A stretch of DNA of 64,000 bases from the NCBI RefSeq assembly GCF_007748175.1, contig NZ_CP037422.1, positions 6,216,334 to 6,280,333 of the forward strand. The letters are read 5' to 3'. Shown piece after piece: positions 1 through 64,000 of the stretch. How positions within the stretch are numbered: position 1 is the stretch's first letter; every line of letters begins with the position of its first letter. This stretch comes from Gimesia aquarii. GTDB taxonomy: Bacteria > Planctomycetota > Planctomycetia > Planctomycetales > Planctomycetaceae. The notes below the pieces were generated by a model that did no database searches, had not been told where the DNA came from, and was given only the letters and a program-made list of their open reading frames with translations. The position numbers and the translations under genes were made by a program.

Positions 1-1443
1 AACGCAGTGCGGCCCGGTATTCTCTACACACTGGGAACCGGTGAGTCATTTGATTTGCCGCCGGGAAAGTACACGCTCTATGCAACGCGCGGGATGGAAT
101 GGGGAGTGGCCAAGCAGCCAATTGTAGTCGAAAGCCTAAAGCCTCAGAGTCACACATTAGTGATTTCACGCGAAGTCGACACAACAGGTTTTGTTGCCTG
201 TGATAGCCATATTCATACTTTACCTGGTAGTGGCCATGGAAATGCCACATACGCCGAACGCATGATTACAATTGCCGGCGAAGGAATTGAAGTCGCTATT
301 GCCACCGATCACAATCACATATCCGATTACACGCCATATCAAAAACAATCGGGCACTAACGCTCATTTCCACGCAATCTCCGGCGATGAAGTCACAACTC
401 ATAATGGTCATTTTACCGCGTTTCCACTCGACCCCTCAAAAGCAGTTCCCGGAGGTGTGAAAGGCCGCAATCCACTCTTTCTGAAAAAAGAAGACTGGTC
501 TGAGCTGATCGCCGATATGCGAAACAAAGGGGCCGAAGTCGTAATTCTGAATCATCCCTATTGGCCCACGATACCGAAAGGCCCCTTCGGTCGATTTCGC
601 TTTAGCCGTAGCACAGGTAGTCGGATTGATGGACCTGCATTTAACTTCGACGGCTTTGAAGTCGCACAGCCTGCAAATGAAACCCCTGATTTTTTCTACG
701 CCCTCGAAGATTGGATGACATTACTGAATCGGGGATTGCGACTCACGGCTGTAGGCGCCACTGATTCTCACACAGTCAATGACCCGGTCGGACAAGCACG
801 AACGTATCTCAAGAGTCACATGGATGACGTTTCTCAAATCGATCGCAAAGAGGTTTATCGCGCATTCACAGAAGGGCGCGCGTCAGTGGCAGCGGGCATT
901 TTTGCAAATTTGACTCTAGCCAAACAGTACAACATGGGAGACCTTGTTCCAGCCACAACAGTGACTGAGCATCGTGATAACCAGAAATTCACTGCCAGTT
1001 TACGAGTCGCCGCACCTTCTTGGGTCCGTCCTCGTGAAGCCATGATCTACGTGAATGGGAAACAAGTTGCACACAAAAATATTGATTCGAAAATGAATCA
1101 GCCCACCAATCAAACGCTCACATTCTTACTTGATTTACCTGCTCATGACGCACACATCATAGCATTTGTCTTGGGAGACGGCATCACATTACCCGGTTGG
1201 ACAACCTACGGCAAAGCGACACAAGCAATCACAAACCCAATTTACCTGGACGTCAATGGAGACAAAAAATATAGCGCACCTCGCGATACTGCCAAGAGAC
1301 TGATCACAAAATTTGCAAGCCAGGATACAAAACTCACACCGGCTCAGCAAAAAACGTTGCTTGACTCAGAAACGGTTAAGGCAGATTCAACCGTACTCCT
1401 GCATGTCAAAGATCTACTCAAGCAGACTTCTGATCGGAAATAA
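1..1443 (+). CDS. CehA/McbA-family PHP metallohydrolase, 3' part (5' end outside window)
   Basis: The frame is open from the first base, so the gene begins upstream of the window and only about 480 C-terminal codons are seen. Metal-binding motifs of the PHP fold are present in order: DSHIHTL, ATDHNH, LNHPYW and TDSHT. Before them is the end of a carboxypeptidase-regulatory-like beta domain (PPGKYTLYATRGMEWG). The same arrangement recurs in the complete gene at 61905-63977, so the missing N-terminus probably has a signal peptide and a beta-sandwich. The family includes phosphoesterase-like hydrolases; the substrate is unknown. A C-terminal beta-domain follows the PHP part. Family call is secure, function is not. 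Confidence 0.85.
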   Translation, partial: NAVRPGILYTLGTGESFDLPPGKYTLYATRGMEWGVAKQPIVVESLKPQSHTLVISREVDTTGFVACDSHIHTLPGSGHGNATYAERMITIAGEGIEVAIATDHNHISDYTPYQKQSGTNAHFHAISGDEVTTHNGHFTAFPLDPSKAVPGGVKGRNPLFLKKEDWSELIADMRNKGAEVVILNHPYWPTIPKGPFGRFRFSRSTGSRIDGPAFNFDGFEVAQPANETPDFFYALEDWMTLLNRGLRLTAVGATDSHTVNDPVGQARTYLKSHMDDVSQIDRKEVYRAFTEGRASVAAGIFANLTLAKQYNMGDLVPATTVTEHRDNQKFTASLRVAAPSWVRPREAMIYVNGKQVAHKNIDSKMNQPTNQTLTFLLDLPAHDAHIIAFVLGDGITLPGWTTYGKATQAITNPIYLDVNGDKKYSAPRDTAKRLITKFASQDTKLTPAQQKTLLDSETVKADSTVLLHVKDLLKQTSDRK

Positions 1444-1492
1444 TTCCAGATATGAATGTATGCCTTTAGTGAAACAAGTGATCAAAGCAAAG

Positions 1493-1522
1493 CCCCCTGA
1501 TTTGATTAATCGAACCAGGGGG
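1493..1522. terminator. Hairpin between convergent genes
   Basis: CCCCCTGA and its complement CAGGGGG flank a loop containing GATT/AATC, which can extend the stem. It lies between the convergent ends of the PHP hydrolase (stop at 1443) and the ARPP-1-like gene (stop at 1547). The tails are only moderately T-rich (TCTTGTTC on +, CTTTGCTTT on -), so it may serve both strands as a weak bidirectional terminator. Confidence 0.6.
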
Positions 1523-1546
1523 TCTTGTTCTCAATTGAAATCCCAA

Positions 1547-2584
1547 TCAAATTACAAACGGCTGAGCTGTTTGCCACTTGTTCTCGGCAAGCCATTTCTT
1601 GGCCGTCGGCATTGATGCATAAACGATTCGGTTACCGTCTCGGATGACCTGTCCGGAAAACCGCCCCGGTTGGATCGTTTCAATCGTCAGGCCTTCAGTT
1701 GATTCGTCATATGTTAGATTCAACTGTTCGTCGAGTAATTCACGTACGGTCGACTTAGCCCGCTCGTCTTCCTGATTTGCGATCTCAGCGATCAACGACT
1801 CCAGTTCATCCAGTGAACTGATTTCATCCGGTAGCATCGTCTTTGATGTCGGCACTACTGGATAGGGTCCCTTTTGCTGAGCAACGCGAATCGCCAATGA
1901 ACCATAGCACTCTCGGATTAAGCATGGCCAAACACTCTGCCAGTACGCATGCGAAGGAGCTCGCTCGATTCCGACCACTTGATCATCGACTAAAATGATC
2001 GCGCCAATCTGCTGCGGCACACACTCAAATTCGGCAACAAACTCATCCAGTTCCTTGCGAAAATGGTTGAGAAAGTACTCAAGATGCCCCGCTGACTGAA
2101 TTCCCATTTCGCGGTTAAAATCTGAAATCGCAGTCCATAGCTTGTTGTAGCTTTTCACCTTCCGCATGTCTAACGCGCGCTCACGCAATGCGTAAGGCAG
2201 GATCAGCATCCGGTAGGCACCACGTCGAATGTACCCACCCTGTGACTGCTGGATGCACATCGCCGTATCGAAAGAACGTTCGTGTGTCGAGCGAATCACA
2301 CCAGCATGCGCCATTGCGTGATCCTGAGCACTTTGCTTCACAACATATCCTGCATGACAAGGCACGATCAGCACTCGATCACTCTGGTTACGGAATCCAA
2401 GTGTTCCATATTCAGTCGTGAATATCTCGGCTTCACCATTCACAGGTGAAACAAAGCGATCATCGGAAAGTTCACTTATCAGTGGAATAACCTGCATATA
2501 ACCAACGCTTTGGATACGACCTGGCGTGCAACCATGCAATACCTCAGCAATTCGAACTGTTTTTTTCTGACTTCGAAATACCAT
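1547..2584 (-). CDS. ARPP-1-like (DUF6569-type) protein downstream of the vWA gene
   Basis: 345 residues from the ATG that follows GGAGG by six bases (MVFRSQKK...). A longer frame to 2614 has no ribosome site. There is no signal peptide or membrane segment, so it is probably cytoplasmic. The central part reads like the ARPP-1 domain (ARG and rhodanese-phosphatase-superfamily-associated): a beta segment about nucleic-acid-like 'gift of last resort' phrases (LGFRNQSDRVLIVPCH), a region with RRGAYRMLIL, then QQIGAIILVDDQVVGIE and a tail YWQSVWPCLIRECYG. This match is from memory of the family pattern, not from a search. ARPP proteins occur in predicted NAD/ADP-ribose and conflict-type operons, without known activity. 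It follows the vWA gene in the same orientation with 96 bases and a strong hairpin between them. If not ARPP-1, it is an unrecognised cytoplasmic protein specific to this locus. Confidence 0.6.
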   Translation of the reverse strand: MVFRSQKKTVRIAEVLHGCTPGRIQSVGYMQVIPLISELSDDRFVSPVNGEAEIFTTEYGTLGFRNQSDRVLIVPCHAGYVVKQSAQDHAMAHAGVIRSTHERSFDTAMCIQQSQGGYIRRGAYRMLILPYALRERALDMRKVKSYNKLWTAISDFNREMGIQSAGHLEYFLNHFRKELDEFVAEFECVPQQIGAIILVDDQVVGIERAPSHAYWQSVWPCLIRECYGSLAIRVAQQKGPYPVVPTSKTMLPDEISSLDELESLIAEIANQEDERAKSTVRELLDEQLNLTYDESTEGLTIETIQPGRFSGQVIRDGNRIVYASMPTAKKWLAENKWQTAQPFVI

Positions 2585-2638
2585 TTTCCACCTCCATGAT
2601 GCATCGCGCATCAATCCCTCTTGTTATTCAAACGATTT

Positions 2639-2675
2639 CTTGTTCCCGTTGGTCGATGTGGCCAACGGGAACAAG
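2639..2675 (-). promoter_or_regulatory. Perfect 14-bp hairpin between vWA and ARPP-1-like genes
   Basis: CTTGTTCCCGTTGG and its exact complement CCAACGGGAACAAG flank a nine-base loop, starting six bases after the vWA stop codon. No T-run follows on the minus strand (next bases AAATCG), so it is not a classic terminator. It may be an mRNA-stability or processing hairpin that sets different levels for the two genes, or a rho-type end. Confidence 0.7.
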
Positions 2676-2680
2676 AGTCT

Positions 2681-4273
2681 TTAACCGAGCATAAGCTCGA
2701 CATGATCTGGTGATCCGGTTGATTCAATCAATGGGCAAACCATGCCCATCAGAGCTGTCAGTCCGCGATCAACATCCGCTTCGAACAGCGCCTTCAATAG
2801 CCCCAACCCAATTGCCTCCGGTTTGCTCACAGGCAGACCTGGAACTACATGGCTCAACGAACGAATTCCACGAGCTTCTGCAGCAAACACCGGCGAGAAC
2901 TGGTGAATGGGCGTCTCAACGCCGATTCGCCGTACCGCATGAACAACTTCTCCGAAGCGCCCTGCTGGTGCGTTCTCATATCCGTCAGTCAAAACAAAGA
3001 CAACATCAGGATCATGCTTCAGCAACGCAATCAAACCCATGGCGAGTGATGTATCGCCGACTGGTTCTATCAACTCTGTCGTCGAACCCGTTCGCCCATC
3101 ACTCGTAACAATGGTTGACTGCGCGGCAGTTTCAGCAAGTACATCACGTAAAGCTAAGACAACCGAGATTGGTCGCCGTGCCTGTGTAGCGTGTCCCTGC
3201 ATTGACTCCGAAACGTCTAACAAAATACCAACATGCTCGAAACGAACTGGAAGTCTTGCTGCCGTAGTACGAGCCTTTCGAGATAGTTCCTCACGAATTG
3301 CAGCATTCATACCCATTTCATACGCATAAACGTACAACCGAACGGCATCGTAATTGGCCGGATCAAAGTCGACTTCAACGTCAGCAGCTTGTGCCTTCCG
3401 TTGTAAACCGATTTTCTGACCCGATGTCAATTGTGACTTCGTCAACTCGAGTACTTCCGCACTGGCCTTATCACGGTGAAAACGACTACGTAGTCCTTCC
3501 AGCGTCTCGAACGGAAGCGTACGACCACTTGCAAGGTCTCGTTTCGCGTCTCGATAAGCCACAAGTCGACGTAGACTCAAACCATTCTCATCACCTAGTA
3601 CAAATCGAATACACTCTTCCACGCGTGCGATGTTACCTTGATCAACAAACCGACCTAAATGCCGCGAGATGATCTGCCGCTCTTTCTCGCTACGGTCATC
3701 TGTCCGTTTTGCAAGAATCGTATACATAATACTTGCAATACGGCGTCCCCAAGCATGAACCAACGCGGTTTCCAGCTTGCGACGATACTTGACCGCCCAG
3801 AATTCCAGTTTGTCTGCACGTAAAATACTCGACAAGATCAGACGACGTGTCCGCGCATTATTGACACGGTCCTTCCGCAGAATCCCGAACATTTTTAACA
3901 TTCGCTGCGTCGGTAGCATTTGCGACAACTTACTGATCACTGCTCCTTCCAGTTCAGCAGACATCCATCCCTCAGCGGATTGAGCTTCATTCAGCAGTCG
4001 AACGACGCCCAGCTGTCGGTTGAAATCGGTCAGTCCTGGCAGCATCAGCACAGCCGTGTAAACGCCACGATCCATTTCAAATAGTTCACGGTGAACCATT
4101 TCAATCGCCGCTTCTTGTTCAACACGTGTGTTATAGAATGTAGCACGTGAAGTTGCTGTCGCAGCTGTATCTATAAATGCACTGAAAGCCAATGGCAATA
4201 ATTCACGCTGCTCATTCGACAGATATGTCATACACACAGCTGGCTTTACCATTTTGCGAGTCAATTCCATCAT
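2681..4273 (-). CDS. Ro60-sized protein: alpha-helical N-terminus plus von Willebrand A domain (TROVE-like)
   Basis: 530 residues from ATG at 4273, preceded by AAAGGAG at six bases; an upstream extension starting with TTG lacks a ribosome site. Residues 1-345 are highly charged and helical, without signal or membrane segments. Residues about 347-520 form a vWA domain with a complete MIDAS: D353-V-S355-E-S357, T408 in GDTSLAMG, and D430 in LTDG. Human Ro60 is 538 residues with the same order (HEAT-like TROVE ring, then vWA). I did not find a recognisable TROVE sequence motif, so homology rests on architecture, length and neighbours. The gene starts 74 bases after the third tRNA-mimicking RNA on the same strand, the setting expected of a Ro/Rsr protein and its Y RNAs. 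Alternative: an unrelated vWA protein of MoxR/CoxE type, though no MoxR ATPase is nearby. Confidence 0.6.
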   Translation of the reverse strand: MMELTRKMVKPAVCMTYLSNEQRELLPLAFSAFIDTAATATSRATFYNTRVEQEAAIEMVHRELFEMDRGVYTAVLMLPGLTDFNRQLGVVRLLNEAQSAEGWMSAELEGAVISKLSQMLPTQRMLKMFGILRKDRVNNARTRRLILSSILRADKLEFWAVKYRRKLETALVHAWGRRIASIMYTILAKRTDDRSEKERQIISRHLGRFVDQGNIARVEECIRFVLGDENGLSLRRLVAYRDAKRDLASGRTLPFETLEGLRSRFHRDKASAEVLELTKSQLTSGQKIGLQRKAQAADVEVDFDPANYDAVRLYVYAYEMGMNAAIREELSRKARTTAARLPVRFEHVGILLDVSESMQGHATQARRPISVVLALRDVLAETAAQSTIVTSDGRTGSTTELIEPVGDTSLAMGLIALLKHDPDVVFVLTDGYENAPAGRFGEVVHAVRRIGVETPIHQFSPVFAAEARGIRSLSHVVPGLPVSKPEAIGLGLLKALFEADVDRGLTALMGMVCPLIESTGSPDHVELMLG

Positions 4274-4346
4274 ATTACACTCCTTTCGTGACAGCGAAGG
4301 CGCAGCTGCGCCAGACAAAATCAATACATGACTGATTTAATAGATT

Positions 4347-4500
4347 AAAAGACCGGAATACTTTGCAGGTCGAGATTGGTCATTGCGTGTTACCATTCCA
4401 CCACTCTCGCACAGATTTTCAATGCGAGAGGGGAGATTTGAACTCCCAAGCTGCTATTTGCAGCACAACGTTCTTCAGAATCGACATATCAGTTTCCGGT
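4347..4500 (-). ncRNA. tRNA-mimic RNA 3: Y RNA-like, circularly permuted class II tRNA module
   Basis: Read on the minus strand from 4500. Outer stem ACCGGAA (4494-4500) pairs with TTCCGGT (4352-4358), followed by CTTTT. Inside is GTCGA (4481-4485) with TCGAC (4369-4373). Then comes a permuted tRNA: CGTTG (4466-4470), variable arm CTGC-AAATA-GCAG (4451-4463), T arm GGGAG-TTCAAAT-CTCCC (4431-4447), acceptor strand CTCTCGCA, an 11-base cap, acceptor strand TGCGAGAG (together 4404-4430), TG, D arm GTG-GAATGGTAA-CAC (4387-4401), G, and CAATG (4381-4385). CAATG pairs with CGTTG as the anticodon stem. Put in normal order this is tRNA-Leu-like; the D arm closely follows bacterial tRNA-Leu. The anticodon loop is replaced by the two strands leading to the outer stems. 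Every stem is complete, which argues against decay. Confidence 0.85.
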
Positions 4501-4551
4501 TGTATCATTTCGCTGCTGGCAGACTGATTGCGCAACAGTCAGTTGATGATT

Positions 4552-4651
4552 AAAAAACCAGGGAATAGTGCCGGTCAAAGTCCTGCTATTGGGGAGTTGA
4601 ACCTCAACGGTTAACAGCCGTTGTCCTGAATTGACGTGCGAGTCCCTGGTT
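4552..4651 (-). ncRNA. tRNA-mimic RNA 2: closing stem with anticodon-like and T-like arms
   Basis: Outer stem AACCAGGGA (4643-4651) pairs with TCCCTGGTT (4556-4564) and runs into TTTTTT, an intrinsic-terminator-like end. Inside, GTCAA (4631-4635) pairs with TTGAC (4574-4578). The insert has a perfect anticodon-type hairpin, CAACGG-CTGTTAA-CCGTTG (4605-4623), with U33 and the tRNA-Asn anticodon GUU at 4613-4615. A T-arm-like GAGG-TTCAACT-CCCC follows with one A.C mismatch. No D arm or acceptor stem can be drawn. Between this RNA and RNA 3 lies a separate small hairpin (4522-4540, GACTG around TTGCGCAAT). It could be a trimmed mimic or a degraded tRNA-Asn, but the flanking module is intact. Confidence 0.75.
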
Positions 4652-4652
4652 A

Positions 4653-4785
4653 AACTAAAAGCGAGGTCAATTTGCGGGTCAAGGGTTTCAGCGAAGGATT
4701 TGAACCTTCGACTTCTAGGGTAATAGCCTAGTGCTCTACCATTGAGCTAGCTGTATTGACTTGCTAGTTCCCGTGTCTCTTAGTT
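4653..4785 (-). ncRNA. tRNA-mimic RNA 1: near-complete tRNA cloverleaf in the shared closing module
   Basis: First of the three on the minus strand. Outer pairing AACTAAGAG (4777-4785) with CTC (4663-4665) and TTAGTT (4653-4658); inner GTCAA (4756-4760) with TTGAC (4678-4682). The insert has a short acceptor-like stem CAGC/GCTG, TA, D arm GCTC-AATGGTA-GAGC, anticodon arm CTAGG-CTATTAC-CCTAG (4715-4731), a five-base variable loop and T arm GAAGG-TTCAAAT-CCTTC (4693-4709). The formal anticodon is AUU (plus-strand 4722-4724), not used by normal bacterial tRNA-Asn. Extended as a real tRNA, the acceptor would have two mismatches (ATACAGC/GCTGAAA), and no CCA is encoded. An automatic tRNA finder may call it tRNA or pseudo-tRNA; the flanks shared with RNA 2 and RNA 3 suggest otherwise. 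Confidence 0.75.
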
Positions 4786-4828
4786 GTCATAAAAAGACAA
4801 TCGCGTTCGCAAACAGGTTCGGAATTTG

Positions 4829-4843
4829 ATGAGAATTTCTCAT
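4829..4843. promoter_or_regulatory. Palindrome upstream of the tRNA-mimic array
   Basis: ATGAGAA-T-TTCTCAT is a perfect 7-bp inverted repeat, 44 bases upstream of the RNA 1 outer stem on the minus strand and 209 bases upstream of the sulfatase start on the plus strand. It is a plausible operator for the RNA unit. Only a poor promoter (TTGCGA, 15 bases, TATGAC) can be placed between it and RNA 1, and there is no sigma-54 GG/GC pair as found before rtcBA operons. Confidence 0.4.
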
Positions 4844-5051
4844 GAGATACAAACGATCGTCGTCTTCACATCGGAGCAGAAATAATTTGTGTCACAGGAC
4901 TCTATCATATATCATCTGATAGACAGGAGAGAAACTTCCTTAACGAATGAAGGCAATCGCAGTAAACAACAATAAAACCAAGCCACTTGAATTTTTTCCG
5001 CATCAGTATCCTTGTTGCCTGCTGAGTTAAATGTTATCGAGGAGAAGCGTG

Positions 5052-6605
5052 ATGAGAATTGGAATTCTGTTATGCCTATTATTTACTTCGTCCGTTCATG
5101 CAGCGACGAAACCAAACATTGTCTTCATCCTTGCGGATGATTTAGGCTACGGCGATGTCGCATGTTTTAACTCAGAATCAAAAGTTCCGACGCCCTACCT
5201 CGATCAACTCGCCGCCGATGGTATGCGTTTCACTGACGCTCACAGTCCCTCGACTGTCTGTACGCCGACCCGTTATAGCATCATGACGGGACAAATGGCG
5301 TTCCGCCTGAATTACCCCGGTGTCTTTACCGGCGTGGGCGGACCTTGCTTGATTGCCAAGGATCGATTGACGCTTCCCGGCATGTTGCGTGATAAAGGAT
5401 ACGAGACCGCAATATTTGGGAAATGGCACATCGGCATGACATTTTTGGACAAGGATGGGAAAATGATCCATGCCAGGCGACCTGCTCAAAATACTGATCG
5501 TACAATTAAAATCAATCCTGGTGTGGAAGCCGTCAGACGAATTGATTATTCACGGACCGTACCTGATGCGCCAATTCACCGAGGTTTTGATCACTTTTTT
5601 GGGACGGTCTGTTGCCCAACAACAGACTGGTTGTATGCCTTCATGGACGGTGACCGCATTCCGGTACCACCTGCCAAATTGCTTGATAAATCCAGTCTGC
5701 CTAAGCACGCGTGGTCATTTGACTGTCGTCAGGGATTGATTGCCCCTGATTTTGACCATGAAGAAGTGGACATGGTCTTTCTGAAAAAGAGTCTGGAATT
5801 TCTAGACAAGCACAGCAAAGAATATCCGGAGAAACCCTTCTTTCTTTTTCACTCACTGCAAGCGGTTCATCTTCCCTCATTCCCCGGGAAAGACTTTCAT
5901 GGCAAGACTCTAGCAGGACCTCACGGGGACTTCATCTTTGAATTCGATTATATTGTGGGACAGTTGCTTCAAAAGCTCGAATCACTGGGACTGACTGAGA
6001 ACACACTCGTCATCGTAACCAGTGATAATGGCCCCGAAGTAGGCACCGTGATCAATATGCGTGAAAAACATCAACACAACGGAGCGCGACCGTGGCGGGG
6101 CATGAAACGTGATAATTGGGAGGGGGGACATCGCGTTCCCATGATTGTTCGTTGGCCAGGAAAAGTAGAGGCAGGTTCAATCAGCGATCAAACCGTGTGT
6201 CTGACCGATATGGTGGCAACTTGCGCTGCGATTGTTGACACCAAATTACCGAATGACGCTGCCGAGGACAGCTTCAATATTCTGCCAATTCTGTTAGGCG
6301 AGACAAAAGAGGATATTCGTGATTTCACATTGCACCAGACTATGAGTCTGAAGTTAGCGATTCGAAATGGTGACTGGAAGTATCTCGATCACAAAGGGTC
6401 CGGGGGAAACAACTACGGCCGAGGAAAGTTGAAACGATTCAATTTGCACGACAAAGCTCCTGACGCGCCGGGACAACTCTACAATATGAAGAGTGATCCA
6501 GGCGAGACGACAAATTTGTACTTCAAGCATCCCGAAATCGTCAAGAAATTAAAGAATCAACTTGAGCAGTTCAAAAAAAGTGGTCGCAGTGCTCCAGTTC
6601 GTTGA
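5052..6605 (+). CDS. Secreted sulfatase (arylsulfatase A family)
   Basis: 517 residues starting MRIGILLCLLF..., chosen because GAGGAG lies seven bases before it; a longer frame from 5031 has no ribosome site. The signal peptide ends near SVHA. KPNIVFILADDLGYGD supplies the first metal ligands. The CxPxR-type sulfatase signature CTPTR has Cys70, expected to be converted to formylglycine, so a maturase elsewhere in the genome is needed. GKWHIG and TSDNGPE are further family motifs. It probably acts in the periplasm on sulfated polysaccharides, as for the many sulfatases of marine planctomycetes. It stands alone, divergent from the RNA/vWA unit. Confidence 0.93.
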   Translation: MRIGILLCLLFTSSVHAATKPNIVFILADDLGYGDVACFNSESKVPTPYLDQLAADGMRFTDAHSPSTVCTPTRYSIMTGQMAFRLNYPGVFTGVGGPCLIAKDRLTLPGMLRDKGYETAIFGKWHIGMTFLDKDGKMIHARRPAQNTDRTIKINPGVEAVRRIDYSRTVPDAPIHRGFDHFFGTVCCPTTDWLYAFMDGDRIPVPPAKLLDKSSLPKHAWSFDCRQGLIAPDFDHEEVDMVFLKKSLEFLDKHSKEYPEKPFFLFHSLQAVHLPSFPGKDFHGKTLAGPHGDFIFEFDYIVGQLLQKLESLGLTENTLVIVTSDNGPEVGTVINMREKHQHNGARPWRGMKRDNWEGGHRVPMIVRWPGKVEAGSISDQTVCLTDMVATCAAIVDTKLPNDAAEDSFNILPILLGETKEDIRDFTLHQTMSLKLAIRNGDWKYLDHKGSGGNNYGRGKLKRFNLHDKAPDAPGQLYNMKSDPGETTNLYFKHPEIVKKLKNQLEQFKKSGRSAPVR

Positions 6606-6625
6606 TGTCCGAATGAAAAAAATTG

Positions 6626-7711
6626 TTAATCGACGTTCGCCAGTGATTCGCTTTTGGTGATAATGACTTCCATCAATTCGTTCCACGAATTAACGAATGA
6701 CTCGGCACCATCTTCTTGAAGCTTAGTTGCAAGCGCCTGAACGTCGATGCCCGCTTTTTCAAATTCATTGAGCACGTCTTCACAGTCACCGCCGTCTGCA
6801 GGCAGAGCAGGTCCAACCTCACCATGATCGGCAAACGCGTTCAATGTGTTCTCAGGCATTGTATTCACGGTAAAAGGCGATGCGAGTGACGTGATATAGA
6901 GAATATCAGACGCGTTAGGGTCTTTCATTCCCGTACTTGCCCAGAGTAATCGTTGTGGGCGGGCACCGGAATTCAATGCGCGCTGCCAGCGCGGGGAATT
7001 CAGCAAGTCTTGATACGCCTTGTAGGCCCGTTTACCGACGGTAACTCCTAACCGATTATGCAGTGAATCAGGAACCTGGTCGACAACAGCACGATCCCAG
7101 CGGCTGATAAATAAGGAAGCGACAGAACCGACGGCAGGATTCAATCCTGCTTCAATCCGTCGTTCAACGCCTCTCAAAAAGGCTTCGGCGGCTTCCATAA
7201 AGTGCTCGCTTGAAAACAGGAGTGTTACATTGACGGGAATTCCCGCGAACGTGGCTTCTTCAATTGCCGGAAGTCCTTCTTTCGTGCCGGGAATTTTGAT
7301 CAACACATTGGGACGTCCTGCGCGAGCATGCAAATCTTTCGCAGCCGCTAAAGTGCTTTCCGTGTCATAAGCGAGTAAAGGGGAAACTTCCAACGAGACC
7401 CACCCATCGACTCCGTCTGTTTTATCCCAGACCGGTCGAAACAAATCCGCAGCCTGCGTGATATCTTCAAGGGCAACCTCAAAAAAGAGCTGCTCCCCCC
7501 TCTCACCGTTTTTGAATTTTGCCTGGATCGCGCTGTCGTAAGACTGGCTGTTTTTGATTGCCTGATGAAAGATCGTAGGGTTTGAGGTCAAACCGGTTGT
7601 CGAAAGTTCGTCGATATACCGTTGGAGTGTCCCATTATTGAGCAGGTCGCGTGTAATATTGTCAAGCCATAGACTTTGCCCGAGATTGTTGAGTTCTTGT
7701 GTTGCCTTCAT
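6626..7711 (-). CDS. tal: Transaldolase
   Basis: 361 residues from ATG at 7711, seven bases after GGAGG. It transfers a dihydroxyacetone unit between sugar phosphates in the non-oxidative pentose phosphate pathway in the cytoplasm. LSTTGLTSNPTIF is the family's N-terminal signature and NVLIKIPGT carries the Schiff-base lysine. The length fits the longer bacterial subgroup (as in cyanobacteria and actinobacteria). It ends 20 bases from the convergent sulfatase stop. A longer in-frame stretch to 7861 is ignored because it lacks a ribosome site and family similarity. Confidence 0.95.
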   Translation of the reverse strand: MKATQELNNLGQSLWLDNITRDLLNNGTLQRYIDELSTTGLTSNPTIFHQAIKNSQSYDSAIQAKFKNGERGEQLFFEVALEDITQAADLFRPVWDKTDGVDGWVSLEVSPLLAYDTESTLAAAKDLHARAGRPNVLIKIPGTKEGLPAIEEATFAGIPVNVTLLFSSEHFMEAAEAFLRGVERRIEAGLNPAVGSVASLFISRWDRAVVDQVPDSLHNRLGVTVGKRAYKAYQDLLNSPRWQRALNSGARPQRLLWASTGMKDPNASDILYITSLASPFTVNTMPENTLNAFADHGEVGPALPADGGDCEDVLNEFEKAGIDVQALATKLQEDGAESFVNSWNELMEVIITKSESLANVD

Positions 7712-8313
7712 GGTATTACCTCCGAATGGGTCGGTGAATTCTATGTAAATTTCAGAACGGATTATCGAGAACGCATTGTCGTTAAATCTGGTTACCAATG
7801 GAAGGGATGTTTCGAATTGTGTGGATCTTTGATTGAAAGTTGCATCGTGATACGACCACAACTAAGGCTCCTTATTAAATAAATTTAATAGAGTTAGGAA
7901 ACAAGCGATCCCGACTCTGAATAATCACGCTTTCAGGTTGAGGTTTGCCTCTCCAACTCAGAATATTCAAAAGACTCACCAAACTCGAAGATTTTCAACA
8001 GATGTCGAAACCAGAATTGCCGTGCCGTTTTTTCTGACCATGCAGGGGGCGTTCAATTCTCACGATCGAATGTGATCTCTTTTGTGATTCATGTTTGACT
8101 CTAAAGTTCAAGCAATTTACGATAACAGGGTACAATTGTTAATTAAACACATTCTGCTTCATGGAATGTATTGAGGCGAACGACTGCATTTTAGAAACAA
8201 TCTGTCAAAGAAGATCATCCGCGCTCTGATAAAAGAACGTGAATCCAACAAAGACGAACATGCCACGTGTAGCCGCACGTGCCAATGATTGATCAACATC
8301 GAATGAGGTTACA
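7712..8313. other. Intergenic region between divergent tal and serine-hydrolase genes
   Basis: About 600 bases with no convincing gene. Both flanking genes read outward, so it should hold two promoters, but no clear -35/-10 pair stands out. An imperfect 22-base palindrome with two CACGTG cores lies at 8262-8283, 31 bases before the serine-hydrolase start, and may be an operator. GAGGTTACA just before 8314 is its ribosome site. Confidence 0.5.
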
Positions 8314-10698
8314 ATGAAAATCTTCCAGCAACTTGTTCTTATCTTTGTCTTCTTACCTGGCTTGGTTATTTGTGCTCGTGCAGAAGAGCCGAAACGTCCA
8401 CCACAGAATTCCCATGAAAAAAAAAGTTCCGACTACATGAGCGCAATTGATCGCTTGAAGGCTGCGATACGACACGAAGTCGAACAGAAGCAAATTCCTG
8501 CATTTTCCATTTCGCTCGTTGACAACGATAAGCTGGTCTGGGCAGAGGGATTCGGCTTTCAAGACAAGGACCGTAAAGTCCCTGCCACAGCGGAAACGGT
8601 CTACCGGGTTGGTTCTGTTTCAAAACTCTTCACCGATGTAGCAGTCATGCAACTCGTTGAAAATGGGACTCTCGACCTGGACACCAACGTGGAGAACTAT
8701 CTTCCCAATTTTAAACCGATCAATCCGGATGGGGTCAACATTTCACTTCGTCAACTCATGACACATCGTTCCGGCCTGGTACGTGAATCACCGGTCGGGA
8801 ACTACTTTGACCCTACAGAACCAACGCTGGCAGACACCGTTGCCAGTCTCAACAGCACACCACTGGTCTACAAGCCAGACACAAAAACGAAGTATTCGAA
8901 TGCAGCGATTGCCGTGGTTGGTGCCGTGTTAGAAAAACAACTTGACCTCTCTCACGCCGAACAGGTTCACCAAAAAATACTTGATCCTCTACAGATGAAT
9001 CATAGTGGATTCACAGTAACTCCCACCGTAAAAAAACATCTCGCCACGGGCTGGATGCGAACCAATGATGGCCGACGCTTTATAGCACCGAGCTTTCTCC
9101 TCGGTACGGGACCGGCAGGTAACTTGTACTCAAATGTTGTGGATCTGGGAAAATTTCTGACCTGTATGTTCAACGAAGGGCAAATTGACCATGGTCAAAT
9201 TCTAAAACAAGATACGTATCAATCGATGATTTCACCACAGAAAGACCCCGATGGCAAACCGCTAAGTTATGGTATTGGGTTTCGTATCCAGGACCTGGAT
9301 GGTTACGCTAAAGTCGGTCACGGTGGTGCGGTCTACGGCTTTTCCACACAATTGGAAGCATTACCCGAACGGAAGATAGGTGTTGCCGCCGTCTCTTCAC
9401 TGGATGGAACAAACGGGGTTGTCAGTCGGCTGGCTAATTATGCGCTGCGATTGATGATCGCCGCTCAAGATGGTAAACCACTTCCGGTTTACCGTATGAC
9501 TGGCCCCCTTCCTGCAGAACGTGCAGAAGAGCTGGTTGGCCTCTACCGAAATGAAAAAGAAAACAAGTTTACTCGCATCACAGAGCTAAACGGCGATGTT
9601 TTTATGCACCGCGGCTCCTATCGCTACGAACTCCGTTCTGCCGCCGATGACGGTACGATTGTAACAGATGATTCGTTCGGCTTTGGCACCAAAGTGCAAT
9701 TGGAAAACAAGGATGTCCTCAAGGTTGGTAAAACAAAATACGATCGAGTACCAGACTCACCACCACCGAAAATTCCCACAGACTGGAAAGGATTGATTGG
9801 CGAATATGGCTGGGATCACAATACGTTGTATATCTTTGAAGACGAAGGTCAGTTGTACGCGTTGATCGAATGGTTCTATTATTACCCTTTGAAGCAGGTC
9901 GACCGCAACACATTCGAGTTTCCCGACTACGGCCTGTACCATGGTGAAGGTCTGAACTTTACTCGTGGTGAAGATGACATTGCGACTGAGGTCGTTGCTG
10001 CCGAGGTGAAATTTCTGCGTCGTGAAGTCGGTACCAAAGATGGCGAAACCTTTCGTATTACACCCGTCAAACCGATCGATGATCTCCGCGCAGCGGCACT
10101 CGCTGCATCTCCACCACCCGAACCCGGAAATTATCGACAGGCTGATCTGGTCGATCTGACAACTCTTGACCCCACCATCAAGCTCGATATTCGTTATGCC
10201 ACAAAAAACAACTTCACCGGCGCCGTCTTCTACAAACAACCACGGGCCTTCATGCAGCGTCCTGCCGCCGAAGCAGTCGTCCGGGCGAACGCACGGCTTA
10301 AAAAACGAGGTCTTGGATTACTTATCCACGACGCCTATCGCCCCTGGCACGTCACAAAAATGTTCTGGGACGCAACGCCATCTGACCTCAAAGATTTTGT
10401 CGCCAATCCCGCCTACGGTTCTCGTCACAACCGCGGCTGTGCAGTCGACCTGACGCTTTACGATCTTAAGACAGATAAACCAATCCAGATGGTTGCCGGC
10501 TATGATGAATTTTCACCACGTTCTTTTCCACTGTATCCCGGAGGAACGTCTCGCCAGCGCTGGTACCGACAATTACTGCGTCAGACCATGGAAGCAGAAG
10601 ATTTCACAGTCTACGAATTTGAATGGTGGCACTTCGATTTCAAGGATTGGAAAAAATATCGCATCGGAAATCAAACATTTGAAAAAATCGGCCGATAA
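8314..10698 (+). CDS. Fusion of beta-lactamase-family serine hydrolase and VanX-type D-Ala-D-Ala dipeptidase
   Basis: 794 residues with a signal peptide ending near ARA (residue 22), so periplasmic. Residues about 45-390 are a class C beta-lactamase/DD-peptidase fold: S101-V-S-K104 is the SxxK nucleophile motif, KYSNAA gives YxN and GHGGAVYG the KTG-equivalent. A beta-rich linker domain (about 400-590) follows. Residues about 600-794 match VanX/M15D: R676 in DAYRPWH, zinc ligands H705 and D712 in SRHNRGCAVD, and E770 with H773 in EWWH. All catalytic residues of both parts are present. It probably trims or recycles cell-wall peptides, one part cutting D-amino-acid bonds and the other hydrolysing D-Ala-D-Ala-type dipeptides. 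Frame is uninterrupted across both, so it is a true fusion. Confidence 0.9.
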   Translation: MKIFQQLVLIFVFLPGLVICARAEEPKRPPQNSHEKKSSDYMSAIDRLKAAIRHEVEQKQIPAFSISLVDNDKLVWAEGFGFQDKDRKVPATAETVYRVGSVSKLFTDVAVMQLVENGTLDLDTNVENYLPNFKPINPDGVNISLRQLMTHRSGLVRESPVGNYFDPTEPTLADTVASLNSTPLVYKPDTKTKYSNAAIAVVGAVLEKQLDLSHAEQVHQKILDPLQMNHSGFTVTPTVKKHLATGWMRTNDGRRFIAPSFLLGTGPAGNLYSNVVDLGKFLTCMFNEGQIDHGQILKQDTYQSMISPQKDPDGKPLSYGIGFRIQDLDGYAKVGHGGAVYGFSTQLEALPERKIGVAAVSSLDGTNGVVSRLANYALRLMIAAQDGKPLPVYRMTGPLPAERAEELVGLYRNEKENKFTRITELNGDVFMHRGSYRYELRSAADDGTIVTDDSFGFGTKVQLENKDVLKVGKTKYDRVPDSPPPKIPTDWKGLIGEYGWDHNTLYIFEDEGQLYALIEWFYYYPLKQVDRNTFEFPDYGLYHGEGLNFTRGEDDIATEVVAAEVKFLRREVGTKDGETFRITPVKPIDDLRAAALAASPPPEPGNYRQADLVDLTTLDPTIKLDIRYATKNNFTGAVFYKQPRAFMQRPAAEAVVRANARLKKRGLGLLIHDAYRPWHVTKMFWDATPSDLKDFVANPAYGSRHNRGCAVDLTLYDLKTDKPIQMVAGYDEFSPRSFPLYPGGTSRQRWYRQLLRQTMEAEDFTVYEFEWWHFDFKDWKKYRIGNQTFEKIGR

Positions 10699-10724
10699 TC
10701 TACTGAAAACTGATTCTAGTGCAA

Positions 10725-10813
10725 TTTTACTACCACGAAATACACTAAAGACACGAAATTAATAGTCGATGTTTTGAGATTTCGTGCTTTTCGTGACTTT
10801 CGTGGTAGAAAAT
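10725..10813. repeat. Inverted CACGAAA/TTTCGTG repeat
   Basis: Left arm 10725-10759 and right arm 10779-10813 are imperfect inverted copies (roughly four of five bases pair) built from spaced CACGAAA units: CCACGAAA-CACTAAA-CACGAAA against TTTCGTG-TTTTCGTG-TTTCGTGG. It lies just after the fusion hydrolase stop and before the DUF3565 gene. Such TTTCGTG arrays are, from memory, dispersed in planctomycete and related genomes. It may act as a terminator hairpin. Confidence 0.75.
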
Positions 10814-10852
10814 CTGATCTTGGTAATCTTTTTATCTAAGGAAGAATGACAA

Positions 10853-11062
10853 GTGCTGCAACCAATCATTGGTCTCCACACTGACGATGAGGGACATTGG
10901 GTAGCGCAATTAGATTGTGGGCATAATGAGCATGTCCGTCATGATCCCCCCATGATTGTTCGTGAATGGGTTACATCAGAATCCGGTCGTAATTCCATGT
11001 TGGGGCATCAGCTCGATTGCAAGAAGTGTGATGAACGTGCTCCACAAGACGAACGCCCCTAG
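10853..11062 (+). CDS. DUF3565 family small protein
   Basis: 69 residues from GTG at 10853, with GGAAG eight bases before. The sequence follows the DUF3565 pattern closely: PIIGLHTDDEGHWVAQLDCG, HVRHDPP, and a C-terminal DCKKCD. Conserved Cys and His residues (CGH, HxRHD, CxxC) suggest metal binding. Role unknown in the family. Stands alone; the converging BlaR1-like gene ends 31 bases downstream. Confidence 0.88.
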   Translation: MLQPIIGLHTDDEGHWVAQLDCGHNEHVRHDPPMIVREWVTSESGRNSMLGHQLDCKKCDERAPQDERP

Positions 11063-11092
11063 CTAAGAGATGAATGGAACACGGCCTCATCT

Positions 11093-14074
11093 CTATTGAT
11101 CTGAATTGGTAGAAGAATTACTGCTCTTAAGTGGAGTTGTGTCATACGGAATCTGTTCTCCGTATTGCCATTCCTTTGAAGTATCGACTTGCAGAATAAA
11201 CGGCTCATGAGATATAACTTTGGCGGCATATTTCAGATCATCGAATTCGTACTTGGTCTTCCAGACTCGATGAGATACTTTCCAGTAGGCAGGAGGATAA
11301 GTCTGAGGATAGCTACCTTTGAAAGCCCCGTCATTTATCGTAAAGACTCCCGCCATGGAGTTCATGGTTTCTGACTGAGTAAAGTTAGGAACTTTCGGGT
11401 AACCATATACGGTCCAATTAACCAGTGGTTGATTTTTGAGATCGACAACCCGACCTGCAATCGGAACATTTTTGACGAGGTCAATGGTTCCTAAATCAAA
11501 CGACTCCTGGTCTGGTATCTCAGATCTCATCCCCAAAACCCCACGTTTTTCTTTGGGTAACCAGGACGTCACCGCCGAATACCCATCTGCATAGGAATTG
11601 AATCTTAAGTTGATGAGTCCCGGAGGAACAATACACTGGAATCGTCCCTCAAAGTCGGTCACAAGATCAAACTTCAACCAACTAAAACCTGGCCAACGTT
11701 TACTAATGGTCTGTCCATAAATTAATGTCAGCTTGTAGTCTTTGACGTTCTCCTTAGTATCATACTTTTGAATTCGCCCATGGACTTTGACACCAGGAGC
11801 TACGCGAATCTTGAGAGGAATTTCCTGATTTGCTTTCACTTCAATTCGGGGGGCCACATTGGCTCGCAACGGTTGGTCTTCCGGTAGAAACGCAGGTACA
11901 AAAATGAAACCCACAGCCATTTTTTCGACGAAAAACTTCCCGTCGGTAGCAACAGGTACATTGACAATATGTTGGAACCCTGTCGGCCTTCCTGGCACTG
12001 ATTCTAACTTAAACGGTAGTTCCTTTGGTAACGCAAAACCTTCCGCAACAAGCAACTGCCCCTTTACAGATCCTGTTTCAGGCAGACGCAGACTGAAGTG
12101 TGGCATCTTCTCCGACGGGCGTACATTCAGGAAAAAATTCTGGTTGTATCGCATCTTACCCATATCACCTGGTGGAACGAGTATCATCTCCTTCAGAGCT
12201 CCGGGAGTAACGTATGGTAAATGGGCCATTCCGTCCGCTCGCGTGATCCCAGTTGACTGCACCTCCCATTCTTTCGGCATCGGGTATCCTACTCCTCTCG
12301 GAACACCAATACTTCGCGGAATGACACGTACACCTGTTAACGGAGTCCCTTTTGAGTCGAGCACACTTATCCAAGTTCCTGTCGTTGCTGCCAGCGACAA
12401 CTCAGATCGTTTTCTTTTAGATAAGGAAGTAATCACCGTAGACCAATTGCTACGAGCAGCCACATATCCATCGGCCTTGGCCCAGACTGCACCGAATTCG
12501 CGTTTCTTCATCTCCTCAGCTGGAATTTTGAGTGAGTAATTCCCCAGCGAATCTGCGACCCCCGAAGCGATGACACGTCCTTGATCTCGTTTTTGAAAAT
12601 CGGAATAGGCGACCAAAGCGACCTTGGCACCGTCGATTCCCTGTTTATTTTGATCCACGATACGGCCGATAATGGTATTTTTTTGCTTGACTATGACCGC
12701 TGACTTGGCATTGTCTAACTTACGATTCTTCTGATCGATGTCAACTTTGATCTTCGGTTCGATTTTGGTTTTGACTTGTGGAACTGCAACCGTGTCAGCC
12801 GCAGGTACTCTATCGTTAACAACCGCTGTGGGAGAATCTGTTGTTGGACTGATGACTTCAGCGCGTACAACTGGTACCAGTGGTATCGCAGCGAGAATGA
12901 TTCCGATCAGACCAATGAGCACCGCTGATTTGACGCTTAACTTGATAGAAAATGTTCGATCTGATTTCATCAGTCGTGTGATGCGCTGTTCTATGTCACC
13001 CGCATCATCAAGTAAGGTCGTGGTCAATGGAATAGGAAGATTTTGGGTAACAGACCATTCAGCAACTTTCACAATTGCTTCGGCCAGCGGTAGCCCATCG
13101 CCCAATTGTTTAACCACGTGATCGTCACAGATACGTTCGCGCAAACGGCTAATCTGCTGATTGATGTGTCGCAGCAAAGGATTCCACCAAAACCCGATAC
13201 CAGCCAACTGTTGAAGAATTGCGATTGACGTATCGTGGCGCGTAACGTGTGCCACCTCATGAGCCAGAACACAGGCAAGTTCTTCATCATTCAGTGACTC
13301 AGCCAACCCTTCCGGCATAACAATCACTGATCGCCAGAGACCCAGAGTCAAGGGAGCAGGTGCTATTGGCGATTCAAAAACAGTTGCTGTTTTAGTTCCC
13401 TCCTTATTAGGATAGACTTGATGCATTGCGTTCATGATGCGTACATCGGTTATCGGCTGTAGTGAGCGTCTCAGTTGCCAAATAACAAACAATCCACGAA
13501 CGAACTTCACCAGAAGCCAAAAAGCAACGGCTGCCCAAACTAACGCAAGCACGCGACCAATATTTCGAATGACTTCGAAACTTGAAAATCTTTGATTTGA
13601 TTTGGATGTTCCTGGTGACTCAGCTACCGCTAAATCCTTCGGCATGGTATCAGCGGCAATCTCCGCTGTTTCCTGCTTTGGTTCGGCAGTAGAGGAGCTT
13701 TCAATCCTACTTTGATCGTCACCTGTGTCGTGTGTTTTTGTTGTGGTCAAATTGGGTGATATAACCGACCAGGGAACATGGTCAACAAAATTATCAGTTG
13801 TTAGAGACGATTCTAAAGCAGGTAAATCCACACGCTCTAATGAGCCAATGGCAATCGGCACAACACCAAACCCTTGACCGGAAGAAACCCAGATCGCCAA
13901 TGGACTGACCAAAATCAATACGAGGGCGATACAAAATAATCCATGCCGCGTCGGTAACGTCCATCGACGAGCCCATAATCCGACTAATACAGCCACGACG
14001 CTTAAAATAATCGAAGCCAGAACAACATTAAAAATCAGCAATTCGACCTGAGTAGAAAATGGCAAGAATGGCAT
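11093..14074 (-). CDS. BlaR1-like M56 peptidase with long regulatory-like C-terminus
   Basis: 993 residues from ATG at 14074 (AGGAG seven bases before). The N-terminus has several membrane helices, with a long linker between the second and third, then the gluzincin motif H272-E-V-A-H276 of M56 proteases and another helix near residue 390. The remaining ~560 residues contain carboxypeptidase-regulatory-like beta-sandwich repeats (GRIVDQNKQGIDGAKVALVA, GRVVDLKNQPLVNWTVYG), not the penicillin-binding sensor of true BlaR1. It is transcribed ten bases after blaI, so it should be the sensor-protease that senses an external signal and inactivates that repressor. The ligand is unlikely to be a beta-lactam. 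Confidence 0.85.
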   Translation of the reverse strand: MPFLPFSTQVELLIFNVVLASIILSVVAVLVGLWARRWTLPTRHGLFCIALVLILVSPLAIWVSSGQGFGVVPIAIGSLERVDLPALESSLTTDNFVDHVPWSVISPNLTTTKTHDTGDDQSRIESSSTAEPKQETAEIAADTMPKDLAVAESPGTSKSNQRFSSFEVIRNIGRVLALVWAAVAFWLLVKFVRGLFVIWQLRRSLQPITDVRIMNAMHQVYPNKEGTKTATVFESPIAPAPLTLGLWRSVIVMPEGLAESLNDEELACVLAHEVAHVTRHDTSIAILQQLAGIGFWWNPLLRHINQQISRLRERICDDHVVKQLGDGLPLAEAIVKVAEWSVTQNLPIPLTTTLLDDAGDIEQRITRLMKSDRTFSIKLSVKSAVLIGLIGIILAAIPLVPVVRAEVISPTTDSPTAVVNDRVPAADTVAVPQVKTKIEPKIKVDIDQKNRKLDNAKSAVIVKQKNTIIGRIVDQNKQGIDGAKVALVAYSDFQKRDQGRVIASGVADSLGNYSLKIPAEEMKKREFGAVWAKADGYVAARSNWSTVITSLSKRKRSELSLAATTGTWISVLDSKGTPLTGVRVIPRSIGVPRGVGYPMPKEWEVQSTGITRADGMAHLPYVTPGALKEMILVPPGDMGKMRYNQNFFLNVRPSEKMPHFSLRLPETGSVKGQLLVAEGFALPKELPFKLESVPGRPTGFQHIVNVPVATDGKFFVEKMAVGFIFVPAFLPEDQPLRANVAPRIEVKANQEIPLKIRVAPGVKVHGRIQKYDTKENVKDYKLTLIYGQTISKRWPGFSWLKFDLVTDFEGRFQCIVPPGLINLRFNSYADGYSAVTSWLPKEKRGVLGMRSEIPDQESFDLGTIDLVKNVPIAGRVVDLKNQPLVNWTVYGYPKVPNFTQSETMNSMAGVFTINDGAFKGSYPQTYPPAYWKVSHRVWKTKYEFDDLKYAAKVISHEPFILQVDTSKEWQYGEQIPYDTTPLKSSNSSTNSDQ

Positions 14075-14084
14075 TGAGGAACTC

Positions 14085-14486
14085 CTACTTCTTCGTCTTG
14101 CGGTTTGATGACTTCGAATTGAGTATTTCACGTAAGCGTGTAATCTCAGCAGGCTTGAGCTTCTTAGTCCCCAGCAAGCTCATCAGCAAATCACTGGCAG
14201 AACCTGCAAAATACGAATCGACAAACTCTTCAGCAATTTCACGAGAAGCCTGTTCTCGACTCTGTGTCGCCACGTAGCGAAAACCATCGTCATGTTTCTT
14301 TCGCTGCAACCAGCCACGTTTCTCTAGACGATCGACTTGATTCAAGACAGTCGTCCGTGTCACTTCTCTTTGCTCGCATATTTTCTCCCAGATCTCCGTC
14401 ACCGTCATTCCAACCTTCGGTCCGTTCCAAATCACTTCGAGAATCTGGTATTGCGCCGCTGTTAATGTCCCCTCGGCATTCGTCAT
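14085..14486 (-). CDS. BlaI/MecI/CopY-family repressor
   Basis: 133 residues from ATG at 14486 (AGGGAG eight bases before). It is a winged-helix DNA-binding protein: LTAAQYQILEVIWN and VTRTTVLNQVDRLEKRGWL are the helix-turn-helix region, followed by a dimerisation tail. It should repress its own operon with the downstream M56 protease, which would cleave it on signal. Two palindromes in its promoter fit autoregulation. Confidence 0.93.
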   Translation of the reverse strand: MTNAEGTLTAAQYQILEVIWNGPKVGMTVTEIWEKICEQREVTRTTVLNQVDRLEKRGWLQRKKHDDGFRYVATQSREQASREIAEEFVDSYFAGSASDLLMSLLGTKKLKPAEITRLREILNSKSSNRKTKK

Positions 14487-14516
14487 TTTGTGAACTCCCT
14501 GAGCATGACCAGTTAA

Positions 14517-14530
14517 ACGACATGTGTCGT
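14517..14530. promoter_or_regulatory. BlaI-type operator 1
   Basis: ACGACA-TG-TGTCGT, a perfect 14-base dyad just downstream of the -10 box on the minus strand. The half-site is identical to that of operator 2, and the centres are 26 bases apart, close to two and a half helical turns. Confidence 0.8.
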
Positions 14531-14531
14531 C

Positions 14532-14559
14532 AGTATACACAAACGACAACTGTCGTCAA
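14532..14559 (-). promoter_or_regulatory. Promoter of blaI-blaR1-like operon
   Basis: On the minus strand TTGACG (14554-14559), a 16-base spacer and TATACT (14532-14537) form a good housekeeping promoter. Operator 2 overlaps the -35 box and spacer; operator 1 covers the start-site region. Confidence 0.75.
14543..14556. promoter_or_regulatory. BlaI-type operator 2
   Basis: ACGACA-AC-TGTCGT, a perfect dyad with the same half-site as operator 1, lying across the -35 element of the blaI promoter. Bound repressor would block RNA polymerase directly. Confidence 0.8.
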
Positions 14560-14658
14560 CAGCAATATGAGAGAAAAAAGGAAATCTAAAAACGAAAGGG
14601 ACGCTAGTCACGGCATGATTAAGGAAAATAGTCCTTTATTGATTTCTGCACACCGAGC

Positions 14659-14730
14659 TGAGCGGTACGGCGCTAGCCGCCGGTATTATGACTCTTGCTT
14701 TTTGACCGGTGGCTAGCGCCATTCCGCTCA
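14659..14730. repeat. REP-like long palindrome
   Basis: Two 26-base arms (14659-14684 and 14705-14730) pair at 23 of 26 positions around GGCGCTAGCC, with a 20-base spacer. It lies between the end of the phosphodiesterase and the blaI promoter. Its GC content is well above the surroundings. The form suggests a dispersed REP/MITE-like element; it may also end phosphodiesterase transcripts. Confidence 0.7.
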
Positions 14731-14781
14731 AGAAGAAGGTAAAAAAGCCTCACTCATTGATTCCGATGAGGCCATCGTCAT

Positions 14782-16158
14782 TCAGTCTTCCTGCAACGCC
14801 TTAGTCAGCGGTTTTCCTTCAGCAGTAGGCAGTTTCACCCCCAACAGCTTTGCGATGGTGGGAGCCACATCAAGACTCTGGACCTTGCCAAGTTTGGTGC
14901 CTGGCTTAATACCGTAACCTGAGATGACCAGTGTTCCGAGCATGTCCGGGTCATCGGGAAGATAACCGTGCGTCCCTCCTTTGGTCTTACGCGGGGCCAC
15001 TACTTCATCGCCTGACTGACTGTTCGAGAACGAATAACCTGATTTCGCCGCCAGCCACAAGTCCGGTGCATGGGAATCTTGTTCTGGTGTGGGCTGACCG
15101 AGCTTCGTATATTCATCGGCACCGAGTACTGACTGAACTCCCTCTACCGTTTCAAGTTTTTTCTTCAGACTCTTGATGGTTTCCGCGCGATTTGCGTCAT
15201 CCAGAACATAGACCATGCAGGCCCCCCCTTGTGCCAGACAATAGGCCTGTTTTTTCTCTTTGGACAACAAGCCTTCCTTTTTAAGCAGCACATTCGGTCG
15301 GATATCTTTCGTAATCGGATAGAAACCATGATCGCTGGCAATCACAAAAGTCGTCTTTTCACCGTAGGGAGAGAGTTTCACCGCTTCCACAAGGTCTCGC
15401 AGACGATCATCGGCATAGCTGGCCGACCAGTAGGCCTCAGGGCTCCTGGGACCATGTTTGTGCTCAACATGATCGACCTCGACGAGGTGAATCAACAACA
15501 AATTGGGCGGATGATTTTGGAACAGATGCCGAGCCATGCGGGTATACAGCCAATCCCGTTTCACACCCCCGCCGCTCTCACGCGTCCATGCACCATGCAG
15601 ATCAACGGGCAAACCGGCTTCCCGCAATTCGTCCAGCCAGACTTTCGTTCCATACTTCGGCCAGGCCTCTTTGCCAAACATGTCCGGCACGGTCCAATCG
15701 AGCGTGCGGGCGTTGCGGCTCGCGGGCCAAATAATTCCTGCAGTCACCAACCCTGCCCGATGTGCGACATCATATATGGTAGGCACCTTGACAATCTGAT
15801 CCTTGTCGAACAGGGGATCGGGAATGAACGGCACTGGAGAGGCACTTTTGCGGTCCAGATAGTTATTCCCAATGACTCCATGTTTAGCAGGCGTTGTGCC
15901 GGTAACCAGTGTGGTATGATTGGGCCAGGTAACCGTAGGAAACGAGCAAACGATCCCGTCAGCGCGTGCACCATTTTTTGCCAGTTTTTTTAACGTCGGC
16001 ATATCTGCCAGAGGATCATCCAGATAAAAATTTGCCAGTCCGTCCACACTCACTAGGACCACACAACGATCATCATGCGCTTCCGCAGAGTGAGAAACCG
16101 TTTCCAGGTTAAATATTACTAAACTGGTCAGGATGAAACCAATAAGTTTTCCGTACAT
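14782..16158 (-). CDS. Secreted alkaline-phosphatase-superfamily phosphodiesterase (type I PDE/NPP)
   Basis: 458 residues starting MYGKLIGF..., nine bases after GGAG; an earlier TTG is less likely. Signal peptide, then VLVSVDGL with the first metal Asp. FPTVTWPNHTTLVTG contains the Thr nucleophile typical of nucleotide pyrophosphatases/phosphodiesterases, and ASDHGF and GTHGYLPDD supply later metal ligands. It likely hydrolyses phosphodiester or nucleotide substrates in the periplasm. No partner gene is apparent. Confidence 0.9.
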   Translation of the reverse strand: MYGKLIGFILTSLVIFNLETVSHSAEAHDDRCVVLVSVDGLANFYLDDPLADMPTLKKLAKNGARADGIVCSFPTVTWPNHTTLVTGTTPAKHGVIGNNYLDRKSASPVPFIPDPLFDKDQIVKVPTIYDVAHRAGLVTAGIIWPASRNARTLDWTVPDMFGKEAWPKYGTKVWLDELREAGLPVDLHGAWTRESGGGVKRDWLYTRMARHLFQNHPPNLLLIHLVEVDHVEHKHGPRSPEAYWSASYADDRLRDLVEAVKLSPYGEKTTFVIASDHGFYPITKDIRPNVLLKKEGLLSKEKKQAYCLAQGGACMVYVLDDANRAETIKSLKKKLETVEGVQSVLGADEYTKLGQPTPEQDSHAPDLWLAAKSGYSFSNSQSGDEVVAPRKTKGGTHGYLPDDPDMLGTLVISGYGIKPGTKLGKVQSLDVAPTIAKLLGVKLPTAEGKPLTKALQED

Positions 16159-16424
16159 TGACGATGTCTCCAAAGCTTGTATTAAAACTACTCAGTCATT
16201 CGGCCTAACTTGTTGGTCAGGCTCACATCCATTGTGTGACACCCGCGTAGTCAATGCAACCAAGATTATTCTCTCGTTATGAACAATTTATTATCTTTGA
16301 AGTCTTGCTTGCCTCTTTCATACGGTATTCTGTACCATGAACACTCACTATAAAATCATGATCAGGCTAAGTTTTTCTGCAGATCTCTCCTGATACTCGA
16401 ACAGGTCTACTGAGCAGAAATAGC

Positions 16425-17060
16425 ATGCACAAAATCTTTTCCATTTACTTAACAGTCTGTGTCTTCGCGTTGCTGCAAAATGCGAGTGCCGCTGAAGTAA
16501 TTAATGCGGGTGTCGGAGGCAATCGTAGTTCCCAACTGCTGAAACGTCTCAATCGAGATGTGCTTGCGCATCATCCCACAGTTGTTGTGCTGATGGTGGG
16601 CACCAATGACCGGCTCAATTCCGGCGGCTTTGTCGAAGCAAAGGCCTACAAACAGAATGTGAATACTCTGATTGATCGAATCGAGGCCAGTGGCGCGAAA
16701 GTATTACTGATGACCCCACCCCCATGTATTCCAGAATTGCTGTTCAGCAGACATGATCCTGAAAATTTTTCTGATCAATCGCCCGTTGAACGAATGCAGG
16801 AAGTACGCTCCATTCTGCTAGACATCTCCCAAAAGCGAAAGATCCCTTTGCTCGATTTTCATCAGTATCTCATACAAAACAAGATCGCGGATCAACAGAA
16901 AACCAGCGTCATTCGCAATGTTGCCAATAGTGGTCTGAAAGATGGCGTCCATCTGACTCCACAAGGTTATCAACTTCTGGCAAAACTGATTGCACAAAAG
17001 CTGCTCATGGAAAATCTGAATATTAAGAAAGTCATCTGTTTCGGTGATAGCCTGACATAA
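16425..17060 (+). CDS. Circularly permuted SGNH/GDSL hydrolase, ended by a stop inside GDSL block
   Basis: 211 residues with signal peptide (MHKIFSIYLTVCVFALLQ). The mature part starts directly at SGNH block II (VINAGVGGNRSS), which normally follows 30-40 residues after the nucleophile motif. VVVLMVGTNDR is block III and DGVHLTPQGY block V with the Asp-His pair. Block I, which should be N-terminal, appears at the C-terminus as KKVICFGDSLT, followed immediately by TAA. Past this stop the frame continues with 23 codons that fit what follows GDSL in the family (see 17061-17132). Thus the order is II-III-V-I, a circular permutation, and translation ends within the nucleophile block. The serine is present, but the following helix is lost, so activity is doubtful. 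Confidence 0.8.
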   Translation: MHKIFSIYLTVCVFALLQNASAAEVINAGVGGNRSSQLLKRLNRDVLAHHPTVVVLMVGTNDRLNSGGFVEAKAYKQNVNTLIDRIEASGAKVLLMTPPPCIPELLFSRHDPENFSDQSPVERMQEVRSILLDISQKRKIPLLDFHQYLIQNKIADQQKTSVIRNVANSGLKDGVHLTPQGYQLLAKLIAQKLLMENLNIKKVICFGDSLT

Positions 17061-17132
17061 GGCTCTGCCAAAGTAAATTATCCGGCCTACCTCAAAAAGA
17101 TCCTGGCGGATCAATCGAAATTGACAGAGTAA
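17061..17132 (+). pseudogene. Remainder of permuted SGNH hydrolase beyond in-frame stop
   Basis: In the same frame as the preceding gene, codons after TAA at 17058-17060 read GSAKVNYPAYLKKILADQ and end at TAA 17130-17132 (23 codons). In unpermuted relatives GDSLT is followed by Tyr/Ala-Gly and such an Ala-Tyr-Leu helix leading into VINAGVGG. A single change (TAC or TAT to TAA) would explain the break. Either a recent nonsense mutation or readthrough. Confidence 0.7.
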
Positions 17133-17345
17133 AAGCACCAGATACTTTTTTCAGATCTTTCTGAGTAATCGGTATAATCAGGCTCTATAACCTGTATAGC
17201 AGGAGTATGCGTCAAGATTCATATCAAAATAAAATCCGATATCTCCTTTAGTCACAGAAAGGAATTCTCCTCCGTCGAAAATCTATATACATATCAACAC
17301 AAAAATGGAGTTATTTGTCGGTTTATTCAGTCATAGAAGATCAGC

Positions 17346-20117
17346 ATGAGACGGAACTCACAACAATCGAGATCTCGAATTCTGATCGGTTCAGGTCTGT
17401 TGATTCTACTTGCGCTCCATGGAACATCCACAGCTTTTGCGCAAGATTTTACCCCACGCTTCGGACACCACACACAAACTCCAGAGAACGGCGTGGATGA
17501 AAATTTTTCTGACTTCCGTGCCTTTATCCCTTTTGGTGATGAAGACCTGCTGCTCTTTTTCGACACACGATTGCTGGTCGATCATAATTCTGAATTTGGC
17601 TTTAACCTGGGAACCGGACTCCGCGGACAACTTGGGCTCGATGGTTTTTGGGGAATCAATGTCTTCACCGATCAACGCCGGACTGCTTTCTCCACATACC
17701 GTCAGGTCGGTTTTGGTTGGGAGCTGATGTTCGAGCGTCTGCAGTTCCGTAATAACTTTTATGTTCCTGTAGGCCGGGATCGTACGATTCTTTCAACTGG
17801 TTTGGGAGGCAGCGGAACAGGAACACTGCTGTTTGAAAACAATTCCCTGCTCTTTGATACCTTGATTGGTCAAAAGTCACAGATTGAACAATCATTGCGA
17901 GGCTTCGACTGCGAGGTTGGTGGAGAACTTGCTGAAGATCTCATCGACGGGACCACTATCAGTGGTTATCTCGGCGCCTATTATTACGATAACCCCGGCC
18001 TCACAGATGCCCCTGGTATTTCAGGACGGTTGAACACAAATTTTTCCAATAGTGTCGTTCTCAATCTGGGAATTCAGCATGATCGTTTCTTCAAAACGCA
18101 AATCACTTTTGGAGCGACACTTTACACCGATATTCTGAAAAGAGATCGACCAGCGTTTCGCCGCTCATCCTATGCTTTAATGAACGACCCCGTATATCGA
18201 AAGTCCGCGATCACTGTCGCACAAGGCATCATCGGCCCCCCACCGGTGCAAGGTCATGTCACGCTCATCAATCCGGACGGAAGTGCCTTACGGGTTGTAC
18301 ATGTCAATAGCGCAGCCCCCCATGGCGGCGATGGCACCTATGAAAACCCGCTCAACATCCTGGGTGATATTTTCGCGAATTCCCAAACCGGTGACAATGT
18401 TTATCTTTATTCCGGTAGCACTTTTTCTGGAGAAGGAACGTTGCAGCTTCAGGATGGTCAGCGTCTGTTCGGTGAAGGTGGTAACTTCGCAAGCAAGGTC
18501 AACACCTTGCAACTGGGATCTGTGGCCCTGCCGGCGGGTAATGGCTTAGGTGGTATGATTCCCATCATTAAAAACTCAACAAATAACGCGATTGAACTCG
18601 CAAATAATACTCTTGTCTCGAACCTGTCAATCATCGACCCAACTACGGGAGCTGGCATCTTAGGAAATAACGTCGCAAGCTCAGTGATCGACAATGTGAT
18701 GATCAGCACCACAGCAGATAATGTAGCTGGCATCCACCTGCAGGGCACTTCTGTTGTGACCGTCGATCACGACAGTAAGATCACCACTAACGGAAAAGAT
18801 GCATACGGCATTCTTGTACAAAACACATCCCGGGCAACGGTTGACAACAGTAGTACGATTACCACTCATGGAGACACCGCATATGGTATCTTTACCCAGG
18901 ATACTTCTGCTGTGATGGTCGATCATGGCAGTAGCATCACCACTAACGGGCTCAATGCATACGGTATCCATACTGTAGATTCATCCCAAGCGACAGTTGA
19001 TAATGGTGGTAGTATCACCACGCATGGGCACTCCGCATACGGCATCTATACGCTGAACTCCTCGAAAGCGACGCTTACCAATAACAGTAACATCACCACC
19101 AACGGACTCGATGCATTTGGCATCTATGCACATGACTCATCCACAATTACCGTTGACAATAATAGTAACATCACCACCAATGGAGACGGTTCAGACGGCA
19201 TTTATACGCAAGGTACTGTCGTAAAGGTCGAGCATGGTAGTAACATTACCACCAATGGAGACAACGCATTCGGCATCTCGTTGATCGGCTCATCCCAGGC
19301 GACAATCAATCACAGCAGTAGTATCACAACTCATGGAAATACTGCATATGGTATCTATACGCAAGACACCTCTGAAGTGACGGTCGATAATGGTAGTAGT
19401 ATCACCACCCACGGAAACACCGCATATGGTATTTATGCGCTGAACTCATCCAGAGTATCGGTTTTTAACGGCAGTAATATTACCACTAGTGGCGAAGATG
19501 CAATTGGCATCTATGCGCTGAACTCATCCCGTGTGTTTCTCTCTTCGTTTTTTGATGCCGGTACTAGTATCATCACCCATGGAGAGAATGCATACGGTAT
19601 CTTGTCACGGGACGATACTTATCTAGAAATTTCTAACAGTAGTATTACCACCAATGGAAATGGTGGCTTTGGCATCTTTCATTTTCATAACTCCGAAGTA
19701 GATATCGGTCAAGGCAGTAACATCACCGCCAACGGGCTCAATACCAACGCCATCGTGTCGCAGGGTGAAAGTCGTATAAGGATTACAGATTCCAGTACCG
19801 TCTTCTCTGATACAGGAATTGGTATCCAAGCGTCAGATAATGCCAACCTAACTGTTTTGGGATCTGAAATTATTGCCCCCAATGACGTAAGCATCCTTGC
19901 TGAAGCAAATCACGGATTCCAGATGGTGACTATCGAAGTTTTGGGCAACGTACTAGGTAATCCAGCCGGTACTGGTAGTATCAGGTTACATACAGGTTTA
20001 GTTACTAGAATAAACGTGACGGGTGCAGGCAACATCACCGAACTTGCCACGGCAAACGGCATTTCGCCAGCAAATATCTTTATAACCGGTCACGGGAATA
20101 TTGACTTCTTCCCCTAA
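17346..20117 (+). CDS. Inverse-autotransporter-like surface protein with beta-helix repeats
   Basis: 923 residues. Signal peptide MRRNSQQSRSRILIGSGLLI..., cut near AFA. Residues about 35-270 alternate polar and aromatic residues as in an inverse-autotransporter (intimin-type) beta barrel: FSDFRAFIPFGDEDLLLFFD, GFNLGTGLRGQLG, YRQVGFGWEL. A beta-rich link region (PHGGDGTYENPLNILGDI, typical of pectate-lyase/right-handed helix starts) leads to tandem 26-residue repeats (about 468-810) and a degenerate tail. It is likely anchored in the outer membrane with the repeats as a surface adhesin or polymorphic passenger. TATAAT at 17173-17178 may be its -10 box. Confidence 0.8.
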   Translation: MRRNSQQSRSRILIGSGLLILLALHGTSTAFAQDFTPRFGHHTQTPENGVDENFSDFRAFIPFGDEDLLLFFDTRLLVDHNSEFGFNLGTGLRGQLGLDGFWGINVFTDQRRTAFSTYRQVGFGWELMFERLQFRNNFYVPVGRDRTILSTGLGGSGTGTLLFENNSLLFDTLIGQKSQIEQSLRGFDCEVGGELAEDLIDGTTISGYLGAYYYDNPGLTDAPGISGRLNTNFSNSVVLNLGIQHDRFFKTQITFGATLYTDILKRDRPAFRRSSYALMNDPVYRKSAITVAQGIIGPPPVQGHVTLINPDGSALRVVHVNSAAPHGGDGTYENPLNILGDIFANSQTGDNVYLYSGSTFSGEGTLQLQDGQRLFGEGGNFASKVNTLQLGSVALPAGNGLGGMIPIIKNSTNNAIELANNTLVSNLSIIDPTTGAGILGNNVASSVIDNVMISTTADNVAGIHLQGTSVVTVDHDSKITTNGKDAYGILVQNTSRATVDNSSTITTHGDTAYGIFTQDTSAVMVDHGSSITTNGLNAYGIHTVDSSQATVDNGGSITTHGHSAYGIYTLNSSKATLTNNSNITTNGLDAFGIYAHDSSTITVDNNSNITTNGDGSDGIYTQGTVVKVEHGSNITTNGDNAFGISLIGSSQATINHSSSITTHGNTAYGIYTQDTSEVTVDNGSSITTHGNTAYGIYALNSSRVSVFNGSNITTSGEDAIGIYALNSSRVFLSSFFDAGTSIITHGENAYGILSRDDTYLEISNSSITTNGNGGFGIFHFHNSEVDIGQGSNITANGLNTNAIVSQGESRIRITDSSTVFSDTGIGIQASDNANLTVLGSEIIAPNDVSILAEANHGFQMVTIEVLGNVLGNPAGTGSIRLHTGLVTRINVTGAGNITELATANGISPANIFITGHGNIDFFP
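18748..19770 (+). repeat. Tandem 78-bp (26-residue) coding repeats
   Basis: About a dozen degenerate copies with consensus SSITT-N/H-G-x-x-AYGIY followed by a variable stretch (QDTSEVTVDNG). TNG and THG versions tend to alternate. Copies around 19320-19440 are most alike, a sign of recent duplication or conversion. The regular period suits one coil of a beta helix. Confidence 0.85.
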
Positions 20118-20221
20118 GGTCGAAGCTTTGACGAGAATTAATAAAAATATCCTGAACCGAAAAATGACTTTTTGTATTTTGTAGTAAAGTGATTATATTT
20201 TCGGATTCGTACTTTTCAGCG

Positions 20222-21685
20222 TTACTCATCATATTCAAGAATGATCCTGGAGCCGACCACGTCGGTGAAAACATTGACGCTGATCTCAATACCATCTTTG
20301 GCGAACTCGGTATAGAGTCGTTTACTGCTGACGATAGGGCGTCGCGTTTCGCGATAGCCTTTATCGCGCAGCTGCTGGCTAAAATAGTCAAACGCTTTCT
20401 GCAGTTCGAAGCTCGACTTAAACGTACAACGATCGTCACCATCGTACTTCAGAGACTGAATATTCTCAGGAAGTTGAATTTCTTTCTGCAGAAAAAGATG
20501 CCCTTTTGGTTGCGCAATACCCAGAGCAGCAAGGGCCGCAGGGTCATTTGAGCCTTCAAACGAAAGTCCTTTGCAATCCATGTCGACTTTGATTCCCTTC
20601 GATCGTTCATTCAGGCTCAACTCAACTTCTGCTTTGCCATTTTTAAAGGTCACATCAATCGAATCTTCCTCTATTTCTTTCTCAGCGACTTTCCAACCGC
20701 GCTTAGCCATTTCGATTTGATAGAACCTCGTTAGCTTCGCGAGCGTAGAAGGACTGGTAAAGCTGATGTCCTTGAACTTGGCATCAAATTCCAGTTTTTG
20801 TGCATCGGCTGGGAACGGTAAGCGAAATGCATCAGCCTTGAAATCAATTTCCTGAGCGATGTCAACGTCCACCCAGCCTTTGGCAAGTGCCTTTTGTTTC
20901 ATCCGCTTCTTTCGTTCTGCTTCGCTACGCATTGCTCTTTCAGCGGCCTCTTTTTTGGCAATTTCCGCTTTGAATTGAGCCAACTGTTGTGTTGCCTTCT
21001 TCTCGTCGTTCAAATGGGCATCGGAAACCGGCTGTACTCGAATATTCCGGTAATAAGTAGGCGCCTTAAAAAATCCGGGGACAGATTTGATAGCAAACGC
21101 CCCCTTGGTCCGGTTCAGACCGTCAATCTGATTCACTACCACATCATTGATAATAACCGTGAGTCGTTTCCCACGGCTGATCAACTTCAAACGGTTCCAT
21201 TCGCCCAAGTCCTTTTCCACTTTCTTGGGAAGCTTGGGCGCCCGGAAGGCCCACTTCTTTGGGTCTGTAGAAGGTTTCACATCACGAAAATAAACCGCAC
21301 CGATATCATTGTTGATTGATACTTCGACCGATTTCGGAGCCGAAAAAGCACCTGGTTCATCGATCGTATGAATGTAAACCGAACTTGCGGCCCCAACGGT
21401 GACTCCATTCTTCACACGTTTCGCCCGCCATTCAAGTGTGAGTACGTAGTCTTCGAACTGCCCCTTGTGCATCAAGAAACTTTTAGAAGCGCCAGTACAA
21501 ACCAGTAATCCGTTCTGGACCACCCAGGCATCACTCAACTCCACTGCTGGTTTATCGCCCTGGCGATGATAAGACCAACCATCAAGGTCTTTCCCGTTAA
21601 AGAGCACAGTGTCTTCAGCACTCGCTGATACCGAAAACACGACTAAAGACAACACGATACCAGGCAATTGATAAGTCTTGCGCAT
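20222..21685 (-). CDS. DUF1080 (3-keto-disaccharide hydrolase-like) secreted protein with two-part C-terminus
   Basis: 487 residues with signal peptide ending near ASA. Residues about 25-220 match DUF1080, a concanavalin-like fold common in planctomycetes: VLFNGKDLDGWSYH, VVQNGLLVCTG, LTLEWRAK, YYRNIRVQPV. A charged coiled segment (about 225-270, many KK/EE/AAE) links to two related beta-alpha domains, one around LPFPADAQKLEFDAKFKDISF and one around LPENIQSLKYDGDDRCTF. The second half seems duplicated and has no family name I recognise. Probable role in polysaccharide breakdown. Confidence 0.85.
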   Translation of the reverse strand: MRKTYQLPGIVLSLVVFSVSASAEDTVLFNGKDLDGWSYHRQGDKPAVELSDAWVVQNGLLVCTGASKSFLMHKGQFEDYVLTLEWRAKRVKNGVTVGAASSVYIHTIDEPGAFSAPKSVEVSINNDIGAVYFRDVKPSTDPKKWAFRAPKLPKKVEKDLGEWNRLKLISRGKRLTVIINDVVVNQIDGLNRTKGAFAIKSVPGFFKAPTYYRNIRVQPVSDAHLNDEKKATQQLAQFKAEIAKKEAAERAMRSEAERKKRMKQKALAKGWVDVDIAQEIDFKADAFRLPFPADAQKLEFDAKFKDISFTSPSTLAKLTRFYQIEMAKRGWKVAEKEIEEDSIDVTFKNGKAEVELSLNERSKGIKVDMDCKGLSFEGSNDPAALAALGIAQPKGHLFLQKEIQLPENIQSLKYDGDDRCTFKSSFELQKAFDYFSQQLRDKGYRETRRPIVSSKRLYTEFAKDGIEISVNVFTDVVGSRIILEYDE

Positions 21686-21877
21686 AGCGATTCCTCACCG
21701 AAGATGAATTGTTATGCCCGCGTCTAGCGTGTAATAGTTTAACGCTTGTGAAGTGACATTGTAAACAATATCACGAAGAACATGCACAGGAAAGCAATAA
21801 AGGTTTAATAGTCTTAGGTCTGGGCTTTTTACTCTACTCTGCATTCCAGACAACACCAAATACACTTGATATGTTAA

Positions 21878-23251
21878 TCAAATTAGTTCGCGCATCGGTT
21901 CGATCCCCTGGTCGACCAGATACTGTGGTGTGCCACTGGTATCGAAGATGCGGGTACCGTTGAGGTCCAAGCCGACATTGCGGTATAGCGTGGCAAAGAC
22001 TTCCTGGAATTTGACGGGGCGATCAATCGCATATTCGCCGTTGCGGTTGGTTTTGCCGATCACCTGACCGGTCTGCATACCGCCACCAGCGAGCATCGCA
22101 CAAGAGACTTTCGGCCAATGGTCGCGGCTGTTATTTCGATTGATCTTCGGCGTGCGTCCGAACTCACCCCAAACCACTACCGAAACATCTTTGTCGAGTC
22201 CGCGTTCGTGAAGATCAGTTACCAAAGCAGAGAGACCCTGGTCGAGTAGTGGAAATTCTTCTCGAGACTTGGGAAAGTTCATACCATCGGGACCGTGCCA
22301 GTCCCAACGGCTGTAGTTCAAAGAAACAAACCGGGCTCCCGCTTCGACCAGTCGCCGCGCCAGACAGAAATTTTCGATCATCCGGGGCGCACCATCGCGT
22401 TGAAATGTTTCATCACTTTTACCGTAACGAGCAAGAATTTTTGGATCTTCTTTCGATAGATCCAATGCATCGGCCAGTTTCGAGGTAGTCAAAATATTCA
22501 TCGCCTGTTGACCATATACATCCATACTTTCCATCAAGCCCGAAGTGTCGGCGTCTCGACGAAACGTATCAAACGCGCGCTGTAACTGAACCCGGTCTTG
22601 TAAACGTTCGAGTGTGATCCCCTGCAGAATCATATTCTCAGGTGAACTACGCGCTTTACGCCCTACCAGATTGAACGGCGAATGTTGAACTCCCAGAAAG
22701 CCACCCGTACCAGGTTGGCCCCAAGTGCCGTTACCCGTTTTATACATCAAAGCCACGTTCGACGGGACGGCTGCATTGACTGGACCTTGTAGATTCGAGA
22801 CAAAGGCTCCCGCTGCCGGCCAGCCTCCGGGTGGCTTGCGACTATTGAAACGCCTGCCTGTCATACATTGATAGGCATCGTGCCTGCCGTCGGCATCAGA
22901 GATAGAACGCACGGGAATGAACTTGTCCATCATGGCAGCCATTCGCGGGAACAGTTCACAGATTTGAATTCCGGGTACATTCGTTTGAATCGGGTTGAAC
23001 TCGCCACGTATTTCTATAGGCGCATCCGGCTTAGGGTCCCACAAATCAATGTGTGATGGACCACCGGGCATATAAATATTGATAATCGCTTTGTGATTGC
23101 TGCCAGTTCGGCTCTCGGTTTCGGCCTTGAGCACACCCGGTAGTGAAATCCCACCAAGGGCCATGCCTCCGATTTTCAAGAAGCTGCGGCGAGAAACACC
23201 ATCACAAAATGAACCGTTCTTCGCAGTCGGTTTACCAAGAATCGTCAGCAT
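21878..23251 (-). CDS. DUF1501 Tat-exported protein
   Basis: 457 residues from ATG at 23251 (GGGAAGAG before). RRSFLKIGGMALGG is a twin-arginine signal. YMPGGPSHIDLWDPKPDAP and VVVWGEFGRTPKIN are DUF1501 hallmarks; the fold resembles sulfatases but lacks the CxPxR cysteine. Usually paired with a DUF1549/1553 cytochrome, but no partner is adjacent here. Role unknown. Confidence 0.93.
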   Translation of the reverse strand: MLTILGKPTAKNGSFCDGVSRRSFLKIGGMALGGISLPGVLKAETESRTGSNHKAIINIYMPGGPSHIDLWDPKPDAPIEIRGEFNPIQTNVPGIQICELFPRMAAMMDKFIPVRSISDADGRHDAYQCMTGRRFNSRKPPGGWPAAGAFVSNLQGPVNAAVPSNVALMYKTGNGTWGQPGTGGFLGVQHSPFNLVGRKARSSPENMILQGITLERLQDRVQLQRAFDTFRRDADTSGLMESMDVYGQQAMNILTTSKLADALDLSKEDPKILARYGKSDETFQRDGAPRMIENFCLARRLVEAGARFVSLNYSRWDWHGPDGMNFPKSREEFPLLDQGLSALVTDLHERGLDKDVSVVVWGEFGRTPKINRNNSRDHWPKVSCAMLAGGGMQTGQVIGKTNRNGEYAIDRPVKFQEVFATLYRNVGLDLNGTRIFDTSGTPQYLVDQGIEPMRELI

Positions 23252-23483
23252 GAAATCTCTTCCCTGGAAACAAAGAATCGCAAAGCCCATTAATCAACAT
23301 AAAAGGATGTTGATATGATACCAGAGATGGATTTCTGAATCAAACGGAATTGAATCGGATGATTCCAGAGTTCTCGAATCCGCTTAATCTCCTTCTTACA
23401 GCGATACTTTTTCCACCACTTGAGATACAATAAGTACTAAAAACTAAGACAGTTTTTCCTTAATTTTCGTGGAATCAAAAAGA

Positions 23484-23990
23484 TTATATGGGGTTCAGCT
23501 CAATACTTAACGACTCATTTTGACCGTTTGGCTCGATCTTGACTGTGATTGGTGATTTCACAGCATCCGAATAGAGAGTTGGAATACGATCCTTCTTGTC
23601 CACAGTTTGAATTGGCTCAGAGGGAGCTGGCTCAAAGTTTTTCCCTGTTTCAGTTCCGTCACTATCTTCTGCTACAGTTTCTGGCTCTTGCACCGTTGTT
23701 TGATAAACGACGACTCGGAATTCCCCAGCAATTGAACCATCTCCCTCATCATAAGTTGACATCACAAATGAGCCATCCTCTTTGATAATTCCACCAGCCA
23801 TCTTACCTTTTTGTGCTGAGATGGGAGTAAATGAAATAGCCCCACCTCCCACCATGGGCTTGTCATCATAGAGAACAACACCACCAGTGGGATAAACAGG
23901 TAAGCTATCATCACCACCGCAGCCGGTCATCATGACTGACAAGTTCAGAAAAAAACAGAGAGCGTAAGTTCGTCGTTTAAATGAAATCAT
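23484..23990 (-). CDS. Small lipoprotein, carboxypeptidase-regulatory-like
   Basis: 168 residues from ATG at 23990. Signal with lipobox MMTG-C, then VYPTGGVVLYDDKPMVGGGAISFTP, a transthyretin-like beta fold seen in short planctomycete lipoproteins that sit beside DUF1559 genes. It follows the DUF1559 gene at 24109 in the same direction by 118 bases, so they likely share a transcript. Function unknown. Confidence 0.8.
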   Translation of the reverse strand: MISFKRRTYALCFFLNLSVMMTGCGGDDSLPVYPTGGVVLYDDKPMVGGGAISFTPISAQKGKMAGGIIKEDGSFVMSTYDEGDGSIAGEFRVVVYQTTVQEPETVAEDSDGTETGKNFEPAPSEPIQTVDKKDRIPTLYSDAVKSPITVKIEPNGQNESLSIELNPI

Positions 23991-24108
23991 TGTGCTTCTT
24001 CGAACTAAAAGACCTCGACGCAACGTACCCTTTGTAAGGAACATTACAAGTCGAATTCAAAATGAATAGAAACTGAGTGAATCGAATACGAGATGCTAAT
24101 GGTTCCGA

Positions 24109-25131
24109 TCAGAAACCTTCCACCACTTCGCGACCACCTCGTGTACCCAGGGCTTGCCAGAGTGTTAAGTCGATGTTCTCAGAGAAAAAACGTACTGAGC
24201 CATCTGCCATCGCCCCTTGAACGCCACCAATGTGATAACTGCGTGCCGCCGAATACATCTCGGTATAAGGCGAACCAATCTGGACACATTGCATGTCTTC
24301 AGCGGGGAAACTGCGGCAGCCCCAAATACCATCGGGAGTAGAGCTGTTTGGTCCAGTCTGAGTGCTGAAAACGTTACCTCCCATGACTCCATACGCCCAG
24401 GTACCACGCGTATCCTGACTGGATGGTCCAGTAGAATCTTGCAAACGGAATTTAAGCTCACTCAATGCCAGCGTGTTTGAAGTGCCATCAATAATATCTC
24501 GCATACCAATGCTGGAGTTATTGCCAAAGACGCCCCCGACACTCCCATTGTTTGTATGAATCCGGCCATAGCCTGCTTTGCCGTAGTTGGCTGCATAATT
24601 ACCGCGGGCTAAATGTTCCAATCCAGTTCCATTGGCAAACTGTTCTTTATTTTTAGGATGTGAGGGACAAAGCATTGAGTTGATTTGTTTGCTGCCGACG
24701 TCCATTCCTTGAGAGGTATACGTTCCATTTCCCAGCCAATCGAGAACTTCCGGTCGTTCATTCGCAATCGTCATGAAATCATCAAACATAGCCGACTGCT
24801 CAAGGTCTGCCAGCAACATCAAAATCCATGAACCACCAATGGCAGCTGTTCCAGACCCATGAGCGCCATTTGGATTATCGCCTCGTCCGTTTACGCTCCC
24901 AGGAGGAAACACCGAATAGGTCGAGTGATAGTTGTGTAATGCCAGGACGAGTTGTTTCAAATTATTTTTACAAGAAGAACGTCGGGCTGCTTCACGTGCC
25001 TGCTGGACTGCAGGAAGTAATAGAGCAATCAAGATCGCAATGATGGCAATCACGACCAACAATTCGATTAAAGTGAATGCAAAACGACGATGAAGCCCGG
25101 GAACAGTTCGGCAAGACGAATGAGTTCGCAT
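24109..25131 (-). CDS. DUF1559 prepilin-like protein
   Basis: 340 residues. After a basic leader comes the type IV prepilin-like helix FTLIELLVVIAIIAILIALL, PAVQQAREAARRS and KNNLKQL, the mark of DUF1559. The end has IGGVQGAMADGSVRFFSENI (H-x9-DG type). Probably processed by prepilin peptidase and displayed in the envelope; function unknown. One of three paralogues in the window, each followed or preceded by a small lipoprotein. Confidence 0.95.
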   Translation of the reverse strand: MRTHSSCRTVPGLHRRFAFTLIELLVVIAIIAILIALLLPAVQQAREAARRSSCKNNLKQLVLALHNYHSTYSVFPPGSVNGRGDNPNGAHGSGTAAIGGSWILMLLADLEQSAMFDDFMTIANERPEVLDWLGNGTYTSQGMDVGSKQINSMLCPSHPKNKEQFANGTGLEHLARGNYAANYGKAGYGRIHTNNGSVGGVFGNNSSIGMRDIIDGTSNTLALSELKFRLQDSTGPSSQDTRGTWAYGVMGGNVFSTQTGPNSSTPDGIWGCRSFPAEDMQCVQIGSPYTEMYSAARSYHIGGVQGAMADGSVRFFSENIDLTLWQALGTRGGREVVEGF

Positions 25132-25401
25132 CGTGAATTCCTTATTTTGAAAAATGTGGATAGAAAAGTCCGCAAATCAGGGTAAATACTGAAACACTAC
25201 TTAAACTATGGTATAAAAGTAATGTTTAATAATGACGCGGTTACGTTATCCATTGACTGTTTACACTTCAATGTCGATGTGCTCAGTACAATGACATTTA
25301 ACTGATTGCTAACTTGAAGTTAACACAGATTGGGCTCTCTAATATTTTCATAAATATTTTATTAACAAATCGTGAAGAAACAGAGTAAAAGGGTACAAGC
25401 C

Positions 25402-26724
25402 ATGAATCACAAACAGACACGACGAAGGTTTCTACAGAATTCAACCAAAGTTGCAGCAATCACGGCTGCAACATCAGCTTTAGGTGGAGTCCACACATTT
25501 GGTGCTGAGGTCCCGGAAAAACTAAACGTGGGAATTATCGGATGTGGCTCAATTATGGGACATCATGTCAAAGGGCTCGTCGCACGCAAAGAGCCGGTCT
25601 CCATTTCGTATCTGTGTGATGTCGATCCACGTCAAATCGAACGTACGGCAAAGTACTTGAACGGCTTTCAAGCGAAGGCAGCTAAACACACCGCTCAGTT
25701 TCAAGATGTCATCACAGATAAAAATGTAGATGCAGTTATTATCGCCACACCTCATCACTGGCACGCTCCGATGACAATCGCTGCCATGATGGAAGGCAAG
25801 GACGTTTACATTGAGAAACCAATTTCACACGTTTATAACGAAGGGCACCAAATAATAGAGGCAGCTAAGAAGTATCAACGCGTTGTGCAACAGGGAAGCC
25901 AAATGCGCAACAGTCCTGTGACACAAAAGGCTGAAAAACTATTAAAACAGGGAATCATCGGCGAAGTCAAAATCGCCCGTGCCTGGACCGCGGAATCAAG
26001 AAGCGTTGTCAAACCCGTTCCCGATAGTACTCCTCCCCAGGGTGTTGATTATGACCGCTGGCTCGGACCGGCACCGAAGCGTGCGTTTAATCAACATCGT
26101 TTTCATGGCTCCTGGCGCATGTTCCGTGATTATGCCAATGGTGAAATAGGGGATGACGGAATCCATGATCTTGATATGGCAGCCTGGGGACTGGGGGTTG
26201 AAACCCTGCCCGGGCAAATTACCGCCCGTGGCAGCCGTATGATGTTACACGGTCACGCCAGCGAATACCCTGATAACATGAATGTTACCTATGAGTACCC
26301 TGATGGTCGACTACTGATTTACGAAAATTACCCCTTCACATCCTATGGTTTGCACGGCTTTGACAACGGTAACGTATTTTATGGCACAGAGGGTCATATG
26401 ATCTTCTCACGGCGAGGTGCGTTCAGTGTATTCCTGGGGTCCAAGAACAAAAAAGGTCCCACCGAAGGAAAAGCTCTGAGAGGACAACGCGGTTATGCCG
26501 AACACATGTCGGAATTCCTGAATGCAGTACGAACTCGCAAGCCCACAAAAGCCAACCCTCAAACCGCGCATCGCAGTTGCGCTTTGGTACATTTGGGCGA
26601 GATCACATACCGTACCCGCGGGCGTCTTGATTTTGATCCCGTAAAAGAACAATTCATTGACTGTGACGAAGCCAACGGAATGCTAGACAAAACCTATCGC
26701 AGTCCTTACGGTTTACCAACGTAA
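25402..26724 (+). CDS. Gfo/Idh/MocA oxidoreductase with Tat signal
   Basis: 440 residues from ATG at 25402 (AAGGG eight bases before); the longer GTG frame from 25372 is less likely. TRRRFLQNS is a twin-arginine signal. VGIIGCGSIMG is the Rossmann nucleotide motif, and DVYIEKPISH the family EKP motif. The C-terminal half has GDDGIHDLDMAAWGLG. Periplasmic NAD(P)-linked sugar dehydrogenases of this kind are common in planctomycetes. Substrate unknown. Confidence 0.93.
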   Translation: MNHKQTRRRFLQNSTKVAAITAATSALGGVHTFGAEVPEKLNVGIIGCGSIMGHHVKGLVARKEPVSISYLCDVDPRQIERTAKYLNGFQAKAAKHTAQFQDVITDKNVDAVIIATPHHWHAPMTIAAMMEGKDVYIEKPISHVYNEGHQIIEAAKKYQRVVQQGSQMRNSPVTQKAEKLLKQGIIGEVKIARAWTAESRSVVKPVPDSTPPQGVDYDRWLGPAPKRAFNQHRFHGSWRMFRDYANGEIGDDGIHDLDMAAWGLGVETLPGQITARGSRMMLHGHASEYPDNMNVTYEYPDGRLLIYENYPFTSYGLHGFDNGNVFYGTEGHMIFSRRGAFSVFLGSKNKKGPTEGKALRGQRGYAEHMSEFLNAVRTRKPTKANPQTAHRSCALVHLGEITYRTRGRLDFDPVKEQFIDCDEANGMLDKTYRSPYGLPT

Positions 26725-26743
26725 GTAAAACTGAAACTCATAA

Positions 26744-27154
<411 letters not shown>

Positions 27155-27176
27155 GCTACAGAGTAGACTCTCTTTA

Positions 27177-27590
27177 CTACTGTAGCGCTGACAGAACACG
27201 TTGACGTGTATCAGAGTCCAGCTTTCCCTCCTCAATTTTCTGTTTAACTTGATCAAGCACATTCACATCGTCGCCCGAACGCTCCTGTAACTGGTTTATT
27301 TTATGTTTGATATCGTCAATGATCGACTCAAATGTGAATGGATTCCCGCCCGGACCATCATTGCGTGTACCGTCCTTTTTTGCCCCTTCTTGTGATCGTT
27401 TTTCACGAGCAGGCATCTTTTTCAGATTGGTAATTCTTAGCTCTAGTTCACTTACAATTTTGTCGGGAGTATATCCAACTTCTTTCAGGCGTGCCTCAAT
27501 AGGGTCTTCTTCGCCTGCACAGCCGGATAAAATTGAGTAAAATAAAACAGCACTTATAATTTGGGATAAACGCATTATTGGATTGGACAT
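27177..27590 (-). CDS. Small hypothetical lipoprotein
   Basis: 137 residues from ATG at 27590. Lipobox ILSG-C follows a short hydrophobic signal. The rest is charged, with DPIEARLKEVGYTPDKIVSEL and helical segments such as DDIKHKINQLQE and LDQVKQKIEEGKLDSDTRQRVL. No known family. It follows the DUF1559 gene at 27670 in the same direction by 79 bases, as for the lipoproteins near the other two paralogues. Confidence 0.7.
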   Translation of the reverse strand: MSNPIMRLSQIISAVLFYSILSGCAGEEDPIEARLKEVGYTPDKIVSELELRITNLKKMPAREKRSQEGAKKDGTRNDGPGGNPFTFESIIDDIKHKINQLQERSGDDVNVLDQVKQKIEEGKLDSDTRQRVLSALQ

Positions 27591-27669
27591 TATTTGGCCC
27601 CAAGTCAATTCGAACGCTCATCGTCCGTCGATGAGCTTCTTTCTTAAGAATGCATTCGTAGATGAGAAA

Positions 27670-28794
27670 TTAAAACTCTCCAATCACTTCATTCGATCGC
27701 TTTGTTCCCAATGCCCACCATGTATTCAAATCGATGGAGTTGGAAATGAATCGAACGGCCCCATCCATCATCGCGACATGGACTCCGCCTGTATGGCCGC
27801 TGGAAGGAGTAATACCAGAATCGCCCTCATGACAGCGAAATGTATCGCTGGAGTAGGCGGGAATCGAAATCGTATTGGGAGGAAAAACGTGTGTATAAAC
27901 GTGTTTCTGCCAGGAGTCAGTATAAAGCCAGGAATGCCCTTTGTACTGGCTCCAGGATGACCAGTTGATAAAACCGGACAGTCCATCTGCTACGACTTGA
28001 TCAATATACGCATCGTACTGTTCAATCATGGCGGAATTTGTGTAATAGAGATTACGGCGGCGATCAGGATGATTTCCACTTCCGTCATTCACTAGTGATT
28101 CTGAAAGGGCAGCAGTGTTTGAAAGTCCGTCCTTGATTTCTCGGAATCCGAAACTGGCATTGGTAGTGGAACGCCAATTAGAACTGTACGGCCCTCCCTC
28201 GTTCATTCTTGACATCGAAATAATACCTTTAGAGGCGGGTGGTGCAGCGCCACCGGTAGAAGGTTGCCCGGGAAACAGTAAGTTACGCGGACGCCCCGCG
28301 TTCGCAACGTAGTTAAAGTTGGCAGTTGAAACAACCGTGTTTACGACCGATTCACTGGGACATTTAAAAAGCGGAATCTGAATTCTTGCCAAACCACCCA
28401 GGATAGAAGTATTGTTGGCAATACCACTCCAGGAATCTCCTTGTCCACTGGTTTCAAATGGGATTTGATCGTAAATATTACCTTGATCAACAAACGGCAA
28501 GAGGCCCACATACCAGGACAAATTTCCTGATCCACCGTTAGCCGCACCATCGTAATCATCGGAACCACGGTGCATATGCAAAGGCGTCGTCTGGTAATTA
28601 TCATGATAATTGTGGATTGCCAGGCAAAGTTGCTTCAAATTATTTTTGCACTGACTTCGACGAGCTGCTTCACGCGCCTGCTGGACGGCGGGAAGTAATA
28701 AAGCAATCAGGATCGCAATAACTGCAATCACAACCAACAGTTCAATCAGGGTGAATCCTGGCCGAAATTCTCTTGAGGTGTAAGACATCTTCAT
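27670..28794 (-). CDS. DUF1559 prepilin-like protein
   Basis: 374 residues from ATG at 28794 (GGAG nine bases before). The frame continues upstream to 28926 without family similarity. FTLIELLVVIAVIAILIALL, QAREAARRSQCKNNLKQL and the end GHTGGVHVAMMDGAVRFIS identify DUF1559. Second of three paralogues. Confidence 0.93.
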   Translation of the reverse strand: MKMSYTSREFRPGFTLIELLVVIAVIAILIALLLPAVQQAREAARRSQCKNNLKQLCLAIHNYHDNYQTTPLHMHRGSDDYDGAANGGSGNLSWYVGLLPFVDQGNIYDQIPFETSGQGDSWSGIANNTSILGGLARIQIPLFKCPSESVVNTVVSTANFNYVANAGRPRNLLFPGQPSTGGAAPPASKGIISMSRMNEGGPYSSNWRSTTNASFGFREIKDGLSNTAALSESLVNDGSGNHPDRRRNLYYTNSAMIEQYDAYIDQVVADGLSGFINWSSWSQYKGHSWLYTDSWQKHVYTHVFPPNTISIPAYSSDTFRCHEGDSGITPSSGHTGGVHVAMMDGAVRFISNSIDLNTWWALGTKRSNEVIGEF

Positions 28795-28991
28795 CTGAGT
28801 ACGCTCCGCTTTAAGAAGGCGATTTATGGTAGAATGAAGTACGGTATTGGGAGAATCAAACGCTAAACTCTCGCACAAACTACTCGGATTTTCTACCTTG
28901 ACAAGTTCAGATGAAACAGATGTCAAAAACTTGATATGATCTTAATAGAGTCTGGATATATCTTAATCTCTACTTCATAAACAGACTGAAT

Positions 28992-29999
28992 TCAGAAGCG
29001 AAGCACGGACCCTGTTTGCGCTGACTCGGTCGCCGCTTCCATCCAGGCAACTGCAGCGCACGATTCCGCAGGCGTAATCCGCTTTGGCACTTCGTTATTT
29101 CTTACACAGTTTGCGAAATAACACAGCTCTTCTTTCAGCACACCAAAGTAATTACCGAACGGACGTGGCCAATACATCGTATCTGGCATTTTGACGCCTT
29201 GTGCGTCGTGGATTGTTAGACCTGCTTCACCGCAGTTGATATACAGGGCTCCTTCCGTACCAATGACCTCCAGTCGTGCATCAATGGCGTAGGGCGTTGA
29301 TTCCGGTAGATGCCAGACCGATTCAACCACAGCAACCGCACCGTTATCAAGTCGTGCAATAGACCAGCCACCGTCAGGGAATTTGTTCTGCCCTGGATGT
29401 ACCTCTTGTGCATACACGGTCGATACATTCGCCTGACTGAACCAGAGCATCAGATCTGCATCGTGGATTCCATCGCCCATCAATGCCGAAATGTCATCAA
29501 GTACTGTCTGACCAATTGCCTTCGACAGGTTACGTCGCGCATGCATTGAGATGATTTTACCAATCCGCCCCTCGTCAATGGCCTGTTTGGCAATCGTCAC
29601 CCGAGGATCAAACCGGCAGATGTGCCCCACCATGAAGAAGCCCTTTGCGTTATTGGCAACTTCAACAATCTGTTCACAGTCAGCCACCGTTGGTGCCATT
29701 GGCTTTTCCAACAAGACGTGCTTTCCACTGCGCAGTGCATCGATGGCAATGTCACGATGGTCATTGATATGCGTCGTAATACTCACTACATCAATCTCAG
29801 TATCTGCCAGAAGCTCGCGATAATCTGTATACAGCCGATTAACTCCCAACCGTTCTCCGATTTCGTTTAACCGTTCAGGCCGTCGAGTACAGAGCGCCGC
29901 CAATTCAATCTCCGGAATTTCGGCAAGGTTATCAGCATGAACTTCACCAAACCAACCTAGACCAATGACTCCCCAACGAACTCTGTTTGATTGACTCAT
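28992..29999 (-). CDS. Gfo/Idh/MocA oxidoreductase, cytoplasmic
   Basis: 335 residues, no signal peptide. RWGVIGLGWFGEVHADNL is the Rossmann motif, HVLLEKPMAPTV the EKP motif, and DGIHDADLMLW a later family element. GAGGTAATACC directly precedes the ATG, the same leader as tal (7711). Probable sugar or inositol-type dehydrogenase; substrate unknown. Confidence 0.93.
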   Translation of the reverse strand: MSQSNRVRWGVIGLGWFGEVHADNLAEIPEIELAALCTRRPERLNEIGERLGVNRLYTDYRELLADTEIDVVSITTHINDHRDIAIDALRSGKHVLLEKPMAPTVADCEQIVEVANNAKGFFMVGHICRFDPRVTIAKQAIDEGRIGKIISMHARRNLSKAIGQTVLDDISALMGDGIHDADLMLWFSQANVSTVYAQEVHPGQNKFPDGGWSIARLDNGAVAVVESVWHLPESTPYAIDARLEVIGTEGALYINCGEAGLTIHDAQGVKMPDTMYWPRPFGNYFGVLKEELCYFANCVRNNEVPKRITPAESCAAVAWMEAATESAQTGSVLRF

Positions 30000-30440
30000 G
30001 GTATTACCTCAGTTATGTCATGGCATTCAATAACCATTTAATTTTCAAGAGCGAGCTATCACTTTCAAATCAGCATATCAAATCTACATAAAACAATAAA
30101 TAGACCAGATTCTCCCAACTTTATGTTCGCCAGTTGAAAATTTTATTGTTATATCATCGAAGATGTTTCATAGAGTTAACATTTAGTCTGTTGATTACTT
30201 ATCTGATTTATTTTCTGATTCTGTGATGTGTCTCACATTTTGGAATATTTGTTGAAGCTATAATCTTACCAAGTCAAGAGAATTTTGATTGCGGTTCTTT
30301 AACCAACATCAGATAATACGTGAACCATTTGCAGCTGAATACAACGAATAGCGCTGAATACGAGAACTTTCGTTTAATTTCAATTCCACACATCAACAAA
30401 TCTCGCAGCTCGTAACGTTTACAATTAAGGAACCGATTTC
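30000..30440. other. AT-rich divergent promoter region
   Basis: Between the leftward oxidoreductase and the rightward redoxin gene. No open gene or clear RNA. AAGGA at 30428-30432 is the redoxin ribosome site. Promoters for both directions must lie here, but I see no unambiguous boxes. Confidence 0.5.
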
Positions 30441-31034
30441 ATGAAACTGTTTAATATAGTAAGTAAAACTACATTAACTCTGTCTTTAATTTTGTTCTCC
30501 CAAAATGTATCCCAGACCCATGTGTATGCTGGCGTCGAAAATGCGTCTCCGCCTGCTGTGGGAAAAACTGCCAAGGATTTCTCGCTGTCCAACTTAAACG
30601 GCAAGCAGATCAAGCTCTCAGGTGAACTCAAAAAAGGCCCTGTTGTATTGCTTGTGCTGCGAGGCTACCCCGGATATCAATGTCCTCTTTGCACACGTCA
30701 GGTGGGTCAATTTATCACGAGCGCTGCGAAACTGAAATCGGCAAATGCAACCGTTGTGATGGTTTATCCCGGCACTGCAAAAGATCTTAACACACGCGCG
30801 AGCGAGTTTACCCGAAACATTAAGCTTCCAGCTAACTTCCAATTCCTGCTCGATCCCGATTACATATTCACGAATGCCTATGGTCTGCGTTGGGATGCAA
30901 AGAACGAAACAGCATATCCTTCAACCTTTGTCATTGGCACAGATGGAAAAGTGAAGTTTGCCAAAATCAGCAAGACTCATGGAAATCGATCCAACGTAAA
31001 AGAAGTTTTGAAAGCCTTAAGCTCATCAAGTTAG
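30441..31034 (+). CDS. Exported peroxiredoxin-like (AhpC/TSA, redoxin) protein
   Basis: 197 residues with signal peptide ending near VYAG. KDFSLSNLNGKQIKLS and PVVLLVLRGYPGYQCPLC form the thioredoxin-fold start and active site; the CPLC pair matches the peroxiredoxin/BCP type. FVIGTDGKVKFAKIS is the conserved late strand. It should reduce peroxides in the periplasm with an unknown electron donor. Confidence 0.9.
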   Translation: MKLFNIVSKTTLTLSLILFSQNVSQTHVYAGVENASPPAVGKTAKDFSLSNLNGKQIKLSGELKKGPVVLLVLRGYPGYQCPLCTRQVGQFITSAAKLKSANATVVMVYPGTAKDLNTRASEFTRNIKLPANFQFLLDPDYIFTNAYGLRWDAKNETAYPSTFVIGTDGKVKFAKISKTHGNRSNVKEVLKALSSSS

Positions 31035-31051
31035 ACGCAAGAATTTGAAGA

Positions 31052-32488
31052 TCAACCAAACAACTGTTTCAGCGGTTTGCCACTCTCGATGATGGGGATC
31101 GGACGATCTTCCTGATCTGTAAGAAAGAGATCGGGATCGATGCCAAGTGACCAATAGATTGTTTTTGCAAGGTCTTCGGGGCTGACGGGATTTTCGACTG
31201 GATAAGCGGCATGGGCATCGGACGTTCCATGAAGAACACCGCCACGAATCCCTGCTCCGGCTAGCAAACAGGGGAAACAGTGCGACCAGTGCCCGCGGCC
31301 CCAACTACTTGTCCCTTTAGGTGTCCGGCCCATTTCACCTATGGTGACGATTAGCGTTTCATCGAGTAAACCACGTTCATCCAAATCGGTAATCAATGCA
31401 GTATAAGTCTGATCAAAACCGGGTAAAAGATACTTTTCCAGGTAATGCGCACTACGATGCGAATCCCAGCTAAAACCATCGGGTGCATCCCAACAGACGG
31501 TGACAAACCGCGCCCCTGCTTCTACCATCCGACGCCCCATTAAAGCCGATTGACCAAACAGATGCCGACCATAACGATCTCGCATCGCAGCCGACTCCTG
31601 CTTAATATCGAAGGCCGATCGCATCTTTTTCGATGTAACCAGCGAAAGGGCACGCTGCTGGATGCGATCGTAATTATCATAAACCTGATCATTGTGGAAT
31701 GATTTGTTTGCCTGATCAAACTGTTTCAACAAACTGCTCCGCTTGTTCAAACGATCCAGCGTAAGTGCTTTCGTCGTTGCTAAACCATGAATACGGAAAT
31801 CCAGTTCTTCATCGTTGCAGTCGCGAAAATAAGGATTGTCCGCAGAGTTCCGTTTGCGAATGTTGGTCGCAAACGCGTCGTAGGCTGAGCCAAGCCAGCC
31901 TGCGTGTTGTCCAGTACGCTCCAACCCCTGCAGCGCCCCCAGCTTATTCGGTAAATAAATATAATCGGGAAGACTACGCTCATGAGCATCCGGGGCTTTG
32001 CGTGAAAGATATTCGACGACACTTCCCATTGCGGGCCAATCGGTCGAACGGGCATTCACATCCCCCCCATCTGCAGCAGACCGGGTCCATTTATGGCCGG
32101 TCTGAATATAATGGCAAGCATTATGATCGTTATGCGGATGTGTCATCGTACGAATCACGCAGATTTTATCTGAAATGTTCGCAGTACGCTTCAGATGCTC
32201 GCTGATTTGTAAACCCGGGGTACGAGAATGAATGGGCATAAACGGTCCACGAATCGCGCTGGGTGCTTCCGGCTTCATGTCGAATGATTCAAGCTGACTT
32301 GGACCACCAAACAGAAACAGAAAGATAACAGACTTCGCCTTTGCATTGCCAAAGGTGCCAACAGCTTCTTCAGCAGCCAGGACACCCGGCAGGCTGAGAC
32401 CAAACAACCCCGCGCCTCCCACTTGCAACGCTTCACGCCGCGACAGACCAGAACAAACTCGTTGTTTATAACCATTGACTGTCAGCAT
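31052..32488 (-). CDS. DUF1501 Tat-exported protein
   Basis: 478 residues. SRREALQVGGAGLFGLSLPG is a twin-arginine signal, with FLFGGPSQLESFDMKPEAP and IVTIGEMGRTPKG as DUF1501 marks. It converges on the redoxin gene with 17 bases between stop codons. Second of three paralogues. Role unknown; no DUF1549 partner is adjacent. Confidence 0.93.
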   Translation of the reverse strand: MLTVNGYKQRVCSGLSRREALQVGGAGLFGLSLPGVLAAEEAVGTFGNAKAKSVIFLFLFGGPSQLESFDMKPEAPSAIRGPFMPIHSRTPGLQISEHLKRTANISDKICVIRTMTHPHNDHNACHYIQTGHKWTRSAADGGDVNARSTDWPAMGSVVEYLSRKAPDAHERSLPDYIYLPNKLGALQGLERTGQHAGWLGSAYDAFATNIRKRNSADNPYFRDCNDEELDFRIHGLATTKALTLDRLNKRSSLLKQFDQANKSFHNDQVYDNYDRIQQRALSLVTSKKMRSAFDIKQESAAMRDRYGRHLFGQSALMGRRMVEAGARFVTVCWDAPDGFSWDSHRSAHYLEKYLLPGFDQTYTALITDLDERGLLDETLIVTIGEMGRTPKGTSSWGRGHWSHCFPCLLAGAGIRGGVLHGTSDAHAAYPVENPVSPEDLAKTIYWSLGIDPDLFLTDQEDRPIPIIESGKPLKQLFG

Positions 32489-32855
32489 CGATTACATCTC
32501 ACTAGTTTATCAGATGGACATTTAGCTCCAGCAATACATCAAAGACTACCGATATGTCTAGAAAACATCAAGACCGATTCGATGATAAATATGCTTTTCA
32601 CATAATTGCGCAATTCGGTAATTCATGAATCTATTATTGGAAATTGGTAAAAACAACTCATATTTTAAACTGATTATAATAAGTTGAATCATTCCCAGAA
32701 TTAAGTATCTTTGAAGCGAGGTACCTCGTTTCCTGATGACGTTAGCATAATTAGTAGAAGTGAGAGTTTATCTTGTAATCGTAACAAAGTGTTGTCTATG
32801 ATTTCGTTACGCCTGATGCATATGAAACATTTTCTCTATTAGAAAGCGTAAATTC
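32489..32855. other. Divergent intergenic region
   Basis: Between the DUF1501 gene (leftward) and the sialidase-like gene (rightward). AT-rich. Holds the palindrome at 32713-32732 and no gene. Confidence 0.5.
32713..32732. promoter_or_regulatory. Palindrome, possible operator
   Basis: CGAGGTACCTCG is a perfect 12-base palindrome within a nearly symmetric 20-mer (GAAG...TTTC, one mismatched pair). It is central between two divergent genes, 124 bases before the sialidase-like start. Factor unknown. Confidence 0.45.
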
Positions 32856-34136
32856 GTGACTCATCATTCACTTATTTCCCGTCGTAGTTTTATGCATTCC
32901 ACTGCATTAGCGATGGTAAGTCCCATCGGGACGGCTGCATTACAAGCTGCCTACGGTAAGAAGAAAAACACCAAACTAATCAAATCGATTACAAAAGAAA
33001 CGGTCTTTCGCAATCGTAATGGGTCTGGAACAACCTGGTTTCACCCACGCGCTTGCCTGATTCCAGGTAAAAGCGGGAAAGCGACACTCTTTGCCAACTT
33101 GCAGGAGATTGGAGGCTCAGATTATTTTGGCCCTGTCCACTGGAGTGAATCCCAGGATCGAGGAATGACCTGGAGTATTCCCCAACCAATTCTTGCACTC
33201 GGACGTGATCCAGTCCAAGGACACCCGGGATTGATGGCAGGGGTCTGTGATGTGACGCCGCAGTACCATCAAAAGACAGAGACAATTCTCTCCCTGGGAC
33301 ATGTCGTCTTCTATCGCGGACCTCGATTTGCAAGAGGTGATCAACTGGCACGTTATCCGGTGTATGCAGTGCGACAAAAAAATGGCACCTGGTCGGAACG
33401 GAAAATTCTGGAATGGGACGATCCACGCGGTTCATTTATCTACACCAATAATTGTGGGCAACGTATTGTGATGCCTAACGGCGATATCATGATGTCGTTC
33501 ACATTTGGACCTGAAAAAGACCATCGCATGGTGGCCGGAGTTCGCTGTTCGTTTGATGGTTCAGAACTAAAAATCCTGGAAGTGGGGCCTCCATTAAAAA
33601 ATAATGTCGGGCGTGGCTTACTCGAACCTTCCATCACACGGTTCCAGAATCAATTCTTCATGACCATTCGCGCAGAGGATGGACATGGATATGTTGCCGT
33701 CAGCCCGGACGGTTTGAACTACCACAATAAAACAGCCTGGGTCTGGGACGATGGCCAGCCAATTGGCATGTCAACGACACAACAACACTGGCTCACTCAT
33801 TCCGATGAACTCTTTCTGGTCTACACGAGAAAAGATGAATCGAATAAAAATGTTATCCGTTGGCGTTCTCCACTGTGGGTCGCACGCGTTGATCCCAAAA
33901 AACTCTGTCTGATTCGGGAGACAGAACAAGTTGTCCTGCCTCTAGTGGGTGATGGAGTCAATAAACCCAACCAGGTCGCCATCATGGGTAACTTTGATGT
34001 GACGAATCTCAGCCCGAATGAGTCTTGCGTGACTGTCGGAGAGTGGCTTCCCCGAGGTGGCTATAAGGGTGATCTCTTACTCTCAAGAATTCGCTGGAAC
34101 AAACCAAACCGAAATCTACCTGATTTTGTTCTTTGA
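32856..34136 (+). CDS. Sialidase-like (BNR-repeat) protein with Tat signal
   Basis: 426 residues from GTG at 32856. SRRSFMHSTALAMVS is a twin-arginine signal. SQDRGMTWS is an Asp box (SxDxGxTW), and WFHPRACLIPG, FHPR-type Arg and VRCSFDGS suit a six-bladed sialidase/neuraminidase propeller. Many planctomycete members are glycan-binding or glycoside-hydrolase-like. Specificity unknown. Confidence 0.85.
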   Translation: MTHHSLISRRSFMHSTALAMVSPIGTAALQAAYGKKKNTKLIKSITKETVFRNRNGSGTTWFHPRACLIPGKSGKATLFANLQEIGGSDYFGPVHWSESQDRGMTWSIPQPILALGRDPVQGHPGLMAGVCDVTPQYHQKTETILSLGHVVFYRGPRFARGDQLARYPVYAVRQKNGTWSERKILEWDDPRGSFIYTNNCGQRIVMPNGDIMMSFTFGPEKDHRMVAGVRCSFDGSELKILEVGPPLKNNVGRGLLEPSITRFQNQFFMTIRAEDGHGYVAVSPDGLNYHNKTAWVWDDGQPIGMSTTQQHWLTHSDELFLVYTRKDESNKNVIRWRSPLWVARVDPKKLCLIRETEQVVLPLVGDGVNKPNQVAIMGNFDVTNLSPNESCVTVGEWLPRGGYKGDLLLSRIRWNKPNRNLPDFVL

Positions 34137-34187
34137 TCTTTTGAATCAGTTAACACTTGTCAGAATCAGAACGGGGCGTATTAAAAA

Positions 34188-34217
34188 AGAGAGCCATCAG
34201 CTTACTGATGGCTCTCT
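34188..34217 (-). terminator. Intrinsic terminator downstream of csrA-REC
   Basis: AGAGAGCCATCAG and CTGATGGCTCTCT form a perfect 13-bp stem around a four-base loop. On the minus strand it runs into TTTTTTAAT, so it ends leftward transcripts from the csrA-REC gene (stop at 34325). It may also stop the converging sialidase transcript. Confidence 0.88.
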
Positions 34218-34324
34218 AAATCACACAGTATTGCTTTTTGAGCGGTTTTGTTCCCATCCATGAACAGCGTTTTTCGCCCCGCAACGATCCTTCCAAGTAA
34301 TACTCGTGCCTTAGTGAGACTCCA

Positions 34325-35080
34325 TTAAGTGCGACAGGAAACTGCCATCGCGTCAATAAGTTTTCCTGGATTCAAGGGCTTCATAAACCAGGCATTGACA
34401 CCTTCATTTTCTGATTGAGCGAAACAATCCTCAGGGGTTGTTCCACTTATTGCAAATATTTTCACTTGATTATAAGCTTCGTTCTTTCGGATATGTCTGA
34501 TTGCCGTCGGTCCATCACAGCGAGGCATCCGCATATCGAAAAGTATAATCGAAGGTAGCGGGTTATTCTCCAGATGTTCAATGGCATCGGCACCATCTTT
34601 ACTTGTCGCAACTTGATAGCCATGCATCTCGAGTAAGCCTGCCAGCATTTCGCGCTCGTTGTCCTGATCCTCGACTAACAAGATGCTATTTGGCTTCTTT
34701 TCTAAATATTTGGCATCCTCAGAAGAAATCTGATTTTGTTCGAGAATACTTTCCAGTAACTCGACTTGTCTTTTAAAGACTTTTTCAGCTTCCTTATGAA
34801 AGCCAGCTGCCACTTGTTCTTTATAAAGATGCGTAGCAATACTTAAAGAATTTAATTGATTTCGGAGTTTGTGTCGCAGTTCAGGAGGGACTTGAACAAT
34901 CTGGTGCTCTTTTGAGTCATGAGGTATCGCTTCGGGTAATTCCCCTCGGACAATCTTGAATTCGACGGGAGCGTCAAATCCGACTCTTACAGTAGAGCCT
35001 CTCACACCAAGAATCTTTACCGTAATACCAAGATCGGGGAAGCTGACGTTTTGGTCCTGCTTACGACTGAGAATAAGCAT
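34325..35080 (-). CDS. CsrA fused to response-regulator receiver domain
   Basis: 251 residues from ATG at 35080 (AAGGAA before). Residues 1-55 are CsrA: MLILSRKQDQNV with L4 and R6, VKILGVRGSTVRVGFDAP, and IVRGEL near the RNA-binding arginine. A helical linker (about 60-135, HKLRNQLNSLSIATHLYKEQ) resembles a dimerisation/HPt-like segment. Residues about 138-250 are a receiver: ILLVEDQDNERE acidic pocket, phospho-Asp in IILFDMRMPRCDG, Thr/Ser in AISGTT, Lys in WFMKPLN. Phosphorylation could switch mRNA binding. It lies 189 bases downstream of the hybrid kinase in the same direction, the obvious partner. Confidence 0.92.
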   Translation of the reverse strand: MLILSRKQDQNVSFPDLGITVKILGVRGSTVRVGFDAPVEFKIVRGELPEAIPHDSKEHQIVQVPPELRHKLRNQLNSLSIATHLYKEQVAAGFHKEAEKVFKRQVELLESILEQNQISSEDAKYLEKKPNSILLVEDQDNEREMLAGLLEMHGYQVATSKDGADAIEHLENNPLPSIILFDMRMPRCDGPTAIRHIRKNEAYNQVKIFAISGTTPEDCFAQSENEGVNAWFMKPLNPGKLIDAMAVSCRT

Positions 35081-35086
35081 GGGAAT

Positions 35087-35128
35087 TTCCTTCCGTGGAA
35101 TAACTGGCTTTCGATGTTCCATCCATGG
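35087..35128 (-). promoter_or_regulatory. Duplicated GGA motifs before csrA-REC (putative CsrA sites)
   Basis: On the minus strand CCATGGATGGAA (35117-35128) and CCACGGAAGGAA (35087-35098) are near-identical 12-mers differing at two positions, each with two GGA triplets. The second includes the ribosome site of csrA-REC. CsrA binds GGA cores (A-x-GGA-x), so this looks like autoregulation of translation. Confidence 0.6.
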
Positions 35129-35269
35129 AAGTCGAGAACAATCATGTTAATTCACTAAGCATCCCTGCTCTGTTTTAGTCATGCCTGCTGGTGTCGATCA
35201 ATGCGATCTAAATTTTTAACGAAATATATTTCACCTGTCAATCATTTTCTTGTAAATGAGTTAGATACC

Positions 35270-38200
35270 TTACATTTCACTAAGATTCGGATGTATACTT
35301 GCTCTTTGCTGGATAATCTGAATGATCAATTCGCCGGGATCTATTGGTTTCACAAGATGTGTGTCAAATCCTGCTGCCAAAGCGGCTTCTTGATCAGACT
35401 GGCGCCCATAACCAGTTAATGCAATTAATACGGCAGGTGACTCAGTGTTTTGTTTCCGAATTTCTCTGGCAAGTTGGTATCCATCCATTCTGGGAAGCCC
35501 AATATCAATCACAGCAACATCAGGCTTTTTCACTTTATAAAGTTCTAACCCTGACAGTCCATCACCGGCAACCGATACTTCAAATCCTTTTATCTGAAGT
35601 GTTTCCGCCAACATATTTCGCGCGTCAAAATTATCTTCAACAAGAAGTATCTTACATCCTTCAAAGCTAAGATCTGGTTCATGCTTCAACGTCTTGGGAG
35701 TCTTATCCGTCATCGGTAAAAAGATTCTGAAGGTACTGCCCTTCCCGACTCCATCACTTTCAACTTGAATATCGCCACCATGGGTCGTCACGATGCTTCG
35801 GGCAAGCGATAAACCAACTCCCAGACCCCCAGCAGATCGTGCTAAAGTGGAATCAGATTGAACAAATAGCTCGAAAATACTTGCTAAGAGTTCGCTTGGA
35901 ATCCCGTCACCATTGTCTTGCACAGTAATACAGACTTGATGATCATGATAATCAATACTGTACCAGATATCGTTACCCTCAGGCGTATACTTCGACGCGT
36001 TGTTGAGTAAATTGACTTGGGCCTGTTTGATTCGAATCGGATCAGCATAGATATAAATGGGACCATCACAAATCATCATATGTAACGTCTGCGATTTTTC
36101 ACCAATCTGATAGTTGACTGATTCAAGAACTTCCTGTGCGAGAGCGATCACATCGACGACTTCCAGTCGAAATTCAATTTTCCCTTGTCCAAATCGGGCG
36201 ATATCCAGCAAGTCATCTAATAATCGTGCCATGTGTCTTGTCTGCCGCTCAATTATTTGAGGAGCGTCTGTATTTATCTCGCCTGAAGCTTGAGATTGCA
36301 GGTACGTCTTATCTTGAATCAGGCTAATCGCATTTAGCACTGCTCCCATCGGATTACGCAGTTCATGTGACAGCATTGCCAGGAAATTGTCACGTTTCAA
36401 TATTTCTTCCACCTTTTGCATTTCTGCGCACTTGCGGTCATGGATATCGCCTACGGACCCCGTCATGCGTACCGGTTTACCTGAAACATCATGATCGACA
36501 ATCGCACGATGCCGGAACCAGCGGTACCCATCAGTTTTGTGCAACATGCGATATTCAAAATCGCGATGCAATTCAACATAACAACTATCGCTTCCTGGCA
36601 CACTTGTTTCCTGTACCCGTTCACGATCATCAGGATGTATTAAATTCAGCCACTCAGAATGCAAAGCAGGAAACTCATCTGGTTTGTAACCTAATAAAGT
36701 GTAACAATTAGGGGACCACCACATCTCATCATTTCCTACGTTGGTCCAGTCCCAGGTACCATCTCTGTTAGCTGCAATGGCTCTCGAAAAACGCTCCTGC
36801 TCTCTTTGAATGGACTCTTCTGCTTCAACAAGAGAACTGATATCAATCAAGGTCAGTACAATTCCCGGTATTTCATCACCGGGAACATACTCAGCCGACT
36901 TGTAGGGAAGTACTCGCATATAAAAATGTACGTTTTGCTTGCTCAGCACTTTCTCTTCATAAGTTTCTCCTTTATCCAATACATTCTGGATCTTAGAAAC
37001 TAATTCGTCGCAAATAATATTGTGAGTGAACGCACTAATTTTTCTGCCTACATCAGTGGAAATAAAATTAAACACCTGTGCCATCCTAGGTGTAAATTTT
37101 CGGATCGATAGTGTATCGTCGAGAAAGAGCGTGTGAACCTCAGTGCTGACCAGGAGGTTATTCATATCATCGGTCAGTTCTGTTAATTCTGCGATTTTAT
37201 TTTGATATTCTGCATTGACGGTATAGAGCTCTTCATTGACAGAATGTAACTCCTCATTAGTACTCTGTAACTCTTCATTTGAGGCAACCATCTCTTCATT
37301 AGTGGCCTGCAATTCTTCATTGCTGGTTTCCAGCTCTTCAATCGTGGCTTGTAAGTTTTCCTTGGTATATCGAACTTCCTGTTCCAAATCCAAAATTCGG
37401 TTTCTCGTCACTTCCTCAACATCGAGATAGTCGGATCCCTGCTTTTCTTCTTCAGGAGACACGTCTATTTCTTCAAATTGGACTAAATAATTAGGATTAG
37501 GTGACTCGTCTTCCATTAAAGAAATTTGGATATTGAGTTGTGTCTCTCCTTCTGATGTTCTGGCAAGTACATTGTTGTATCGAATTGCCTTTCGCTTTTG
37601 AGAGACTCGATGTAGCCCTCCCGCCAATGCCAGCCTTAAATCATCATCGATCATTTCAAGTAAATTAGTTGATAAGCGACCATCATTATGAACCAGATAC
37701 TTTCCAGCTCCAGCAAACAGTTGAAGAACATTCCAATGTTCATTCACCAGCACACTGGTAGGCATAAATCGCTCTAGCAAATTGTCATAGGTTGCAATCA
37801 AATCTTTCCCAAAAGAATCCGACTTCTTTCTTGATCCCATTCGAGCTGGTGCGTTTAATCGCTCTCGCTCGGTATTAATGGGATCCCGTAAATAGGCGGG
37901 AAGTTTGATATCACGTCGCTTTTTGAAGAATCGCCAACGTTCATGAAGTGTTTCAAACTCTTCAGCAAGCTCGCCCGGACTTTCACTCGAACCGAGAAAA
38001 AGGATTCCTTCAGTTTTTAATCCAAAGTGAAATAACGACAATACTTTTTTCTGGGCCATCGTGCGAAGATAAATCAGCAAATTTCGGCATGAAATCATGT
38101 CCAAACGAGTAAAGGGTGCATCTTTAACCAGGTTGTGCTGCGCGAAAACAATCATTTTGCGGATCTCAGAAGAAATTTGATATCCATCTTCCGTCTTTAT

Positions 38201-39370
38201 AAAGTGACGATCTCGTATGGATTGTTCCATTTCTCCCAGACTCGTTTCGGGATAAATTCCCAGATGAGCTACATCTATGGATGCTTGATGAACATCGGTA
38301 GCAAATATTTTGACATTGATATTCCTATTTGTTTCACGCAAGTATTCGTTGATCAAAATTGCAATGGAATAAACTTCTTCTCCGGTCCCACATCCCGCCA
38401 CCCAGGCCCGAAATTCCTCAAATTTTTTTCTCTCTGGTAATAACTGGGGAATAATCTCAGTCTTTAAAACTTTAAATGCTTCACGATCACGGAAGAAGCG
38501 AGTGACACCTATTAATAAATCTTTATAGAGTTGATCGACCTCTCCCGGTTCTTTTTCAAGTCGATTGACATATTCGTCAATATTACCATGGTGATTTAAT
38601 TGAATTCGACGTTCAATTCGACGTCCAATCGTGGAAGGCTTGTAATGATTGAAATCAATGCGGTGACGCTCCTGCAACAGCCGAAAAACATGTTCAATGC
38701 TTGATTCATCAAGTGGTGGCTGGTCCAATTCTGTCTGATGCAGGTGATTAATATAACGTTCCAGAACATCAGAAATTTTTTCCGGTGGTACAATAACATC
38801 AACAATTCCTGTATCGATCGCGCTTTTAGGCATTCCGTCAAACTTAGAAGTTTGTGGAGACTGTGCGACGACCAGTCCACCTGCTTCATGAATATCACGA
38901 ATCCCTCTTGAACCATCACTGCCTGTTCCGGATAAAATAACAGCGATGCTTCTTCGACCTACGTCCTGAGCCAATGTACGCAGGAAATGATCAATGGGCA
39001 ATGATAAGGATTGTGACGTATCTTTTTCTGTTAAAAGTAATTTTCCATCAGAAATGACCATATCCTGTTTCGGAGGAATCAGATAAAGAGAGTTAGGTTC
39101 CACCACCATCCCATCTACAACTCGGTTAATGCGCATTTTGGTGTGACGCGCCATTAGCTCATCCATCAGACTTTTAAAATCCGGGGAGAGATGTTGTACA
39201 ATGACAAATGCCATACCAGCGTCGTCAGGCATCATCTTAAACATCAACTCTAGTGCCTCAAGCCCACCTGCAGAGGCACCGACCCCGACAATGTGAAACT
39301 CATCTGCTGGTTCTTCATTTTGCTGACTGCTTTGAACTTTCAGGCTGCTCTTTTGACCAGAGTTTGTCAT
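35270..39370 (-). CDS. CheB-CheR-PAS hybrid histidine kinase with receiver
   Basis: 1366 residues, cytoplasmic. Order: CheB methylesterase (about 28-215) with complete triad (GASAGG Ser, VQHLSPDF His, GTGSDGSRG Asp); CheR methyltransferase (about 225-490) with [14 protein letters not shown] motif; a long coiled coil (about 655-740) with SNEELQ/TNEEL heptads; two PAS domains (about 750-870 and 880-1000); HisKA with His in MLSHELRNP; HATPase with GDGIPSELL and GLGVGLSLA; receiver (about 1245-1360) with phospho-Asp in [11 protein letters not shown] and KPID. It is a complete phosphotransfer protein of a type common in planctomycetes. The ligand and methyl targets are unknown. It precedes csrA-REC. 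Confidence 0.92.
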
Positions 39371-39741
39371 AGATCGTTCCCAGTATCTGTGGCTAGTCAG
39401 TTATAAAATCCGTGATTCAATAGATAGCACAAAATCGCAAAAAAACATCTTGATGAGTTGACGGTTATGGGTTTCAGAAAAAGGGACTGATTCTTAGATA
39501 GCAAAAATGTGTGTCCGTATCTCTATCTTAAGACACACTGTCCCATTTTAAAAATGAATAGTCCAGAAACACTAAAATAAAACTGTGTTTCTGTTCATTT
39601 TTGCAAAATGAAAGTAGTTTGCCTCCATTAGATAGAGGAGGTATTTCTTTTCTTGAAGTGAAGAGATCTGCCATCTCGCTGAAATCAGACAACGAAAGAA
39701 AATACTTTTTCCAAGTCTTTTCTCAAATGAAACCATCAGCT
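39371..39741. other. Intergenic region upstream of hybrid kinase
   Basis: No gene seen. A hairpin CAGAAACAC/GTGTTTCTG (39564-39593) with a 12-base loop lies here; it may end transcription of the oxidoreductase at 39742 (leftward, stop 39742). Confidence 0.5.
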
Positions 39742-41067
39742 TTAGCTCGTGAAATCTTCCCATCCCTTACGAAACTTGGAATAAAGATACTGCCTGGCAT
39801 TCTCATTTCCTCCAGCTGTCAAAGTGGCTGCATCCCAATCGAAGCCTCCTCCCGCACGATAAGCTGTGTTTCCCAAGAGAACTGTTTCGGACAAGGGACC
39901 GGAGTAGTCGAAGTTGCACGTTGCAGGTGTGCCACCTTTGCAGGCATTAATCCATTCCAGATGAAAACCGGGTGAATCCGGAATGGACTGTTCAGGTGCT
40001 TTGAATCCTTCAAAAGTTTTTTCAGGGAATAATTTGTGAGAATTGAACCCCGTCAACAGCATCCCTTTCGAACCGATAAAGAGAGTATTCGCACCTTTCA
40101 GACTAATTTCTTTTTCTTTCAAAATAGCAGGGCCTTTTTTTGACTGAGACCAGTGAAGTTCAAGAGCAGGCCGCTTGTTGGTCGCAGGGAAAGCAAAACT
40201 GGTCTGCATTTTTGTAGGGGTTCGCTCAGCATCGACCTCTGGCCCCGAGGCTTCAACGCGTGTGGGGTATTTCAAGTCGAGTGCCCAAAAAGGGATGTCC
40301 AGAATATGACAACCCCAGTTTCCCGTTTCTCCTGTACCGTAATCCCACCAGAAGCGCCAATTGTATGGTGCTAACGTTCCCTGCCCTTTAGCATTCAAAG
40401 CATAAGGACGAAATTTGGCAGGACCGATCCACAAATCCCAATCGAGAGTTTCCGGAGGCGGAACAGTTTTCACAGGAAGTGCAGGCATCCCTCGGCTACT
40501 GCTCACCCAGCTATAAACTTCATTCACATCACCTATCGCCCCCGATTGTACGAGTTCGACAACACGATGCATATTTTTATAAGCATGCCGCTGCATACCC
40601 AGTTGCGTTGCAAGTTTCTTTTTGGCAGCTAGTTTGGTCATTTCGCGTACTTCCCAAACTGAGTGAGCCATCGGTTTTTCGCAATAAAGATGTTTGCCCA
40701 TCGTCATCGCCATCATCGAAGGATGGAAATGCGTATGGTCGGGAGTACTTACCACAACAGCATCGATCTGATTTTCCATCGCGTCAAGCATGCGGCGGAA
40801 ATCGGCAAAACTTTTTGCTTGCGAATAACGTTCATAGGCTTTACCCGCTCGTTTCTCATCGACATCACAGAGGGCAACAATATTTTCTGTTTTGCCGACA
40901 GCGTTTAAATTCGCAGCACCACGACCACCAATACCAATCACAGCCACATTTAGTTTTTCATTCGCAGCCGCCCGCGTCGGTCTGACAGAAGTTCCCAACC
41001 AGAGCCCCGCTCCTAAAGCAGCTGTAGTCTGCAGGGCTTTACGACGAGTAATTTGTTGGTCGGTCAT
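39742..41067 (-). CDS. Gfo/Idh/MocA oxidoreductase with Tat-like signal
   Basis: 441 residues. ITRRKALQTTAALGAGLWLG is a twin-arginine signal. VAVIGIGGRGAAN is the nucleotide motif, HLYCEKPMAHSVWE the EKP motif, and GNWGCHILDIPFWAL a later element. Same family as 25402 and 28992, but more like the large planctomycete exported clade. Substrate unknown. Confidence 0.93.
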   Translation of the reverse strand: MTDQQITRRKALQTTAALGAGLWLGTSVRPTRAAANEKLNVAVIGIGGRGAANLNAVGKTENIVALCDVDEKRAGKAYERYSQAKSFADFRRMLDAMENQIDAVVVSTPDHTHFHPSMMAMTMGKHLYCEKPMAHSVWEVREMTKLAAKKKLATQLGMQRHAYKNMHRVVELVQSGAIGDVNEVYSWVSSSRGMPALPVKTVPPPETLDWDLWIGPAKFRPYALNAKGQGTLAPYNWRFWWDYGTGETGNWGCHILDIPFWALDLKYPTRVEASGPEVDAERTPTKMQTSFAFPATNKRPALELHWSQSKKGPAILKEKEISLKGANTLFIGSKGMLLTGFNSHKLFPEKTFEGFKAPEQSIPDSPGFHLEWINACKGGTPATCNFDYSGPLSETVLLGNTAYRAGGGFDWDAATLTAGGNENARQYLYSKFRKGWEDFTS

Positions 41068-41390
41068 GTTGGTTCTCCTCGAATTCGATTAGGGCAAAAG
41101 TTAATTTTTACAAGTATAACCACTCAATGGTGACAATCAGCACAATGAATCTGATTTCGGAATGATTTTCTATGTTTTTCAATAGAAATAACGCAAATAC
41201 TTAAAAGACACTTCGTATCTATCATTAACTAAATATTCAAAAAATCGTTCTCAGCAGAGGACTTTTGAAACATAATTTTGAGTGTTTATATTTTACTCAG
41301 TGCTCAAGATTGCTTATCTGACGGGCATCAGGTGTAAAAAAACGAAGCATTCTATCCTTTAATCTCTGTTGAAACAGACAATTTTCCAGG
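41068..41390. other. Intergenic region, nothing recognised
   Basis: AT-rich, between the leftward oxidoreductase start and the leftward PPK2 stop. No gene, RNA or strong terminator seen. Confidence 0.5.
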
Positions 41391-42236
41391 CTACGCTTCA
41401 TCTAGTTCCTCTTCTACAATTGCATGGTATTTCTTTCTGATCTCTTCGATGTCGACTGTCGGTTCTGGAAACTCCATGTTCAGCCCTTCCATTGTCTCAA
41501 CAATAATTCTGGAAATGGCAAGATTGCGGAACCATTTGTGGTTTGCAGGAATGATGAACCACGGAGCATGTTCGGTACTACACTGGCTCATTGCCTCTTC
41601 GAATGCAGTAGTATAATCATTCCAGAATGGCCGTTCTGAATAGTCGCCTTCGCTGATCTTCCAATGACGCGTCGGGTCGTCAATTCGCTTCTTGAAACGC
41701 GCCATTTCTTCTTCAGCATCGATGTGTAGGTAGAACTTGAGAATGTGTGTTCCATGATCATGTAACAGCTTCTCGAAATTGTTAATATGCTCATAACGCT
41801 TTGACCATACTTCCTTAGGCACCATGTCATGTACGCGCACGACGAGCACATCTTCGTAGTGAGAACGATTAAAAATCGCCACCTGTCCTTGAGCCGGTGC
41901 CACCTTGTGATATCTCCAGAGGAAATCGTGGGCCGCCTCATCTTTTGAAGGGACCTTGAAGCTCGTAACGGTGCATCCTTGAGGGTTCATCGCTCCCAAT
42001 ACATGATTGATCGTCCCATCCTTTCCTGCGGCATCACGGCCCTGTAGGCAAATCAAGAGCGAGCGTTTCCCTTCTGCATACATGAGGTACTGAAGGTCCT
42101 GCAACTTTTGAGCATAGGAATCTATTTCTGGTAACGCACGTTGATGAGATTCATGCTTGTCTTTGAAACTGGCGTCAATCTTTTCAAGATCCACACAACT
42201 GCCTGGCTGAACACGAAATTTCTTGATGTAATCCAT
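41391..42236 (-). CDS. Polyphosphate kinase 2 family (polyphosphate:nucleotide phosphotransferase)
   Basis: 281 residues. LICLQGRDAAGKDGTI is the Walker A loop, NRSHYEDVLVVRVH the lid/Walker B region of one-domain PPK2. It fits the subgroup with an N-terminal extension (FKDKHESHQRALPEI). It moves phosphate between polyphosphate and nucleotides in the cytoplasm. It follows the proton-ATPase gene by 18 bases, so the pair is cotranscribed; PPK2 may recharge nucleotide for the pump, as inference. Confidence 0.93.
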   Translation of the reverse strand: MDYIKKFRVQPGSCVDLEKIDASFKDKHESHQRALPEIDSYAQKLQDLQYLMYAEGKRSLLICLQGRDAAGKDGTINHVLGAMNPQGCTVTSFKVPSKDEAAHDFLWRYHKVAPAQGQVAIFNRSHYEDVLVVRVHDMVPKEVWSKRYEHINNFEKLLHDHGTHILKFYLHIDAEEEMARFKKRIDDPTRHWKISEGDYSERPFWNDYTTAFEEAMSQCSTEHAPWFIIPANHKWFRNLAISRIIVETMEGLNMEFPEPTVDIEEIRKKYHAIVEEELDEA

Positions 42237-42254
42237 GACAGTTACCTCTGAAGT

Positions 42255-44786
42255 TTATGTATGATGCTGATCATGTGCGAGCTTGTAATACAAGGCCAGT
42301 TTCATCACATCGAGTACAACCATCCAAACCAAGATGTAAATCCAAACAAGCCCGATGATAGTCCAAGGTAGCGCGGTAACAAACCAGCCAAATCCACACA
42401 TCAGGACGGCAAAAATCTGGGTCCCCACAATCGCCAGAAACAAAGGCATAGCCGCCCAGGGGGGCCGGAAAATACTTGCCCGCGAACGCATGACAAACAA
42501 TAGCAGGTGACCGCCCGCCACAATCTGTAAAAAGACGACCGTCTGAACCTGTTCCTGATTCAGTTTGATCCAGGATTGCCACTCACTGTTGCTGAGCCAT
42601 TCCATGCCAATCAGCAACAAGCCAAAACTTTGAGCTATCGCCATGATCCCCATGAAGCTGGAAATGAACAACAGTCGCTTCATTTCCCAGCGCACCGGTT
42701 CTTTCGGCAACTGGGTATTATCGTAAGCGATCGTAATGATCGGAATGTCGTCTAGCAAAGCCAGCAGAATAATCATGATCGGAGTTAGCGGCGAGAAGCC
42801 AAAGAACACCGTTGCCAGAACGACCACAAACATAATGTCCAAAGTCATGGCAACTCGAAACAGTATGTAGTTGATGATCCGTTCGAATATCTCGCGCGAT
42901 TCATCGATGGCTTCAATGATCGTAGACAGTCCGGGAGCAGTCAGTATCAGGTCTGCTGCAGCCCGGGCGGCGTCGGTCGCACCACTGACGGCAACACCAC
43001 AGTCCGCCTGTTTCAGAGCTGGCGCATCATTAACTCCATCACCGGTCATGGCAACAATATGTCCTCGATCCTGCAACGCCTTGACGATGCCATATTTATG
43101 CTCGGGGAACACTCTGCCAAACCCATCTGCTTTTTCGACACACCCAGTGATGTGATCAGACAAATGGCTCATGTCCATATCTCTGGTAAACATGTCGGCA
43201 GCTGCAATGAGGTGAGACCCCATACCCAACTGCGTCGAAATTTCGCTGCCAATTGCGACATCATCTCCAGTTACCATTTTAACATGCAACCCATGTGCCT
43301 TGGCACGCGCGATCGTCTGCTGAGAGTCGTCTCGAGGCGGATCAAGCATTGGCAAGATACCCAGAAAACACCAGCTCTTGCCATCATCAGTTGATTCCGC
43401 CACGCCAAGGGCGCGTAGTCCTTTGGCAGCAAGGTCTGAAACGGTTTGTTCGCCCTTTGATTTGACATTATCATCCAATGCGCACAACTCGATGATAACC
43501 TGCGGCGCGCCTTTGGTATATCTAATTGCATTGCCAGCTGGATCGGTTACTTGCCCTTCAGTTCGCTTACTGACTGGATCGAAAGGCACAAACCTGGTTA
43601 CCTGATAATCATCCAGCAGTTTGCTCTCTTTTAGTCCTCCACAGACTGCTTTATCAATGGCGTCCTCACTGCCCCTTTCGGAAGCCAATGCACCAGCTAG
43701 TATGAGATCATCGGTAGTGCTTGCATCGAAAAGGATTGGATCACCGAGTGTCAAAATGTTCTTGGTGAGGGTCCCTGTCTTGTCTGAGCAGAGGATGTCA
43801 ACTCCAGCGAGTTCCTCGATCGCCTCCAGTCGAGAAACGATAGCCTTCTTCCGGGCTAGTTTCTGAGCCCCCAATGAATTAGTCACAGTCATCACCGTCG
43901 GCATTGCGACTGGAATCGAAGCAATTAATAGAACCAATACCATACGGGCAATCGCCGCCAAGTCAGACCACTGCCAGAGGTGCTTTACTACGACATCCTG
44001 ATAGATCTCGAATCCCACTAATATAACACAGAGGAGTACCGAGATAAGAATGAGAAAATTTCCGATCTGAGTCGTCGCCCGTTGTGAATGCGAAGCCTCG
44101 CCGCCAGCCCCTGCGACCAGACTGGCAGTGCGACCAAAAAAAGTATTGTTCCCAGTACTGATTACCACTGCATGCATTTCACCTTGTTTGGCAATGCTGC
44201 CGGAGTAGCCCTCATCACCGACTTTTTTGCTCACAGGCAGAGACTCTCCCGTCAATGCAGACTGGTCAATGCTGATATAATCTCCTTCAATAAACCGCAC
44301 GTCAGCGGGCACGACCTCACCCAGCTTGATCCGTACCACATCTCCGGGCACAACCTCTGCAGAGTCGATAGAAGAAAAATGGCCATCGCGCAATACTGTC
44401 GCCTTGGGAGCGAGTCCTGCTTTCAAAGCCGCCAGAGCATTCGACGCCTTGCGTTCCTGCCAGAATCCCGAAACGGCATTGTAGAGAAGCAGCACCATGA
44501 TGATTGTGAGATCGGCCCAATGCTCCATCAGAAGCGACAGTAAAGCCGCGGCTTCAATCATCCAGGCAATAGGCCCCCAGAAAAAACGGAGGAATTTTTG
44601 CAGGTCGTTAACTTCCTTATCGGTCAATTCGTTACGGCCATACTGGCCAATCCGCGTCTGTGCTTCGGCCGAAGTCAATCCCTTGGAAGAAGTATCAAGT
44701 TGCTCGTAAACTGCCTCCAAACTCGCGTGTTCCAGATCATCATCTATCTCGCGAGTGCGACTCATCGTTTGCCCGTCTGCTGTCAT
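42255..44786 (-). CDS. P-type (P3A) plasma-membrane proton ATPase
   Basis: 843 residues with about ten membrane helices. DKTGTLTKN holds the phosphorylated Asp, TGES is the actuator motif, and MTGDGVNDAPALKQADCGVA the hinge. The N-terminal form (GLTSAEAQTRIGQYGRNEL) and overall length match fungal-/plant-type proton pumps found in some bacteria and archaea. It extrudes protons using ATP. It heads an operon with PPK2. Start: either of two close methionines (44786 or 44765); ribosome site is weak. Confidence 0.93.
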   Translation of the reverse strand: MTADGQTMSRTREIDDDLEHASLEAVYEQLDTSSKGLTSAEAQTRIGQYGRNELTDKEVNDLQKFLRFFWGPIAWMIEAAALLSLLMEHWADLTIIMVLLLYNAVSGFWQERKASNALAALKAGLAPKATVLRDGHFSSIDSAEVVPGDVVRIKLGEVVPADVRFIEGDYISIDQSALTGESLPVSKKVGDEGYSGSIAKQGEMHAVVISTGNNTFFGRTASLVAGAGGEASHSQRATTQIGNFLILISVLLCVILVGFEIYQDVVVKHLWQWSDLAAIARMVLVLLIASIPVAMPTVMTVTNSLGAQKLARKKAIVSRLEAIEELAGVDILCSDKTGTLTKNILTLGDPILFDASTTDDLILAGALASERGSEDAIDKAVCGGLKESKLLDDYQVTRFVPFDPVSKRTEGQVTDPAGNAIRYTKGAPQVIIELCALDDNVKSKGEQTVSDLAAKGLRALGVAESTDDGKSWCFLGILPMLDPPRDDSQQTIARAKAHGLHVKMVTGDDVAIGSEISTQLGMGSHLIAAADMFTRDMDMSHLSDHITGCVEKADGFGRVFPEHKYGIVKALQDRGHIVAMTGDGVNDAPALKQADCGVAVSGATDAARAAADLILTAPGLSTIIEAIDESREIFERIINYILFRVAMTLDIMFVVVLATVFFGFSPLTPIMIILLALLDDIPIITIAYDNTQLPKEPVRWEMKRLLFISSFMGIMAIAQSFGLLLIGMEWLSNSEWQSWIKLNQEQVQTVVFLQIVAGGHLLLFVMRSRASIFRPPWAAMPLFLAIVGTQIFAVLMCGFGWFVTALPWTIIGLVWIYILVWMVVLDVMKLALYYKLAHDQHHT

Positions 44787-45135
44787 GCCAACTGCCTAGA
44801 GTAGTTCGTGGACATAGTGAAATTTCTATTCGCTGCATCATAACTTTGTCATTTCTTTTATGCAAATTCGGTCATCTAGCTTCCATTCGCTCCGAAATTA
44901 GTAAGATTGTTCGTTCAAGCAATGCTGGCCTAACTAAAATTGATTTGATCGATGAAAGTTTTCTTATCTCACAAACCCCCAACAGTGAATTCGGTTTTCA
45001 ATGAGCCAGAAGTTCCCTTCAATACGACACTCTTTGTGAAAATTGTTAATTATGAGAGAATTCTTGAAACAAAATTGTCATGCCAGTTATCTTAATTGAT
45101 GTTTGAACTATTTTCTTGAAAGAGGAGATCACCTT
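44787..45135. other. Divergent intergenic region
   Basis: Between the proton-ATPase start (leftward) and the HEAT-protein start (rightward). AT-rich. GAGGAG at 45122-45127 is the HEAT gene ribosome site. Nothing else recognised. Confidence 0.5.
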
Positions 45136-46011
45136 ATGCGGCATGTTATCTTAATAATATTGAGTTTCCTGCTGACTATTTGCAGTGGCGCCACATGCGC
45201 ATGGGCTTTAGGGGAAGAGAGTTTTGGCAACCAACCTTTGAATGCGGCCAATTTTCAGGATTGGCCGGGAATTGTTCCGGTCGTCAACCATGAAAGCCGC
45301 GTTTATCATCAATGGGTCAACGGCAATGAATACTGTTTCTACCGCGGAAATAACGAGTCACTAAATGATGTGTTAAAAAAATTTGCTGCTACTGACGAAA
45401 AAGTGCATGAGGTTGTGTTGCGACCGGGACCAGCAGTAGTGGACTCTTTCAACAAGTCAAAAACGATTCACTATCATTGGAATCTGCATCTTGTCGGCGG
45501 CATCGCCAAAACGATGACGAAAAAAGATCAAGGTGCTAAAATCTGGAGCAAGCACCCGATTCTAACGATTTACGTGGGTGGCAATATTCAATTGGACAAA
45601 ATCAAGATTCCCAAAGGTGTCTCAGTACTCGAACTTGCCGATCTGGAAAAACGCTATTCTAAGGGACTGAAAAGTACTGATACTACCGTGCGTGGCTGGA
45701 GTAACGGGCAACTGGCTCGACTTGATCCATACAGCGAAAGTAATATGAAGGCGATCGCTCGCTTATTAGAGGACGATGACAAGTGGGTCCGTTTAAATGC
45801 AGCAGGTGCCCTGGCAACTTTCGGCAAGAAAGCCGAGCCTCTGCTACCAACTTTGCAGGAGACACTAAATACAGATGACCAACAGTTGAAAACTCGAGTC
45901 AAAGAAACGATTAAAAAAATTGAAGATGCCAAAGACAAAACGAAAGCAGAAAAAGAACACCAGGAAATGGTCTCAAAAATTAGCCAGTTTCGAAAATCGC
46001 TCGCTAAATAA
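45136..46011 (+). CDS. Exported HEAT-repeat protein
   Basis: 291 residues from ATG at 45136 (GAGGAG before). Signal peptide cut near CAWA. Middle part has GNEYCFYRGNNESLNDVLKKF and LHLVGGIAKTMTKKDQGAKI, no known family. The C-terminal third has HEAT-like helices (SNMKAIARLLEDDDKWVRL, LPTLQETLNTDDQQLKTRV). A protein-binding role in the periplasm is plausible. Confidence 0.8.
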   Translation: MRHVILIILSFLLTICSGATCAWALGEESFGNQPLNAANFQDWPGIVPVVNHESRVYHQWVNGNEYCFYRGNNESLNDVLKKFAATDEKVHEVVLRPGPAVVDSFNKSKTIHYHWNLHLVGGIAKTMTKKDQGAKIWSKHPILTIYVGGNIQLDKIKIPKGVSVLELADLEKRYSKGLKSTDTTVRGWSNGQLARLDPYSESNMKAIARLLEDDDKWVRLNAAGALATFGKKAEPLLPTLQETLNTDDQQLKTRVKETIKKIEDAKDKTKAEKEHQEMVSKISQFRKSLAK

Positions 46012-46052
46012 TTCTGCCATCTAAAAGGGAACGAGTGTCTGAATGTCATGTC

Positions 46053-46490
46053 TTACTTCAAATCAAAATCCTGTGTATTTTTTCCTTCTTTGATTTCGAC
46101 CGAAAGGATGGAATGAGAGTTGTATTTGGGAGGAATAATTTGTTTGACTAATTCTGCCTTTCCGCCTGACATGTTTCCCTGTTTCCCCGCTTCTACATAA
46201 CGGGTCACTTCGACTCTGTTTTTCCCTACTGTGGCCCCCTTCTCTGCAGGAATCTGATATTTCCCCTGCTCAATTTTTGCAAAAATGGGTTTCCCGGCAA
46301 CTTGCCCATTGATGATCTCACCATCAGGGACATAACGAATCAAGCCCTCCTCCAATGGCTCTCCTTTATAATTAACAGTTCCCTCTACTTGAGCCCTTGT
46401 AAATTCCAGCGCAGAATTGCCTCCACAAGCGGTAAATAGAATGAGGCAAATCCCAAATACCAAATAAATATAAAATCTGCTTAAGTTCAT
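46053..46490 (-). CDS. Small lipoprotein, carboxypeptidase-regulatory-like
   Basis: 145 residues from ATG at 46490. Lipobox LFTA-C-GG, then VEGTVNYKGEPLEEGLIRYVP, a transthyretin-like fold. It follows the DUF1559 gene at 46566 in the same direction by 75 bases, the same pairing as at 23484/24109. Function unknown. Confidence 0.82.
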   Translation of the reverse strand: MNLSRFYIYLVFGICLILFTACGGNSALEFTRAQVEGTVNYKGEPLEEGLIRYVPDGEIINGQVAGKPIFAKIEQGKYQIPAEKGATVGKNRVEVTRYVEAGKQGNMSGGKAELVKQIIPPKYNSHSILSVEIKEGKNTQDFDLK

Positions 46491-46565
46491 TGGAGTTTCT
46501 TCTGAAGCAACCAGCATGATGTGAAAAGAGTATAATCAGCAGGATCGAGTTAACCACTCAGTCGA

Positions 46566-47525
46566 TTAATATTCTCCCAATACGTTCCCATCAGCTTTGT
46601 CTCCCAGGTTCTGCCAGGTAGGCAAATGCATGTTCTCAGAAACGAATCGCACCGCTCCATCACATAATAAAATATGAGCGCCCCCTTCGTGTTTGCTGCC
46701 TGCATCCGAGTTTCCAAATTCCTGGTAGGATTTACAACCACCTGTTTCTGAAAGTGCATTGGGAGGGAATGTTGTCGTAAACCCCCACTCAATCGCATTG
46801 TCACCAAAAAACCAGGAACGACCTCTACCGGTTCTTGGTGTCCCCGAAGGATTATTACTACAAGCGGGAAGAGGGCTATTCACACCATTTCCATAATCGT
46901 AGTAAATCCCTCCCACCAGACATTCTGCTACGACCATTGTATTTGATGAACCATCGGTAATATCTCGAAGCTTTGTTCTACTATTCATATAGAGCACCGA
47001 AGTACCGTTATTTGCATGCGCCGATCCACCACCAAAAATTGCATTGATCGGATCTCGACCTAAACAGGCTCCATAATTACTGGGACCTTCTTGCAGATAA
47101 CCGGTTGCAGCCTGATTGCCTGGATCACTGGGGCAGCGATAGATGGGAAGTATTCTGGCTTTCACAGGAGAATTGACTGCGTTTCTTCCCGGGTCACCCA
47201 CATTAAAATCGATATCCTGATACAAGTTTCCCTGATCAATAAAGGGTAAGACATAAGCCATCCACAATACTTTTCCGGTGTTGTACCAGCGAACCCCATT
47301 GATATCGACGGGCGATCCGGATATTCCAACAGGAAAGCAGCTATGAGTTTCATTATAGTTGTGAAGTGCTAAGCCAATTTGCTTCAGATTATTTTTACAG
47401 GACGCCCGGCGAGCGGCCTCGCGTGCCTGTTGCACTGCAGGCAACAACAGGGCAATCAAAATCGCAATAATGGCGATCACAACCAGCAGCTCAATGAGAG
47501 TGAACCCACGCTTTTTGTTTATCAT
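46566..47525 (-). CDS. DUF1559 prepilin-like protein
   Basis: 319 residues from ATG at 47525 (AGGTAAAGATA before). MINKKRGFTLIELLVVIAII leads the prepilin-like helix; AREAARRASCKNNLKQIGLA and HEGGAHILLCDGAVRFVS complete the family marks. Third paralogue of the window. Confidence 0.95.
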   Translation of the reverse strand: MINKKRGFTLIELLVVIAIIAILIALLLPAVQQAREAARRASCKNNLKQIGLALHNYNETHSCFPVGISGSPVDINGVRWYNTGKVLWMAYVLPFIDQGNLYQDIDFNVGDPGRNAVNSPVKARILPIYRCPSDPGNQAATGYLQEGPSNYGACLGRDPINAIFGGGSAHANNGTSVLYMNSRTKLRDITDGSSNTMVVAECLVGGIYYDYGNGVNSPLPACSNNPSGTPRTGRGRSWFFGDNAIEWGFTTTFPPNALSETGGCKSYQEFGNSDAGSKHEGGAHILLCDGAVRFVSENMHLPTWQNLGDKADGNVLGEY

Positions 47526-48464
47526 TATCTTTACCTGTATTAAGTGAAACGGATTAAAGCAAGATCCCATCGTTAGTGCTGATAATTAAAAATGAGAATC
47601 TTTTTAGATGAACCAATGAATTCGGGGAGGGCTAAACAATTAAGGTTTCATAACTTAGGAAGGCCTTATTTTTCATCAAAAATGTGAGCGATCACTTTCC
47701 TTCTGACAAGCTTACTTAAAACTGCCTCGATTTCAATTCCATGTTGGGAATTTTCTCCGAATATTCATACTGGCTAAATAGAGATTTGAATTAGTGTGGC
47801 TAAATCAGCCTGTTATTCATGAACTCTATACTCGGCATGGACCAGAGAGGAGGATGGGAACATCCTAGGTAGCCACTGATTCATAGAATATAAAGAATAG
47901 GGAGCTCATTAATATAGTCATCAGGCCAACAGAATTTCGAAATGAAATCATCAGGAATTTCTGCTCTATCATCTCCCATCGATTGATAGTTTTGGAAAGG
48001 TATGAAAGTAATAGTGATTTTTGCGCACTTAATAAGACTCGTAACCACCCCGAGATTCTGGCTCGTCAGTTGAGGCAAAATAATACGCGCCGCGAAAATA
48101 CCGTAGGTGGCCTTCATAACAATACGAGATCTGCTGCGCATCGACAGCAATGCTTCTGACGATAGAACGCACACTAATGCTGTCAGCATGATCGTCGACA
48201 CCAAACAAAATTTTGTTTTTCGTATCTGAGTATGAGCGTCATATTAATGCATCCTCTGCCTGAGAGTGACTCCATCAGGAATACCCCTATGTAGTAAATA
48301 GAACAAAAACCTATATTCGTTTTCAACTTATAAGGTAGCCTTGAATTGTTTGCATAAATGATTCACTAGATTAACGACAATGTAATTTGTTTCGTCGTGA
48401 CGAGACAAGTTAGATCTACGGTCTTGTCTTGTAATTAAGTTAGGAACTGAAAGAAAGATTTTCC
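47526..48464. other. Long gene-poor region with possible gene remnant
   Basis: About 940 bases between the DUF1559 start (leftward) and the cytochrome start (rightward). Apart from the minus-strand remnant near 47881-48238 nothing is recognised. Confidence 0.5.
47881..48238 (-). pseudogene. Possible frameshifted gene remnant
   Basis: Two minus-strand frames carry protein-like pieces that do not join. Frame one (48029-48238, no good start) reads ILFGVDDHADSISVRSIV ... YEGHLRYFRGAYYFASTDEP and ends at TAA. Another frame, open from 48204 to 47881, ends with NYQSMGDDRAEIPDDF and FCWPDDYINELP. One frameshift near 48030 would link them. Family not recognised. Could be chance. Confidence 0.35.
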
Positions 48465-48929
48465 ATGAAAAAGAACATGCCTTACATTCTTGTTATTGCT
48501 GTCACTTGTCTTTCCGCTTTTGCACTAAGCAGTTATGCAGACAAAGAGAAGCCTAAAAACAAGGCTCAAAAAAACTCAGCGGTTAGCAAAAAAGACAAGT
48601 CAGAAAAGGAAAAAGATTTCTGGATGCAAGCTAAATTGAAAAAATCACAACGGATTTTGGCAGCGTTGACCGAAGGTGATTTTAAATCTGTTGAAAAAAA
48701 TGCTCGTGCCCTGCAGGGCTTCGGGATTCTGGAATCCTGGCTGCGTGACAGTCCAGAGACTTCGAAATCAGAATATAAAGCACAGCTCAACAAATTCGAA
48801 TTCGCCAACAAGGAATTGATTCGAATGGCCGAAGACAAAAATGCCGATGGATCAGCCACCGCTTTCGCAGCCTTAACAATCACCTGTGTGAAATGCCATA
48901 ATTTGATACGCGATACCGACGAAAAGTGA
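48465..48929 (+). CDS. Cytochrome c'-like (class II) protein
   Basis: 154 residues with signal peptide. After a lysine-rich linker, helices (LKKSQRILAALTEGDFKSVE, KAQLNKFEFANKELIRM) suit a four-helix bundle, with the haem site CVKCH near the C-terminus as in cytochrome c'. ILESWLRDS and similar phrases recur in planctomycete members. Periplasmic electron transfer or gas sensing is likely. Confidence 0.85.
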   Translation: MKKNMPYILVIAVTCLSAFALSSYADKEKPKNKAQKNSAVSKKDKSEKEKDFWMQAKLKKSQRILAALTEGDFKSVEKNARALQGFGILESWLRDSPETSKSEYKAQLNKFEFANKELIRMAEDKNADGSATAFAALTITCVKCHNLIRDTDEK

Positions 48930-49318
48930 ATTTTTTCACTGGTTATAACAAATTTTTGCTCTATAGGTGGTCAGCTTTTTGATGACCACTTTCAATAAAC
49001 CTTTGAATCAAAATACACAGTGGAATTCAGTCTCCATTATCCTAGACTTAATAGGGGCTCTTAGCCCGTGCAGTCAGTAGGGTAAAGAAGAAGTGAATGT
49101 ATCGTGTGTTGCTTCGATTTCACTAGGGTGGAAATGCAACTGTCTAGAAGAACGTCAGTCAAACTGCTGAGCAAGTGGCCAAAGAAAAAAAGTTGGAGAG
49201 TTTATTGATCACTACTTAGAAAAAAATTCCTAAGATCACCCAAGAGTAACAGAACAAGCAATCTGAATTGATGCTCTTTTATTAAACTGGACTTTTTGGA
49301 CAGAGCAGTTATTTTTGC
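48930..49318. other. Intergenic region between convergent genes
   Basis: A hairpin GTGGTCA/TGACCAC (48967-48989) before TTTC may weakly terminate the cytochrome gene. The remainder, including a poly-A/T dyad around 49219-49247, shows no gene. Confidence 0.5.
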
Positions 49319-51007
49319 TTACGGTCCTTGACTTTCCGTGTCAGTATGCACGACACGTAATGGTTGTGAGAATTGAATTCCCTGTTCTTCAAATGCTTGA
49401 AATATTTGCAGATTCACCTTCTGGCTAAACGCTAAAAAATCCCAGAATTCTGGTGGTGTATACCAGTAAATCACTTTGATATTGAAAGAATCATCGTTGA
49501 ACTCATCGAAATAAACGCGCGCTGGTAAATCCGGATTCATTCCTTCGTGATCCTTTAGGGTATTTCGGATGATCTCGATGCATTGTTCTACTTTTGTTCT
49601 GTGAGTATCTAATGGAATTTTGATATCTGCACTACGACGGATATAAGGCCGACGAGTGATGTTTTCGATGTCACAACGCGCGAGCTCATCATTCGGAATC
49701 GTTACCAGATTCCCTGTTAAGAGACGAACGCGCGTTGAGCGCAAACCGATGTCTTCTACGTTTCCATCATATTGATTGAACTGAATACGCTCCCCCACCC
49801 GAAACGGTTTGTCAGCCATTAACATAATGGTACCAAATAAAGTTTTCAGCGTATCCTGAGCAGCTAGTGCCACAGCAAATCCACCAATCCCAGCACTGGC
49901 TAATAATGTTGTCAACTTGATTCCCAGGTATTGCCCACCAACAAGAAATACTGCGACGGCTATCACCATGCTCATGAGTCTTGAAATAATTCGAATCAAT
50001 TGTGCGTTGAGACCTTGTGGATTAATTTTTGGCGAAGCGATGATCGTTTCCGCCACACGATTACTGGCAGCGAACACAACAAAAATGGAAGCCAGTAATG
50101 CAATCAGGAGAGAAGCAAAATCGACAATATATAAAGGCCATCCCCGTACGATGAGTTGATCTTTCACTACATATGTTACGATGAAAGGAGCAAACACAGC
50201 TAAAATCGGAAATATAATCGTCAAGCAGTAACAAACGATGTTCTTACCTTTCCAACGTTGAGTCAGTCTGAAATGAATACGGTAAATTAGTAGCATTACC
50301 AGACTCGCCACAATGATCGAAAGAAAAAGCGCAGGCCATTTCCAGACCGCCATACCAAATACCTGATCGCGAAACCCCTTGGGCAATCTTTCAATGATTG
50401 GTACCACCGCTGAATGACCGGGAGAAGAAAAATACCAACGGTAAAACCCGGGTGAAGTTTCAGGTCCTGAAGTTCGATAAGGGTACGCCTTCATATCCTG
50501 GTAATAGCGTACCGCTCGATCAACGGTCCCTTTTGAAAAGAGATACTCATGTTTTTGCGGCCCCTCTTCCATCCGTGCGATTGTGATTCGTGTTCCGGGA
50601 ATCCGCCAACTGGTCAATTTATCGCCTGCTGAGTCGACCTCTTCAATCCCTGGAATTTCATCAAACGGAGGCAACTCAACACGATCCATAATTTCCTTCA
50701 AACAAATCGCCACTTCTGCAGCTCGCATTTCTCTGGCAAACGCCGGTAAGTCGCTTTGATCGAGACAGTCAAGTATCCGTAAAATAATTGGGCGTAAAGC
50801 CTCAGAATCTCGATTGACAAATTTGGTGTCGCGAACATGTTTCGAAATCTGATTACTTGCGTCAATGAAGTCTTTAAGTGTACTCCGCGGACTGGAGGTA
50901 TCAGCCGGACGATAATTGAGATTTGGCTCAGCAAATCCAATACTCGGAAAAATTATTAAACTAAAGAAGACACTTACAAGACAGTCTGAAAAATGAAATC
51001 GACCCAC
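49319..51007 (-). CDS. MscS-family mechanosensitive channel
   Basis: 562 residues from GTG at 51007, five bases after AAGGAG; a TTG frame start at 51034 lacks a site. Signal peptide, then a ~215-residue periplasmic helical domain, several membrane helices and the MscS pore helix with LLASAGIGGFAVALAAQDTL. FRVGERIQFNQYDGNVEDIG is the upper beta domain. Releases ions during osmotic downshock. The large extracytoplasmic domain is an addition to E. coli MscS. Confidence 0.92.
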   Translation of the reverse strand: MGRFHFSDCLVSVFFSLIIFPSIGFAEPNLNYRPADTSSPRSTLKDFIDASNQISKHVRDTKFVNRDSEALRPIILRILDCLDQSDLPAFAREMRAAEVAICLKEIMDRVELPPFDEIPGIEEVDSAGDKLTSWRIPGTRITIARMEEGPQKHEYLFSKGTVDRAVRYYQDMKAYPYRTSGPETSPGFYRWYFSSPGHSAVVPIIERLPKGFRDQVFGMAVWKWPALFLSIIVASLVMLLIYRIHFRLTQRWKGKNIVCYCLTIIFPILAVFAPFIVTYVVKDQLIVRGWPLYIVDFASLLIALLASIFVVFAASNRVAETIIASPKINPQGLNAQLIRIISRLMSMVIAVAVFLVGGQYLGIKLTTLLASAGIGGFAVALAAQDTLKTLFGTIMLMADKPFRVGERIQFNQYDGNVEDIGLRSTRVRLLTGNLVTIPNDELARCDIENITRRPYIRRSADIKIPLDTHRTKVEQCIEIIRNTLKDHEGMNPDLPARVYFDEFNDDSFNIKVIYWYTPPEFWDFLAFSQKVNLQIFQAFEEQGIQFSQPLRVVHTDTESQGP

Positions 51008-51257
51008 AGCAACTCCTTGCAGTCGCGACGTCAACCAAAGTTGATATCGAGGAGAATGATAAGAAATGAAGATACTGCTATCTTAAACAACCCGTCGCAG
51101 GTCATCCAGAAATTTTTTGCATTCAAGGAGTTGAAGTCTATCGTTTAAATATATCAGGCTCTGCTAAACACACATTGAAACTTTGATGACTGTTCATATC
51201 TGAAATCAGAGAATGAGAAGTGGTTTCCCAAAGTGAATTTAAATAAGCAGAGTCCGT

Positions 51258-52280
51258 TCAGCGTCGTGCTTCCGAAGTACGTAAACAGCAATCAACTGGA
51301 CAGACATCGTGACTGGCTCCCCGGTCACCTAATGCAGGACGTTCCTCTGCACCATTAATTCGTTCTTCAATCAACTCACGGATCATCGTGATAAACCGGG
51401 GATGCACTCCCACAGTTTTGGCGCGAACTACATTAATACCCAATTTCTCTCCCACATCTTTGGCTTCCGTATCTAAATCGAATAGAACCTCCATATGATC
51501 GGAAACAAACCCGATAGGAACGATCACGATATCCTGCACCTCATTCTTTTCTCCCATCTGAGTGATGAAATCACAAACGTCAGGTCCCAGCCAGGGTTGC
51601 TGCGGAGGACCACTACGACTTTGATACACCAGATCCCATTGATAGGATCCCAGCCGCTCACTCACGAGTCGGGCAGACTCTTTCAACTGTGCCTCATATT
51701 GACATCCGGAAGCCATGGTGAGAGGAATACTGTGAGCAGTAAACAAAATATGTGCCTGATCGCGTCTCTCTTCAGGAACTTGAGTGAGCGCTTCCTGTGT
51801 TCGTTCAACCATCGCTTCGATGAAACCGGGATGATTGTAAAAGACTCTCATTTTTTGAACTTCAGGAGCCCCTTCCCCTACCTGCTCCTGAGCACGTTGA
51901 ATATCTTCCCGATATTGTCGACAACCAGAATAGGAACTGAAAGCTGAGGTAAAAAAAGCCAATGCGCGTTCAATTCCCGCTTGTTTCATCTGCTCCAGAG
52001 TATCAGACAGAAGTGGATCCCAGTTTCGGTTACCCCAATAGATTGGTAGATCAGGCCCATGTTGCTCAAGCTCTTGTTCCAATGCTTTGATTAATAAACG
52101 ATTCTGCTCGTTGATGGGACTGACACCCCCAAAGTGTTGATAGTGTTCAGCCACTTCCAACATCCGCTCCCGAGGCACATTTTTACCTCGCAACACATTC
52201 TCCAGAAAAGGGATTACATCATCGGGGCCTTCAGGACCACCAAACGAAACCACTAAAATTGCATCGTATGAATTTGTCAT
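51258..52280 (-). CDS. hemH: Ferrochelatase
   Basis: 340 residues. It inserts iron into protoporphyrin IX in the last step of haem synthesis. Motifs: AILVVSFGGPEGPDDVIPFL at the start, YQHFGGVSPIN, FTAHSIP with the catalytic His, YQSRSGPPQQPWLGPD, and IVIPIGFVSDHMEVLFDLD with the Glu. The C-terminus has Cys residues (VCPVDCCLR) that could hold a cluster, as in some bacterial members. Stand-alone. Confidence 0.95.
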   Translation of the reverse strand: MTNSYDAILVVSFGGPEGPDDVIPFLENVLRGKNVPRERMLEVAEHYQHFGGVSPINEQNRLLIKALEQELEQHGPDLPIYWGNRNWDPLLSDTLEQMKQAGIERALAFFTSAFSSYSGCRQYREDIQRAQEQVGEGAPEVQKMRVFYNHPGFIEAMVERTQEALTQVPEERRDQAHILFTAHSIPLTMASGCQYEAQLKESARLVSERLGSYQWDLVYQSRSGPPQQPWLGPDVCDFITQMGEKNEVQDIVIVPIGFVSDHMEVLFDLDTEAKDVGEKLGINVVRAKTVGVHPRFITMIRELIEERINGAEERPALGDRGASHDVCPVDCCLRTSEARR

Positions 52281-52686
52281 TTATAATTTTTTCCGGTTAA
52301 TCATTAAAAATGCTTGCTCAAGAGTCTCAAGTTCAAAAATAGTACGTTCTACAAGCTCTCATTGATTTTTTAGTCAGTCAACAGAAAATTACCACTCTAA
52401 ACACAAAATAATTACACAAAGTCGGATGTCTGTATATTCATTTTAAAACTGTCTGGCTGCTAGAAAGAACCGGAATAAATATTAGTATACCGTTCAGTCA
52501 AACAAGAATCGTGAACTGAGTCTCCAGAGGTTATCAGCATGAAACTAGCTGTAGTCAAAGCGAATCAATCGATCAGAATAGATTCCCCCTGTCCCTACTA
52601 AGGAGTATTGTCTAAAATGACTCTACCCGTTTGTAGTATTCACTGATTTCCAATACCTGACTCAATCTCATAGGAAATTTATTGTC
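52281..52686. other. Divergent intergenic region, nothing recognised
   Basis: AT-rich stretch between hemH (leftward) and msrA (rightward) with no gene or clear site. Confidence 0.5.
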
Positions 52687-53400
52687 ATGACATTGACACA
52701 ATTACCACTCTTAGTATTTATTGGTCTCTCTCTCACCACAATGCTGACTTTGTTGAGTGGTTGTGAAAAATCGCTCACACAAGAGGACCGTCCTGTCGCG
52801 ATTGCCGAGGAACAACCAGAATCAAATTCCACCCCTGTTGCTCAGGAAGTAGAAGACGGACTTGAAGTCGCCACGCTTGGGTCAGGCTGCTTCTGGTGCA
52901 CTGAAGCTGTATTTCGCGAATTGAAAGGGGTCAAATCTGCTATCTCCGGATATTCAGGCGGTAAGGTTCCCAACCCCACTTATAAAGCTGTGAGTGCGGG
53001 CACAACAGACCATGCCGAAGTCATTCAGATTACCTATGATCCCAAACAGATTTCATTCACAGATGTACTCAAAGTATTTTGGGAAACACATGACCCCACT
53101 ACCTTAAATCGACAAGGTGCTGATGTGGGTACGCAATACCGTTCTGCTGTCTTTTATCATAACGAACAGCAAAAAGAAGAAGCCACTGAGTATAAAAAAC
53201 AACTGGATGAATCAGGGAAATTTAAAAGTCCTATCGTGACAGAAATCACTGCCTTCAAAGAATTTTATCCTGCCGAGGACTATCACCAGGACTACTTTAA
53301 GCTCAATCCAAATCAACAGTATTGCCAATACGTCATCCGCCCAAAATTAGAAAAATTCCGCAGTAAATTCGCTGATAAGCTGAAAACAGAAGAGAAATAA
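52687..53400 (+). CDS. msrA: Peptide methionine sulfoxide reductase A, lipoprotein form
   Basis: 237 residues. N-terminal signal with lipobox LLSG-C, then a charged linker. GSGCFWCTEAVFRELKGV has the catalytic Cys of the GCFW motif. GYSGGKVPNPTY and DVGTQYRSAVF are further family marks, with EDYHQDYF and NQQYC near the end (resolving Cys). It repairs oxidised methionine in envelope proteins. Confidence 0.95.
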   Translation: MTLTQLPLLVFIGLSLTTMLTLLSGCEKSLTQEDRPVAIAEEQPESNSTPVAQEVEDGLEVATLGSGCFWCTEAVFRELKGVKSAISGYSGGKVPNPTYKAVSAGTTDHAEVIQITYDPKQISFTDVLKVFWETHDPTTLNRQGADVGTQYRSAVFYHNEQQKEEATEYKKQLDESGKFKSPIVTEITAFKEFYPAEDYHQDYFKLNPNQQYCQYVIRPKLEKFRSKFADKLKTEEK

Positions 53401-53723
53401 CAATAAGTTGATTACTATCCTCGAAATCACTGCCGACAGACAAGATTGAAAATCTATCAACTTGTTTATATTCCAGTCGTTTGATTATCTACTTCACTAT
53501 CTTGGTGTATTACTTAATCTGGTGTACTGTGAAAATTCGTCTTGAGTCTTATATCGATACCCACAGATTCATATTGACCAAAGCTTCACGTTCGCTAAGA
53601 TCCATCTACAAGCAGGGAGGTAAATCTATACATATTTAGCTAAGGTTTATTCACTATGTAAAAATATTGCTTTTTACTCAATTATCAATTTATTCAAGTT
53701 GTTGTTTTCAAGCAAGCGGGCCA
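53401..53723. other. Intergenic region, nothing recognised
   Basis: AT-rich. No gene, RNA or good terminator seen after msrA. Confidence 0.5.
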
Positions 53724-54071
53724 ATGTCTGAAAAACGCACTGATCACCACTGTAGATTCGATGATCCAGAGGACCCTAGGCACCACCGAATGATTTTCGA
53801 CGTTGCAAGTCCTACGCAACCGAAAACTATCGTTGACCTCTCTGATTCCGGGCGTGTCGCGATCTACCAAATTCAAAATACCGGTCATAAATCATTCTAC
53901 GTCAAATTCAAAGAGACGGGCCCTTTGTTGAAGCTAAAACCAGGGGCAGAACCGGTCAGTCTGAATATTGATTGGAAGCTTATGATCTATCCCATTTCAT
54001 TTAGTCACATGAAAGGGTGGTACAAGTATCTTGGTGATACTGAAATATCCGAACCACAAACAATCAAATAA
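53724..54071 (+). CDS. Hypothetical small protein
   Basis: 115 residues from ATG at 53724 (MSEKRTDHHCRFDD...); the frame extends upstream to 53667 but lacks a ribosome site. No signal. The core VAIYQIQNTGHKSFYVKFKE and LLKLKPGAEPVSLNIDWKL suggests a small beta sandwich. Family not recognised. A good terminator follows at 54146. Confidence 0.65.
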   Translation: MSEKRTDHHCRFDDPEDPRHHRMIFDVASPTQPKTIVDLSDSGRVAIYQIQNTGHKSFYVKFKETGPLLKLKPGAEPVSLNIDWKLMIYPISFSHMKGWYKYLGDTEISEPQTIK

Positions 54072-54145
54072 GATTTCCTAAGACGTTTCTTGCTTAAATT
54101 GAAACCATAGCGCGGTGTGGCTTCGGGCCGGTCACACCGTTGTTT

Positions 54146-54192
54146 GGGAACGTCAGCTGGAACATCACGCTACGGCTGACGTTCCCTTTTTT
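54146..54192 (+). terminator. Intrinsic terminator
   Basis: GGGAACGTCAGC and GCTGACGTTCCC form a perfect 12-bp stem with a 17-base loop, followed by TTTTTT. It ends the small gene at 53724-54071. A second dyad (CGGTGTG/CACACCG, 54113-54139) precedes it. Confidence 0.88.
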
Positions 54193-54323
54193 ATTAGCTA
54201 TCTTCCCTTCAGAAATTCTCAAGACTTCAATTGACCTAAAGATCACAGTCTGAGCACGTGCGAAAGTCGTTAAGTTAATGCATACACTATTGATACTCCT
54301 CTCAAAAAGAGAAGCGGCAAATT

Positions 54324-55784
54324 CTAGCTTAGAGCCTCAGGAGGATTTTCCAAGATCGGCGAAACGACTTTGGCAGGTCGGCCGTTGGTAATGATTTGCT
54401 CCTGGCCATTATAGTGATAGAGAAGTTCCTTAAAGTCGAGGCCGAAGAGACGCATAATGGTAGCCTGAAAATCATTGGGGGTCACCACATTTTCGACTGC
54501 GCGATGACCAAACTCATCTGTTTTACCAAATGCCATTCCCCTTTTAATACCACCTCCGGCAAGCCAGATGCTGAATCCTTGCCCATTATGGTCACGACCG
54601 GCTTTCTTCGGATCACCGTGGCTTTGGGTGACCGGAAGCCGCCCGATCTCTCCCCCCCAATGGACCAGGGTCGACTCGAGCATACCGCGTTGTTTTAAGT
54701 CTTTAACAAGCGCTGCGGAAGGCTTATCAGTTCGACCACAAATCGCAGGCAATCCTGTTGTAATATTGCTATGATTATCCCATGGTTGACCCGCCAGGAA
54801 TAGTTGGACAAACCGGACACCTCGTTCAACCAAACGACGGGCTATCAGACACCGTGTCCCGTACTCGCGTGTTTTGGGGTTGTCGAGACCGTACATGTCT
54901 TGCGTCGCCTTTGTTTCTTGCGAAAGGTCGAGTGCTTCACGGGCCGAAGTTTGCATCCGAGCAGCCAGTTCATAACTTGCAATTCGCGCTTCCAGATCCG
55001 ATTCATGGGGGTGAGTTTTAAAATGCTTACGATTTAAAGCCTGCAACAGTTCCAGATTTTGTGCTTGCAGAGAACCACGTAAATGTGGTGGTGCATCCAG
55101 ATTCAAAATACGAGGTTCTTTAGGACGCAAAACCGTTCCTTGAAATAGCGAAGGCATGAAACCGTTCGACCAGTTTGTCACACCATCAACGGGGAGCCCA
55201 CCAGGGTCTGTCAAAACCATATAGGCTGGTAGATCCTGAGACTCAGTGCCTAGCCCGTAAACTAACCACGAACCTAAATTGGGTCGGCCTAGTACTCCGG
55301 GAATTCCACCATGAAAGTAACGAATCGAAACCTCATGTCCATTCGCTCCGGTATGCATGGAACGAATCAGACAAACATCATCAACAATTTCTCCCAAATT
55401 TGGCAACAATTCAGACAGCTCAGTTCCACACTCACCATGTTTGCGAAATTTCCATGGACTACCTAGTAATTTTTTACTCGCCTGATTAACAAAACTATAT
55501 TGGATGTCTCCTTTGAAATCCGTTCCGCTAAACTTGGTCAGCTCCGGTTTGGGATCGGTCAGATCCATATGTGCAGGACCACCATGCTGAAATAATGAAA
55601 TCATGGCCTTGGCTTGTGGAACGAATTGAGCTTTTTTGGGAGTCAAATCGAAATGCGGCTGCTTAATGGAAACACTCTTAGGCTTCGCGAGTAGGTTGTC
55701 CTGTTTCAGTAACCAGGCCAGTGCCACAGTTCCAATGCCCATTGCGTTGTCTGCGAGAAATTGTCTTCGACTATAATGCATCAT
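54324..55784 (-). CDS. DUF1501 protein, partner of the DUF1549/1553 cytochrome
   Basis: 486 residues. SRRQFLADNAMGIGTVALAW is a Tat-type signal. MISLFQHGGPAHMDLTDPKP and LVHWGGEIGRLP are DUF1501 marks. It follows the DUF1549/1553 gene by 78 bases in the same direction, the standard planctomycete pair. Substrate unknown; probably periplasmic. Confidence 0.95.
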   Translation of the reverse strand: MMHYSRRQFLADNAMGIGTVALAWLLKQDNLLAKPKSVSIKQPHFDLTPKKAQFVPQAKAMISLFQHGGPAHMDLTDPKPELTKFSGTDFKGDIQYSFVNQASKKLLGSPWKFRKHGECGTELSELLPNLGEIVDDVCLIRSMHTGANGHEVSIRYFHGGIPGVLGRPNLGSWLVYGLGTESQDLPAYMVLTDPGGLPVDGVTNWSNGFMPSLFQGTVLRPKEPRILNLDAPPHLRGSLQAQNLELLQALNRKHFKTHPHESDLEARIASYELAARMQTSAREALDLSQETKATQDMYGLDNPKTREYGTRCLIARRLVERGVRFVQLFLAGQPWDNHSNITTGLPAICGRTDKPSAALVKDLKQRGMLESTLVHWGGEIGRLPVTQSHGDPKKAGRDHNGQGFSIWLAGGGIKRGMAFGKTDEFGHRAVENVVTPNDFQATIMRLFGLDFKELLYHYNGQEQIITNGRPAKVVSPILENPPEALS

Positions 55785-55862
55785 TGTAAATCATACCTGA
55801 TGTATAACTAAACTTGGAAACCGATCGGTGAGGGCTGCGTTCCGAAATGCTTTCATATCAAT

Positions 55863-58800
55863 TTAATCAACATAGAGAAACTCATTCGAACTCATGAGTG
55901 CTTGACACAAGTTGGTAATGGTTTGCTTAGCAGACGTCACCCCTTTGGGTGTTTGTCCTGGATTTTGTTGTAAGTAAGTCAGTTGATTTTCCATAAAACG
56001 AACAACAAGCAGCAATTCGTCTGGGGTTGGTTTTCGACAAAGAGCCAGTTCAAACGCGTACGATGCTTGTGCAGGCAGACTTTGCTTTTGAACTGGTTCC
56101 GGACCATGGAAATCAGCAACAGTATCCCATTTCAACGCCGGCCCTTTTTCACGAGTGAGTGATAACTGAGCGTTCCAGGAAAAGGAGTCAGAATTAACGT
56201 CTCCATTACAATCCGTAATAAAATCGATATGATCTCCCTGCTGTATTGCCAGAGTCGTCACTTTTGTTTCCACAACTCCATTATAGGCAATCCACTTGCC
56301 GGCCAGACCTGAGCGACTCGATGATATGAGTCCTCTCACACCATTTCCGTTTTTGGTCCCATGCTGTAATTTGCCTGTCACAGATAATTTACCTGTCACT
56401 GGAGCCGTCCAACGTTTGACTGTTGCGTATTTTCTCGCGGGGTGTCCACCAGTGGCACGCAACATCACCCAACCCAATTTCGTGTCGGGAAGTTTTGCCC
56501 CTCCCTGCCAACTGGAACCAGTCCAATGTGGCAACGCTGTGAACTTGGCAGAATTCAAATTCTTTTCATCAAGAGCTGTATAACCATAACTCCAGGGAGA
56601 CTTCCCTGTGTGTGAAAGTTTAGGTAATCCAGCCAACAGTTCTGGTTTCAATTCTGGTGCTTCGCGAGCAATCCGATCAGCCAGTTTGTCTGATTGAGAA
56701 AGTATAAATCCTCCGTTCATCAGCATCAGCGATTGGGTTGCCACGGTCGAATTAGAACGACGTTCACAATTCGTTTCCATTACAGGTGCATCGAATGTTT
56801 GCAACATTCCTACTGGCTGGCTGCGCCTTGCCTGAATATACAAACTACGACGGAGTTGTTCGCCTGAAACAACGACCTGACCGAATTCATTCTCTTTAAT
56901 TCCGACAGGAGTTCCATACAATTTGCGATCAAGAACACCTGATACAGTCAACATGCGATCGCGCAATGTTTCCGCTTCTAAACGGAGAATGGGCTTTCGC
57001 CAGTAATAATGATTTTCTGGGTCGATTGACTCTTTGCTCGGATCGTGAGCTCCCGCCTGACGATACGCGGTTGAGAGCATAATCGTACGATGCAGTTTTT
57101 TTAGATCCCAGCCTTGTTGCATAAACTCCGCCGCCAGCCAGTCTAGTAATTCTGGATGTGTCGGGCTGGCACCGAGCTTGCCAAATTCACCGGGGGTTCC
57201 CACAATCGCACGACCAAAATGATGCATCCAGATCCGGTTGACTAACACTCGGGCAACAAGGGGATGTTTACCGCTTGTTAGCCAACGGGCAAACGCAAGA
57301 CGACGTCCCGTTGTCGGCAGTGTGTTATCGTTAAGGGGAATTTGATGCCGCTGTCCTTCCGGTGAAACCACCGTTAACGCCGCTGGAGTGAGCGTTTGTT
57401 TTGGTTGTCGGTGGTCTCCACGGTGAAACAACTTTGTTTCAGGAAGATGGTTTGCCGGTTCCAGAGCGACACGTAAAAACTCATGAATCGGCTTCTTTTT
57501 TCTGATCTCTGCAATTTGTTTATCATAATTCTTCAGCTCTTCAGCAGCTTTTGGCAAATATTGATAGAGCACACCTGTTGAAATATTGACACTTGGATTC
57601 TTCTTTAACAAAGCGACCTGCTCAGGTGACCTTTTTTTGACTGGAGTTTGATAAGCGGCTTTCAATTGATCTCGTAGTGGCTGCTCATACTTCTTCAGTT
57701 CAATTTCAAGCGCCTCAGCCATGTACTTGGTTCGTTTTTCGTTTTTGACCGCGGCCACCTTTTTGACTTCCTCTTCAATTTTCGCTGCTTTGGCCCGATC
57801 CTCGGCTGTATAAAGCGAAACCCGTCGTTGTTGCGGTGTCTGCCATTTTTGCCAGTCAAATGCAGGTTCAAAAATCGCACGCAAAGCAAAGTAGTCCGTC
57901 TGGGGAATCGGATCATAACGGTGGTCATGGCATTGAGCACAGGCAACACTTAAGCCCAATAACGATGAACTGACAATCTTCATGGTGTCGGCAATGACCT
58001 GATTGCGCGCTTCCGGAGTGTTTTTTCCGCTACCTGTTCCGTCAGCGGCCATTCGTAAAAAACCCGTTGCCGCCAGTAGTTCAATCTGCCTTTGGCTGAG
58101 ATTGCCTTCCCGTTTCCCCGCTAATTCATCACCGGCGAGTTGTTCTTGAAGAAACTGGTCAAACGGCTTGCCATCATTTAACGATTTAATGATATAATCA
58201 CGGTATTTCCAGGCCCACGGACGAACATCATCTTTGACCGTGTAGCCTTCTGAATCAGAGTAACCTGCGATATCCAGCCAGTGCCGTGCCCAACGTTCGC
58301 CGTAATGCGGTGAATTTAGTAACTCATTCAATAATGAGTCATACCAACCCTCAGAATGATTCGAAAGTGCCCGCTGTATCTCTTCAGGACTGGGTGGTAG
58401 CCCTAACAAATCGAAATAGGCTCGTTTGATTAAAGTCAGCTTTTCCGCCTCAGGAGAAAACGCCAATCCTTCTGGCATGGCCTGTAATAACAATGCATCA
58501 ATTGGCGTGCGAACAGTTGGATGTTTTTCAATCTCTTCGGAAATTTGAGGCCGTTTAATCGGTTGAAAAGCCCAGTAGGCACGTTCTTCGGGAGTAATGC
58601 CCAATCCGGGACCAATCGTTTTTGGCTCCGGACGACTTGTTTTAGCGCCGCCTGCGATCCAGCGTTTGATAATTTCAATCTCGTTATCTGGGACACGAGC
58701 CTCACCGGGTGGCATCTCTCCGCTTGCAATTCGAGCGACCAAATTACTTTCAGCAGGTTTACCCGGAATAATCGCTTCTCCGGATTCTCCCCCTTTGATC

Positions 58801-59006
58801 AGAAAGCGAACCAGACGTAAATCGAGCCCCCCTTCGATCTCGTCAGTCGCGCCATGACAGTCAAAACAATGTGCCCGAAAAATCGGACGAATATGTTCTT
58901 CATACGTCAATTTCTCTGGAGCGCTTTCTTTAGCGGCAAAGACGGCACCTGACACACAGGTACACATCAGTATGGTCAAAGCAATTTGTTTGAGTACGGT
59001 CCTCAT
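55863..59006 (-). CDS. DUF1549/DUF1553 protein with N-terminal cytochrome (PSD1-type)
   Basis: 1047 residues. Signal peptide, then a planctomycete cytochrome domain with HCFDCHG (haem site) and KPAESNLVARIASGEMPPGE. DUF1549 (about 170-380) includes VACAQCHDHRYDPIPQTDYF, a second CxxCH. A coiled stretch (about 400-500) precedes DUF1553 (about 570-830), with LVNRIWMHHFGRAIVGTPGEF. A lectin-like insert lies near 840-960, and the ending is LALCRKPTPDELL. It forms an operon with the DUF1501 gene. Function of the pair is unknown, presumably redox-linked carbohydrate breakdown. Confidence 0.95.
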   Translation of the reverse strand: MRTVLKQIALTILMCTCVSGAVFAAKESAPEKLTYEEHIRPIFRAHCFDCHGATDEIEGGLDLRLVRFLIKGGESGEAIIPGKPAESNLVARIASGEMPPGEARVPDNEIEIIKRWIAGGAKTSRPEPKTIGPGLGITPEERAYWAFQPIKRPQISEEIEKHPTVRTPIDALLLQAMPEGLAFSPEAEKLTLIKRAYFDLLGLPPSPEEIQRALSNHSEGWYDSLLNELLNSPHYGERWARHWLDIAGYSDSEGYTVKDDVRPWAWKYRDYIIKSLNDGKPFDQFLQEQLAGDELAGKREGNLSQRQIELLAATGFLRMAADGTGSGKNTPEARNQVIADTMKIVSSSLLGLSVACAQCHDHRYDPIPQTDYFALRAIFEPAFDWQKWQTPQQRRVSLYTAEDRAKAAKIEEEVKKVAAVKNEKRTKYMAEALEIELKKYEQPLRDQLKAAYQTPVKKRSPEQVALLKKNPSVNISTGVLYQYLPKAAEELKNYDKQIAEIRKKKPIHEFLRVALEPANHLPETKLFHRGDHRQPKQTLTPAALTVVSPEGQRHQIPLNDNTLPTTGRRLAFARWLTSGKHPLVARVLVNRIWMHHFGRAIVGTPGEFGKLGASPTHPELLDWLAAEFMQQGWDLKKLHRTIMLSTAYRQAGAHDPSKESIDPENHYYWRKPILRLEAETLRDRMLTVSGVLDRKLYGTPVGIKENEFGQVVVSGEQLRRSLYIQARRSQPVGMLQTFDAPVMETNCERRSNSTVATQSLMLMNGGFILSQSDKLADRIAREAPELKPELLAGLPKLSHTGKSPWSYGYTALDEKNLNSAKFTALPHWTGSSWQGGAKLPDTKLGWVMLRATGGHPARKYATVKRWTAPVTGKLSVTGKLQHGTKNGNGVRGLISSSRSGLAGKWIAYNGVVETKVTTLAIQQGDHIDFITDCNGDVNSDSFSWNAQLSLTREKGPALKWDTVADFHGPEPVQKQSLPAQASYAFELALCRKPTPDELLLVVRFMENQLTYLQQNPGQTPKGVTSAKQTITNLCQALMSSNEFLYVD

Positions 59007-59322
59007 ATTAAGACTCCAGAAGAGTTTACATCACAGAGTTTTGAAACCGTATCGTAAATGACCGCCAGAGAACAATCAAGCATAGAACTTCGTTTATATG
59101 TCCGTTTCAACACTAAGCGTCATTCTCTTGATCAAAACCCCAAACGTCGATCTAAAAAAGACTTGTGGCAGGAAACAAACCTGAAATTCCAAGAGGATTA
59201 CTGAAGCTAAAATAGAGTGTTCTCGACTAGAAAGTGTGCTGTGGCAGCTGGATCGAGATCGTTCTCACTTGGCTGGCAGAGCTGATAGATAATACAACGG
59301 AGGTCAGCCCCGATTCCAAGGC
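59007..59322. other. Intergenic region, nothing recognised
   Basis: Between two leftward genes. No gene or clear hairpin. Confidence 0.5.
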
Positions 59323-60057
59323 TTAAGTCGAAGCTTCACTTTTCTTCGGCATATCAATTTGAAAACTTTTCGCGCTCTCACAAAGATACTCCAGACTGGC
59401 ATGAATAAAGATGATCACGCCCAGCATCTCCATTGCTTCTTCGAAAGTAATAATCAGCGCGTAGAGTAGGTTTTTTTCTCCATGTGAATACGCATGGTAA
59501 GCGCTGATCATTTCAACGCCGATCGCTCCTCCAACAAACACGGCCCCAGCTGTGAGAAACAAATTACGGGTTCGAGACGGAAGCGCAATTAGAAAGCGCA
59601 ACATTATGGCGCCCACGATCAAGACGAAGATGCCTCCAGGAATCACCCAGGCATAATGCAGTACTCCCCGTGCATCAATCAGCCTGCGCATAGGTTCGAT
59701 CGCGCATTCGTGAATCGTAGCGACCTCATCTACCGAGAGTAGAAAGAACAAACCCGACAAGAAAAACCAGTGAAACGTATATCGATCCCCTTGAAATCGT
59801 TTACTTAATGCAATGAGGCACAACACAAACGAAGCTACTAACAAAGCCATAGACGAGTACCAGGTTGGTAAGTTGGCTTCATAGTCAACGTAAAGCAGCG
59901 GAACGATTCCGAATACCTGATCATGTCCCGTGCCGTACTTCACCAATTGCGAACAAAGGCTCAAGCTAAGCAATATACCAATGACAAGTAATAAAATACG
60001 CGTTACTTGAACAGGACGGGGAATACGTAAATGAATTTGAGCAGACTGTGAATTCAT
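59323..60057 (-). CDS. Hypothetical integral membrane protein
   Basis: 244 residues with about six helices (ILLLVIGILLSLSLC, SSMALLVASFVLCLIAL, FLSGLFFLLSVDEVATIHE, IPGGIFVLIVGAIMLRFLI, LTAGAVFVGGAIGVEMISA, EAMEMLGVIIFIHASLEYL). Conserved-looking acidic and His residues inside helices (DEVATIHE, EEAMEMLG) suggest a cofactor or metal site. No family name recognised. It follows the GNAT gene in the same direction by 81 bases. Confidence 0.75.
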   Translation of the reverse strand: MNSQSAQIHLRIPRPVQVTRILLLVIGILLSLSLCSQLVKYGTGHDQVFGIVPLLYVDYEANLPTWYSSMALLVASFVLCLIALSKRFQGDRYTFHWFFLSGLFFLLSVDEVATIHECAIEPMRRLIDARGVLHYAWVIPGGIFVLIVGAIMLRFLIALPSRTRNLFLTAGAVFVGGAIGVEMISAYHAYSHGEKNLLYALIITFEEAMEMLGVIIFIHASLEYLCESAKSFQIDMPKKSEAST

Positions 60058-60138
60058 GATGAAACCTTGAATTTTGACTATATACGATACAAATTCTGCA
60101 TTAACGATAAGCTGATTTGATCATTCTTGATCATCATC

Positions 60139-61308
60139 TCAATGCTGAGATGTTGGATGTTCAAAATCGGAAGAGATTTGCGATTGAGATACGACATCAT
60201 TTGAAAACCGGTCGCGATACCAGTTTGCAATCCGGTTACTAATCTGTAGGACCTTCGCTATTTTTGAGACGGAGGAATAATGCACATAGCGGTAACTGTT
60301 CTCTACCGATGTGTACCAGTATTTCTTGGCATCCAGAGAACCGGGGCCGATATCATAAATTCGATCTCCCCGTTCCATACTGTTGCGAAGCATTCGTCCC
60401 ATCAGTAAACGCCCCAGCCCTTTATTGGAAACGCTTGGGTCAAACCCCATCCGTAGCGAAAAAACTAATCCCTGAAACACATAGTTATAAATGAAGGCAG
60501 CAGGTTGTCCTGAAACGTATAGTAGGTTTAAATCGGCTGCTCCAAATCGAGCAGCACTCTCATGCGTATCTCGAAAGTATTGAGCTACATTCTCATGCGA
60601 TAAGGTCGTTCCTGTCGTTGAATCCCCCTGCCAACTTTTACGCGCAATCTCTTCACAGACCTCATACAGGTCCCAACGTGGATCGCTCTCACCAAAATTT
60701 TCTCCACGCGGCCGATACCGCAAAAATTCGATCTCCCCCTCTTTTTCCACTCTTCTTTCTGAACGGAGATAAGTCTGACGCGCTTTTCCAGATCGACCTG
60801 CCAGATACTCATCCCAATTTTGACTCAGATCGACATACGCCGTTTGATTCCAGGAAGTCTTTTTTAACGAAAGATTCGCAGCTTCGAGAGCTCTTTCAGT
60901 GGCACCGTCATCAAATCCATTGGAGTCCACACAGCGTAAATCAATCAGATCCCAGTCTCGCTGAGATTGCTGAATGAAATTCAGTGCTGCCGTCAGTGTC
61001 TTCTCAGGATTGGCGGAAACAGGACCATAAAAGCTCCCCCAATCATCAAACGGGTAAGTCAAGATCCGGCAGGACCCGAATTTCGTCTTCAGACGCTGAA
61101 TACATAAAGGGACAATACCTGTGACTTCATCGGCATCACGAATAACGAGTACTCGCAAATACTGCTTTTCATGAAAATGTTGCCAATAGACCTGTAACCA
61201 ATCGAGAGACTGAAAAAAATTTCCTCCTGGGGTAACTGCCAACAACCGATTCCAGTCGGCGTGGTAAGCCTTTAAGCCCTCGATCTCATTCAACTCGATT
61301 ACACTCAA
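60139..61308 (-). CDS. GNAT N-acetyltransferase, CelD/BcsL (FemAB-like) type
   Basis: 389 residues. AVTPGGNFFQSLDWLQVYWQ at the start, IVPLCIQRL and the central SGKARQTYLRSERRV precede the acyl-CoA fold with GQPAAFIYNYVFQGLVFSLR, and DIGPGSLDAKKYW near the end, as in Acetyltransf_6 proteins linked to polysaccharide synthesis. Substrate unknown. Confidence 0.88.
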   Translation of the reverse strand: MSVIELNEIEGLKAYHADWNRLLAVTPGGNFFQSLDWLQVYWQHFHEKQYLRVLVIRDADEVTGIVPLCIQRLKTKFGSCRILTYPFDDWGSFYGPVSANPEKTLTAALNFIQQSQRDWDLIDLRCVDSNGFDDGATERALEAANLSLKKTSWNQTAYVDLSQNWDEYLAGRSGKARQTYLRSERRVEKEGEIEFLRYRPRGENFGESDPRWDLYEVCEEIARKSWQGDSTTGTTLSHENVAQYFRDTHESAARFGAADLNLLYVSGQPAAFIYNYVFQGLVFSLRMGFDPSVSNKGLGRLLMGRMLRNSMERGDRIYDIGPGSLDAKKYWYTSVENSYRYVHYSSVSKIAKVLQISNRIANWYRDRFSNDVVSQSQISSDFEHPTSQH

Positions 61309-61582
61309 GATAGCCCCCTGGCATCAATGTTCTCTGTTTCAATTTCAATAACGCAATAAGTAACCAAAGCGCGCATCAGAAGTGACAAAGCTGTTTCGAT
61401 ATTGCTTTCTGATGGTCGGCAGCTGCCACAACTTAGTGCTACAAACTTAGTTTGTGCACAGTATGAAGTCGTGAAAAACACCAAAAGCGATGTGTTTCTT
61501 GCTCGAAATGATTCCGATAGAACGGATTGCGCTGGTTATCGCAATACTGGCCAGTTGCACTTAAAGAAGTAAAAGACAAAAA

Positions 61583-61656
61583 TAGGGCCGGCAGGACTCG
61601 AACCTGCAACCAACAAATTATGAGTTTGCTGCTCTAACCGATTGAGCTACGGCCCC
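61583..61656 (-). tRNA. tRNA-Met (CAU)
   Basis: Complete cloverleaf: acceptor GGGGCCG/CGGCCCT (one G.U), D arm GCTC-AATCGGTTA-GAGC, anticodon arm GCAAA-CTCATAA-TTTGT with anticodon CAU, five-base variable loop, T arm GCAGG-TTCGAGT-CCTGC and discriminator A. CCA is not encoded. Elongator Met is most likely; tRNA-Ile2 (lysidine) cannot be excluded. Confidence 0.93.
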
Positions 61657-61904
61657 AAGTTGTTTTCTGATCATTGTTTATCATGTTCGATATACAAAGA
61701 AGATTGATATCAAATTCTGCCTTTCAATATGGCTGACTTTGAAGGCTGATAGCTTACTGGAGACCTGCATTGCTGTCAAAGCATTGAGACTCGAAAGCCA
61801 AGATCCAGCCTAACTTTCCGTCAATTTTTAGTCGCTTTTTCAAGTGTGACACTTAATGAAGGAAACAGGATCGTATCACACTCATGATTTTGATCTGTGG
61901 AAAT

Positions 61905-63977
61905 CTAATTTTCTTGACGGGCAATCTGACTGGCTCGCCACGCTTTTTTATAGATGTTGAATCCATTTTGAACCTGACGCGGTGAATCTTGTAATAAATG
62001 ATTCAGCTTGGAATCATATGGTGCAACCCCACGCGACCGTAACAGACTGGCCGCCTGCATGGTGACAGCCAAATCATAGTCTTCCAGACTTTTCAATAAT
62101 TCACTGAGGTCGGACTCATGCTGATTGACCAGTTGATCTGCGTACTCATAGGCGGGCGTTTTTTGACCATCGCCGTCCGCATCAATCCACACAGCGCCTG
62201 TGGAACCAACAACGAGCGGCTCAAACTCGGGAGAATCAGGTTGGTAGGGTTTGGCAAGTGGCCAATAAGGAGCTGTCACGCCGGGACCTGTCGCAATTGC
62301 CACGAGATGACAGTCGTGAAGAAACCGCTTGAGTTTCCAAGTTTCCTGCCATTTCACTCCCCCTTCTGTTTTTGATCTGATTTGCTCTCTACGGATCAAT
62401 TGACCATTTGCATACAGGCAAACCTCATCGGCAGATACCCAACTCGGTCCAGAAACCGTAATCGCTACTTTTAAATCCGAAGATGAAGGGACCAACTCTC
62501 CAGGACCATACTGTGAGTTCACTTTGATCTGTGTTAATAGCCCGTAAGACAGCAATACTTTGCCATCAACGAAGTTTTGAATGGTTTTTCCAGTCTCTAT
62601 CTTCGATGGGTCGTGATCTTTGGTTTTGATATAGGTTCTTGCCTGCCCCACGATATAACGAGTGACATCGTGTGAGTCACTACATCCGACTGGTGTTAAA
62701 AACAGACCTCGGTTCAGTGCTCCAAACCAATCATGATACAGTTGCATTACGTCGGTTTGTGTGGCTCCTGAATTGATGATTTCCATCGCATTTGCGCGCA
62801 ATTTCCATTCATCCAGATTCTCTCCCGCTTGACTAAGATGATGCTTTTGACCAAAAGGACGATAATTAGAGTGGAGATCACGTGCGTGATTTAAAATCGC
62901 CACTTTCACAAGTGGCTTCTCAAAGATACTATTAAATATCGCCGTCCAGTCTTTCAATTTATAATCGGGAACTGGAGCCGATTCCTGTGCAGGGAAAATA
63001 TTAAAGTGACCGATGCGCGTTGTTACTTCATTTCCAATGACAGGTGTAAAATACTTTCGAACGTTTAACTTTTGCGCCAACGGTTCATAGTTGATTTGCT
63101 TATTGTGGTCCGTCGCAATCGGGAATTCGATTTGCTCGCCCGCCAATGTTATCATTCGTTCTTCTATGGAACAGTCTCCATGCCCTGAATGGGTCAGCGT
63201 GTGGACGTGTGTGTCAGAGCTCACATATCCTATGGTATCGACTTCTCGACGAATCTTGAAACGGAGCCTTTGATTTTCCCCCGCCTTGAGATTGACTTCA
63301 CGACGATCGATTCCATACTCAAAGCCCCGCCCCGCATAAATTGTATATTGCCCCGCCGGTAAGCCGAATTCTGTCTTTCCTTCACTCACGTAGATCACAC
63401 CGCTTCTGACAGCCTGCCGCTGATTCGATTTGGCTGTCGTAGCAACCAAAGTGCCTTCTGAATTCACAATCGTAATTCTAGCCGGAATCAAATCGCCTGA
63501 AAGTCCATCAACGACTTCAATGGTTAACTGAGATGCTGCTAAAGCCTGTTGAACAGGTTCAGGAAAAAGTGAAATCTCACCAACACGAATGTCATCGGGA
63601 GTTGGCTTGCCTACTTGAAAGATTCGTAATTGGTTCTTTCCGTTTTTGAGCACACCAGGTGGAACCGAAAACCAAAATTGAAGGTCATTCCCATCACGGC
63701 TCAATTTTCCCAGAACCTTTTTGTTTAACTCCACATTCCAGCTTAATTTCACATCTACCTGCCTCAACAGGAGTGTCGATTCAGTAGAATTCAATTTCGC
63801 CTGAAATGAAAGCAGTAACTCATCAGCCTGGGGCGTTTCAGGAAAAGTAGACCACTCACGTTCTCCGGAAATCCGCAAGTGATGCATCTCTGGAGTAATG
63901 ACCAGCGACTCGTCCGCGAATATGGTTGCCGTTATTGTCAGGTAGAAAAAGAGAATGAAGAAAAATCCTTGCTTCAT
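61905..63977 (-). CDS. CehA/McbA-family PHP metallohydrolase
   Basis: 690 residues with signal peptide (MKQGFFFILFFYLTITATIF). N-terminal beta-sandwich (about 25-150), a carboxypeptidase-regulatory-like domain (about 155-250, PAGQYTIYAGRGFEYG), then the PHP fold with DTHVHTL, ATDHNK, LNHARD and SDSHD, and a C-terminal beta part. Clear paralogue of the partial gene at 1-1443, and shows what the latter's missing start should be. Exported, metal-dependent hydrolase of unknown substrate. Confidence 0.9.
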   Translation of the reverse strand: MKQGFFFILFFYLTITATIFADESLVITPEMHHLRISGEREWSTFPETPQADELLLSFQAKLNSTESTLLLRQVDVKLSWNVELNKKVLGKLSRDGNDLQFWFSVPPGVLKNGKNQLRIFQVGKPTPDDIRVGEISLFPEPVQQALAASQLTIEVVDGLSGDLIPARITIVNSEGTLVATTAKSNQRQAVRSGVIYVSEGKTEFGLPAGQYTIYAGRGFEYGIDRREVNLKAGENQRLRFKIRREVDTIGYVSSDTHVHTLTHSGHGDCSIEERMITLAGEQIEFPIATDHNKQINYEPLAQKLNVRKYFTPVIGNEVTTRIGHFNIFPAQESAPVPDYKLKDWTAIFNSIFEKPLVKVAILNHARDLHSNYRPFGQKHHLSQAGENLDEWKLRANAMEIINSGATQTDVMQLYHDWFGALNRGLFLTPVGCSDSHDVTRYIVGQARTYIKTKDHDPSKIETGKTIQNFVDGKVLLSYGLLTQIKVNSQYGPGELVPSSSDLKVAITVSGPSWVSADEVCLYANGQLIRREQIRSKTEGGVKWQETWKLKRFLHDCHLVAIATGPGVTAPYWPLAKPYQPDSPEFEPLVVGSTGAVWIDADGDGQKTPAYEYADQLVNQHESDLSELLKSLEDYDLAVTMQAASLLRSRGVAPYDSKLNHLLQDSPRQVQNGFNIYKKAWRASQIARQEN

Positions 63978-64000
63978 AGATCACAGTAACTTTCATAAAA

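Follow-up and report, generated by a model that had tools for sequence, protein, structure and literature searches.

A window of 64,000 nucleotides from the Gimesia aquarii genome carries a 3.4-kb cassette, likely acquired, in which three tRNA-mimicking RNAs are followed on the same strand by genes encoding a vWA protein with a predicted Ro60 fold and an ARPP-1 protein (Table 1). All of these parts had been placed here by a first-pass annotation of the DNA, which read them as a Ro-like ribonucleoprotein (RNP), and our analysis supports that reading. We propose, at somewhat less than even confidence, that the two proteins and the three RNAs may form a bait RNP, with the RNAs serving as targets for enzymes that cut or modify the RNAs of translation.

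Table 1. Features of the cassette (positions within the window)
Feature	Position	Strand	Basis
Cassette, unit absent from sister genome	1462..4849		BLAST of window against L105 (genome G002)
Inverted repeat CCCCCTG/CAGGGGG, then T-rich tract, after ARPP-1; possible terminator	1492..1524	-	By eye
ARPP-1 protein (DUF6569), 345 aa	1547..2584	-	PF20208, E 2.3e-32; conservation; AF2 pLDDT 91.7
vWA protein, 530 aa: alpha-helical N-terminal domain (about 20-340) and vWA domain with MIDAS	2681..4273	-	Conservation, AF2, Ro60 matches
RNA-C: frame and circularly permuted class II (Leu-like) tRNA	4348..4503	-	Fold z, acceptor hairpin, ARAGORN after rotation
RNA-B: frame with an anticodon stem-loop (CAACGG-CUGUUAA-CCGUUG; anticodon GUU) plus T-arm-like hairpin; D arm lacking	4554..4654	-	Frame model, reading
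RNA-A: D arm, anticodon arm (AUU) and T arm; frame stem replaces acceptor stem	4661..4779	-	ARAGORN, Rfam, frame model

The cassette and its two proteins

At the sister locus, BLAST with the window showed positions 146-1461 fused directly to 4850-7000, the three RNAs, the vWA gene and the ARPP-1 gene being jointly missing. The inverted repeat that follows ARPP-1 is unlisted in our scan for such repeats because its loop exceeds the maximum of that scan. Of the three flanking genes scanned, one encodes a sulfatase, one a transaldolase and one a protein that was left unassigned. The window's cassette stands alone, outside any tRNA array; elsewhere such cassettes often lie within arrays.

The length of the vWA protein assumes a start at the ATG at 4273, within a 547-residue open reading frame ending at 2681. 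The helical N-terminus and complete MIDAS are as described earlier. In an alignment of 43 sequences (A1), the MIDAS residues D354, S356, S358 and D431 are invariant, and T409 is conserved in at least 90%. In structure comparison of the AF2 model (pLDDT 89, pTM 0.85), the top matches are Ro60 proteins over the whole chain, and the protein is predicted to be a helical-repeat ring closed by the vWA domain, much as the first-pass annotation had anticipated in proposing a TROVE-like ring. By sequence it is not a member of the TROVE family. PF05731 was absent from the window's protein at E values up to 1 and from the 43 members of A1 at E values up to 0.1, the vWA-family profile found no match to Ro60 in the PDB, and hhalign against TROVE aligned the vWA part alone (probability 82), leaving the helical part without an alignment.

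The partner protein matches PF20208 at 113 bits against a curated cut-off of 27, and Q25, Y59, Q87, C110, W150 and E187 are invariant in an alignment of 41 sequences. A structure search with its AF2 model returned no match, so that conservation is what suggests an effector role for ARPP-1. ARPP-1 is the only partner gene present in most loci; when neighbouring genes were grouped into families by BLAST (two of these were Pfam-scanned), no family besides vWA and ARPP recurred in more than five loci.

Three RNAs on a shared frame

The RNAs share what we call a frame, in which the 5' and 3' ends pair in a stem with a conserved asymmetric internal loop, beside the gene for the Ro60-like protein. 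RNA-A is called tRNA-Asn(att) by ARAGORN (4683-4756) and matches the Rfam tRNA model at 57.4 bits; RNAs of this type lack the acceptor 3' half and CCA. The frame model scores RNA-A at 31.3 bits and RNA-B at 37.8 bits, both being among its training sequences. Measured against shuffled sequences, the fold of RNA-B is weak (z -1.64) and that of RNA-A, taken by itself, shows no advantage (z -0.64). The three structured tRNA mimics with their own closing stems are present as first described, except that the outer stem of RNA-A is mispaired, which is not so in its relatives.

RNA-C is a circularly permuted tRNA, a point absent from the first-pass annotation. Its variable arm comes first, followed by the T arm, the acceptor 3' half, a linker, the acceptor 5' half and finally the D arm, the tRNA being opened in the anticodon loop, where the frame enters. 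A closed acceptor hairpin (7/7 bp) lies 3' of the T arm, the stretch 4340-4475 folds well relative to shuffles (z -3.44), and ARAGORN recognises the tRNA only after rotation, with its intron option. The frame model missed RNA-C at E values up to 1. The three RNAs do, as claimed, present different tRNA faces: a tRNA body in RNA-A, an anticodon arm with a T-arm-like hairpin in RNA-B, and a permuted tRNA in RNA-C.

The RNAs are conserved beside vWA homologues, as the first-pass annotation required of its reading. In 71 loci, the 1500 nt upstream of the vWA gene hold 64 frame 5' cores, whereas the rest of that strand has 23 and the opposite strand 22. The cores were picked by 5' sequence alone and so afford a fair test of pairing. 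At a score of 20, 60 of the 64 have a pairing 3' partner, compared with a mean of 55% (about 35/64; maximum 70%) when partners are taken from other loci, and at a score of 25 the corresponding values are 56/64 and 15%. The duplicate loci L057, L058, L080 and L082 are retained in these position and pairing counts and are left out of the distinct-locus, array and permuted-insert counts. Pair counts in the 58 training RNAs (71 matches, less 15 that were background, overlapping duplicates or mis-joined, plus the window's RNA-C and its RNA-A, the latter re-joined by hand) lean towards structure, as these RNAs were partly picked by pairing score. Pair statistics on alignment A3 were mixed: two of five measures (changes on both sides, further pair types) did not exceed shuffles, and covariation was higher with the partner slid by one column (0.421) than in the true register (0.341), which we ascribe to register shifts. 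Across 40 genomes, with 147 candidates scored per genome of 535-1817, the frame model reported the window's RNA-B alone.

Such pairing bears on whether the RNAs are functionless debris of decayed tRNA genes or array remnants, as their frequent position within or beside tRNA arrays and the mispaired stem of RNA-A might suggest. A common frame with pairing stems is found across phyla and viral contigs, the permuted inserts keep their acceptor hairpins (see below), and the RNAs and both genes are present or absent together relative to the sister genome; we regard debris as highly improbable.

In 39 of 67 distinct loci, frame RNAs lie ahead of the vWA-ARPP genes and share their strand. Setting aside ten remote loci (L048-L051, L081, L083-L087) leaves a core family of our own choosing, in which 18 of 57 loci have no frame RNA at a threshold of 30 within 1500 nt; by reading, frames that are variant, score lower or lie farther away were seen in some of these loci and none in others. 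The upstream position of the frame RNAs would suit a leader that controls vWA-ARPP expression by sensing tRNA that is uncharged or cleaved, like stacked T-box elements. Yet each RNA has paired ends of its own that close it, the frame model finds two copies downstream of ARPP in L060, phage record LR756500.1 (L122) has its framed tRNA some 1.6 kb upstream of the gene, and Rfam found only tRNA and one sub-threshold match in the RNA stretch of the window, where no regulatory family, T-box included, reached its gathering score. We consider a leader very unlikely. In the two sets of nine and eleven loci scanned, tRNA was likewise the only Rfam family above the gathering score, and none matched the frame.

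Exchangeable inserts and the proposed bait

The inserts and their anticodons are the most variable part of the frame RNAs. Many frame RNAs, not all, carry a tRNA-like module; in 23 of the 76 inserts no likeness to tRNA is recognisable. These include short hairpins from viral contigs, an insert of 65 nt in L043 and the long hairpin of L071. The script that assigned insert classes misfiled the permuted inserts L031_5105, L071, L075, L076 and L078, which a rotation test reclassified. An acceptor hairpin of 7 bp is present in all 12 permuted inserts, and the frame often takes the place of their anticodon loop. One relative alone bears an insert resembling 23S rRNA (helix 69-71), to which Rfam gave no match. 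The anticodons include AUU, AUG and AAG, which are unusual in bacterial tRNAs.

Type A is recognised as tRNA, as is type C once rotated, and archaea and algae do have permuted tRNA genes, as would be expected if the RNAs were precursors processed to working tRNAs. That is very doubtful, however, since type A has no acceptor 3' half or CCA and the anticodons are odd for bacteria; by reading and by the rotation test, type C is no complete tRNA after processing, as the frame occupies the place of the anticodon loop. Moreover, the host genome has at least 68 other tRNA-model matches among the 150 of 401 candidates scored.

Many relatives of the cassette lie within or beside tRNA gene arrays, both in bacteria and in large viral contigs. 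Carriers that are in culture include Thalassoglobus neptunius KOR42, Minicystis rosea DSM 24000 and Rhodopirellula sp. SM50. In the array counts, tRNAs were taken as unframed if they lay outside any frame that scored at least 27 within 1500 nt upstream, and some of them may belong to variant or distant frames. When the window's vWA protein was searched against 50,697 phage records, LR756500.1 was the single match.

In the bait RNP that we envisage, the vWA protein would bind the RNAs, its ring holding the conserved stem and asymmetric internal loop, with the sequences ACT/NTNCAG, as a handle, by analogy with the way Rsr holds the Y RNA stem. Each insert would expose one tRNA or rRNA face (the anticodon loop in type A, the anticodon and T arm in type B, the acceptor/T/D side in type C, a 23S element in one relative) and could lure anticodon nucleases and other ribotoxins. 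As decoys, the RNAs might protect the genuine tRNAs; as sensors, they might pass a signal of their own damage through the ring to ARPP-1, which its invariant Cys and Gln suggest may be an enzyme acting upon bait damage. A fuller version would be a guard system in which a ring with swappable copies of vulnerable parts of translation RNAs, such as anticodon loops, the acceptor/T-arm faces of permuted tRNAs and 23S helix 69-71, would trigger ARPP-1 upon a cut in any of them, and large phages and mobile tRNA islands would use it to detect or blunt immunity that cleaves tRNA and rRNA. We hold this version, too, to be a real possibility, though less probable than not.

Alternatively, the RNAs might act as Y RNAs do, gating the ring and tethering a partner nuclease or tRNA enzyme, with the modules as docking sites, in quality control of array tRNAs; nuclease gating had been proposed in the first-pass annotation. 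The anatomy is that of YrlA, a paired-end stem and tRNA-like module beside the gene for a Ro60-fold protein, and the part of PMC8394870 consulted describes YrlA as using its stem to bind Rsr and its tRNA-like domain to bind PNPase. The tRNA-array setting would also suit surveillance. A docking site is expected to be conserved, yet the inserts and anticodons vary most, and one tether needs neither several RNAs per locus nor opposite tRNA faces. We hold this alternative to be a real possibility, if the less probable side of the question. Besides such a tether, we count against the bait reading the non-tRNA-like inserts, the frame-less loci, the mixed pair statistics, the broken stem of RNA-A, the failure of the model to find RNA-C, the solitary 23S-like insert and the lack of a structural match for ARPP-1.

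Relation to known systems

Like Ro60/Rsr and its Y RNAs (YrlA, RYPER), the cassette combines a whole-chain helical ring and vWA fold, here predicted, with nearby RNAs made of a paired-end stem and a tRNA-like module. It differs in having no TROVE sequence match, a frame that matches no Rfam family in the scanned stretches, and multiple RNAs whose exchangeable inserts include permuted tRNAs and, in one relative, an rRNA piece; ARPP-1 stands where rtcBA is the partner of Ro60, and rtcB and rtcA were found neither among the three scanned flanking genes nor as recurrent neighbours in more than five loci. Ro60-type proteins are borne by phages as well: the consulted parts of the sources describe TROVE proteins with putative Y RNAs in jumbo phages (PMC7824862) and, in Listeria phage CKA15, an Rsr-like gene less than 2 kb from three regions of high transcription, which are possible Y RNAs (PMC12282133), and a structure of phage phiLo Ro60 is available (PDB 9l5y). 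In contrast, the window's protein matched only one of the phage records searched.

ARPP and vWA proteins also occur together in the neighbourhoods of ADP-ribosylglycohydrolase (ARG)-centric conflict systems, where the vWA protein is termed a peptide-binding chaperone (PMC9503650, in part); the consulted part of that paper makes no mention of tRNA-mimic RNAs beside ARPP. Here, an ARG gene was found neither among the three scanned flanking genes nor among the recurrent neighbours, nor, around the ARPP-2 pair in L118, among the six genes scanned with Pfam. The permuted inserts resemble archaeal and algal permuted tRNA genes in placing the 3' half before the 5' half, joined across the acceptor end, but they lie in a closed frame and are seemingly not processable to tRNA. 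The genomic setting is that of the tRNA array units of phages and mobile elements, termed a putative antidefence system in the consulted part of PMC12803027, with the difference that a cassette of two genes and mimic RNAs is added, which also stands alone, as in the window.

Ro60-type RNPs would thereby gain a second family, its ring part unrelated by detectable sequence, and with it a modular RNA family that found no Rfam match in the scanned stretches. To our knowledge, why bacterial Y RNAs mimic tRNA is an open question, and the natural swaps of tRNA face and anticodon on a constant handle make it directly testable. The frame RNAs are compact natural designs that show one tRNA face each. 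If the bait reading is true, the cassette would be an RNA counterpart of decoy immunity and would partly explain the role of tRNA arrays in huge phages.

Organization and distribution of the cassette

Three small RNAs, a 530-residue vWA protein and an ARPP-1-like protein had been placed by the first-pass annotation in this order on one strand, and this arrangement was confirmed on the minus strand of the window; the vWA protein has a predicted Ro60 fold. RNA-A alone was called a tRNA by ARAGORN and Rfam; RNA-B and RNA-C went uncalled by either method, and RNA-C reads as a permuted tRNA. Compared with shuffled sequences, the RNA-C stretch has a convincing fold (z -3.44); the signal is weak for RNA-B (z -1.64) and not significant for RNA-A (z -0.64).

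Positions of the cassette components in the window
Feature	Position	Strand	Basis
RNA-A	4779-4661	minus	called tRNA by ARAGORN and Rfam
RNA-B	4654-4554	minus	read in sequence
RNA-C	4503-4348	minus	read in sequence
530-aa vWA protein	4273-2681	minus	ORF
ARPP-1 protein	2584-1547	minus	protein family scan

In a sister genome of the genus (sulfatase 96% identical), window positions 146-1461 join straight to 4850-7000, so that the two genomes differ here by the three RNAs, both genes and short flanking stretches. Of 17 genomes in the genus, only that of the window has a closely similar vWA gene, and for this reason we read the cassette as an insertion. Searching 40 genomes for the frame, the type of stem that closes each RNA, reported only the window's RNA-B, with 147 of 535-1817 candidates scored per genome. 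Two tRNA arrays of the window's genome (15 and 11 genes; L119 and L120, G000:C1 3.87 Mb and 4.82 Mb) lie far from the cassette and contained no frames by the model. The LSU rRNA model matched this genome at model positions 15-1144 only, in four pieces at G000:C1 3955016-3956132 (10 of 127 candidates scored); the remainder may be unscored or odd.

A remote vWA relative (~30% identity) is present in 8 of 16 genus relatives (L002-L009, in G002, G004, G006, G008, G009, G012, G013 and G016) and is paired with ARPP-2 at L002, the one locus examined. The covariance model found no frame RNA at these loci, which are possibly an older, RNA-free sister system. Canonical TROVE proteins, 73-75% identical to a Blastopirellula TROVE protein, occur in nine of the 16 relatives (including L101-L103), and none was found in the window's genome. 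On the 436-kb Alkaliphilus plasmid pB6464 (L123 3396-7564), a TerD-family gene is followed by a remote vWA relative and a DUF6569 gene, with one frame-like match (score 37) whose insert is not obviously tRNA-like.

Thirty-six loci (32 without duplicates) are contigs labelled viral by IMG/VR, of up to 436 kb. One of these, L053, and the 462-kb GenBank record LR756500.1 appear to represent a single phage: the 100 nt compared are identical, four tRNA positions agree, and the LR756500.1 stretch has a framed tRNA ~1.6 kb upstream of the vWA gene. Around the 67 distinct loci, ARAGORN found 372 tRNAs outside called frames, all 372 co-oriented with the vWA gene, with at least three in 30 loci and none in 23.

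A conserved frame upstream of the vWA gene

Reading the DNA upstream of homologues gave a common order of outer stem, RACT, 2-9 nt, inner stem (4-5 bp, mostly GTCA or GTCG), NTNCAG, insert, inner 3' strand, ~10 nt and outer 3' strand. The RNAs proved to be conserved beside vWA homologues. Cores picked by 5' sequence alone numbered 64 within 1500 nt upstream of the gene, and elsewhere 23 on its strand and 22 on the other; a pairing partner accompanied 60 of the 64 at score 20 and 56 of the 64 at score 25, versus 55% and 15% with partners from other loci. The pairing search of 71 loci gave 71 forward matches against 9 in reverse and 4-8 in shuffles. Looser scanning of these loci at threshold 27 gave 80 upstream (45 loci), 10 reverse and 14 in the gene body, and of the 67 distinct loci at threshold 30, 67 (39 loci), 6 and 3, respectively. 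The covariance model gave 40 matches (77 sources, E up to 1), none of them on the strand opposite the gene; 7 came from outside its training set.

The inner stem has standard pairs in every cell, and two of its four pairs change on both sides; in the outer stem, 60% of cells are paired and all seven pairs show changes on both sides. Of five whole-structure measures, two are no higher than in shuffles, and sliding the partner by one column raised the covariation score above that of the proposed register, which could be explained by register shifts in the internal loop.

Exchangeable inserts

A script classed 76 distinct inserts as 22 bodies in tRNA order, 10 with anticodon and T arm, 11 with anticodon only, 6 permuted, 2 with D only, 2 with T only and 23 other. 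In 12 of 78 inserts the T arm leads into a closed acceptor hairpin, in each case with 7 of 7 pairs formed; 2 of 3900 shuffled sequences show this arrangement. ARAGORN called none of these 12 in their native order, 6 once rotated and 11 with its intron option. By reading, the point at which the frame enters the tRNA differs between RNAs. In type A it is the acceptor end; in type C (window, L018, L019, L025, L031 and both L078 inserts) it is the anticodon loop. In L032 it lies between the D and anticodon arms and in L071, L075 and L076 between the variable region and the T arm, with L045 left without assignment. Both L078 inserts retain ACCA downstream of the acceptor 3' strand. The proposal that the RNAs show different tRNA faces is supported.

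In five near-identical sister RNAs (L020-L023, L026), insert variation is confined to positions 34, 36 and 37 plus one additional site and yields the anticodons CUU, AUG and UUU; these RNAs also differ at a few sites on the frame's 3' side, and a sixth, L024, differs at further sites. Twelve aligned planctomycete type A RNAs carry eight different anticodon loops.

Within one L019 insert, 22 nt are identical to the 23S rRNA encoded in that genome; a gapped, condensed alignment of the insert to the surrounding region scores 79.5 against 66.5 for the best of 200 shuffles. We take this region to be helix 69-71, a target of some RNA toxins. Other frame RNAs carry inserts that are not tRNA-like, namely two hairpins in L043 (5693-5776; Phycisphaerales MAG) and, in the viral contig L071 (5476-5573), a long hairpin of ~-44 kcal/mol. 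Very short frame RNAs in viral contigs L052, L059, L062, L065, L066, L068 and L069 have 17-20-nt inserts, which could be a minimal anticodon-like hairpin.

ARPP-1 and a putative role for the RNAs

ARPP-1 accompanies the vWA gene in 68 of 71 loci, usually lying immediately 3' of it; it lies upstream in L083 and ~1.2 kb farther away in L085 and L087, and the three loci missing it (L030, L031, L042) are on contigs that end shortly past or inside the vWA gene. Every other protein family is limited to five loci or fewer. A 303-aa protein lacking a Pfam match (L077 10300-11211) belongs to a cluster found in five (L022, L025, L056, L077, L083). Aligned ARPP-1 sequences have invariant residues including Q25, Y59, Q87, C110, W150 and E187, and the AF2 model (pLDDT 91.7) matched no solved structure. 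From its conserved Cys and Gln, PMC9503650 proposes that ARPP is an enzyme that acts on sugar moieties.

The first-pass annotation knew of no description of a set of three different tRNA mimics with an ARPP partner, and judged by titles and the starts of abstracts, no paper describing a vWA/ARPP-1/tRNA-mimic RNA system was recognised in searches of the open-licence literature. Bacterial YrlA is the nearest comparison drawn here: its stem binds Rsr and its tRNA-like domain binds PNPase, according to PMC8394870. The cassette RNAs share this anatomy of stem plus display module, as expected of a Y-RNA-like tether, an explanation we consider somewhat less likely than baits: a tether would select for an unchanging display, yet here the variable part is the display rather than the handle. 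Baits, in contrast, would favour a changing display. Because the display varies and the handle does not, we tentatively prefer a putative bait RNP, possibly sensing damage, in which the RNAs would attract, as bait, enzymes cutting or modifying the RNAs of translation, the Ro60-like ring would carry them and ARPP-1 would act as effector.
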